DNA of 37,654 nucleotides from Candidatus Gastranaerophilales bacterium (GTDB taxonomy: Bacteria > Cyanobacteriota > Vampirovibrionia > Gastranaerophilales > Gastranaerophilaceae). The notes under the pieces are model-generated. The model searched no databases. It worked only from the letters and a program-made list of their open reading frames with translations, and was not told the origin of the DNA. The DNA is taken from NCBI GenBank assembly GCA_944325555.1, contig CALVAN010000019.1, positions 1-37,654 of the forward strand, written 5' to 3'. A program made the position numbers and the translations under genes. Position 1 is the stretch's first letter. Every line of letters starts with the position of its first letter. Positions 1 to 37,654 of this stretch are shown here, one piece after another.

Positions 1-7
1 CTAAGAA

Positions 8-82
8 CTCTAAAAAACGATTAAGTATCGTTTTTTAGAGACTCTGCCGAATAAAAGCAACTAAATGTTGCTTTTATGAGAG
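8..82. repeat. Two adjacent hairpin cassettes (left edge)
   Basis: Positions 8-40 form a perfect stem with 14-base arms (8-21 and 27-40) that include CTCT and AGAG. Immediately after, 41-50 is ACTCTGCCGA, then arm ATAAAAGCAAC (51-61), a 5-base loop, arm GTTGCTTTTAT (67-77) and GAGAG (78-82). The same layout, with different arm sequences, recurs at 37261-37340. Another small inverted repeat (AAGCAAA/TTTGCTT) follows near 95-111. No coding potential is seen. Confidence 0.75.
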
Positions 83-111
83 GGGCAAAGTCAAAAGCAA
101 AGCTTTTGCTT

Positions 112-152
112 GCAGTATAGTTATTTTGCCGGGGGCAGTTGACTATATGAAA
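112..152. repeat. Copy 1 of dispersed CAGTTGACTATATGAAA motif (41 bp)
   Basis: This 41-bp stretch differs from 36319-36359 at only two positions. It contains TATAGT and ACTATA arms around a G-rich loop. The shared core CAGTTGACTATATGAAA also ends the two longer repeats at 6180-6353 and 19840-20012 and occurs alone at 23888-23904. All five copies lie on the same strand. Confidence 0.8.
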
Positions 153-160
153 TTTTCTCT

Positions 161-198
161 AACAAAAAGACTCCGACTTATGTCAGAGTCTTTTTGTT
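161..198 (-). terminator. Terminator of the bioA-prepilin unit
   Basis: The inverted repeat has 13-base arms (AACAAAAAGACTC against GAGTCTTTTTGTT) closed by a further short stem, and lies 17 bases past the prepilin stop. U-rich ends on both strands would let it act in both directions. Confidence 0.75.
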
Positions 199-214
199 TT
201 TTATATTGTTAACT

Positions 215-898
215 TTATTTTATATCTATTTTCTTTTCTCTAATTACTTTGGCTGCGCAGTCAATACCTGTACCGCCTTTTACACAACCTGCAGAATTGT
301 TATCAGCACCAGCTGGAATTACCCCTTCTCCTTTGATTAAACAGAAAAAGTACAGATCATACCCAAATCTGTTAGGACCTTTATTACCGTTTACATCAAC
401 AATAAAACGTCCCATTGCTCTTTTTAAACGGTCTGCTGACATACCTTTCTCACTACTGCAATCACCTTTTGAATAGTTGTAAGTCATACCGTCATTGGCT
501 ATAAGGTTGTAATTATATGCGTCATAGCTCCTTGAGTAGGCAGATCCGTTAAGGTATTTTGGAATACCTTCCCAGTTACAGCCTTTTTCATTCTTTCCGC
601 AAACTTTTACTGTGTTAAATTCATGAGCAAAACCTTCTTGATAATCTTTATTTTGACCTTTCCAGAAAACTTCTTCATCGTTCCATTTAGTACCAAAGCC
701 GATTGGTCCGTAATCCGGTTTCATTCTTTCAACTGCCTGACTCAGTGTTGAATAAGCTTTTAAGCAGCCGGCAACCATTTCATTATTTTTGGTATTCTGG
801 TTCAAGGTCGGTATTGTCATAGCAGCAATAACCCCGATAATCATCAAAGTAACGAGTACTTCCGCAAGAGTGAAGGCTTTTATCTTTTTCACGTTCAT
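215..898 (-). CDS. Type IV prepilin-like / type II secretion pseudopilin-like protein
   Basis: This 227-residue protein has a class III (prepilin) signal: a short basic leader MNVKKIK-A, then FTLAEVLVTLMIIGVIAAMT, a hydrophobic N-terminal helix with Glu at mature position 5. Known members are cleaved and methylated by a PilD-type peptidase before the phenylalanine and assembled into pili or pseudopili at the inner membrane. The rest is a soluble, Cys-containing head (Cys in VCGKNEKGC and DCSSEKG) that could form disulfides outside the cell. The start is supported by GAGGA a few bases upstream, directly after the bioA stop, so it is probably translated from the bioA transcript. A terminator follows. 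No pilus assembly genes are in the window. Pilin versus minor pseudopilin cannot be decided. Confidence 0.85.
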   Translation of the reverse strand: MNVKKIKAFTLAEVLVTLMIIGVIAAMTIPTLNQNTKNNEMVAGCLKAYSTLSQAVERMKPDYGPIGFGTKWNDEEVFWKGQNKDYQEGFAHEFNTVKVCGKNEKGCNWEGIPKYLNGSAYSRSYDAYNYNLIANDGMTYNYSKGDCSSEKGMSADRLKRAMGRFIVDVNGNKGPNRFGYDLYFFCLIKGEGVIPAGADNNSAGCVKGGTGIDCAAKVIREKKIDIK

Positions 899-905
899 TT
901 TGTCC

Positions 906-2267
906 TCAATTCATTTCCGTAACTGTTTTTATTGCATTATACGCTATTTTTGTGAGATTTTCAATTTCTTGTTCATTAATAATCAAAGGCGGCATAAAAT
1001 AAATAACATTGCCGATGGGTCTTAAAATTGCCCCGTTTTTCAATGCTTCTTTAAACACCTTGTGTCCGGTTCTTTCAGCAAAATCATACGGTTCTTTGGC
1101 TGCTTTGTTTTTCACCATTTCCACTGCGCCTATCATACCTGTTTGTCTTACATCTCCCACGTGTTTCAGCTCTTTAAATTTTTCAAGGCAGTGTTCGAGT
1201 TTTTTTATTTTAGGCTGCAGTGACTCTATTATATTGTCCCTCTCCAAGATTTTTAAATTTTCAACGGCAACCGCACAGGCAACAGGGTTCCCCGTAAAGC
1301 TGTGACCGTGGTAAAAGGTTTTTAAAGCGGAAAAATCGTCGTAAAAAGCATTGTAAATTTTATCGGTTGTAATTGTTGCCGCAAGCGGAATATAGCCTGC
1401 CGTAATCCCCTTTGCTACGCAAAAAATGTCAGGTTTTATGCCGGCATGTTCAAAGGCAAAGTATTTGCCCGTTCTGCCGAAGGCCATTGCCACCTCGTCA
1501 TCGATTAGCAATATGTCGTATTTGTCGCACAGTGCCCGCAGTTTTGTCAGATATTCTGCAGGATACATCCTCATACCCGCAGCACCTTGAACAAGCGGTT
1601 CTACTATCATTGCCGCAATCTCGCCGTGTTTTTGCTCAAAGAGTTCTTCAACTTCTTTTATGCAGTCTATGGCGCAGTCAGTGCATTGTTTGTTTTTTGG
1701 ACATCTGTAGCAGTATGGGGCACAGACCTTAAGAGTTTCAAAAACAAGTGGGTTAAATATTTTTTTATAAATATCAATGCCACCAACGGAAACCGAACCT
1801 AATGTATCTCCGTGGTATGAATCTGTCATAGAAACGAAATATTTCTTTTCCGGCTTTCCCTTCTGGTACCAGTACTGATAAGCCATTTTTAATGCGACTT
1901 CCACAGCGGTTGATCCGTCATCGGAATAAAACACTTTTGAAAAAGGCTCTCCGGCTAGTTTTATCAGTCTTTCCGCAAGTTCTATTGCCGGGATATGTGT
2001 AAAATCCGCAAGCAAAACGTGTTCAATCTTTTGTGCCTGCTGTGTCAGTATTTTATTTAACTCGGGGTTTGAGTGACCGAGGGTATTCACCCACCACGAG
2101 GATACTCCGTCTATATACTTGTTGCCATCAAGGTCATAAAGGTAAATGCCTTCTCCTCTTTCTATAAGCGTTGGTTTAAAATCAGAGCCTTCGTACTGCT
2201 TCATCTGCGTATCGGGGTGCCATACGTATTTTAAATCTTTTTCAATCCACTCTTGTTTTGTTGTCAT
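906..2267 (-). CDS. bioA: Adenosylmethionine-8-amino-7-oxononanoate aminotransferase (BioA)
   Basis: BioA is a PLP enzyme of biotin synthesis that transfers an amino group from S-adenosylmethionine to KAPA, giving DAPA, in the cytosol. At 453 residues it has the usual length. Visible class III aminotransferase features are SSWWVN (about 56-61), the YHGDT motif (151-155), LIDDEVAMAFGRTG (about 254-267) with the PLP-nitrogen aspartate, the Schiff-base lysine in VAKGITAGY (K286), and HGHSFTGNP. Residues 182-202 hold a Cys cluster (CAPYCYRC...CTDCAIDC), which could bind a metal; this is inference. No other bio gene is in the window. The start has a weak AAGAAG site upstream and a likely extended -10 (TGGTATAAA, minus strand, near 2290). 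The 3' end is 7 bases from the prepilin gene. Confidence 0.93.
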   Translation of the reverse strand: MTTKQEWIEKDLKYVWHPDTQMKQYEGSDFKPTLIERGEGIYLYDLDGNKYIDGVSSWWVNTLGHSNPELNKILTQQAQKIEHVLLADFTHIPAIELAERLIKLAGEPFSKVFYSDDGSTAVEVALKMAYQYWYQKGKPEKKYFVSMTDSYHGDTLGSVSVGGIDIYKKIFNPLVFETLKVCAPYCYRCPKNKQCTDCAIDCIKEVEELFEQKHGEIAAMIVEPLVQGAAGMRMYPAEYLTKLRALCDKYDILLIDDEVAMAFGRTGKYFAFEHAGIKPDIFCVAKGITAGYIPLAATITTDKIYNAFYDDFSALKTFYHGHSFTGNPVACAVAVENLKILERDNIIESLQPKIKKLEHCLEKFKELKHVGDVRQTGMIGAVEMVKNKAAKEPYDFAERTGHKVFKEALKNGAILRPIGNVIYFMPPLIINEQEIENLTKIAYNAIKTVTEMN

Positions 2268-2332
2268 AATTTGCTTCTTTCTAAAACGATTTTATACCAA
2301 ATCTGTTTCGAAAAAAAATAATAATTAAACTG

Positions 2333-2371
2333 ACAAAAAGAGGAAAAGCATATTGCCTGTCCTCTTTTTGT
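2333..2371. other. Perfect 12-bp hairpin between divergent genes
   Basis: ACAAAAAGAGGA (2333-2344) and TCCTCTTTTTGT (2360-2371) are perfect inverted repeats around a 15-base loop. It looks like a terminator but lies between two diverging genes, upstream of both bioA and the 2607 gene. It could stop read-through, or be an operator. Positions 2372-2606 are very AT-rich and must hold the promoter of the downstream gene; no clear -35/-10 pair stands out. Confidence 0.5.
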
Positions 2372-2606
2372 TGATTGTGTCTTTACCCACAACATCAAAT
2401 CACATTTTTTACACTGTCGTGCGCCACACTACATTTGGTGATTTTATAAAACAAATGAAGATTTATTATTGCCAATTTGAATGCAAATAAAAAATTTTTT
2501 TAATATTTTTTAATATTTTTAATTAATTATATCAATTTTTTCTCTCTTATATACTTTATTTATATAGAGTATATATAGATGAATTAAGAGGAGTGAATCG
2601 GCCAAA

Positions 2607-3383
2607 ATGGTTGTAGATTTTAGTAATTTTAAAATGTCGTTACCTGACTTAGACAAAGTTGCACCACGTGATGCTACTTATGTAAAAACTGATTTTATGA
2701 CGGAAGCACAATTGCAAATGTTGCTGCGCTCTGCAAACCAAGTAAAAGCAGAAGCTGCCGAACGCAGGAAAGAAATTGCTGCAGCACGTGCACAGTATCA
2801 GGCTGTTTTTAATATGATAAAAGACGATCCTGCGGCACCGAAAAATCTAAATATCGCTAATATGACTGAAATGATTATGAATGCTTCTGCAGAAACGGGT
2901 GTTGATCCGATTATTATTTCAAGTATTGCAAAGCAGGAAACACACTACACACAAAAAGTAGGCACCGGTAACGGAAGCGGAATTATGCAGTTGACAACAA
3001 TTTCAATAAAAGATATGTATCTGCGTCCTGATATTTATGATACAAAAATGAAACAGCTTATAAAAAAATACGGAAGCTGGCAAAAAGTTGTTGCAGCTAA
3101 GAAAAGAAATCCATCACTCGAGCTGGGTAACTTTGGAAATCTTCTTTATAAATACGGTAATTATGAAAATCTAAGAGCTGCAATTCGTAAGGACCCTCAG
3201 CTGAATATAAAGCTCGGCGCATATCTGTTTAAAGCTAAATTAAATGATGCCGGAGGGGATGTGCATAAGGCACTTGTTAATTACAACGGCAGTTCACATA
3301 AATTAGCATACGCAAAATCAGTTATGGGAATAATTCAGGACGGAAAACGTACTAGCGGAAAATTTGATGGTATAGTCGCTTAA
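2607..3383 (+). CDS. SLT-family lytic transglycosylase-like protein without a signal peptide
   Basis: This 258-residue protein has a lysozyme-like fold of the SLT (Slt70 C-terminal) family, which cleaves peptidoglycan glycan strands. Residues 90-230 carry the pattern: catalytic Glu111 in SSIAKQETHY, GSGIMQL (about 123-129), and an NYNGSS motif (about 225) in place of the usual AYNAG. A long helical N-terminal part (residues 32-75) precedes the domain. There is no signal peptide or membrane segment, so export must be by another route or the protein may act in a cell-envelope machine; this is open. An insertion of about 45 residues (KKYGSWQKVV... onward) splits the domain. The site AAGAGGAG lies a rather long 12-13 bases before the ATG. 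A terminator follows, so it is probably monocistronic. Confidence 0.75.
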   Translation: MVVDFSNFKMSLPDLDKVAPRDATYVKTDFMTEAQLQMLLRSANQVKAEAAERRKEIAAARAQYQAVFNMIKDDPAAPKNLNIANMTEMIMNASAETGVDPIIISSIAKQETHYTQKVGTGNGSGIMQLTTISIKDMYLRPDIYDTKMKQLIKKYGSWQKVVAAKKRNPSLELGNFGNLLYKYGNYENLRAAIRKDPQLNIKLGAYLFKAKLNDAGGDVHKALVNYNGSSHKLAYAKSVMGIIQDGKRTSGKFDGIVA

Positions 3384-3385
3384 CT

Positions 3386-3421
3386 AAAAAGAACCTGCAT
3401 TAATTGCAGGCTCTTTTTTAT
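3386..3421 (+). terminator. Terminator after the 2607-3383 gene
   Basis: AAAAGA-CCTGCA pairs with TGCAGG-TCTTTT, followed by a T-run, directly after the stop codon. Confidence 0.85.
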
Positions 3422-3537
3422 TATTTATAATTTTGTATTTTTTATAAGAAATTGCAACAAAGCTTATCAATCAATTGTATTTAACACACATTTAATATAT
3501 TCTTTAATAAAAAAGATTATCACGGGTGTTAAAAAAT

Positions 3538-4629
3538 ATGGAATTAAATAAAAGATTTATTGTGGATTTGTCGCAGGCAAAAACGCCTGCTGATGTTGTT
3601 TTTGAAATCAGCAACGTATTGGAAAATCCTGATGCGGCCAATCGTAAAATTTGGCTCAAACTCGGCAATGTTGCTCTTAATCAATCACAAATTTTGAGCA
3701 TAAAATCACTGATAAGCAGCATAAATTCAACTCTTTCTTTGATAGAAAGCGAATGCGAGCAAACAGAACTTGCCGCAGCTACTCTGGGCATAAACACAAA
3801 AGACGTGGAAGAAGAACTTCAGGCAGAGCTTAGTTCTCTTGAACCGGAATCACCCAAGGACAAACCGTCCGAGCAGTATATTCCTCTTGAAGATTATAAA
3901 GAAGAGGAAGAACAACCGGCACAGGAAGAGCCTGCCCCGCAAGAAAACAACGATGCTGTTGAACCGCAAACAGACGGTGTGCAAGAACAAGTCACGGCTG
4001 AAGAAGAAAACACAAATGAACAGCAAAGCTGCACAATCGCTGAAAATGAATCTGCGCATGAAGCTGCAGCAATACAGCCCCCGACAGAAGAAGAAAAGCA
4101 GGAAATTCAAACAGAGTTGGACAGTATTTTTGATTCGGAGGTAAAGCTGGAAAATATACTGTCAGACGAAAAAGACCTTGCTCAAATGCAAAATTGGCCC
4201 CTGACAAAGGAATCAGGCGTTGATGATATAGAAATTCCCGAAGAAGTTATGACTGATGAAGATTATGAAATCCTTCGGATGAATACGCAATATCATAAAC
4301 AGACAGTACGCTCGGGGCAGGTTATACAATCTAACGGCAACGTTGTCATAATAGGTGACTGCCACCCGGGATGCGAAATTCACGCTGCAGGAGATATTAC
4401 AGTGTGGGGTGTTTTAGGCGGAATTGCTCACGCAGGCTGCAAGGGCAACACAAAAGCAAAAATCAGGGCCTTAACTCTTAATGCTATACAATTGAGAATT
4501 GCAGAGTCTTATGCAAGAAGACCCGATCATATTAAAAATATCTATGTTGAAAAATCGAACACCTTTACACCTGAAGAAGCCCGATATGTTAACGGCAACA
4601 TAGTAATTTTAAAAATAAATGACAAATAA
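3538..4629 (+). CDS. minC: Septum site-determining protein MinC with long acidic linker
   Basis: MinC inhibits FtsZ assembly away from midcell and is carried to the membrane by MinD. The C-terminal part (about residues 245-345, from YHKQTVRSGQ) shows the MinC beta-helix signature: SGQ, GNVVIIGD, G-x-EI-AAGDI-V-GVLGG-AHAGC-GN, then IRALTLNAIQLRIA. The N-terminal 85 residues resemble the MinC N domain (KIWLKLGNVALNQSQ... TELAAATLGI). Between them lie about 130 residues extremely rich in Glu, Gln and Pro, absent from E. coli MinC (231 residues); this protein is 363. The ATG at 3538 is preferred because GGTG stands 9 bases upstream; an in-frame GTG at 3526 would add four residues. It is followed after 32 bases by minD. 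Confidence 0.88.
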   Translation: MELNKRFIVDLSQAKTPADVVFEISNVLENPDAANRKIWLKLGNVALNQSQILSIKSLISSINSTLSLIESECEQTELAAATLGINTKDVEEELQAELSSLEPESPKDKPSEQYIPLEDYKEEEEQPAQEEPAPQENNDAVEPQTDGVQEQVTAEEENTNEQQSCTIAENESAHEAAAIQPPTEEEKQEIQTELDSIFDSEVKLENILSDEKDLAQMQNWPLTKESGVDDIEIPEEVMTDEDYEILRMNTQYHKQTVRSGQVIQSNGNVVIIGDCHPGCEIHAAGDITVWGVLGGIAHAGCKGNTKAKIRALTLNAIQLRIAESYARRPDHIKNIYVEKSNTFTPEEARYVNGNIVILKINDK

Positions 4630-4661
4630 ATAATCACATAACAAGATAAGGAGTAGGCTAT

Positions 4662-5474
4662 ATGACAGGGAGAGTAATTGTAATTACTTCCGGAAAAGGC
4701 GGTGTAGGCAAAACAACTACATCGGCTAATATCGGTACTGCGCTTGCCAAAAGCGGATCAAGCGTTGTTTTGATTGATACCGATATAGGATTAAGAAATT
4801 TGGATTTGCTGCTGGGGTTGGAAAACCGTATTGTTTATACTCTGGTAGATGTTGTTGAAGAAAGATGTAAGCTTAAGCAGGCACTTGTTAAAGATAAGAA
4901 AAATCCTAATCTTTGTTTGTTGGCTGCTGCACAGACAAGAGATAAATCAGCCGTTGACGCTGACCAGTTAAAATCCATCTGCGAACAACTGCAGGAGGAT
5001 TTTGATTTCGTTCTTGTAGATTGCCCGGCAGGTATTGAAGAAGGCTTTAAAACGGCTATATCAGGTGCTTCTGAGGCTATTGTCGTTACTACTCCGGAGA
5101 TGTCTGCAGTGCGTGACGCTGACAGAATCATTGGACTTTTGGAGGCAAAAGAAGAGATCAAATCTTATAAATTGCTTGTCAACAGAGTAAGACCAAATCT
5201 TGTTCAATCAAATGATATGATGAGCGTTGATGATGTTGTGGAAATTCTCTCCTGCGAGCTTATCGGCATAATCCCTGAGGATACGGGTATTATCACTTCA
5301 ACAAACAGGGGCGAACCTATCGTTAACGATGAAAATTCTCCCGCCGGCAAAGCTTACACAAATGTTGCAAAACGTATCAAGGGCGAGGAAGTTCCGTTTC
5401 TTGATATCAACGAACCTAAAGGCTTTGACGCTTTTCTTATAAAAGTTAAAAGTCTTTTCGGAATTAAAGCATAG
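4662..5474 (+). CDS. minD: Septum site-determining ATPase MinD
   Basis: MinD is a ParA/MinD-type ATPase that dimerises on the membrane with ATP, recruits MinC, and is released by MinE. The 270 residues are typical. Seen here: deviant Walker A KGGVGKTT (12-19, signature Lys12 and Lys17), LIDTDIGLRNLD (38-48), Walker B VLVDCPAG (Asp120), TTPEMSAVRDADR, and a C-terminal amphipathic helix FDAFLIKVKSLFG that serves as membrane-targeting sequence in this family. AAGGAG lies 9 bases before the ATG. It sits between minC and minE in one operon. Confidence 0.97.
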   Translation: MTGRVIVITSGKGGVGKTTTSANIGTALAKSGSSVVLIDTDIGLRNLDLLLGLENRIVYTLVDVVEERCKLKQALVKDKKNPNLCLLAAAQTRDKSAVDADQLKSICEQLQEDFDFVLVDCPAGIEEGFKTAISGASEAIVVTTPEMSAVRDADRIIGLLEAKEEIKSYKLLVNRVRPNLVQSNDMMSVDDVVEILSCELIGIIPEDTGIITSTNRGEPIVNDENSPAGKAYTNVAKRIKGEEVPFLDINEPKGFDAFLIKVKSLFGIKA

Positions 5475-5488
5475 AAAGGAGCCAATAC

Positions 5489-6097
5489 ATGAGTGAAAAT
5501 ATTTTTAGCAATTTTTACAACAAAGTACTCAGCTTCTTTCAGGGAGAAAAAGGCGACGGTGATTCTAAAACAACAGCAACAAACAGATTGAAACTTGTAT
5601 TGATGCAGGATCGCTCAAACCTTGACGGTGCTACAATGCAAAAAATGCGTGAACAGCTCATTGCTGTTATTTCAAAATATATTGAAATAGACAAAGACGC
5701 TCTTAACCTTAACCTGGAATCTGAAGGCGATGAGATTGCACTTATGTTGAATATTCCGGTTATAAGAGCAAGAACTCCGGAAGAAATCGATGAGCTTGAA
5801 AAGGCGGAAGAAGAAGCCAAAAAAGAAAACATAAAAGCTGCTATTGAGGCTGAAATTGCTCAACTCTCAGAAGATTCCGAAAAGCCTGAGGAAGAAAAGA
5901 CTTCCGAAGAAGAACCGGAAGAAAATGAAGCATCAGAAGATGAAACGCAGCTGGAAAATGCTGAGGAGCAGACTCCGTCGGACAATGAAAACGAAGAAAA
6001 ATCTGACGAAGAAGGCTCGGAAAACGAAGCTGCTGAAACAGAGGAAGAACAAACTGATTCCGGCAAAGAGAATAAAGCTTCAAAAAAACAAAAATAA
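5489..6097 (+). CDS. minE: Cell division topological specificity factor MinE with acidic tail
   Basis: MinE stimulates MinD ATPase and confines MinC/MinD to the poles. Residues 1-19 (MSENIFSNFYNKVLSFFQG) match the N-terminal membrane-binding helix, 28-45 (TTATNRLKLVLMQD) the anti-MinCD contact helix, and 46-100 the dimerisation domain (QLIAVISKYIEIDKDALNLN). The known family is about 85-115 residues; this one has 202. The extra 100 are almost purely Glu, Ser, Asn, Asp and Lys, ending in a basic KASKKQK. The reading frame ends cleanly at a terminator, so the tail is not a read-through artefact. AAGGAG sits 9 bases before the ATG and 14 bases separate it from minD. Confidence 0.92.
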   Translation: MSENIFSNFYNKVLSFFQGEKGDGDSKTTATNRLKLVLMQDRSNLDGATMQKMREQLIAVISKYIEIDKDALNLNLESEGDEIALMLNIPVIRARTPEEIDELEKAEEEAKKENIKAAIEAEIAQLSEDSEKPEEEKTSEEEPEENEASEDETQLENAEEQTPSDNENEEKSDEEGSENEAAETEEEQTDSGKENKASKKQK

Positions 6098-6121
6098 AAA
6101 TTTTGAAGGAAAGATTTTACT

Positions 6122-6175
6122 AAAAACCGTTACGGCTAAATTTAATTCTAAACGCCGCAGCGGTTTTTGTTTTTA
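6122..6175 (+). terminator. Terminator of the minCDE operon
   Basis: AAAACCG...CGGC pairs with GCCG...CGGTTTT (stem interrupted by small bulges), followed by TTTTTGTTTTT, 25 bases past the minE stop. Confidence 0.75.
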
Positions 6176-6179
6176 AATG

Positions 6180-6353
6180 TCTGAGAGGGACCTCGCTTGT
6201 AGGAGTGGTACACGGAGTGCGAGTGGCGCCGAGTCTAGCATTTTACGGAAGTGACCCCTTGCACTTGTTGCAGGTGCCCATGTTATACACCAATATCGTA
6301 CTTGTTTATTGCACCTGTTCAATGAGTTGCCGGGGGCAGTTGACTATATGAAA
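6180..6353. repeat. Dispersed 174-bp repeat, copy A
   Basis: It aligns along its length with 19840-20012. Shared blocks are CTGAGA-GGACCTCGCTTGTAG near the start, CTTGTACTTGTTGC-like text in the middle, GTACTTGTTTATTGC and the closing CAGTTGACTATATGAAA. No open frame is conserved between the copies. It looks like a non-coding repeat or small structured element. From 6354 to 6509 nothing else is recognised except a TATAAT at 6486-6491, which may serve the next gene although no good -35 is seen. Confidence 0.8.
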
Positions 6354-6509
6354 TTTTTTGCAAGCGTGAGAAGGCTGTGCGGACTTTGCTCTGAAGTGGT
6401 TTCGATTCTCCTCAATTTTCAAAAATCCTTTATACGGAGAATTTACCGGCAGGCAAATTAAAGGTATTTTTAATATGTGGCTTAATATAATAAAAAGTAA
6501 GGAAAACAA

Positions 6510-7538
6510 ATGGAAGCAATAATTCACGGAGTTTTAACTCTACTTAATTTATGTTTGATAGTTGGCTGCTGCGTTGTGTTTACCAATGCGGTGGAGCATA
6601 TGGGCAAGCTTTACAAACTCAATGAGGGTGCTGTGGGCAGTATTCTTGCTGCTGTCGGTACGGCTCTGCCGGAAACCATTGTCCCTCTGGTTGCTATACT
6701 CGGGGCATATCTTGCACATACTGATGTGACTGTCGGTAAAGAAATTGGTATAGGTGCTATTTTAGGTGCGCCGTTTTTGCTTTCAACACTGGCAATGTTT
6801 GTAACAGGGCTTGCCGTTCTTATATTCTGGAAACTCGGAAAACGTGAACATGCAATGAATGCGCATTACGAGGTTATGTTCAGGGATTTAAAATTTTTCT
6901 TTATAAGCTACACAATTGCAATTGCAGCAGGATTTATACCTTTTAAATGGGGCAAGGTCTTTTGTGCAGTCGTTTTATTTGCTTATTATATACTTTACGT
7001 GTTCAGAACTCTTAACTGTGCGCACTGCGAGGGGATGGAAGGTGAAGAACTGGAAGAACTGCTTTTTACCAGAATATTGAAAAAATACAATAAACTTGTC
7101 GTATGGCTGCAGATAATTGTTTCCATCGGTTTGCTCATAGTATTTGCTCACATGTTTGTGGGACAGATACAGTTTTTTGCAAAACTTTTCAGCATTAATC
7201 CGCTTGTGCTCAGCCTTATACTTGCACCTATTGCAACGGAATTACCCGAAAAATTCAACAGCGTGTTATGGGTAAGCCAGAGCAAGGATACTCTTGCACT
7301 TGGTAATATTACAGGAGCAATGGTGTTTCAAAGCTGTATTCCTACCGCTATAGGTATTCTTTTAACGCCCTGGGTGTTCGGTATGGAGTCTGTTATAAAT
7401 ATCGTGCTTGTGTATTGTTCAACGGTTCTGCTGTTTATAAACCTTTACAGGGATCGAGCTTTCAGTCCGCATATCTTAATTACCTGCGGAGCCTTTTATG
7501 CGCTTTACCTTGTGTATATTTTCTGGAAGGTTATTTAA
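6510..7538 (+). CDS. CaCA-superfamily Na+/Ca2+-type cation antiporter
   Basis: This 342-residue integral membrane protein has about ten hydrophobic segments in two halves. Each half carries an alpha-repeat of the cation/Ca2+ exchanger superfamily: AVGTALPETIVPLVAILGA with GIGAILGAPFLL (about 47-95), and APIATELPEKFNSVLW with GNITGAMVFQSCIPTAIG (about 235-275). The acidic residues in TALPE and TELPE are the cation ligands in known members. A soluble loop (NCAHCEGMEGEELEEL) joins the halves and contains two Cys residues. The substrate ion (Ca2+ or another) cannot be told. AAGGAAA precedes the ATG. The gene is isolated: terminator before, terminator and converging gene after. Confidence 0.87.
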   Translation: MEAIIHGVLTLLNLCLIVGCCVVFTNAVEHMGKLYKLNEGAVGSILAAVGTALPETIVPLVAILGAYLAHTDVTVGKEIGIGAILGAPFLLSTLAMFVTGLAVLIFWKLGKREHAMNAHYEVMFRDLKFFFISYTIAIAAGFIPFKWGKVFCAVVLFAYYILYVFRTLNCAHCEGMEGEELEELLFTRILKKYNKLVVWLQIIVSIGLLIVFAHMFVGQIQFFAKLFSINPLVLSLILAPIATELPEKFNSVLWVSQSKDTLALGNITGAMVFQSCIPTAIGILLTPWVFGMESVINIVLVYCSTVLLFINLYRDRAFSPHILITCGAFYALYLVYIFWKVI

Positions 7539-7559
7539 AGCTAAAATTGCAGATTAAGA

Positions 7560-7594
7560 CGGTCCGTGTTGTAGGCACGGGCTGTTTTATTTTT
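7560..7594 (+). terminator. Terminator after the CaCA gene
   Basis: CGGTCCGTG pairs with CACGGGCTG (one G-U) and is followed by TTTTATTTTT. It overlaps the end of the converging SulP gene. Confidence 0.65.
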
Positions 7595-9230
7595 CGGGAT
7601 TTTCTAAAGCTCTATATATTTTAAGTTGTTCTTTTGCATAATCAATGGCATCAAGCTCCTTGTAAAACACCTGCTTTTCTCCGATTTGACTGACTATTTT
7701 GTGATCCTGCAGCTGTTTTAGCACCTGTTCATTTTTTATAACAAGAATTATCTGCACATCTTGCGATTGGAGTCTTAATATAATATCCTCAAGCGCAAAA
7801 ATTGCTGAAATATCAAGCAAATCGTCGGATTCGTAATTTAAAATAAGGTGTTTTGTTCCGAGCATATCTTCAAATTTTGAAATAAGCTGTGTTGCCGAGC
7901 CAAAAAAGAACTGTCCGCTTATGTGCACAACCCTTATTTGGTGCCGGTAATCTTCTTCAAGAACCCTTTCCAGCTCCATTATTTCTTCGTCATACACACT
8001 TTTGTGCACAAGCTTTGCTTTATCCGCAACACGTTTTGCATAAAGCAGTGCAGCCAGCGTAATTCCTGCACCTACGGCAAAAATAAGGTTGTAAAATACC
8101 GTCAGCAAAAATACAAGGCACAGGACATAAAGGTCGTCTTTTGGTGCGTATTTTAAAACCTTTAAAAGCTTCACGTCGATTATGTCATAGCCTATTTTAA
8201 TTAAAATAGCCGCAAGTACGGCAAGTGGAATCTGTGCCACAAAGCCCGAGCACTTGAACAAAAGTATAAGTAATAAGATCGGATTCACAACAGCACATAT
8301 TTTGGTTGTTGCACCTGCATTTATTGCTGCAACTGTTCGCATAGTGGCTGCAGTTCCGCCAAGCGAACCTGTTAGAGCACATAACATATTGCCCACCCCC
8401 TGTGCTGCAAGCAGATGTTTCGGGTTGTGTCTTTTTTTAGTCAAAGAGTCCGTGACAAGACCCGTGAGCATACTTTCTGCAGAAAATACAACCGCCACCG
8501 TAAAAATGTAGGGCAAATACTCTATAATTCGGTCTATTTCAAAATACGGCGCAACCAGATGAGGAAAGGCAACGGAAACATCGCTTATCCTTTCTATGTG
8601 AAGCCCTGTTTTGACGGATAACCACGTGCAAAAAATCAGTGCAATTATCTGCGAAGGAATTATTTTATTGACTGCCTTAGGCGTCAAAAATACAATTAAA
8701 AGAGTGGTTAAACCTATGAAAAAAGCCGACTGATTGAGTGTATGTATGCTGTGATGTAGATTCAGTACCGTGGAAACGGTTGAAGGCATAGCCTTGTGTC
8801 CTAAAAGCGGGTTGAGCTGGAGTATAATAATTATTATTCCGACCCCGTTCATAAAGCCTGAAATAACAGGATAGGGGATGTATTTTACAAGGTTTGGCAG
8901 GTTGGTTAAAGAAGCGGCAAGCTGTACAAGTGCAGCGCATAATAGCACTGTAACTGCGGCTTGCAGGTCATTTTTTAGTGCAAGCATCATTGATGCGACA
9001 ACTATTGCAACGGGTCCTGTAGTACCTGAAACAATAGGTACCCTTGGCCCCAGCAAACCGGCAACAAAACAAAGGATTACGGCACCCCATATTCCTGCTC
9101 CTGCACCGAATCCTGTTGCAACACCAAAAGCCAATGCCTGAGGCAGAGTAATAATAGCAGAGTTCACTCCACCAAAGATATCACCGACCACAATTTTGGA
9201 TTTTAGTTTTAGGGTTTGAATAAAACTCAT
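7587..9230 (-). CDS. SulP-family anion transporter with STAS domain
   Basis: This 547-residue protein resembles sulfate permeases and bicarbonate transporters of the SLC26/SulP family. The N-terminal signature is visible in IFGGVNSAIITLPQALAFGVATGFGAGAG (here in part, about 18-46), and roughly 10-14 membrane segments extend to about residue 410. Residues 430-540 form a cytosolic STAS domain (VVHISGQFFFGSATQL... LILNYESDDLLDISA). The transported anion is not deducible; sulfate, bicarbonate and dicarboxylate carriers share this layout. No good Shine-Dalgarno precedes the ATG at 9230. The gene lies 35 bases after the YkgJ-like gene on the same strand and probably shares its transcript. Confidence 0.9.
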   Translation of the reverse strand: MSFIQTLKLKSKIVVGDIFGGVNSAIITLPQALAFGVATGFGAGAGIWGAVILCFVAGLLGPRVPIVSGTTGPVAIVVASMMLALKNDLQAAVTVLLCAALVQLAASLTNLPNLVKYIPYPVISGFMNGVGIIIIILQLNPLLGHKAMPSTVSTVLNLHHSIHTLNQSAFFIGLTTLLIVFLTPKAVNKIIPSQIIALIFCTWLSVKTGLHIERISDVSVAFPHLVAPYFEIDRIIEYLPYIFTVAVVFSAESMLTGLVTDSLTKKRHNPKHLLAAQGVGNMLCALTGSLGGTAATMRTVAAINAGATTKICAVVNPILLLILLFKCSGFVAQIPLAVLAAILIKIGYDIIDVKLLKVLKYAPKDDLYVLCLVFLLTVFYNLIFAVGAGITLAALLYAKRVADKAKLVHKSVYDEEIMELERVLEEDYRHQIRVVHISGQFFFGSATQLISKFEDMLGTKHLILNYESDDLLDISAIFALEDIILRLQSQDVQIILVIKNEQVLKQLQDHKIVSQIGEKQVFYKELDAIDYAKEQLKIYRALENPEK

Positions 9231-9265
9231 AAACCGTATTTTAACATAAATTTAATAAGTCTGTA

Positions 9266-9892
9266 TTATTGTGGAATTTGTTTTTGTTCAAACCAGTCAA
9301 TGACAGGCTTGCTTTCTCCAAATTTTATATTAAAAGTTCTTTCATAATCTTCACAGGTCAAATATTTGTAGCTTATGTTAAAACCCAGAGGCTCTGCTTT
9401 TGTGTTGAGCTTTTTAAACTTTATAACTGAAATTGTTTTTTTTCTCAAATTCAGTACGTTTGAGTAGTTAAGCCCTTTAAAAGCACAAAACGGTGCTTTT
9501 ATTTTTTGATTTTCGGTATTGGTCATCAGCCCGAAGGTTCTGCAAATTATCCCTCTGTATTCGTAGACGCTGCAGCAGTCGTCAATCAAAAAAGGACAGT
9601 CGTAAAGAAACTTTTTCCCTCGATATTTTTTCTTTTTTTCCAGCACCTGTTTTATATTTGTTTCAATCTTTTTTTGCGTATCATTATCGAGCGTAAGTGC
9701 TCCGTTTAATAAATACCGAAACTCAACGGCAGAGTAAGGAAACTGGGCATGCCTGCAGCATTTTGAACAGCCTTTTTTGCAAAATATGTAAGGCTCTTGC
9801 GATGCAAAAAACTTTTGCAGTTTTGACTCAAGAAAATTCAAATAGGCTTTATAATTAGCCAGTATAATGCTTTGCTCATCAGTAACTATCAC
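9266..9892 (-). CDS. YkgJ-family Cys-cluster protein (putative zinc or Fe-S binding)
   Basis: This 208-residue protein carries the YkgJ/UPF0153 pattern: CKKGCSKCC (Cys38, 42, 45, 46) and further conserved cysteines in DDCCSVYEYRGIICRTFG and APFCAF. The family is thought to bind a metal ion; its biochemical role is unknown to me. No signal peptide or membrane segment is visible. The GTG start at 9892 has no Shine-Dalgarno and lies 7 bases from the -10 box of a good promoter, so the message may be leaderless. It appears to head a two-gene unit with the SulP gene. Confidence 0.8.
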   Translation of the reverse strand: MIVTDEQSIILANYKAYLNFLESKLQKFFASQEPYIFCKKGCSKCCRHAQFPYSAVEFRYLLNGALTLDNDTQKKIETNIKQVLEKKKKYRGKKFLYDCPFLIDDCCSVYEYRGIICRTFGLMTNTENQKIKAPFCAFKGLNYSNVLNLRKKTISVIKFKKLNTKAEPLGFNISYKYLTCEDYERTFNIKFGESKPVIDWFEQKQIPQ

Positions 9893-9898
9893 AACAAG

Positions 9899-9927
9899 AT
9901 TATACTGCTGTTATAAAAAATTGTTAA
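9899..9927 (-). promoter_or_regulatory. Promoter TTAACA-17-TATAAT for the YkgJ/SulP unit
   Basis: On the minus strand, TTAACA (9927-9922) and TATAAT (9904-9899) are 17 bases apart. The expected start of transcription falls on or next to the GTG start codon at 9892. Confidence 0.7.
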
Positions 9928-9931
9928 GTGC

Positions 9932-9975
9932 ACGGCTGCAATGTAAACCGTGTATATAAAATTGAAACAAACTGT
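9932..9975. repeat. Direct repeat flanking the structured 10-kb element, left copy
   Basis: The ACGGC...GTAA-CCGTGTATA...AAACTGT block resembles 10565-10613, where ACGGCTTAC and GTAAGCCGT form a 9-bp stem. The left copy keeps a shorter stem (ACGG/CCGT). Positions 9976-10052 hold one further inverted repeat (ATGACAG/CTGTCAT, about 10015-10048) and no gene. Confidence 0.55.
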
Positions 9976-10052
9976 CCTTGAGTGGGAGCGGAACAATCGA
10001 AGTAATACAGACGTATGACAGGGATTTTATTTACAGGTCAGCTGTCATTCTT

Positions 10053-10677
10053 GTATATGTTACGTAATTCAAAGATAGAAATAATTTTTTCTTAACATAA
10101 ATAATCAAAAAATCCGACCTTTGTGAAGTGAATTACAGAAAGTTTCACAAACAACTACAAGCGAGGTTTGTTTGAGGGCTATGTAATTATAACAATCACT
10201 TTAATATATCAAAGGAGAGCAATTTATATAGCCCGAGTTGCCGAGCTCAAGTTTGTGTTACTTTCTGTATGAACGGAACAGTAGGTCGGGAGTTTCTTGG
10301 GCTCCACCCGTTCTTTGCATCAAAGAATGGGTGGAACATAAAGCAGAAATTTATGTCTTTATTTTTTTATGTTCATTTCTTTTCTTTTGTATCTTGCAGG
10401 CAAAAGAAAAGAAACGAACCAAAGAAAAGAAAACCGGCGCTTATCAAAAGAAACAGTAAAGTGTTTTATCAGTAATTTTTCAGCGACAAGCTGCTGTAAA
10501 AATTACCTCAAAACACAACTGTTTCTAATCCAACTTCCGTCAGGGCTCTGCCCTGAAACCAGCTACGGCTTACAACGTAAGCCGTGTATAATAAACAGTG
10601 AATATCAAACTGTATAGAATAATTATATTTTCATAATAATCATTACAATATTTGTCACTGAATTACGTAACATATAC
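10053..10677. repeat. Structured non-coding element bounded by a 19-bp inverted repeat
   Basis: GTATATGTTACGTAATTCA at 10053-10071 is exactly inverted at 10659-10677. Inside, in order: a long hairpin with three nested stems (CAGAAAG 10136-10142 with CTTTCTG 10261-10267; CACAAAC 10146-10152 with GTTTGTG 10251-10257; GGGCTAT 10176-10182 with ATAGCCC 10228-10234); a 14-bp stem at 10304-10334; a 14-bp stem at 10371-10419 built on TTTCTTTTCTTTTG; a multi-segment stem at 10450-10525; CAGGGC/GCCCTG near 10545; and ACGGCTTAC/GTAAGCCGT near 10565. Short ORFs here merely read through hairpin arms. It may be a non-autonomous mobile element or a large structured RNA; I cannot choose. Confidence 0.6.
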
Positions 10678-10683
10678 CATTCT

Positions 10684-10774
10684 GAAGCATCTGGTTGTGC
10701 ATTTTGCGAGGATTTTGTGTGTTCAGAATCTGACCGGTGTTCTTTGTTGTCTTTCATAATGGTAAGATCCTGAG
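10684..10774 (+). repeat. Diverged dispersed repeat, copy 1
   Basis: It matches the reverse complement of 31144-31235: shared blocks include GGTTGTGCATT, TTGTGTGTTCA-AATCT and ATGGTAAGATC-TGAG. From 10775 to 10889 the DNA holds further short repeat text ending in the REP-like GATCCTTCGGCTGACG...CAGGATGACG and no gene. Confidence 0.65.
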
Positions 10775-10889
10775 TGTAAAGCAAATCCAAAAAATCTGCC
10801 CGACGGCAAAAACGTGTTGTCATTCAGAGATAAGCGGAACGCCAGGTAGATCCTTCGGCTGACGCCTCAGGATGACGTGGAAACTATCC

Positions 10890-11819
10890 TTATGATGACG
10901 TGTGTTTCTCTGATTTCAATATTTGTATATTTCTTGTTTCCGAAAAATCGTAACGTGCGGCTTTGATTTTTTCTCTTGTTTCTTCATCAAGGCTGTGGCC
11001 GTTAACCAGCCTGTCGACAAAACCGTTGTTTAATTTTACGGCTTTTGGCAGTGCGCCTATGTCATCTAAAATATCTTTTATTTGTACAAAATCATAAGAA
11101 TAAGACTGCTTTGACTGATATACAAGAGTTTCTCCGGTCATGGATTCAACGGGTTTTCCGCCTTCGTCAAAATACAGTTTAAAAATGGATTTTAAATCCT
11201 GAAGCTCGGACTGCATTGTCTGTACAGCCTGTTGTATTCTTAAATATCTTTCGAATAAATATTCTATGTTGCCGATTTGTTTTAGCTGCCAGTCGTATTT
11301 TTTTTCATAGAGTTTTTTTAGTTTTGGGTATGCCTGAGCCAGCCCTATTGTATCAGCCATTGCACGGTGTCTTGTGTCAAATTCCACCCCGAACTTGTTC
11401 ATAAGGTTTTCAAGCCCGTGGGATTCAAATTCCGGATAAACTTCTTTAAATAAGAATTGAGAGTCTATTCTCTGGTTTTCAATCGGCTTGCCGTATAATC
11501 TTTTTGAAGCTTCATTTATAAAGTTGTAATCAAATATGGCGTTATGGGCTACTATCGGATAGTCTCCAATGAATTCCAAAATTTTGGGCATGACTTCTTC
11601 TTCGGTAGGCTGGTCAGCGACCATTTCTTCCGTAATACCGTGCACCGCCATACTGGACTTTCTTATGTGCTGCTGCGGGTTAATCAAAGTTTCGTAGCTG
11701 TCTTTTATAACTCCGTTTTCGAGCCTTACGGCAGCAAATTCTATCATTCTCTCTTTTTTATAATCCAATCCCGTTGTTTCAACGTCAAGGACAATTTCTA
11801 TACATTTTTTTCTTGGCAT
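10890..11819 (-). CDS. DnaQ-like DEDDh 3'-5' exonuclease
   Basis: This 309-residue protein has an RNase T/DnaQ exonuclease domain in residues 6-175: motif I LDVETTGL (Asp12, Glu14), motif II AHNAIFDYNF, and motif III HRAMADT with the catalytic His and Asp. Such domains proofread DNA polymerase III (epsilon) or trim nucleic acids on their own. The 130-residue C-terminal part is charged and partly helical and unlike the short clamp-binding tail of E. coli epsilon, so assignment as the replicative proofreader is uncertain. GGGAG 7 bases before the ATG fixes the start. The last residues (HTSS) are encoded by text resembling the neighbouring repeat (GATGACGTG), suggesting the repeat supplied the stop region. 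Confidence 0.85.
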   Translation of the reverse strand: MPRKKCIEIVLDVETTGLDYKKERMIEFAAVRLENGVIKDSYETLINPQQHIRKSSMAVHGITEEMVADQPTEEEVMPKILEFIGDYPIVAHNAIFDYNFINEASKRLYGKPIENQRIDSQFLFKEVYPEFESHGLENLMNKFGVEFDTRHRAMADTIGLAQAYPKLKKLYEKKYDWQLKQIGNIEYLFERYLRIQQAVQTMQSELQDLKSIFKLYFDEGGKPVESMTGETLVYQSKQSYSYDFVQIKDILDDIGALPKAVKLNNGFVDRLVNGHSLDEETREKIKAARYDFSETRNIQILKSEKHTSS

Positions 11820-11979
11820 TCAAATCTCCCTCATTTCTATATTAGCACAAACGTTAATTCAGTCATCTAATTTAAAAATTTTATACATTAATACAAAATT
11901 GTAATGTCGTTAAAAAGCAGCAATAACTTGCAATACAGGGGGTAAATGCGCACAGGACTTGACTTTTTATCTTTATGAA

Positions 11980-12171
11980 GTAATATAAACAGGAAACAGG
12001 TTGTTTGATCTCTTGTGAAAGTCAAAGCAATCAGATTAAATAATATGTTTTACGGGGGAGGCTCCCTGTTAGATCAGATAGAGTTGTAATAAAAATATTG
12101 CACTACCCGGCTGATTAGAGTCTTTTAAATTAGCACTCCCCGTTTCGATTTACAAAACAGAGGATTAAAAT
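11980..12171 (+). promoter_or_regulatory. Structured 5' leader, class unknown
   Basis: The 350-base gap before the 12172 gene contains ACGGGGGAG (12052-12060), which can pair with CTCCCCGT (12136-12143) over about 80 bases with one bulged G. GGGA/TCCC (12056-12066) offers a competing local hairpin. The 3' arm ends 15 bases before the ribosome site AGAGGA. Such mutually exclusive stems are typical of riboswitches, but I do not recognise a known class. Positions 11820-11979 hold nothing I can name. Confidence 0.4.
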
Positions 12172-12771
12172 TTGATTAGAAAGTTACTAACACTAACCTT
12201 ACTACTCATCTCCTGCATTTTAGCAAATCCGCAATACTCACAAGCAGCAACATCAAAAGCCACAGTCAAAGACTACATTGTAAAACATTCTTTGGAGATG
12301 GGTGTCGATCCGGCTATTGGTTTGAGTATTGCAAAAATGGAATCAGGCTTTGTCCATGAAAAAAGAAGCTCCTTCGGGGCAGTAGGCGTTTTTCAGTTAA
12401 TGCCTTCAACAGCAAGAAGAATGGGGTATAACCCTTATCAACTCAGCGATAACATTAGAGGCGGTTTGATGTATTACAAAATGATGTATCAAAAATTCGG
12501 CTCTATGGAACTTGCGCTTGCTGCTTACAACGCAGGTCCCGGTAACGTGAGCAAATACAAAGGGGTTCCGCCTTTTGCTGAAACAAAAAGGTTTGTCAGC
12601 GGTATTATGAGCGAATATAATTCGCAAAAAATTAACCCTGATCCTGCTATTTTAAAATACAAACAAAATGGCGTGTACAAAGGACCTTTGATTATTGACA
12701 GAGAAGCAAACGTTTTGAGAAAAAATACTCTCGACAGTTTGCCTATAGTTACCTTAACGGGTGCTATTTAG
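12172..12771 (+). CDS. Exported lytic transglycosylase (SLT domain), probable lipoprotein
   Basis: This 199-residue protein begins at a TTG with AGAGGA 8 bases upstream. Residues 1-25 are an export signal; LISC at 12-15 fits a lipobox, so it may be a lipoprotein, though cleavage after SQA (25) is also possible. The SLT domain (about 33-150) is complete: catalytic Glu57 in SIAKMESGF, GAVGVFQLMP (69-78), and LAAYNAGPGN (116-125). The family cleaves the MurNAc-GlcNAc bond of peptidoglycan, forming 1,6-anhydroMurNAc. It is preceded by a structured leader that may control it and followed by a strong terminator, so it is a single-gene unit. Confidence 0.92.
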   Translation: MIRKLLTLTLLLISCILANPQYSQAATSKATVKDYIVKHSLEMGVDPAIGLSIAKMESGFVHEKRSSFGAVGVFQLMPSTARRMGYNPYQLSDNIRGGLMYYKMMYQKFGSMELALAAYNAGPGNVSKYKGVPPFAETKRFVSGIMSEYNSQKINPDPAILKYKQNGVYKGPLIIDREANVLRKNTLDSLPIVTLTGAI

Positions 12772-12786
12772 AAACTTAACTCTACA

Positions 12787-12840
12787 GAAAAAAGCATTTT
12801 GTAAAGATTTATCAAAAAATTACAAAATGCTTTTTTTTAT
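12787..12840 (+). terminator. Strong terminator after the transglycosylase gene
   Basis: AAAAAAGCATTTTGTAA pairs exactly with TTACAAAATGCTTTTTT and continues into a T-rich tail. Confidence 0.9.
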
Positions 12841-12879
12841 TTTAAAATATAAATATGGTTATAAACGAGCTGAGGACGT

Positions 12880-13560
12880 ATGTTTAAAGAGACGAAAACA
12901 CACGAGGTCACTACCGACGTAGTTATTTTTACGATTAAAGACGACAAACTCAAAGTATTGCTGGTAAGACGTGCAAATGAGCCGTTTAAAGGCAAATGGG
13001 CGCTGCCGGGCGGTTATATTCGTATCTCCGAGACATTAGATGATGCGGCGTTGCGTATTCTTAAAGAAAAAACTAACGTACAAAATATTTATCTTGAACA
13101 GCTTTATACTTTTGGTGATCCGCTTCGTCACCCTACGTCACGTGTAATTACCTGTGCTTATTTTGCATTAATTCGCTCCGATGACATTGTACTTTCGTTT
13201 GAAGAAAATACTGAAATTACCGAGGTAAAATGGCATCCGGTTAACAGCTTGCCGGCTCTGGCATTCGACCACAAGGAAATTATTGAATATTCGCTTAAAA
13301 GAACAAGAGAACGTCTTGAGTTCTGCCCGATAGCGTTCCAGCTGCTGCCGCAGAAGTTTACGCTGACAGAACTTCAAAAAGCTTACGAAATGATTCTTAT
13401 GAAAAAGCTCGACAAACGTAATTTCAGGAAGAAATTTTTGTCGCTTTCAATTTTAAAAGAGCTGGACGAATACACAAAATCAGGCTCAAAACGCCCCGCA
13501 AGGCTTTATTCCTTCGACAAAATTACACTTGATTCCAAGAGAGGACATTTCTTCTCGTAA
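12880..13560 (+). CDS. NrtR-like transcriptional regulator (degenerate Nudix domain plus winged helix)
   Basis: Residues 8-145 form a Nudix fold and 150-226 a winged-helix region (FTLTELQKAYEMIL..., FRKKFL...ILKEL), the arrangement of NrtR, a repressor of NAD genes, and of related sugar regulators. The Nudix box is broken: after GGYIRISE the expected REUXEEXGU reads RILKEKTNV, so two catalytic Glu positions and the Gly are lost. The domain therefore probably senses a ligand such as ADP-ribose and does not hydrolyse it (inference from the family). GAGGA 5 bases before the ATG supports the start. Neighbours do not reveal the regulon. Confidence 0.82.
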   Translation: MFKETKTHEVTTDVVIFTIKDDKLKVLLVRRANEPFKGKWALPGGYIRISETLDDAALRILKEKTNVQNIYLEQLYTFGDPLRHPTSRVITCAYFALIRSDDIVLSFEENTEITEVKWHPVNSLPALAFDHKEIIEYSLKRTRERLEFCPIAFQLLPQKFTLTELQKAYEMILMKKLDKRNFRKKFLSLSILKELDEYTKSGSKRPARLYSFDKITLDSKRGHFFS

Positions 13561-13578
13561 ACAACTATTAACCTGTAT

Positions 13579-13623
13579 AAAAAAGAAGGACCCTATTATG
13601 GAATTATGGAGTCTTTCTTTTTA
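13579..13623. terminator. Bidirectional terminator between converging genes
   Basis: AAAAAGAA-GAC pairs with GTC-TTCTTTTT with a 19-base loop, giving T-runs on both strands between the NrtR-like and PcrA genes. Confidence 0.6.
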
Positions 13624-13646
13624 TGTGTTTTATGAAAAACTGTTTT

Positions 13647-16262
13647 CTAAAATTTCTTTAAATTTGCATACAAAGCGTCAACTGCTTTTTTGCCCTGTTT
13701 GCCGAAATCTATCACATACATTGACGAGGAACCTATTTGTTTTATTTCTTCAATGTGCCCTATTCCGAATTTTTCATGAAATACTCTGTCACCTTGTTTA
13801 AAACCGGAGGAAGTTTCTGCGTGGATGGCTGCCTGTGCCGCTTCTTTTGCCTTTTTTTCTTCAAGCATTCTTTTTATAGGGTTATCCTCAAGAATCTTTT
13901 TGACTCTTTCCTCGTCTTTTGCTTTATTTTGTTCGTTTTTAACAACAAAAGCTTCTCTTCTGACAAAGTTGTTTTGCTTATGTGGAGAGAGAGGTTTGTA
14001 TGCATTTCCGCTGTTTGTGTTGTCTTCTCCGTTGTAAACAGGTTTTTTCTTAACAACTTTGCTTATACTCTGTGTGTTGCTTAAGCCTGCTGACGGTGCA
14101 ATAAACCCTTTGCCAAAACTCGTTGTTTTTTCAACATACCCCGAGGAATCCGTGCGTGCTTGAGATTTAATTTTGTTAACAGCCTGATTGAAGGTGCCTT
14201 TTCTGCCAGAGGAATAGCTGTTTTCATCAGAGGTGTTTCTTTCTGTGAGGTTGTAGGGGATTTCTTCAAGAAAACGGCTTGGCGGGTTGTATTTTGTATC
14301 GCCCCACATCTGACGTCTTTTTGCGTAGGTGATAAAGAGTTTTTGTTTGGCACGTGTTACGCCTACATACATAAGGCGGCGTTCTTCTTCCATTTCCGTA
14401 TTGTTGTTAAGCGAACGGCTGTGCGGGAAGATGCCTTCCTCAAGCCCAGCAAGAAATACCGTGTCAAACTCCAGACCTTTTGCTGCGTGCAAAGTCATAA
14501 GAGTAACCGCATTGTCGGCGTCAGGAGTTTCGTCAAGGTCGCTGACCAGTGCCACCTGTGCAAGGAATTCGCCCAGTATATTTGATTCGTCCTCGGGGGC
14601 AAAATCACGGGCAACGTTGACAAGCTCCTGCAGGTTTTCTATACGGGATTGAGATTCCTCTGTGTCTTCTTGCTTTAATTCTGCAAGGTATCCCGTTTCT
14701 TCAATAATAAATGCAATAAACTCAGGCAGAGAAAGTGAGGTTCTGTTTTTGTCCAGCCTGTCTATAAGCTCGGCAAAATTTTTAAGTTTTGATTTTACGC
14801 CCGAGGAAAAATCATCGTAGGCGTCAATGTTTTGAATAACTTCATATATCGAGGAGTCTAAACCCGAAGCTATGTCCTGCAGTTTTTTGACGGTTGTGTC
14901 GCCGATGGAACGTTTAGGAACATTAATGATTCTTTTTAAACTCTGAGAGTCATGCCTGTTGTATATAAGTTTTAAGTAGGCAATGAGGTCTTTGATTTCT
15001 TTACGGTCGTAGAACTTTAACCCGCCGACCATGCGGTAAGATATTCCCTGAGAAATCAGGGCTTCTTCTATTGCACGTGATTGAGAGTTCGTTCTGTATA
15101 AAACAGCGCAGTCATTGAGGTTGCGTACGTTGCTGCGGATTTTATTTGCAATGTAGTAGGCTTCGCCAGACTCGTCCTGCGCCTCGTAGATATCAATTTT
15201 TTCGCCCTGACCTTTTGTTGAGTACAGGTTTTTGCTCAGACGTTCCGTGTTGTTGACTATGATTGCGTTTGCCGCATCAAGGATTGTGCCGACGGAGCGG
15301 TAGTTTTTTTCCAGTTTTATGAGCTTTGCGTTTTTGTAATCCGACTGGAAGTTAAGGATAATCTTGTAATCAGCCCCTCTCCAGCTGTAGATGGACTGGT
15401 CGACATCACCTACAACACACAAGCTTCTGCCTTTGAGTTCTTCGTCTGTTTTTCCGTTGGAATACAGGTGACGTATAAGCATATACTGGCTTATGTTGGT
15501 GTCTTGAAACTCGTCGACAAGAATGTGTGAGAATCTTTCGTGGTATTTGTTTCTTACTTCTTCGTTTGTGGAAAGCAGATTAACCGTCAAAAGCAGCATA
15601 TCGTCAAAATCTATTGCGTTGTTTGCAAGCAGCTGTTTTTCGTATTCGTAATAAATTTCGGAAATCTTCTGGCTGCGGTAGTCCTTTGCACGGGTTGCAA
15701 AGGCGTAGGCATCCTGCATCTTGCTTTTAGCGTTGCTGATTGCTGCTTTAACAAGTTTTGGCGCAAAGGTTTTTTCATCAATGTTGAGTTTCTTAATGGC
15801 GTTTTTGATTATGGTATTTGTGTCGGTTTCGTCATAGATAACGTAGTTGTTGTCCCATTTTCGGCCGTCGGGGCTTTTGTAGTTTTCTATGTCGAATCTC
15901 AATATTCTGCCGCAAATGTTGTGGAAGGTGCCTACCCACATTTTTTTTACGACTTCTTCGCCTATCATTTTAGAAAGACGTTCTCTCATTTCTTTTGCTG
16001 CTTTGTTGGTGAAGGTTACTGCAAGAATTTTGTACGGGTTAACCCCTGATTTTACAAGGTTAACTATACGTGTTGTCAGAACTTTTGTTTTTCCGCTGCC
16101 TGCGCCGGCAAGCACAAGCAATGCTCCTTCTTTTTCAACAACCGCCTGTCTTTGTTCGTCATTAAGACCCTTGAGTAATTCTTCCAATGCTCCCCCTGAT
16201 ACTCTAAACAATTTGCGCTGTATCTTCCGCTGCCGCAAATATCGTGATTTTTGTGTAGCCAA
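13647..16262 (-). CDS. pcrA: PcrA/UvrD-type SF1A DNA helicase
   Basis: This 871-residue 3'-5' helicase is used in nucleotide excision repair, mismatch repair and removal of RecA or stalled replisomes. It has GLNDEQRQAV (Q motif), Walker A AGAGSGKTK (52-60), DEFQDTN (Walker B), GDVDQSIYSWRGAD, LEKNYRS, LMTLHAAKGLEFDTVF and EERRLMYVGVTRAK. The C-terminal 50 residues (GDRVFHEKFGIGHI... VIDFGKQGKKAVDALYANLKKF) form the Tudor-like RNA-polymerase-binding module known in PcrA. The TTG start at 16262 has no ribosome site; a TTG nearer GLNDEQ (residue 26) is an alternative, since PcrA proteins usually begin 8-10 residues before that motif. A plus-strand promoter for the divergent gene overlaps this start. 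Confidence 0.95.
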   Translation of the reverse strand: MATQKSRYLRQRKIQRKLFRVSGGALEELLKGLNDEQRQAVVEKEGALLVLAGAGSGKTKVLTTRIVNLVKSGVNPYKILAVTFTNKAAKEMRERLSKMIGEEVVKKMWVGTFHNICGRILRFDIENYKSPDGRKWDNNYVIYDETDTNTIIKNAIKKLNIDEKTFAPKLVKAAISNAKSKMQDAYAFATRAKDYRSQKISEIYYEYEKQLLANNAIDFDDMLLLTVNLLSTNEEVRNKYHERFSHILVDEFQDTNISQYMLIRHLYSNGKTDEELKGRSLCVVGDVDQSIYSWRGADYKIILNFQSDYKNAKLIKLEKNYRSVGTILDAANAIIVNNTERLSKNLYSTKGQGEKIDIYEAQDESGEAYYIANKIRSNVRNLNDCAVLYRTNSQSRAIEEALISQGISYRMVGGLKFYDRKEIKDLIAYLKLIYNRHDSQSLKRIINVPKRSIGDTTVKKLQDIASGLDSSIYEVIQNIDAYDDFSSGVKSKLKNFAELIDRLDKNRTSLSLPEFIAFIIEETGYLAELKQEDTEESQSRIENLQELVNVARDFAPEDESNILGEFLAQVALVSDLDETPDADNAVTLMTLHAAKGLEFDTVFLAGLEEGIFPHSRSLNNNTEMEEERRLMYVGVTRAKQKLFITYAKRRQMWGDTKYNPPSRFLEEIPYNLTERNTSDENSYSSGRKGTFNQAVNKIKSQARTDSSGYVEKTTSFGKGFIAPSAGLSNTQSISKVVKKKPVYNGEDNTNSGNAYKPLSPHKQNNFVRREAFVVKNEQNKAKDEERVKKILEDNPIKRMLEEKKAKEAAQAAIHAETSSGFKQGDRVFHEKFGIGHIEEIKQIGSSSMYVIDFGKQGKKAVDALYANLKKF

Positions 16263-16263
16263 G

Positions 16264-16292
16264 TTGATGTTTCAGCTTATTTTTGTTATAAT
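16264..16292 (+). promoter_or_regulatory. Promoter TTGATG-17-TATAAT for the DprA-like gene
   Basis: TTGATG (16264-16269) and TATAAT (16287-16292) are 17 bases apart, and TGT before the -10 gives an extended -10. Transcription would start near 16299 and leave a leader of about 77 bases. Confidence 0.65.
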
Positions 16293-16375
16293 ACTTTTAA
16301 TTCTCATAATTTATGCTATTATTATGATAATCAAAAAAAAATTTTTAGTAAAATATTATATTTAGGAAAAATAAG

Positions 16376-16945
16376 ATGTCAGACGAAAACCAAGAAAAAC
16401 AAGACCAACCGATGATTATGGTTCCGACAGACGATTTAGACACCGTGTCTGAAGAAGATGCAAACACTGTTGACCAGTTGGCAATGGAGCTTGCTACGCT
16501 GCAGCAATCCACTAAAAGAATCGCTATTATCGGAAGCCGTAATTTGCCTATTACTCACCAGCAGATTATCGAAACTTTATCATATGCGTTGGTTATGCAG
16601 GGTAACACAATCATAACCTCGGGCGGTTCTTCGGGTACAAACGCAGCAACCATCCGTGGCGCAATGAAATCAAACCCTGAAAAATTAAAGGTTATTTTGC
16701 CGCAGACTATAGGTCAGCAGCCTTCTGACGTACAGGATCAGCTTATCGGTGTGCCTAATATCATTGAGCACGCTGACAGAGCAATGATGACCCTGGCTGA
16801 TGCAAGTCGTATCTGCAACAGAGAAATCATTGACGACTGCCAGCAGTTGATATGCTTCTTGTCGCATACTTCTAATACCCTGCATAAAGCAATTGAGTAT
16901 GCTGAAGAATCTCACAAAGTTATTACTGCATTCTACTTGGATTAG
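16376..16945 (+). CDS. DprA/SLOG-like Rossmann protein of the cyanobacterial type
   Basis: This 189-residue protein has a single SLOG/DprA-like nucleotide-binding domain: RIAIIGSRNLP (about 49-59), LSYALVMQGNTIITSGGSSGTNAATIRGAM, then ILPQ. It matches in length and motif order a small protein conserved in cyanobacteria and often labelled DNA recombination-mediator protein A, including ITHQQIIE near the start and CQQLICF near the end (from memory of that family). It lacks the N-terminal SAM and C-terminal winged-helix domains of true DprA, so a role in transformation is not established. The first 45 residues are acidic. AGGAAA lies upstream of the ATG. It has its own promoter and terminator. 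Confidence 0.8.
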   Translation: MSDENQEKQDQPMIMVPTDDLDTVSEEDANTVDQLAMELATLQQSTKRIAIIGSRNLPITHQQIIETLSYALVMQGNTIITSGGSSGTNAATIRGAMKSNPEKLKVILPQTIGQQPSDVQDQLIGVPNIIEHADRAMMTLADASRICNREIIDDCQQLICFLSHTSNTLHKAIEYAEESHKVITAFYLD

Positions 16946-16970
16946 AATATAAAGTAGAAATTAAATTGAC

Positions 16971-16998
16971 AAGAGCCGCAGAAAGCGGCTCTTTTTTT
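16971..16998 (+). terminator. Terminator after the DprA-like gene
   Basis: AAGAGCCGC and GCGGCTCTT form a 9-bp perfect stem with a 4-5 base loop and a run of T. Confidence 0.93.
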
Positions 16999-17116
16999 CT
17001 TTGTTTTGTAGACTGTTGAGGTATAAAATCCTAACAGCTATATTTTATTAAATTCTTCTGTAATACGAGATAAATTGGGATTTAGATCGCATTTTACACT
17101 AAAAAAGCTTAAAATT

Positions 17117-17180
17117 GTCACCCTGAACTTGTTTCAGGGTCTTACTACTGGTAAGATTCCGAAACAAGTTCGGAATGACA
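17117..17180. repeat. REP-like double hairpin
   Basis: GTCACCCTGAACTTGTTTC at the left is nearly inverted by GAAACAAGTTCGGAATGAC at the right, with CTTAC/GTAAG at the centre. Similar intergenic palindromes carrying CCTGAACTTGTTTCAGG are common in many bacterial genomes. The rest of 16999-17262 shows no gene. Confidence 0.75.
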
Positions 17181-17262
17181 TTATAACTATTACTTTGAGA
17201 GTATTTGGGGTATAGTTGTATATAAGTCCCAGATAAATTCTATTTACATTTGTGTAATATTT

Positions 17263-17281
17263 AGGTTATATTAATAAGGTT
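17263..17281 (+). promoter_or_regulatory. Promoter-proximal 19-mer shared with the 24054 gene
   Basis: AGGTTATATTAATAAGGTT ends 35 bases before the ATG at 17317. The same 19-mer with one change stands at 23994-24012, 41 bases before another ATG. It may include the -10 region of both promoters. Confidence 0.45.
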
Positions 17282-17316
17282 TAATAGTTGAGTATAGTTT
17301 TGTTGTGAGGGATAAG

Positions 17317-18393
17317 ATGGAATTTATTGAAAAATTAAACCAGTTAAAAGAGCGTGTTATCAGCTTAAAAGACAATTTACAGACAGAAGAAGCAACAAAA
17401 AATGCTTTAATAATGCCGTTTCTTAGTACACTTGGATATGATGTTTTCAACCCGTTAGAGGTCGTTCCTGAATTTATTCCTGATAGTCGTTTAAAAAAAG
17501 ATGAAAAAGTTGATTATGCCATTATTAAAGATGGTAAACCAATAATTTTACTTGAATGTAAAAAAGTTGATAATGACAAGTTGGATGTAAAAAAACATGC
17601 CAATCAGCTATTCAAATATTTTACTGCTTCAAAAGCTAAATTTATTATTTTGACTAATGGTATAGTATATAAATTTTTCTCAGATATTGAAGAACCTAAT
17701 ATATTGGATAAAGAACCATTTTTTACTTTTAATCTGTTGGAGTTTAAAGAAAATCAAGTTGAAACTCTTTCTGAATTTTGCAAGGAAAATTTTGATATTG
17801 AAAAAGCCTATTCTAATGCAGGAGATTTAAGATACATAAGGCAATTCGAAGAAGTTATTGAAAATGAATACCGTAATCCCTCTGATGATTTTATAAGATA
17901 CTTGTTAGATAAGTCTGAAATTTATGATGGTGTAAAAACAGCAAAAGTTGTTGAAAAGCACAGAAAAACGACTATTGAAGCATTTAATCTTTTTATGTCT
18001 AAAGTAATGAAAACATCTTTAGATTTCAGCTTAACCTCAAAACAAGAAGAAAAAGATAACAAAAAAGAAATAATAACTACATCTCAGGAAATTGAGGGCT
18101 ATGCTATTATAAAAGCTATATTGGAAGGAAATTTTGATATAAACAGAATTAACTATAGAGATAATGCAAGTTATTTCAATATAATTATAGACAACAATAT
18201 ATTAAAAACTGTTTGCAGGCTGTATTTAAACAAGTCAAACAAATATATTGCATTTTTGTCCTCAAATGATAATAAGGAAAAACGAAATACTGAAGAAAAA
18301 ATATTAATAAACTCCGTAAATGATATATTCAAATATAAAGATAAAATTTTAAACAGAGTGAAAGAAATAGAAGCAAATTATGCTAAAAAATAA
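17317..18393 (+). CDS. Stand-alone HsdR N-terminal-type PD-(D/E)XK nuclease domain protein
   Basis: This 358-residue protein has the type I restriction R-subunit N-terminal nuclease pattern in residues 20-130: TEEATKNALIMPFLSTLGYDVF, then VDYAI (Asp66) and PIILLECKK (Glu80, Lys82), the D-ExK catalytic set. The rest (about 150-358) is helical with no helicase motifs; HsdR proper is about 1000 residues with a DEAD-type motor. No hsdM or hsdS is nearby. Such single-domain proteins occur in many bacteria with unknown roles, possibly in defence. The ATG at 17317 has GAGG 7 bases upstream; an in-frame GTG at 17305 would overlap that site. The gene is AT-richer than its neighbours, which hints at transfer but is weak evidence here. 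Confidence 0.75.
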   Translation: MEFIEKLNQLKERVISLKDNLQTEEATKNALIMPFLSTLGYDVFNPLEVVPEFIPDSRLKKDEKVDYAIIKDGKPIILLECKKVDNDKLDVKKHANQLFKYFTASKAKFIILTNGIVYKFFSDIEEPNILDKEPFFTFNLLEFKENQVETLSEFCKENFDIEKAYSNAGDLRYIRQFEEVIENEYRNPSDDFIRYLLDKSEIYDGVKTAKVVEKHRKTTIEAFNLFMSKVMKTSLDFSLTSKQEEKDNKKEIITTSQEIEGYAIIKAILEGNFDINRINYRDNASYFNIIIDNNILKTVCRLYLNKSNKYIAFLSSNDNKEKRNTEEKILINSVNDIFKYKDKILNRVKEIEANYAKK

Positions 18394-18427
18394 TAGAAAC
18401 GACTTAAATAATAAGCCGTTTCTATTA
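18391..18427. terminator. Terminator-like hairpin between converging genes
   Basis: TAATAGAAACG and CGTTTCTATTA are perfect 11-bp arms that include the stop codon of the HsdR-N gene. There is no T-run, so termination strength is uncertain. Confidence 0.5.
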
Positions 18428-18461
18428 CCAAATTATACAGAGAAGAATTAAAATTTTCTTG

Positions 18462-19117
18462 TTATCCGCCAGCAAACAGCCTATTCTTCAACACAAGCTG
18501 CGGATATTTTTGTTTGAAGTATTCCGTTTGCTCGGGTGTAAGCTCTTGAGGTTTACGGGTGATAAGCACCATTTCCTGGCCTTTTGCCGGGTTTTTAAAA
18601 TATTTTTTATATTCGTTTTTATATTTTGACATCATCTCGGGCAGAAATCCGCAATCCTGCAGCCACGGGTCAATGCTAATTGTTTTTTTAGGGTCATTGC
18701 CTGTTTTTACATATGCGACGCTGTGGTTGAGCAGGTTGCCTGCAGTGTCCGCAAGCGAGGCTTTGCCGCAGTTTTTAACTCCGTTTAGGCGCAAGGCCAG
18801 CTCTATAAGTGAGGATTGTTCAAAACACGTGCCGAGTTTTTCCTTTGTTGTGCTGTATAAAATATTTTTGTAAAAGATAAACGGACTTTTTACAAAACGT
18901 TGTCCTCTCTGTAGGAGTTTAAAACTCTTGTTTTTTGTTTCAGAAAGTCCATAATTTTTTTTATTTGCGGGATTTTCTCCGCCGCCTCGTGAGCCGCTTT
19001 TGTATAGGCGACTACGGGAAATTCCCTGTTTACCGTACGGCGCAGGTAGTCCGCATCTTTGATGAGGCTGCTTCTTGATTTAAAAGATATATTGGAATTA
19101 TTGGGATTTATCTGCAT
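18462..19117 (-). pseudogene. Frameshifted gene, probable papain/transglutaminase-fold cysteine enzyme
   Basis: Two minus-strand frames belong together. The first (19117 to the stop at 18890) begins MQINPNNSNISFKSRS and ends LNSYREDNVL. The second stays open upstream of its first start codon (18794) and reads on as FVKSPFIFYKNILYS...LGTCFEQSSLIELALRLNG and NHSVAYV...ISIDPWLQDCG. A -1 shift (one base lost or gained around 18890-18930) would join them into about 218 residues. C (codon 18825-18827), H (18724-18726) and D (18670-18672) fall in the GxCxE...NH...DPW order of papain-like or transglutaminase-like folds; this is inference. No canonical slippery heptamer is seen, so mutation or base-calling error is likelier than programmed shifting. 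It follows the nuclease gene after 33 bases. Confidence 0.6.
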
Positions 19118-19150
19118 ACGCTCATAAAACACCTGAAAACAAAAAATTGC

Positions 19151-19819
19151 CTATATATATGGGCAGGCTCTGTAATATTTGCATTGTTTGCAGGCGGGTG
19201 TTTTGTTGCAGTAAAAATTTGTGTTTTCGTTGATGTTTGTGATTATGTCCAGAAGCTGCTTTCTGTACTGCATATAAAGCTCTTGCGTAAACGGTATGTT
19301 TATTCTGCTGTTTGCCGCCAGATTCAAATATTGCAGGGAAAGCTCCTCAGGCATTTTGATAAGTTTTTTCAGTCTTAAAATTTCATACATGCATAAAAGG
19401 TAAAAGCTGGTCTGAAACTTTACGTTTTCGGGCTTAAAGCTCGAGCCGGTTTTCCAGTCGAGAATAATATAGTTTTCGTCAAATTCAAACAGTGCGTCAA
19501 TTCTACCCGTGAGCCAGTAATTGTCGATTTTAAGGTTAAAAGGATACTCGCTTTCGATTACTTTGTAATTTTTTACATCGCTGTTTTTGAAGTTGTACCA
19601 CAAAAGCTTGTCGGCTTTGGGCAGTGCCTCTACTAACTTTGTGACCTCATTGCCCTTGAGGTAATAATTGATAATGTTGTGCAGGTTGTTTCCGGTTTTT
19701 GTTTGGGAAATCGGCTCCACTATGTGCACACGGTCTATGTAGCAGAGCTTGTATTTCTGCGGGCATTCGTCGTAGGTTTGCAGTTTGGCAAGTGTGTATG
19801 TTGTTGTGTTATTTTGCAT
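19151..19819 (-). CDS. RecB/AddB/Cas4-type PD-(D/E)XK nuclease with Fe-S cysteine set
   Basis: This 222-residue protein has the complete RecB-family nuclease pattern: TYDECPQKYKL (Cys19), GNNLHNIINYYL (His47), GRIDALFEF (Asp108), IILDWKTG (Asp121, Lys123), and FQTSFYLLCMYE (QxxxY-like). The C-terminus has C210-x2-C213-x5-C219, which with Cys19 matches the 4Fe-4S ligands known in AddB and Cas4. It is therefore probably an iron-sulfur DNA exonuclease acting with the helicase encoded just upstream. The ATG at 19819 has GGGAG 7 bases before it; a longer frame to 19888 would read into the dispersed repeat and is rejected. The helicase stop and this start are separated by one copy of that repeat. 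Confidence 0.85.
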   Translation of the reverse strand: MQNNTTTYTLAKLQTYDECPQKYKLCYIDRVHIVEPISQTKTGNNLHNIINYYLKGNEVTKLVEALPKADKLLWYNFKNSDVKNYKVIESEYPFNLKIDNYWLTGRIDALFEFDENYIILDWKTGSSFKPENVKFQTSFYLLCMYEILRLKKLIKMPEELSLQYLNLAANSRINIPFTQELYMQYRKQLLDIITNINENTNFYCNKTPACKQCKYYRACPYI

Positions 19820-19839
19820 TTTCAACTCCCGAATTTTAG

Positions 19840-20012
19840 TCTGAGATGGACCTCGCTTGTAGTGGTGCACAGAGTGCGACAGGTGCAAAATCCAAGATTT
19901 TATGCAGGTGCCCCCCTTGTACTTGTTGCCGGCGCCCTTGTTATATAGTTAATATTGTACTTGTTTATTGCGCCGGTTCAATAAGTCGGCGGGGTCAGTT
20001 GACTATATGAAA
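19840..20012. repeat. Dispersed 173-bp repeat, copy B
   Basis: It is homologous to 6180-6353 and lies between the helicase and nuclease genes. Its right end supplies the last two codons and stop of the helicase gene (the minus strand of TATATGAAA reads TTC ATA TAG in frame). In this copy ATATAGTTAA near 19945 can pair with TTGACTATAT at 20000-20009. Confidence 0.8.
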
Positions 20013-23000
20013 GATTTAAGAAAGTCTTCAATCAGACAGGATATTCTGTAATCTTTGACTTTTGAAAATCTTTTGTATTTTTTTGCGGCGCTTATGCAGA
20101 GTTTTTTCTTTGCACGTGTAACAGCCACGTAAAAAAGCCTTAAATTCTCCTGTGCCGTAAATATTTTTAGCTCCTTTTCATCTTTTTTCTTATAATTCAA
20201 ATTTAAACCTTTTACAGCTTCAATAAAACGCTCTTTTGACTTAATTTTTATTGCGTCTAAATCAACCTGCAGAGTTTCCTCGCACAGTGCGGGGATAAAC
20301 ACGTAATCAAACTCATCTCCTTTTGACTTGTGATAGGTCATTATGTGTATTGCGCTTTCCGTTTGTGTTTGATTTTCGTCCTCGCTGAAAAATTTAAACT
20401 TGCTCAAAATCGGTTTTTTAGAGAGCTCCTCTATTCTTTCAAGCAGCTGTTCCGTGTTTTTGTATTGTTCGGACATCCGTTTTAAAAGCAGCGCAATTAT
20501 GTAAATATTGGATTTTTCTACATCAGTGTTGTAGTAGTAGTTTCCTGTTTTTACAACGGTTTCTTCAAGCGTAAGCCTTGTGGTTTCAAGCCAGTAGTTT
20601 AAATCCCATAACAGCTGCGCAAGTGCTGCGGATTGCAGGTCATCCTGTTTTTGAAGAATAAATGGCGTTTTTAAATCTTTTATAAACTGCAAATCCTCGT
20701 TTGTGAGGTTCAGTATTCTCTGGCGTTTCATCTCCTGTGCGGCGTTAAGCACGGTTTCGTTTTGCCACGGATGGGCAATGAATTTCAGTAAAGAAAACAC
20801 AAGCGCAAATACAGCCTGATTCTCCAGACAATCGCTTCTGCTGATTACGTTATAGCCGTAGTTGCCGAAAAATTGCGAATACTCGTCTATTTTGTAGTTG
20901 TTTCTCACAAGTATTGCAACCGAGGCATTTTTGTCGCTTTTAAAGATATTTCTTATCTGCTGGAGAATATAGGCATTTTCTTCATTGTAGTTTTCAAAGG
21001 TTTGCACCTCGAGCCCGTTTTTTACCTCGGGGTTTTTGCCGGTTACTCCCTGCATTTTTATGTCAAAAAATGCGTCTTTTAATTCTTCTTTTGTTTTTGC
21101 GTAATCTATCAGGTTATTTGCCGTTTCGTAAACTTTTTTTGAACATCTCTGGGAATGATTCATTGATACGTTGGTGCTTGTTTTTACAAAATCTTTGAAC
21201 CCGTCTAAGTCCGCATTTGTAAAAGTTGCGGTAATCGCCTGATTAATATCTCCGCAGCGTATAAGGTTCTTGTGTTTTGCAGAGAGAAGGTTCAATAATT
21301 TTTGCTGTATTAGCGAGGAATCCTGAGCTTCGTCCTCGATTACGTAGCGGCAGAGCTCCTGATAATATTGCGCAACGTCTTTGTTTTCCTCTAATATTTT
21401 TACGCAATACACCAGCATATCATCGTAATCTATAATATTCCTGCTTTTGAGATAGTTGTTGTAAATATTATAGAATTTTATAAAAGTCTGCAGTTCTTTG
21501 TCCTTTACATAATTCACGTGTGGAATTTTATTGTTATCAGCCAATTTTAAAGAAGAAACTGCTTTTTCGTATTTGTCAAAATCCTCCTGCGAAAGCTGCA
21601 TTTTTGCCATAATCTCTCTTAAAATTTTCTGGCGCAGGTTGTCGTCACACACCTCAAAATCAGCGGTTAAACCTGCTTTTACGTAATTGGCGTTTTCTTT
21701 TAAAATTCTTAGCGCAAGCCCGTGGATGGTGGAGATGTTGGGCAGTTTTTCAAGATTGGGGCAGGCTTTTTTTATCCTTTCCTTAAAGTTTCTTGCAGCC
21801 GAATCCATATAAGTCATAACAAATATGTTTTCGCTTTTGACGCCTTGAGCAAGGAGTTTTATTATTAACGCAAGCAGAATAGTTGTTTTGCCCGCACCGG
21901 GGACGGCAGAAATTGCCATTTTACCGTTTTTGTAGTTCAAAACAGGCTTCTGGTCATCACGGGGAGTGAATTTAAAATCTATTTTTTCTGCCTCGGTTTC
22001 TTCTTTCGGGGTGATAAATTCTTCTATCCCGCCGAAATTTTCGTTCCCCTCTGTATCAAACAAACTGGAATAAGAATATATTTTTTCTTGCGCAAGCAAG
22101 GCGAGTTTGCGCAGTTGTTTTTTTGTTTTAAGTTGACCGAGTGCAATATTGTCTTCGTAGGTAAACTCTTTTTTATCCCACGATTTTTGAAAAACCCACG
22201 CATTGTATAAGGTTCCGAAATCCTCTTTTGTCCATAAAGAGGAGCTTGTATCAAGCCAGAACTGGTATTTTGTACTGAGCGAAAAATCCGTAATCTTTTG
22301 CGCCGTGGCAACCACCACCGATTTTTCTTCTACCTCGGGAGAATATGACGGATTCTCGGACATTATGGAGTTTTCCAGCTGGTTTAGTATAAGGCGCTGC
22401 ATTGCGGGATTGCTTTTTTGCGCCTCAAAAACCGTTTCAAAATCCTGTATCTGTTTTATAAAAAAGTTGAATTTTTCAAGCTGCTGCAGCTCGTCAAACG
22501 ACGGGTTAACAAGATTTTGATAAATTGCAAAAACCTTCTGTGATAAGGGTATATCCTCTTGTTTTATGCTGTTAATTGTTTCTTCCAGCGCCTTAAGCGA
22601 CTCATTGTACACGGGGTTTTGCAAATCAACCGCTTTTATTTCGCACGCCTTGTTGTAGTGCTCAACCACGGGCAGACAGTATTTTACGGGGATTTTAAGC
22701 AGGCTGCCCAGCAGATTGCGCAGCTTAAAAACGTCCGTGTCCTGTCCTAAAGCAAGGTTGAGCAGGGTCATTACGTCTTTTACAAGCGGCGTTTCCCTGA
22801 GCTTTTCGCTGCCGGAAAAATAAGAAATCTTTATGTTCAGCGGCTTAAAAATCTCCTCAAAAGTGAATTTTAAGGTTGTGTCTATAACCGGCGTAATTAC
22901 AGAGATTTCATCAGGCTGTGTGCCGTTTTTAATAAGCTCCGCTATTTTTTGCGCTGCGGCATTGAGCATCTCCAGCCTGCGTGAATAATCTGAATGCTGC

Positions 23001-23824
23001 GTTGCAAGCGTAATTTCCGGCATGTCGTCAAGGTTTATTTGCTCTTCTTCACTAAAGATTTTTTCCAGATTTTCTACGGTTTTTATGTCCGTGTTTAAAA
23101 AGCCGAGGCGTGACGACCCGTAACGGTCATAGCCTATCACAACACCTTTTAACGCCGGCTTTATGTGTTTTATAAACTCCGCCTCAAGCTGTGTGATTTC
23201 GTCAGCGTCGTCTAAAATAAGATATTTTATATCCTTAAAACAATCAGTTTTTTTGTAAATATAGCTGAAAATCGCTGCCTGCCTTATGTAATCAAAGGTG
23301 CGGTATTCCAGTGTCTTTTTTTTGTAAATTTCAATTGCCTGTTTTGCATCCGGTGCAAAGCTTTCGCCTAAAATTGCGCTTTTTTCTTTTACTTCGCCCT
23401 CTGAAAGGGAATTGTTAACAATAAGCGAATACCTGCGAAACAGCTGGTGAATAAGGTTTATTTTGGAGTTGTAATCGCTGAACCCGACTTCTTTTATAGC
23501 CTGCCTGAAAAATAACTGTGATATCTCCAGCCCCGTAAGGTTCGGTGTGATTACATCGGCGCCTGTGTTGATGTCGTTTTGGATATTGCACCATTCGTTA
23601 AGTATTGTGTTGTAAACAAGCCCGAAAAATGTATGTATTTGCGGGTTTTCAAAGTGGGTTATCTTAAGAGTGTTTTTTACCTCGTTTATGAATACGGATT
23701 TTTTAAAGGAGTTTTGCACAAGCACAAGTATATTTTCCGCCGGAATCCCCTGTTCCAGCAGATTGTTATACTCTTTAACAAGACGTTTTGTTCTGTCTGT
23801 TTTTGTGCTGCCCTGTATAAGCAT
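20003..23824 (-). CDS. Double SF1 helicase, AddB-like plus AddA-like motors fused
   Basis: This 1273-residue protein holds two UvrD/Rep-type cores. The first (1 to about 600) starts with a P-loop remnant (QGSTKTDRT, lacking GxGKT) and a Walker B-like YLILDDADE. The second (about 620-1273) is intact: SAVPGAGKTT (Lys near 646), FVMTYMDSAARNFKERI, IEDEAQDSS (near 830), CGDINQAITATFTNAD, TYHKSKGDEFDYVF and LRLFYVAVTRAKKKL. No nuclease domain is fused; the nuclease is the next gene. By analogy with RecBC and AddAB, the dead core may scan or hold one strand while the live one translocates 3'-5' (inference). ATG 23824 has GGGGA 7 bases upstream; a GTG 48 bases earlier is less likely. TACAAT near 23908-23913 (minus) may be its -10. 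Confidence 0.85.
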   Translation of the reverse strand: MLIQGSTKTDRTKRLVKEYNNLLEQGIPAENILVLVQNSFKKSVFINEVKNTLKITHFENPQIHTFFGLVYNTILNEWCNIQNDINTGADVITPNLTGLEISQLFFRQAIKEVGFSDYNSKINLIHQLFRRYSLIVNNSLSEGEVKEKSAILGESFAPDAKQAIEIYKKKTLEYRTFDYIRQAAIFSYIYKKTDCFKDIKYLILDDADEITQLEAEFIKHIKPALKGVVIGYDRYGSSRLGFLNTDIKTVENLEKIFSEEEQINLDDMPEITLATQHSDYSRRLEMLNAAAQKIAELIKNGTQPDEISVITPVIDTTLKFTFEEIFKPLNIKISYFSGSEKLRETPLVKDVMTLLNLALGQDTDVFKLRNLLGSLLKIPVKYCLPVVEHYNKACEIKAVDLQNPVYNESLKALEETINSIKQEDIPLSQKVFAIYQNLVNPSFDELQQLEKFNFFIKQIQDFETVFEAQKSNPAMQRLILNQLENSIMSENPSYSPEVEEKSVVVATAQKITDFSLSTKYQFWLDTSSSLWTKEDFGTLYNAWVFQKSWDKKEFTYEDNIALGQLKTKKQLRKLALLAQEKIYSYSSLFDTEGNENFGGIEEFITPKEETEAEKIDFKFTPRDDQKPVLNYKNGKMAISAVPGAGKTTILLALIIKLLAQGVKSENIFVMTYMDSAARNFKERIKKACPNLEKLPNISTIHGLALRILKENANYVKAGLTADFEVCDDNLRQKILREIMAKMQLSQEDFDKYEKAVSSLKLADNNKIPHVNYVKDKELQTFIKFYNIYNNYLKSRNIIDYDDMLVYCVKILEENKDVAQYYQELCRYVIEDEAQDSSLIQQKLLNLLSAKHKNLIRCGDINQAITATFTNADLDGFKDFVKTSTNVSMNHSQRCSKKVYETANNLIDYAKTKEELKDAFFDIKMQGVTGKNPEVKNGLEVQTFENYNEENAYILQQIRNIFKSDKNASVAILVRNNYKIDEYSQFFGNYGYNVISRSDCLENQAVFALVFSLLKFIAHPWQNETVLNAAQEMKRQRILNLTNEDLQFIKDLKTPFILQKQDDLQSAALAQLLWDLNYWLETTRLTLEETVVKTGNYYYNTDVEKSNIYIIALLLKRMSEQYKNTEQLLERIEELSKKPILSKFKFFSEDENQTQTESAIHIMTYHKSKGDEFDYVFIPALCEETLQVDLDAIKIKSKERFIEAVKGLNLNYKKKDEKELKIFTAQENLRLFYVAVTRAKKKLCISAAKKYKRFSKVKDYRISCLIEDFLKSFI

Positions 23825-23886
23825 ATATGTTCCCCGTAGATTGGTATGAGTGGGATTTTGCCTGCCGTACACTGACTTTGTCGTTA

Positions 23887-23904
23887 TCAGTTGACTATAT
23901 GAAA
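23887..23904. repeat. Short copy of the CAGTTGACTATATGAAA motif
   Basis: TCAGTTGACTATATGAAA occurs here without the rest of the repeat, in the presumed 5' leader of the helicase gene, so this gene has a copy of the motif at each end. Confidence 0.75.
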
Positions 23905-23993
23905 AATTGTAGCATTGAAAAATGTTAACAAATGTTAAGAATATTTTTTAATTCAGGCAATCTCAAAAGATAAATTGTTTTTATATAAATGTA

Positions 23994-24012
23994 AGGTTAG
24001 ATTAATAAGGTT
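23994..24012 (+). promoter_or_regulatory. Promoter-proximal 19-mer shared with the 17317 gene
   Basis: AGGTTAGATTAATAAGGTT differs at one base from 17263-17281. TTGTTT at 23975-23980 stands 17 bases before TAGATT, a possible -35/-10 pair. Confidence 0.45.
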
Positions 24013-24053
24013 ATGTACCCGCACAAAGGGTAAATTAATTTTGGAGGTCGGTT

Positions 24054-24935
24054 ATGAACGGTATATCATCAGCAGGATTTTACGGTTATCCTAATCCGTA
24101 CCAGATGTCGGCAACGGCGACTGCATCGGGCAACGGTTTAGCTGAATTAAATGCAGGCTTTTACCAGCACTTTGGCCTTGGTAATGTTCCTGTTTACGAT
24201 CTGTCCATAAACGGCGCAATGGCAGGTATGTCAAATCCTTATGCAATGGGTATGATGGGTATGTACGGAATGAATCCGGAATACTGGCCGCAGTACCTCA
24301 AGTATATGAATATGGATTACAAAGACCGCCTTGCTTACGATTATGACCTTAGAAACCTTGCACGTGAACAATACTATCAGGAAGGCAAAGATGCCAAAAA
24401 CTATGCATCTGCAACCGACGGATTGACAGGTTCAATCAGAGAAGCCTGCAATGCACTGCAAACAGTTGTTATAGAAGGTGAATCAGATCAGATTGTTGAA
24501 CAGTTTGAAAGAATTGTTAATACATTAAGACAATCTCCGTTATATACAAGATTACAACAAGAATTTAAAGACAATCCGGCAATGCTCGAAATGACCTTGA
24601 GAAACTGTGCAAAAGAACAGTTCCAGGCAGTAACGGGTCAGGATTTGAAGGCAATGATACAGCAAAACTGCGACGGAACTATTGCAAACTCTTTCTGGAA
24701 CACTATTTCCTTCGGCAATGCACAGAAATACTCAACGGAAGAAGTTATTGCAAAAATCGAAGGTTCCGAAGCACCGAAATCGGAAAAAACAAAAGCACTC
24801 GTCGGCAAAATCGGCGGTGCAACAGCAACAACCGGTACAGGTGCAGCCATAGGCTTTATGGTAGGCGGACCGATCGGCGCAGTAGTCGGCGGTGCTGCAG
24901 GGCTTATTGCAGGTATTATAGGCGCTAATTGCTAA
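24054..24935 (+). CDS. Unknown protein with Gly/Met/Tyr-rich N-terminus and glycine-zipper tail
   Basis: I do not recognise a family for this 293-residue protein. Residues 1-90 are rich in Gly, Met, Tyr, Asn and Ala (NPYAMGMMGMYGMNP), with no signal peptide. Residues 95-245 look soluble and helical (NLAREQYYQEGKD, ALQTVVIEGESDQIVEQFER). Residues 253-293 form two hydrophobic glycine-zipper segments (TGTGAAIGFMVGGPIGAVV, then GGAAGLIAGIIGANC), as in glycine-zipper membrane proteins, some pore-forming bacteriocins and secreted effectors. A membrane-inserting or envelope role is plausible but unproven. GGAGGT 6 bases before the ATG gives a strong start. Promoter-like text and a terminator frame it as a single gene. 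Confidence 0.75.
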   Translation: MNGISSAGFYGYPNPYQMSATATASGNGLAELNAGFYQHFGLGNVPVYDLSINGAMAGMSNPYAMGMMGMYGMNPEYWPQYLKYMNMDYKDRLAYDYDLRNLAREQYYQEGKDAKNYASATDGLTGSIREACNALQTVVIEGESDQIVEQFERIVNTLRQSPLYTRLQQEFKDNPAMLEMTLRNCAKEQFQAVTGQDLKAMIQQNCDGTIANSFWNTISFGNAQKYSTEEVIAKIEGSEAPKSEKTKALVGKIGGATATTGTGAAIGFMVGGPIGAVVGGAAGLIAGIIGANC

Positions 24936-25014
24936 TTAAAAAGGTAATAAGATATTTTTATAAATTATATAAAAGCTAACCAATCTTTTTATATTCCGAC
25001 TATAACTAACCAAA

Positions 25015-25055
25015 ACAAAAAAGCTTTTACCCTGACAGGTAAAGGCTTTTTGTTC
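25015..25055 (+). terminator. Terminator before purD
   Basis: AAAAAGC-TTTACC pairs with GGTAAA-GCTTTTT around CTGACA, followed by TGTTCTTTT. Confidence 0.85.
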
Positions 25056-25101
25056 TTTTGAATTTGTGGTATAAATTTTATATAGTTAAAAAGGAAATTA
25101 T

Positions 25102-26367
25102 ATGAAGATATTGATAGTTGGTTCAGGGGCTAAAGAATACACAATTGCAAAACTTGTGTCTCAATACGATGAGACGGAACTGGTTTTTGTTGCCCCGGGC
25201 AATACGGCTATAGATGAATTTGCAAACTGCATTGATATAAAAGCAGAGGATGTTGACAACCTTGCTGAATTTGCCAAAGCAAACGAAATTGATTTGACAA
25301 TCGCTGCATCTGAAAAATCAATAGCAGCAGGTATTGCTGACAAATTTAACGACGAAGGGCTTATGATATTTGCCCCTACAGTTGAAGCTGCAAAAATTAC
25401 AAACTCAAAATCAATAGCCAAAAAGTTTATGTATAAAACAAAAATTCCCACTCCGAAATTCGGAATTTTTGACAGAGAAAACATGGCGGTTGATTATGCA
25501 AGGAAATCCAAATACCCGCTTGTTATAAAAACCGACGCCCATCAGCACGGTGAAAATGTTTTTATCTGCGACAATTTTAAAATTGCCAAAAGAATCATAG
25601 GCGACCTTTTTGACAGTGCGCAAAAAAAAGTTATTATCGAGGACTATATTGCGGGGCAGGAGTTTTCTTATTACGTAATAAGCGACGGCTACAACGCAAT
25701 GCCTTTGAACTCCGTTGTTCCGTATAAATCTGTTCTTGAGGGCAACGGTGGTGCTATGACCTCGGGGCTGGGTGCTTATGCTCCGTTTTATATGATAGAC
25801 AGCTCTCTTGAAAGCAAGATTTTTAAACAAATTGTATATCCTGCACTGGACGAACTGGCTAAAGCAAGTAATCAGTATGTTGGTATTCTCGGGATAGATA
25901 TTATTCTCGATCGCAGCGGCAATTTAAATGTTATAGAGTTTAATTCTTTCTTAAAAGAACCTGATGCACAGTGTGTATTGGCATTGTTAAATGATGATAT
26001 TGCTCAAATAATGAAGTCTACGGTTGTGGGATCTTTGGTCGATGAATATAGAGAAATTTCATCAAAACCGTTTTATAGCACTTCCTTGGTGCTTTCCTCC
26101 GGCAATTATCCCGCAGAAGGAGCATACGGTGAAGTGATTACAGGTCTTGAAGAGGCTGAAGAACATTGCGATATCGCTTATTTTAATACGTTGAAGGATT
26201 CCGGCGGCAATATACTGACTACAGGCGGAAGAACCATTGTGCTCACAACAGAGGCTTCGACTCTTGAAAAATCGGCACAAAAGCTTTATGAATGTGTTGA
26301 ACTTGTCGGGTTTGACTCTATGAAATACAGAAAAGACATAGGCAAAACGGTTTTTATAGGGTGCTAA
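25102..26367 (+). CDS. purD: Phosphoribosylamine-glycine ligase (GARS), divergent
   Basis: PurD joins 5-phosphoribosylamine and glycine with ATP, the second step of purine synthesis. The 421 residues have the ATP-grasp layout: N-terminal MKILIVGSGAKEYTIA, PGNTAID, KFMYKTKIPTPKFG, YPLVIKTDA, VIIEDYIAGQEFSYYVISDG, GGAMTSGLGAYAP, then YVGILGIDIILDRSGNLNVIEFN. It diverges at sites usually fixed in PurD: GSGGREHA is GSGAKEYT, and the N-x-RFGDPETQ metal-site loop reads NSFLKEPDAQ. It may be a fast-evolving PurD or a paralogue. AAGGAA precedes the ATG. The stop overlaps the ylxR start region (taatATG), so it is coupled to the translation operon. Confidence 0.82.
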   Translation: MKILIVGSGAKEYTIAKLVSQYDETELVFVAPGNTAIDEFANCIDIKAEDVDNLAEFAKANEIDLTIAASEKSIAAGIADKFNDEGLMIFAPTVEAAKITNSKSIAKKFMYKTKIPTPKFGIFDRENMAVDYARKSKYPLVIKTDAHQHGENVFICDNFKIAKRIIGDLFDSAQKKVIIEDYIAGQEFSYYVISDGYNAMPLNSVVPYKSVLEGNGGAMTSGLGAYAPFYMIDSSLESKIFKQIVYPALDELAKASNQYVGILGIDIILDRSGNLNVIEFNSFLKEPDAQCVLALLNDDIAQIMKSTVVGSLVDEYREISSKPFYSTSLVLSSGNYPAEGAYGEVITGLEEAEEHCDIAYFNTLKDSGGNILTTGGRTIVLTTEASTLEKSAQKLYECVELVGFDSMKYRKDIGKTVFIGC

Positions 26368-26368
26368 T

Positions 26369-26644
26369 ATGGATAAAATCCTTAAAAAAAAAGAAATATT
26401 ACGCAAATGTATTGCCTGCAACCGGTTAAAATCACGTGATCAACTTATAAAAATTACTATAAAAAAAACAACAGGCGAAATTAAAGTTAATCCCGATTCC
26501 AAATTTTTTGGCCGCTCGGCTTATATTTGCAAAAATGATGAATGTGTTAACAACGCCTTTAAAAAAGGAAAATTCTTTAAAATATTGCATATAAAACAGG
26601 ATGATAACATCAAAGAAAAAATCAGGGCTGTACTTGAAAAATAG
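26369..26644 (+). CDS. ylxR: YlxR/RnpM-family RNA-binding protein
   Basis: This 91-residue basic protein shows the YlxR pattern: RKCIACNRLKSRDQLIKI, VNPDSKFFGRSAYICKNDEC and AFKKGKFFKI. The family lies between nusA and infB in most bacteria; in Bacillus it has been linked to RNase P regulation (RnpM). Here it begins two bases after the purD stop and precedes infB by 54 bases. Confidence 0.93.
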   Translation: MDKILKKKEILRKCIACNRLKSRDQLIKITIKKTTGEIKVNPDSKFFGRSAYICKNDECVNNAFKKGKFFKILHIKQDDNIKEKIRAVLEK

Positions 26645-26698
26645 ATTGTGTTACAAATATATTATAATAAGATATGAGTATGGAGAAATATATATAGA

Positions 26699-29149
26699 AT
26701 GACAGAAACAATAAGAGTGTATGATTTGGCAAAAGAACTGGGCAAGACCAACAAGGAAGTTATTGAAAAGTTGGACTCGCTGCTTGGCGTTAAAGTAAAA
26801 TCACACTCAAGCGTTATTTCTTCTATTCAGGCAAACAAATTAAAACAACTGTTATCGGAGCCTAAGGCGGAAACATCCAAAAAGCCTAAGGCTTTTATCG
26901 TTAAAAAGGCAAAAGTCAAAGAGGACGAGCCGCAGGAAGAAAAGGTTGATTTAAAAACCGAGGAAAAACCTAAAGAAAAAGTTAAGCTCGGAAAAATCGA
27001 GCAACCTGTTGTTCCGCCGATGCCAAAAGTCAAACTCGGCAAAATTGAACCGCCTAAACCGGCATTAAAACCGGCTCAAAAAAATGTTAAGCCTGCTGAA
27101 AAGCCTAAAGAAACACAAACAAAAGACGCAGCTAAAAAAGCTCCGGAGAAAAAGGAACTGCGTACTGAGAAAAAACCGATTCAGCGTCATGTAATTCCGC
27201 AGGAAATCTATGAGGCTAAAGGAAATTCCAAGAAAAAAGGTTCTAAAAAAAGAGAAAAATCCTATAACTCAAAAGAAGAAGAACAGGAAAGAATCAGCTT
27301 AGAAAAGGCAAATGCCCAGAAACATAAAAAAAGAACTCACGCCGAAGAGGCTGTTGAGGAAGTAAAAAGTGTTGTTATTAACCAGCCTTTGACTGTTGGT
27401 GAGTTGTCGGAAAAAATTCATAAAGCATCTGCTGAAATTGTTAAATTTCTTATGATGCACGGTATTTTGGCTACGGTTAATCAGGTAATTGACGTTGCCA
27501 CAGCAAAAAAAGTCTGCGAAAATTTTGAGATAGAAGTTCTTGAAGAAGACCTTGAAGCCTATATGGAAGAAGAACTTCAAAAAGAAGAAGAAGCAAAAGA
27601 ACTTGCATCTATCGACCCCAAACTTCTAAAACGCAGAGCCCCTGTTATAAGTATTATGGGGCACGTTGACCACGGTAAAACCACTCTGCTTGATTCTATC
27701 AGAGCATCTAAACACAAAATCGTGTCCACGGAGGTAGGCGGTATAACTCAGTCTATCGGTGCATACACTGTTTATTTAAACAATAAAAAGATTGTTTTCA
27801 TCGATACTCCGGGTCACGAAGCTTTCACCGAGATGAGAGCCAGAGGTGCACAGGCTACGGATATTGCTATTCTTGTTGTTGCTGCTGATGACGGTATAAT
27901 GCCGCAGACAATTGAGGCAATCAACCACGCTAAAGCAGCTAATGTGCCTATTATCGTTGCCGTAAACAAGATTGACAAACCCGATGCAAATCCGGATAAA
28001 ATACTGCAGCAGTTGACGGAACACGGTCTTGTTCCCGAAGAGTGGGGCGGTGATACTGTGTGCGTAAAAGTCAGCGCATTGCAAGGTACGGGTATTGATG
28101 AACTTTTGGAATACATTTTGCTATTGGCAGAAGTACTTGATTTGAAAGCAAATCCGGATGCTCCGGCAAGCGGTGTCGTTATTGAAGCTAACCTTGATAA
28201 GGGTAAAGGTCCGGTTGCAACACTGCTTGTACAAAACGGAACTTTAAAAACCGGCAACTGTGTAGTTGTTGGTAATGTTTGCGGTAAGGTAAGAGCGCTG
28301 CTTTCGGATTCAGGTGAAAGAGTAAAAAAAGCTGCACCGTCTACACCTGTTGAAATTCTCGGTTTAACAGAAGTTCCTCAGGCCGGAGATAAGTTTGAAG
28401 TTGTTGAAAATGAAAAAACAATGCGTGCTATTGTCGCAGAACGCAAAGAAAAGGAAAGAAATTCACGTCTTGAGGCTATGCTGCCTAACCATATCAGAAA
28501 CGAAATTGTGGGCGAAGGCGATGACGGCATTCAGCATCTTAACCTTATTATCAAAGCCAACACAAACGGTTCTGCAGAAGCGCTTTCTCAAGCTATAGGC
28601 CAGTTTAAGTCAAAAGAAATTGTTATAAAACTTATACACGTTGGTGTTGGTGATATTTCAGAAGCTGATGTTATGTTAGCAGCTGCCAGCAATGCCATTA
28701 TCCTCGGGTTTACGGTTAAAGAGGATAACAATGCAGAAATTGCTGCTGCAAGAGAAAACGTTACGATTAAAAAATTCGATATTATTTATCAAATTCTTGA
28801 AGATCTCGAAAAAACCATGCTCAGCCTGCTTCAGCCTGAAATCAAAGAGGTTGAACTCGGTAAAGCCGAAGTCAGACAGGTGTTCACCGTCGGTAAAACC
28901 TCAAGAATCGCCGGCTGCTACGTTACCGAGGGTAAAATCATCAGAGGCAAAACAGCGGTTGTTATCAGAAACGGCGAAGAAATCTTTAAAGGCACAATTG
29001 ACCAGCTTAAGAGATTCAAAGACGACGTTAAAGAAGTTGCAACGGGCTTTGAATGCGGTATATCCTTTGCAAAATTCAATGATATTCAAGAAGGCGATAT
29101 AATCGAAGTTTCCACAACCGAAGAAGTAGAAAGACAGGCTCTGGTTTAA
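26699..29149 (+). CDS. infB: Translation initiation factor IF-2
   Basis: IF-2 is a GTPase that brings initiator tRNA to the ribosome. The 816 residues contain an N-terminal IF2-N subdomain (about 1-55, IRVYDLAKELGKTNKEVIEKL), a long basic Lys/Pro/Glu linker (55-230), a second IF2-N module (about 230-285), the G domain from about 315 with GHVDHGKT (near 320-327), DTPGHEAF, NKIDKPDA and SALQGTGI, then domains II, III and IV ending in GCYVTEGKI...FKDDVKEVATGFECGI. GGAG stands 12 bases before the ATG. The stop overlaps the next ATG by one base (taATG). Confidence 0.98.
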   Translation: MTETIRVYDLAKELGKTNKEVIEKLDSLLGVKVKSHSSVISSIQANKLKQLLSEPKAETSKKPKAFIVKKAKVKEDEPQEEKVDLKTEEKPKEKVKLGKIEQPVVPPMPKVKLGKIEPPKPALKPAQKNVKPAEKPKETQTKDAAKKAPEKKELRTEKKPIQRHVIPQEIYEAKGNSKKKGSKKREKSYNSKEEEQERISLEKANAQKHKKRTHAEEAVEEVKSVVINQPLTVGELSEKIHKASAEIVKFLMMHGILATVNQVIDVATAKKVCENFEIEVLEEDLEAYMEEELQKEEEAKELASIDPKLLKRRAPVISIMGHVDHGKTTLLDSIRASKHKIVSTEVGGITQSIGAYTVYLNNKKIVFIDTPGHEAFTEMRARGAQATDIAILVVAADDGIMPQTIEAINHAKAANVPIIVAVNKIDKPDANPDKILQQLTEHGLVPEEWGGDTVCVKVSALQGTGIDELLEYILLLAEVLDLKANPDAPASGVVIEANLDKGKGPVATLLVQNGTLKTGNCVVVGNVCGKVRALLSDSGERVKKAAPSTPVEILGLTEVPQAGDKFEVVENEKTMRAIVAERKEKERNSRLEAMLPNHIRNEIVGEGDDGIQHLNLIIKANTNGSAEALSQAIGQFKSKEIVIKLIHVGVGDISEADVMLAAASNAIILGFTVKEDNNAEIAAARENVTIKKFDIIYQILEDLEKTMLSLLQPEIKEVELGKAEVRQVFTVGKTSRIAGCYVTEGKIIRGKTAVVIRNGEEIFKGTIDQLKRFKDDVKEVATGFECGISFAKFNDIQEGDIIEVSTTEEVERQALV

Positions 29150-29700
29150 TGCTGAAATTTTACAAAAGCGATTTGGCTGTAATTTCACTACCATTATTTT
29201 TTGTTTTTTTACTTGGCACAATTATATTCTTATTGCCAGGTGTATTCTCATATAAGCCGATAAACATAACAACAATATCTGTATTCGGCTATTTTACCGC
29301 TTTATCATTATTTGCGGTAATTTTTTCACGGCACAATCCTGACAATGAAATACGTGAAAAAAATATAAACCTGATTATTCCAATAACAGCTATATCAGGG
29401 TATTGTTTTACAATAGTGTACATAATTATAAAGCTTTTGCCTTTTCTTATTCAAAATATGCACATATATATGGTTAGATTTATTGCTCTGCTTGGAATTT
29501 TACCATTAATTGCAATTTTTCTTATATTAAATCTTGTAATGAACATAATGTATATACTGTTTTTGATTACAACAAAAGAAAAAAATACAAAAAACATATT
29601 TGCGGGTTCTTTAATATATATGCCTGGTATTATTCTTTCATTTGTAATGAGCTTTACCTTTTTTATATCAGTAATTACGGGAAATTTTTTAGAACTATAG
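29149..29700 (+). CDS. Small multi-pass membrane protein, unknown
   Basis: I do not recognise this 183-residue protein. It has about five hydrophobic segments (near 9-31, 44-62, 76-97, 108-140 and 151-178), joined by short charged loops (SRHNPDNEIREKN, TTKEKNTKN). Its ATG shares one base with the infB stop, indicating translational coupling. It sits between infB and rbfA, which are normally adjacent, and is AT-richer than both, so it may be a later insertion. No motif suggests a substrate. Confidence 0.7.
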   Translation: MLKFYKSDLAVISLPLFFVFLLGTIIFLLPGVFSYKPINITTISVFGYFTALSLFAVIFSRHNPDNEIREKNINLIIPITAISGYCFTIVYIIIKLLPFLIQNMHIYMVRFIALLGILPLIAIFLILNLVMNIMYILFLITTKEKNTKNIFAGSLIYMPGIILSFVMSFTFFISVITGNFLEL

Positions 29701-29787
29701 ATTTTTTATACAATACAGAAATAGCATAACATCGTAATACTTTTATGGTATTATATGTTATAAATAATAAACAAATCCGAGGTTAAT

Positions 29788-30141
29788 ATGTCGCTGCGAA
29801 ACGAACGTGTCAGAAAAACATTGATGAAAGAAATTGCCGATATCATTCAAAAAGATATCAAGGATCCCCGTATCAGCGGAGTTGTGTCGATTACGGATAT
29901 CGAACTTGCGCACGACAACTCGTTTGCAAAAGTTTACTTTTCCGTATTTGCTACAAATGACGAGGCAAAGCAGCAGACTATAGATGCGCTTGAGGAAAAC
30001 GTGTCTAAAATCAGATACGAGGTGGGCAAACGCATTAGACTAAGACTCACTCCTGAACTCCGATTTATTCCAGACGACTCGCTTGAGCGGGGCACAAAAG
30101 TTATGGATTTGATTGACAAAATTTCAAAGGGTGAAATTTAA
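29788..30141 (+). CDS. rbfA: Ribosome-binding factor A
   Basis: RbfA is a KH-fold protein needed for 16S rRNA 5'-end maturation and cold adaptation. The 117 residues match the family in length and motifs: RNERVRKTLMKEIADIIQKDIKDPRI, VSITDIELAHDNSFAKVYFSVF, RYEVGKRIRLRLTPELRFIPDDSLERG. GAGGTTA precedes the ATG. The truB start follows the stop by one base. Confidence 0.96.
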   Translation: MSLRNERVRKTLMKEIADIIQKDIKDPRISGVVSITDIELAHDNSFAKVYFSVFATNDEAKQQTIDALEENVSKIRYEVGKRIRLRLTPELRFIPDDSLERGTKVMDLIDKISKGEI

Positions 30142-30142
30142 T

Positions 30143-31021
30143 TTGCCGCAAACAAAAGATTTATTCGGATTTATAAACGTTTTTAAACCGCAGGGAATAA
30201 CCTCTCACGATGTTGTTTCACGCCTTAGAAAGGTCTTGAAAATAAAACAAATCGGGCATACGGGGACACTTGACCCTCTGGCTGAGGGTGTGCTGCCCGT
30301 GGCAATAGGCAGGGCGGCAAGGCTTATTGAATATTTGGATGAGGGAAAAGCCTATGTTGCCTCACTGCAGTTCGGCAAAGTGTCTGATACTTACGACACA
30401 GAGGGTAATGTTACTGATTTTTCCGATAAAAAAGTTTCGCAAGAAGAAATAACAAATGCCCTGACAAAATTTCTGGGAGAAATTGAACAGATACCGCCTG
30501 CGTATTCTGCAGTCCATTACAACGGAAAAAGACTCTATGAACTTGCCAGAGAGGGGATTGTTCCTGATGATATCCCGAAACGCAAAGTATTTATAGAAAA
30601 AATTGAGCTTGTTGAATTTGACGAACAAAACCAAAGCGCAAAAATTGAGGTGGAATGCTTAAAAGGCACCTATATCCGTTCAATAGTGCATGATTTTGGT
30701 CGGGAACTCGGCTGCGGCGCTGTTATGACAGGGCTGTTAAGGACAAAGTCGGGCAAATTCAATATTGATAATGCGATAAAACTCGAGGATATCACTGATA
30801 TGCAAATCGCACAAAATTGTTTGCTTAACCCCGTTGATATTTTGCCTTTTAACTCTTATAAGCTTACGAAGTTTGAATTAGAAAAGGTTAAACACGGGCA
30901 GGGGGTTGTTACGCAGGATTTTGAAGAAAATGAGTTTGTTAGCCTTGTCTATTGTGATAATCTTGCTGCCGTTGCACAAAAATCAGGCGGCAGACTGTTA
31001 ACCAAAAAAGTGTTTGTGTGA
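30143..31021 (+). CDS. truB: tRNA pseudouridine(55) synthase
   Basis: TruB makes pseudouridine 55 in the T-loop of tRNAs. In the 292-residue form used here, GFINVFKPQGITSHDVV (9-25) and GHTGTLDPLAEGVLPVAIGRA with catalytic Asp44 are clear, followed by Y-A-LQFG, PPAYSAVHYNGKRLYELAREG and GTYIRSIVHDFG. The start is uncertain: TTG 30143 has GGGTG about 9 bases upstream; GTG 30131 and TTG 30113 in the same frame would overlap rbfA. It is probably coupled to rbfA and ends the operon. The stop is followed by repeat DNA. Confidence 0.94.
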   Translation: MPQTKDLFGFINVFKPQGITSHDVVSRLRKVLKIKQIGHTGTLDPLAEGVLPVAIGRAARLIEYLDEGKAYVASLQFGKVSDTYDTEGNVTDFSDKKVSQEEITNALTKFLGEIEQIPPAYSAVHYNGKRLYELAREGIVPDDIPKRKVFIEKIELVEFDEQNQSAKIEVECLKGTYIRSIVHDFGRELGCGAVMTGLLRTKSGKFNIDNAIKLEDITDMQIAQNCLLNPVDILPFNSYKLTKFELEKVKHGQGVVTQDFEENEFVSLVYCDNLAAVAQKSGGRLLTKKVFV

Positions 31022-31285
31022 AACAGGTAATCACTTGCATGTCATTACGAGCGAACGATAGTGAGCGTGGCAATTCTGTCAAAAACTTGTGATGCAAAAC
31101 ATAAAAACGACTGTCATCCTGAGTAGCGAGTAGAACGAGCGAGCTCATGATCTTACCAATAGTGAAAGATAACCAAGAATATTGGTAAGATTTTGAACAC
31201 ACACAATCAATGCATAATGCACAACCTGACGCTTTAGAAGGACATTTTCATTGTAATTTTTATATAATATAAAATTTTAAAAAAA
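31022..31285. repeat. Intergenic repeat cluster, including diverged repeat copy 2 (31144-31235)
   Basis: Positions 31037-31080 (GTCATTACGAGCGAACGATA onward) are REP-like. Positions 31144-31235 are the inverse of 10684-10774 and contain ATCTTACCAATA/TATTGGTAAGAT as a 12-bp stem. No gene is seen; a minus-strand frame across it just reads repeat DNA. Confidence 0.65.
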
Positions 31286-31314
31286 TTGGTTAATCGTCTT
31301 GTTTGTTATATAAT
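31286..31314 (+). promoter_or_regulatory. Promoter TTGGTT-17-TATAAT for corA
   Basis: TTGGTT (31286-31291) and TATAAT (31309-31314) are 17 bases apart; transcription would start near 31321, 28 bases before the ATG. Confidence 0.7.
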
Positions 31315-31348
31315 AAACAGGTGAAGACAAATGTGATTGGTGGGTCGT

Positions 31349-32302
31349 ATGCTTCAAATTTTCAAAACACAGGAAGATAAAACCTTAAAAGAACTTACAA
31401 TTGGAGAATTTGAAGGCGGCTCTTGGTTTAATCTTATAAAGCCGACTGCCGATGAGATTAAAGATGTTGCCAATGCTCTTAATATTGAGGCAGACTTTTT
31501 AAGAGATTCCTTAGACTCGGAAGAAAGATCACGTATTGAACTGGATGATGACAAACTTTTAATCATCACAAATGTCCCGATAATGGAAGATGAAAACAGT
31601 TTTGATACGTTGCCTTTAGGCGTTATTATGACTCCTGAAAATATTGTTACGGTTTCGTTAAAGGAAAACAGAATTATTTCCTTTTTTAATCAGGATACCT
31701 CAAAGCTTTTTAATACTGCGGATAGAACCAGATTTTTGTTTCAGATACTTTTCCGTTCTACAAAATTTTACTTAAGATATCTGGAACACATTAACAGACA
31801 TACCGATAAAATCGAAATTGATTTAAAAAGAACAATGAAAAACAAGGCATTGTTCCAACTTTTAGATGTGCAAAAATCTCTTGTTTACTTTACAACGGCG
31901 CTTAAAGATAACGGAAGAGTACTTGAAAAACTCAGCCGTTTTAAAAAGTTTCCCGGATTTTCAAACTTTATGGAATATAACGAAGAAATCGAGGACCTGA
32001 TGGAAGACGTTATTATTGAAAACAAACAGGCTGTTGAAATGGTAGAAATGCACAGAAACATTCTTGAAAGTATGATGGATGCTTTTGCCTCCATTATTTC
32101 AAACAACTTGAACATTGTTATGAAGTTTTTAACTTCCGTAACAATCATACTGGCAATACCAACCATGGTTGCCAGCTTTTGGGGAATGAACGTAAATGTT
32201 CCGATGGCGCACATGCATTATGCGTTTTTGGGGATACTGCTCTTTTCACTTGTCCTTGCCGGTATTATTGCAATAATACTTGCTCGTAAAGGACTTTTTT
32301 AA
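31349..32302 (+). CDS. corA: CorA-type divalent cation channel
   Basis: CorA proteins are homopentameric Mg2+ (or Co2+/Ni2+/Zn2+) channels. This 317-residue protein has a large soluble N-terminal domain (TIGEFEGGSWFNLIKPTADEIKDVANAL...) and two C-terminal membrane helices, the first ending in the signature GMNVNVP (the family GMN) after VTIILAIPTMVASFW, the second being YAFLGILLFSLVLAGIIAII. The short charged end RKGLF is usual. ATG 31349 has GGTGG 5 bases upstream; a TTG at 31337 is an in-frame alternative. It is a single gene with its own promoter. A hairpin (CGAAAA...TTTTCG, about 32309-32351) follows and may terminate it. Confidence 0.9.
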   Translation: MLQIFKTQEDKTLKELTIGEFEGGSWFNLIKPTADEIKDVANALNIEADFLRDSLDSEERSRIELDDDKLLIITNVPIMEDENSFDTLPLGVIMTPENIVTVSLKENRIISFFNQDTSKLFNTADRTRFLFQILFRSTKFYLRYLEHINRHTDKIEIDLKRTMKNKALFQLLDVQKSLVYFTTALKDNGRVLEKLSRFKKFPGFSNFMEYNEEIEDLMEDVIIENKQAVEMVEMHRNILESMMDAFASIISNNLNIVMKFLTSVTIILAIPTMVASFWGMNVNVPMAHMHYAFLGILLFSLVLAGIIAIILARKGLF

Positions 32303-32498
32303 ACTGTTTCGAAAACTTTTGTGTTAATAAATGACACGGGCAAAATTTTCGGGCGGCAAAAAGAAAAATAATACACTATATTAATAGTGATGAAACTTTA
32401 AGATATTGTAACAATATCAAATTTTTACGACCATGATTAGCAAAAATAATTTTGTTTAATCTTAATATAAATAGTCATTGTGTTTGTGAGGTACAACT

Positions 32499-35400
32499 GT
32501 GAAGATTCAATCATTGAATACTACAAATCCCGTAAAAAAATCATCAAGACCGAATTTTTCCGGTCATGTTTTGACTAAAGATGTCTATGGAAATGACATA
32601 TACAAATTTTTTACACCGAATGCAAAACCCGGGGTGGAATTAGAATACGTAATAATGACACATGACAAAGACGGAAATTACAGTGTTCACAATGATACAA
32701 AGCAAAGAGTAAAAATGCCCGAGGGCTTTAACAGTCTTGTTTTATACGCTGATGACTTAAACCTCACAAAAGATTCCGCACTTGGCTACAGAATTTTTTA
32801 CCCTAACGGAATATTTTTTAAAGATAACAGCATGGCCGGAGATAAAGGCTATACAATAGCAACTCCGCTTAGCAGAACAAATCCGTCAAGACCTAAGGTC
32901 ATGGAACATGTTTTTGTTGATGCCTTTAACGTCCCTCAGAAAAATCTTCATACCAAAAGAAACCACTTTAACATTTTGGGCGGTACAATAAACTCTGTAA
33001 ACGAAAAAGTTCCGGAGTTGTCTGCAGCAGGTTTTACCGATGTATTGGGCAACCCGCTGATAGGACAGGACAACAAATCAAGCCAGGGATACTGGACAAC
33101 TAACCCTTATCAGATTACTAACAACCTCGGCAACATAAAAGATTTTAAAAATTTGATGCTGAATTTATTCCGTCATGATATGAGATGGACTATTGACGGC
33201 GCTTTTGTAAACGAAGGAATCGAAGGTGTACACATAAAAGATATCATGAACTGGCGCTACGAAAGCCCGTTTATTCATTTCTTCGAAACAAAAGATCTGG
33301 ACAACCTGTCGCCGAGATTCGGTATTCTGTCTAAAAATCCTGCTGTCAACGAGCATACTCATATACAGATTGTCAACGGTCCGTATAAAATTGTGTTTGA
33401 AAAATCAGGCGACAAATACATAGAAAAAGAAATTAAAAAGTCTTCGGTTGATCCTACAAAACCGACATATATCCAAGTATTTGACGATAGACTTGCATCA
33501 GAAACTCAAATGTCAGGCGACAGCATATTTGATGTGTATGATAAAAAAGATTCAGGCGATAACCACGAAATCGCAAACTACAGAGATTCTGTTCAGGCAT
33601 ACCATGCCAGAGTAACTCCCAGAGAAGTTGCTGATAATTATGCAAAATATAAAGAAGCAAAAAAATATAACAAAGATGCCGAATTTAAAAACTCTTTAAC
33701 AAGATGGAACGGATTGGAAATTGTTGAATCCAACAAAGACGGCGGTATTTCTCTTTGGGTAGGTAACAGTGATATTTCCAAAAAACGATTCATCATGCCT
33801 GAGTCTTCCGTGTATTATCAAAACTTACCGGAAGAACTTAAACCTATTGTAAAAGCAGCACCAAATCAGGTTCAGGATGACACGGTACAAATCGGCGAGT
33901 TCTGGACTCAGGAGGTTGAAAAATTACTTACGGAATATATTGCAAGAGAAATCGGCAACAAAGTCCCGTCCGAAATGAATTACGAACAGGCAATAAATGC
34001 ACTTGTAGAAGAAAACAAACTGCCCGAAAGTGCAAAATTAATTCTTGAAAAAGAAGACGGAGTTTCTCCTCTTGAAAATATTCTTGATAAAGATATTTTT
34101 GGTCTTGAACCTAATTACAGATTGAACCCGATAAAAATGCCCGAAACAGTTACTGAGGGTATGATGATGTATCCGCTAGAAGCAATTGAATTTTCACCTG
34201 ACCTTGTCAGCGTGTTTGCTTATCCGTACATCAAAAACCTTGCCGTTACCGAAGATATGATTGGCAAATCAAGGTTTGAAATGTATGAAATGGGCGATGC
34301 CTATTATGATACTATTCCTGAAAAATATCGTGATACATATAAAAAAGCGGATAAACTTCTTGCACAAAATTACACGCAGGAGGCTGAGAAAATCCTTAAA
34401 AAACTTCAAACAAAACTTGATAAAAAACTTATTGACGAAAATAATGAACTGACTTCTGAGGGTAAAGATATTTATTCTCTTATTGCCTCGGATATTGTTA
34501 AATTTTTAACCGTATCGGCGCTTGCTCCGGATGTTGAGCCTCACTATGAGGACAATATGCTTTTTTACGATACAAAAGAGCTGTCTAAGGTGGATTTAAA
34601 TTCTTTAAATCTTCAATACGAAAACACACCGGAAACAACTGCACAAAGATTGCTGCAAAAAATAGAAACAGGAATAAAAAATATTCCGGATAATAAAAAA
34701 GAAGCATTCTTAAACAGCCTTGAGGAAAGAGTTGCACATATCAATGAAAATTCCTTTAATGTTGCAAAACTGATTATTGAAAAAACAGAAGCCGGTTTGA
34801 ACTGGAGAGTTGATGCATCTAAAGATGTCGGTGACAGTGATTCTGTTGAAGACGGAACTTTTTCACAGGATACAAATTTGAAGGCGGTTGAAAAATTCTG
34901 GAATAAATTCATTAAAGGTGTTAACAAATTCAATCCAAAATCCTTCAAAATTCTTGAACTTACAGACCTCGGTCCGGGGGTTGTATCGGGTTATACCAGC
35001 AGAACTTTAGCTGATACAACTTCGGAATACGAATTTTTGTATTCTACAATTCCTGCATTTTTCGGTCAAAATGACGAAGGTGCTCATATTGACGATTTAG
35101 CGGACACAATGGAAACTAAGCTCTACACACACAAGAAAAAGGACGGCAACGGAAATGACGTTGATGAATTGGGCTTTTTTGACACGGGAACAATGGATTT
35201 GATAAATTACGCACACAGATTTGTCGGTAACCATGACAAACCGAGAATTTTGCATTTGCTCTCTACAAATGTAAAAAATCACAGAACCGATAAGGCTGCT
35301 GAAGCTGCACGCATATTGAAAAAAGGTATGGATAATTCCAATGAATACAAGCAGCTTGCCGCAAAATATCAGGATGCTTTGACTCAGGCAAATATCAATT

Positions 35401-36308
35401 TGCAAAACGGAACCTATCATGTAAACGGTCAGGAAAAACAATATGATGCCGAAAAATACGGTTCCCGTCCGTTTGATTTTAATATAGAAGATATTGTCAG
35501 AGAAGCAATGGAAATAAATGAAGATTTCAAAAACTTTGCTAATGACAAAAACAATGAAGATAAAATTAATCGATTAAAAGCTGATATTCTGCATGAAATA
35601 TTAAAAGGTGCGCTGGTAAAAGGCAGAGCAATCTGGTTTATGATGAATGCAGTGCCGGGGACTCCTACAAACTATGCAGGTGATGAACTCGGTATGACAG
35701 GCTGGGAATACGAAGCAAAGAACGAAGAACAGGAAAACAGAAACGCTTTAAGATGGGACAGATTAAACAATCCTAACTATGCATTTTTGAAAAAATACAA
35801 AGATGATATAGACGCAATAACGAGAATAAGAAAAAAAGAAGCTGCTTCTGCACTTGTTAACGGCTCTACAATTAAGTTGGAAAATCAGCCTATACAAGGT
35901 AACAAATCTGCTTTGACATTATACAGGTATAATGATAAAACAGATGCAATTTGTATCTTGCACAATACCGGTTTCGGGTCGGAGCCGGATCAGTACCCGC
36001 CCGGAGAAATTTTTATTAACAAAATTGATTTGTCCGGTTTGCCAAACGGATTGATTCCCGGAACTATATATGTTAATGCGTTAAATCCGAATGAAAAATT
36101 TAAGGTAACTAACCCTTATGAAATTAAAAGGGTTAATGCTAACAACACGCAGCAAATAGAAGGTGATATAAATATAGGTAATGCCGGTCTTATTCTTTTG
36201 AGAGAAGAAGGCTTTAACGGCAAAAAACTTTCCTTTAAAGGACGTGTTGAAAATGCAAATGTAAAACTTGCAAATACAAAATACAATTTTGCGTATATGC
36301 AAAGATAA
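32499..36308 (+). CDS. Very large GH13 (alpha-amylase)-like protein
   Basis: This 1269-residue protein starts at GTG with GAGGT 6 bases upstream. GH13 catalytic regions are recognisable: WTIDGAFVNEG (about 227-237, region I-like), NWRVDASKDV with nucleophile Asp772, FKILELTDLG with acid/base Glu820, and FVGNHDKPR with Asp913. Then comes AGDELGMTGWEYEAKNEEQ, as in amylases and branching enzymes. An insertion of about 500 residues separates region I from region II, far longer than the usual domain B. There is no signal peptide, so it may act on intracellular alpha-glucan such as glycogen. Residues 14-22 (KSSRPNFSG) resemble the start of the frameshifted gene at 19117. Substrate unknown. It is followed by repeat DNA. 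Confidence 0.8.
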   Translation: MKIQSLNTTNPVKKSSRPNFSGHVLTKDVYGNDIYKFFTPNAKPGVELEYVIMTHDKDGNYSVHNDTKQRVKMPEGFNSLVLYADDLNLTKDSALGYRIFYPNGIFFKDNSMAGDKGYTIATPLSRTNPSRPKVMEHVFVDAFNVPQKNLHTKRNHFNILGGTINSVNEKVPELSAAGFTDVLGNPLIGQDNKSSQGYWTTNPYQITNNLGNIKDFKNLMLNLFRHDMRWTIDGAFVNEGIEGVHIKDIMNWRYESPFIHFFETKDLDNLSPRFGILSKNPAVNEHTHIQIVNGPYKIVFEKSGDKYIEKEIKKSSVDPTKPTYIQVFDDRLASETQMSGDSIFDVYDKKDSGDNHEIANYRDSVQAYHARVTPREVADNYAKYKEAKKYNKDAEFKNSLTRWNGLEIVESNKDGGISLWVGNSDISKKRFIMPESSVYYQNLPEELKPIVKAAPNQVQDDTVQIGEFWTQEVEKLLTEYIAREIGNKVPSEMNYEQAINALVEENKLPESAKLILEKEDGVSPLENILDKDIFGLEPNYRLNPIKMPETVTEGMMMYPLEAIEFSPDLVSVFAYPYIKNLAVTEDMIGKSRFEMYEMGDAYYDTIPEKYRDTYKKADKLLAQNYTQEAEKILKKLQTKLDKKLIDENNELTSEGKDIYSLIASDIVKFLTVSALAPDVEPHYEDNMLFYDTKELSKVDLNSLNLQYENTPETTAQRLLQKIETGIKNIPDNKKEAFLNSLEERVAHINENSFNVAKLIIEKTEAGLNWRVDASKDVGDSDSVEDGTFSQDTNLKAVEKFWNKFIKGVNKFNPKSFKILELTDLGPGVVSGYTSRTLADTTSEYEFLYSTIPAFFGQNDEGAHIDDLADTMETKLYTHKKKDGNGNDVDELGFFDTGTMDLINYAHRFVGNHDKPRILHLLSTNVKNHRTDKAAEAARILKKGMDNSNEYKQLAAKYQDALTQANINLQNGTYHVNGQEKQYDAEKYGSRPFDFNIEDIVREAMEINEDFKNFANDKNNEDKINRLKADILHEILKGALVKGRAIWFMMNAVPGTPTNYAGDELGMTGWEYEAKNEEQENRNALRWDRLNNPNYAFLKKYKDDIDAITRIRKKEAASALVNGSTIKLENQPIQGNKSALTLYRYNDKTDAICILHNTGFGSEPDQYPPGEIFINKIDLSGLPNGLIPGTIYVNALNPNEKFKVTNPYEIKRVNANNTQQIEGDINIGNAGLILLREEGFNGKKLSFKGRVENANVKLANTKYNFAYMQR

Positions 36309-36318
36309 ATTTTTCCGG

Positions 36319-36359
36319 GCAGTATAGTTATTTTGTCGGGGTCAGTTGACTATATGAAA
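36319..36359. repeat. Copy 5 of the dispersed 41-bp motif
   Basis: It differs from 112-152 at two of 41 positions and lies between the GH13 gene stop and the SRP RNA. Confidence 0.85.
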
Positions 36360-36396
36360 TATTGCGAAAGAAATTATTTTACGTTATTATAATATA

Positions 36397-36655
36397 GCCG
36401 TGCTCCACGGGGACTTGGCGGATCTCTCGACCCGAACGCTTATGCGGGGTGCAGAGCCTGCTGTGAGGCTTATGGAAAAAGGCGTAGTTTTATATTTGTT
36501 TATGATTGCTCAAAATTTTTCGGCGAAAGCAGTCGAACCGTGTCAGATCAGGAATGAAGCAGCACTAAGATTTAACTTTCGGGTGAAGAACTTTTGAGAG
36601 GGAGATAAATATAAAGTGAAACTTTTTTGTGTAAGTCGATAGGCAGAGGCACGGC
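36397..36655 (+). ncRNA. ffs: Large (Alu-domain) signal recognition particle RNA
   Basis: The ends GCCGTGC (36397-36403) and GCACGGC (36649-36655) pair. The SRP helix 8 signature is clear near 36536-36575: GAACCGTGTCAG, then a UCA-GGAA-UGA hairpin, then AGCAGCAC; GGAA (36551-36554) is the GNRA-type tetraloop bound by Ffh. The 5' part (GTGCTCCACGGGGACTTGGC and onward) and the 3' part (TCGATAGGCAGAGGCACGG) resemble, from memory, the Alu-domain ends of the 270-nt Bacillus scRNA. At about 259 nt it is more than twice the 4.5S-type RNA. A T-rich tract follows. A plus-strand ORF at 36400-36597 lies inside this RNA and is not real. Confidence 0.88.
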
Positions 36656-36877
36656 TTTTATTTTTTTTATTTTGTTTTTTTTGTTTTTGTTTTTTTTGAA
36701 TATTATTTTAAATTTAATTTTTGTTTTTTTACAAAAAATGTTACCCCTGAAACTTGCATTTGGCGCTGATATCGGGCAGATTAAAATTTTAAAATTTTTT
36801 ATAAAAATTTTGAAATAAAAAAATATTTTGCAAGAAAAAATTTTTTATTAAGTTTGTAAAAAATTTTTAATCCACTT
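36656..36877. other. Very AT-rich spacer without genes
   Basis: It begins with a long T-rich tract that could end the SRP transcript and continues as A/T homopolymer-rich DNA. An ORF of 63 codons here is almost all Phe, Leu and Ile from the T-tract and is not credible. Confidence 0.6.
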
Positions 36878-36878
36878 G

Positions 36879-36950
36879 TACTAAGAGGCATGGGCAATTG
36901 TAAAACTTATTTTACAAAATAGATATTGTTTCTGAAAATTTATCTTAGTA
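36879..36950 (+). promoter_or_regulatory. Hairpin-in-hairpin leader upstream of a small ORF
   Basis: TACTAAGA (36879-36886) and TCTTAGTA (36943-36950) pair; inside them TTGTAAAA and TTTTACAA (36898-36917) form a second stem. The structure ends 11 bases before the ATG at 36962. Confidence 0.4.
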
Positions 36951-36961
36951 TGATTATTTCA

Positions 36962-37072
36962 ATGGAAATATTGAAAGAGGTGATGGCTGATTTCCGGGGA
37001 TTATTAAATCGAGGAAAATTGAAAAAGATTCTTAATTTATTGGGAAGAAAAACAAAAACAAAACATCAATAG
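36962..37072 (+). CDS. Possible 36-residue basic peptide
   Basis: ATG at 36962 opens a frame ending at TAG 37070-37072. The product begins MEILKEVMADFRGLLNRG and ends KKILNLLGRKTKTKHQ, with net positive charge and an amphipathic look in the second half. It lies between a structured leader and a strong terminator, which argues for a short transcript. Against it: no Shine-Dalgarno before 36962; GAGGTG lies just before the internal ATG at codon 8, too close to serve it. It could equally be part of a non-coding RNA. Confidence 0.25.
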   Translation: MEILKEVMADFRGLLNRGKLKKILNLLGRKTKTKHQ

Positions 37073-37146
37073 TCAAATTAAAAAAGGTTTTTACGGCTAC
37101 TAGCATTGGGGATTGTGAAAAAATAAAATGGGAAGAGAAAAAGATT

Positions 37147-37177
37147 AAAAGTTCTGTTTTTTAACAGAACTTTTTTC
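37147..37177 (+). terminator. Strong terminator
   Basis: AAAAGTTCTGTT and AACAGAACTTTT form a 12-bp perfect stem with a TTTT loop and a following T-run. No long ORF precedes it, so a short transcript from 36.88-37.14 kb is implied. Confidence 0.88.
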
Positions 37178-37260
37178 AAATAAAAGTATTTAAAAAATTT
37201 TTTCTTGTATTAAAATAGATTATGTAACTTTGAAAATTTAATAAAACAAAAAGTCGGGAT

Positions 37261-37340
37261 ACTCTGCCGAGCAAATAATCCACTGGATTATTTGCGAGAG
37301 ACACTGCCGAACAATTAATCCTGTGGATTAATTGTGAGAG
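37261..37340. repeat. Two tandem 40-bp hairpin cassettes (right edge)
   Basis: Unit 1: ACTCTGCCGA (37261-37270), arm GCAAATAATCC, loop ACT, arm GGATTATTTGC, GAGAG (to 37300). Unit 2: ACACTGCCGA (37301-37310), arm ACAATTAATCC, loop TGT, arm GGATTAATTGT, GAGAG (to 37340). Both have 11-bp perfect arms, as does the unit at 41-82, but the arm sequences differ while the flanks stay constant. Confidence 0.8.
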
Positions 37341-37369
37341 GTAGGTTTGGTAGCTTGATTTTGAAAAGT

Positions 37370-37443
37370 CGGGATGTAGCGCAGTTTGGTAGCGCACCGT
37401 GTTCGGGTCGCGGGGGTCGCAAGTTCGAATCTTGTCATCCCGA
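37370..37443 (+). tRNA. tRNA-Pro (anticodon CGG)
   Basis: A full cloverleaf is seen: acceptor CGGGATG/CATCCCG (perfect), D-stem GCGC/GCGC, anticodon stem CCGTG/CGCGG with one T-G pair and loop TTCGGGT (anticodon CGG), five-base variable loop, T-arm GCAAG-TTCGAAT-CTTGT, discriminator A. CCA is not encoded. AAAAGTCGGGAT, covering its 5' end, is duplicated at 37249-37260. Confidence 0.95.
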
Positions 37444-37654
37444 TTTTTTGTGTTTAAAAAACTGTAAGGACAAGATTACATCTTGCCACAACACGCAAAA
37501 GATAACGCTTACGCTATCTTTTTGCGGTTCTGATTGGCTCATCGTAGGGCTCGATATTCTCGCCAACGATGAGCGTATCATCCCGATTTTTTGTGTTTAA
37601 AAAACTGTAAGGACAAGATTACATCTTGCCACAACACGCAAAAGATAACGCTTA
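37435..37654. repeat. 143-bp tandem repeat starting with the tRNA 3' end
   Basis: TCATCCCGATTTTTTGTG at 37435, which includes the last nine bases of tRNA-Pro, recurs at 37578, and the two copies stay identical to the window end (77 bases visible of the second). Each unit holds three inverted repeats: CAAGAT/ATCTTG, a CGCAAAAGATA/TATCTTTTTGCG stem, and GCTCATCGT/ACGATGAGC. No gene is seen. Confidence 0.85.

Follow-up and report, generated by a model that had tools for sequence, protein, structure and literature searches.

The locus described here raises the question of whether two adjacent genes, one encoding a long protein with two helicase-like halves and the other a small nuclease, represent an AddAB-like machine with its parts re-sorted, as a first-pass annotation of the sequence had proposed, and whether they supply the only end-resection enzyme of the genome. 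The window (the whole stretch of DNA analysed, 37,654 nucleotides) is contig C19 of a 2.32-Mb genome, 99.95% complete, from a member of the order Gastranaerophilales, a gut-dwelling relative of the cyanobacteria. The features of interest are all on the reverse strand:

19151-19819 (-), free PD-(D/E)XK nuclease of the AddB/AdnA/Cas4 type, 222 aa (ATG at 19819, stop at 19151)
19163-19192 (-), cysteine motif C-x2-C-x5-C of the nuclease (C210, C213 and C219), with the fourth cysteine, C19, at 19763-19765
19820-20002 (-), intergenic spacer of 183 bp; most relatives have overlapping genes here instead
20003-23824 (-), fused helicase, 1273 aa, a single ORF (ATG at 23824, stop at 20003)
20006-21991 (-), C-half of the fused helicase (residues 612-1273), UvrD-like SF1A motor without a nuclease domain
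20111-20143 (-), motif VI, LRLFYVAVTRA (residues 1228-1238), from sequence
21314-21337 (-), motif II, EDEAQDSS (residues 830-837), from sequence
21881-21907 (-), Walker A of the live motor, AVPGAGKTT (residues 640-648), from sequence
22025-23824 (-), N-half (residues 1-600), AddB/RecC-like SF1 core without motor motifs, from profiles and an AlphaFold2 model
23198-23221 (-), Walker-B-like LILDDADE (residues 202-209), kept, from sequence
23789-23815 (-), decayed Walker A, QGSTKTDRT (residues 4-12), from sequence

By Pfam, the 1273-aa protein matched PF00580 (5e-49) and PF13361 (5e-27), with a UvrD-type helicase at residues 624-1248; the curated NCBIfam equivalog cut-off was reached by neither this protein nor the 222-aa nuclease. 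As in an AddA-type motor, all helicase motifs are present in the C-half, yet it belongs to a clade of its own apart from AddA: in the tree, the fused C-halves (95/87) group with the cyanobacterial motors (100/100) at 100/100 support, and PcrA too falls outside this clade. Walker A, DEAQD, SQRC and VAxTRA are kept across the phylum sample, in which the catalytic residues are invariant. The C-half is, as its motifs read, an intact, active-looking 3′-5′ SF1A motor. Other helicase genes were noted as well, including a PcrA/UvrD orthologue in the window (13647-16262), less than 4 kb from the fused gene, PcrA-type genes also near the fused gene at loci L046 and L064, and a 973-aa protein joining a PHP-type/TIGR00375 domain to a UvrD helicase (L010, G000:C7, 4589-7510). 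The window also encodes a 362-aa protein (17305-18393) with an N-terminus resembling, by eye, type I restriction HsdR-type nuclease domains.

Residues 1-600, the N-half, drew no separate match from Pfam, and an order-only profile gave one marginal match against the PDB (Rep, 0.016). A phylum-wide N profile matched PcrA at 1e-7 over profile positions 2-519, nearly its whole length, and the AlphaFold2 model of this half (41 sequences; pLDDT 89.6, pTM 0.86) folds as an SF1 core. In Foldseek, UvrD (3e-19) and AddB (1e-18, TM 0.62-0.64) rank together, followed at lower ranks by AdnB (TM up to 0.68), RecB and RecC. With VIA-align, model residues 1-600 were placed onto AddB 4-684 with a Z of about 21 and 5.6 Å over about 555 residues, and onto UvrD/PcrA with Z 24-29, often at a larger rmsd, such that UvrD is equally good by E-value or Z and neither method tells the two apart for this half. 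We instead favour AddB because of anatomy and the pairing with a motor. The N-half begins at the P-loop and has no Q motif ahead of it, its motif V reads ATxQKxxD rather than TxHxxKGLE, and no motif VI arginine was seen in the alignments. AddB too starts at its P-loop with the Q motif absent upstream, and this feature, an inactive core running from Walker A, is present in the N-half when the model is set against AddB. Given the altered motif V and the absent motif VI arginine, the N-half should not be a motor even with an intact Walker A. The first-pass claim of two SF1 cores, one dead and one live, on a single 1273-aa chain is thus borne out by the motifs, the Pfam matches, the N profile against PcrA and the model.

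The same annotation had pointed to a destroyed P-loop, and here the evidence is divided. The motif is decayed in the window organism, with Walker A of the N-part kept in 0 of 41 aligned sequences of its family (f1), and the decayed form was found only in f1 and f6. However, G-x4-G-K-[ST] is kept in relatives from families f2, f3, f4, f7 and f9 and in 10/10 sampled cyanobacteria (alignment A4), ruling out the destroyed P-loop as a defining trait. In the Synechococcus elongatus-type genome, the N-part copy has lost Walker A. Judged from sequence, P-loop loss in the N-half is a late, local decay.

The free nuclease matched PDDEXK_1 (PF12705) at 1.6e-18, with a weaker match to Cas4. Residues H47, E91, D108, D121-x-K123, Q136 and Y140 are present in every row tested, C19 and C213 are kept in nearly all rows, and C-x2-C-x5-C occurs in the nuclease of 71/74 relatives. 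The ORF, Cys19 and the C-x2-C-x5-C motif are as first claimed. The structure model (pLDDT 90.7) finds its closest fold in the nuclease domain of AdnA (Z 17.3), followed by the cyanobacterial ACE1 (Argonaute-associated Cas4) proteins (15.9) and the AddB nuclease (13.6). The nuclease appears active, and its cysteines, arranged as the C...C-x2-C-x5-C of AddB-type nucleases, are of the Fe-S type and may hold a putative cluster. In rows L050, L051 and L052, from some f1 genera, the Fe-S cysteines are lost and the catalytic residues are kept. The spacer between the two genes is unique sequence, not a repeat within the window.

Within Gastranaerophilales, the fused gene belongs to the core, being present in 141/146 genomes of the order. 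Among the 80 closest named relatives, the N-C fusion is intact in all 80, and the nuclease directly follows the fused gene in 74, mostly overlapping it by 4-32 bp; an arrangement kept to this extent is not chance. The synteny survey, the structure comparison of the N-half and the nuclease matches to AdnA and AddB together uphold the proposal of an AddAB-like, re-sorted architecture. The fusion also occurs in f9, another family of the class, and in f2 and f6 the nuclease lies elsewhere in the genome rather than beside the fused gene. G304, G309 and G069 lack the fused helicase and also show no small nuclease in a PF12705 search, which can miss members, having missed a G012 nuclease that profile A3 detects; the N match is marginal in G304 and G309. 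A possible exception is G004, with no N match yet with nuclease fragments. The fused helicase is larger (about 1480-1580 aa) in G102 (L064, 4974-9704), G051 and G124, where the N-half match is split near residues 260-277; the N-half of L064 is about 300 residues longer.

The first-pass annotation overlooked the great age of the parts and their presence as unfused genes throughout Cyanobacteria. In photosynthetic cyanobacteria, the N profile detects a stand-alone protein of 677-750 aa without a family name, the best match to the C-half is a stand-alone UvrD-like protein of 736-785 aa, which is not PcrA and lies at another locus, and the nuclease profile detects a 256-278-aa protein at a third locus. 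Over 223 Cyanobacteriia genomes, strong N and strong motor matches occur in 187 each and the nuclease in 179. RecC (PF04257) was found in 25 of these genomes, all of family f36, and in a tally by hand none of the 25 has a strong N, motor or nuclease. This exclusion reflects essentially one clade, i.e., one replacement event, and f36 should be the marine Prochlorococcus/Synechococcus, the recBCD-bearing group of an earlier report (PMC5101192), in which recB, recC or recD was absent from Synechocystis 6803, Nostoc 7120 and other models. Family f54 and G179 have N and the motor with no nuclease detected by the profile, and f55 has an AddAB pair in place of the three-part system. Seven genomes of family f34 (genus g94; G197, G280, G429, G438, G455, G464 and G472) have neither RecC nor any strong part. 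The fusion and the adjacent nuclease in Gastranaerophilales, together with the fusion in f9, act as a Rosetta stone connecting the unlinked genes of cyanobacteria.

A plasmid search with a cyanobacterial N protein led to the Salinibacter ruber M8 plasmid pSR56, in which four consecutive same-strand genes, forming one operon, encode N (717 aa; A4 5e-63), the motor (772 aa; A5 2e-123), the nuclease (294 aa; A6 7e-33) and a 785-aa RecJ. In genome G180, recJ starts 52 bp from the N gene, in divergent orientation. No phage record matched the Salinibacter N protein. A match on an Ilyobacter plasmid (H3) was set aside as an ordinary-looking UvrD without partners.

Mutant phenotypes have already been published for genes that are probably the unfused counterparts of these parts. 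In a transposon screen of S. elongatus, natural transformation and RSF1010 maintenance rose when uvrD (not PcrA), a cas4-like nuclease, recJcy or Synpcc7942_0992 was lost (Taton 2023, PMC10653904), a loss-of-function phenotype common to these genes. In Thermus, transformation of addAB mutants rises 100-1000-fold (PMC9751324). The effect is in the same direction in both organisms. As for the identity of the screened genes, we take genome G420 to be S. elongatus (PCC 6301, near-identical to 7942), in which the N gene lies at 619.0-621.0 kb and kaiA, presumably tag 1218, at 379 kb. Its 333-aa phosphoribulokinase and 403-aa FNR match prk (0977) and petH (0978) as listed in PMC3025956. Interpolation from petH (633 kb) to kaiA puts 0992 at about 618 kb, and gene counts give 0989-0994 for the N gene, so by position, within about three genes, Synpcc7942_0992 is probably the N gene. 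The published description of 0992 as PD-(D/E)XK-like is a poor fit to the N-part, which matches no PD-(D/E)XK model. Equating 0992 with one of the two small S. elongatus nucleases was rejected on position. By elimination, the uvrD of the screen should be the motor, and its cas4 is either the 255-aa protein belonging to this nuclease family, encoded at 1976 kb, or the other small PD-(D/E)XK protein (659 kb). The accessible portion of that paper ties the four genes neither into one complex nor to AddAB (PMC10653904).

Whether the system works alone in the window organism was addressed by a search of the whole genome. Contig C40 (L011, G000:C40) carries an AddAB-type pair at 8739-13753, with recA (14324-15349) upstream on the same strand. 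The AddB-like protein (854 aa) has a C-terminal PD-(D/E)XK/cysteine domain of the Fe-S type, and the gene of the AddA-like helicase (816 aa, without a nuclease domain) overlaps that of the AddB-like protein. Such a pair is also found in order members G076, G013, G132 and G137, and in G044, G304, G015, G134 and others, UvrD and a nuclease are instead fused on one chain of about 1000-1035 aa. In G420, an AddA/AddB pair (L312, G420:C1, 431-436 kb) sits beside the three-part system; it is missing in G169, of the same genus. Given that AddAB-type genes coexist with the three-part system in the window genome and in G420, the latter is not always the main enzyme. That it should be the sole end-resection enzyme of the genome, as the first-pass annotation had entertained, is therefore ruled out by the pair on the recA contig; as a reading of the system it is very unlikely, considering that other order members keep such a pair or the fusion, though it is possibly true for many cyanobacteria without RecC.

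We consider it likely that an AddAB-like helicase-nuclease of three parts, acting on DNA ends, was ancestral to Cyanobacteriota and is kept by nearly all of them, and that the two genes are its partly fused version, specific to this lineage. This explanation draws on the parts, their motifs and folds, the fusion, the operon, the co-occurrence and the exclusion with RecC; we infer complex formation, polarity, strand choice, substrate and the partnership with RecJ. By analogy with AddAB, AdnAB and RecBCD, the N-half would serve as an AddB/RecC-type scaffold that parts the duplex and keeps hold of one strand, the C-half as an SF1A translocase drawing the DNA end 3′-5′ into the complex, and the separate PD-(D/E)XK protein as the only nuclease of the complex, trimming the unwound strands on exit. 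RecJ would probably be a partner, finishing 5′-strand resection. The likely job would be double-strand-break processing for RecA along with degradation of linear or incoming DNA, in the window organism beside the second, AddAB-type pair.

An alternative is that the system is a nuclease serving chiefly in defence or as a barrier to DNA uptake, in the manner of Gabija or the Cas4-like/Argonaute-linked nucleases, and that it destroys incoming DNA and has no central role in break repair. In S. elongatus, the gain in transformation and plasmid maintenance is common to Argonaute loss (PMC10653904), the motor matches GajB models, and the full Salinibacter operon sits on a plasmid, all of which would suit such a role. 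However, addAB mutants show the same phenotype (PMC9751324), the system is absent where RecBCD is present, and, in contrast to patchy defence systems, it is inherited vertically, usually in a single copy, and present in almost every member of the order and class. Nor is the locus a defence island, given that PADLOC gives generic GajB/Cas4 matches only, no other clear defence genes are nearby and the distribution is that of a core gene. On balance, we regard a mainly defensive role as improbable.

Rather unlikely, in our view, is that the helicase is a UvrD-type repair enzyme and the nuclease a Cas4-like protein unrelated to it, the two serving other pathways, such as replication restart or transcription-coupled repair, and being loosely linked. 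Nuclease and motor genes lie apart in every cyanobacterium sampled, in f2 and in f6, and the loss of Fe-S cysteines in some f1 genera is also in keeping with separate roles. Against this, N and the motor nearly always occur fused or together in a genome, the nuclease adjacency holds in most close relatives, the four genes share an operon in another phylum, and the three order members without the fused helicase also show no small nuclease.

Beyond the two genes themselves, we give even chances to a broader proposal, namely that bacteria have a fourth class of machine for resecting DNA ends, next to RecBCD, AddAB and AdnAB. Built from separately encoded scaffold, motor and nuclease (with RecJ), it would be the main enzyme for resecting double-strand breaks in almost all cyanobacteria without RecBCD; Gastranaerophilales would have fused it into two chains, and RecBCD would have taken its place once, in marine picocyanobacteria. 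The models Synechocystis 6803 and Nostoc 7120 are reported to be without recBCD (PMC5101192), which bears on how they resect double-strand breaks and handle linear DNA in transformation, and the three-part system may be their long-missing RecBCD/AddAB counterpart. Three candidate genes can now be named, two without a repair annotation, linked to one another through the fusion, the operon, their co-occurrence and a mutant phenotype already published.

Among known systems, AddAB and RecBCD have reportedly been surveyed by Cromie in 2009. No paper joining scaffold, motor and nuclease was found in the open-licence literature searched, nor was any on PDB entries 9iab/9iac. The nearest hint comes from Clostridiales, in which UvrD-Cas4-like fusions and UvrD + Cas4-like operons likewise link a UvrD-type motor to a pfam12705 nuclease, and DNA repair was suggested for the operon form; the accessible text describes no AddB/RecC-type scaffold (Hudaiberdiev 2017, PMC5704561). 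Unlike the fusion form, the nuclease here is separate, and in Gastranaerophilales such a fusion is a separate gene. In contrast to Gabija, the neighbour is a PF12705 protein rather than GajA (OLD family), and the motor matches GajB models as a generic UvrD only. A CRISPR Cas4 context is not apparent either, with no cas genes (cas1/cas2) among the longer ORFs of the window.

Like RecBCD, the system combines a non-motor RecC-like SF1 subunit with one motor and one nuclease; however, there is no RecD, with no RecD-type ORF beside the two genes in the window, the nuclease is not fused to the motor, and PF04257 (RecC) has no match in the N-half. Mycobacterial AdnAB, with one weak and one strong motor, provides the closest solved nuclease fold, in the AdnA domain, but each of its two chains carries both motor and nuclease, an arrangement absent here. 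The likeness extends to AddAB (RexAB; Bacillus subtilis, 3u4q), which likewise has a live SF1A motor, an AddB-type inactive core starting at the P-loop and an Fe-S-type PD-(D/E)XK nuclease. AddAB is a heterodimer that works on dsDNA ends under Chi-type regulation. In it, a C-terminal nuclease domain is borne by AddB and usually also by AddA, whereas here neither helicase-like part bears one, the nuclease is free (222-290 aa), and scaffold and motor are fused in that order. These findings suggest that the scaffold, motor and nuclease of AddAB are exchangeable modules, split and re-fused in evolution, and a system failing a defining feature of each of AddAB, RecBCD and AdnAB is best called a modular variant of the AddAB/RecBCD kind.
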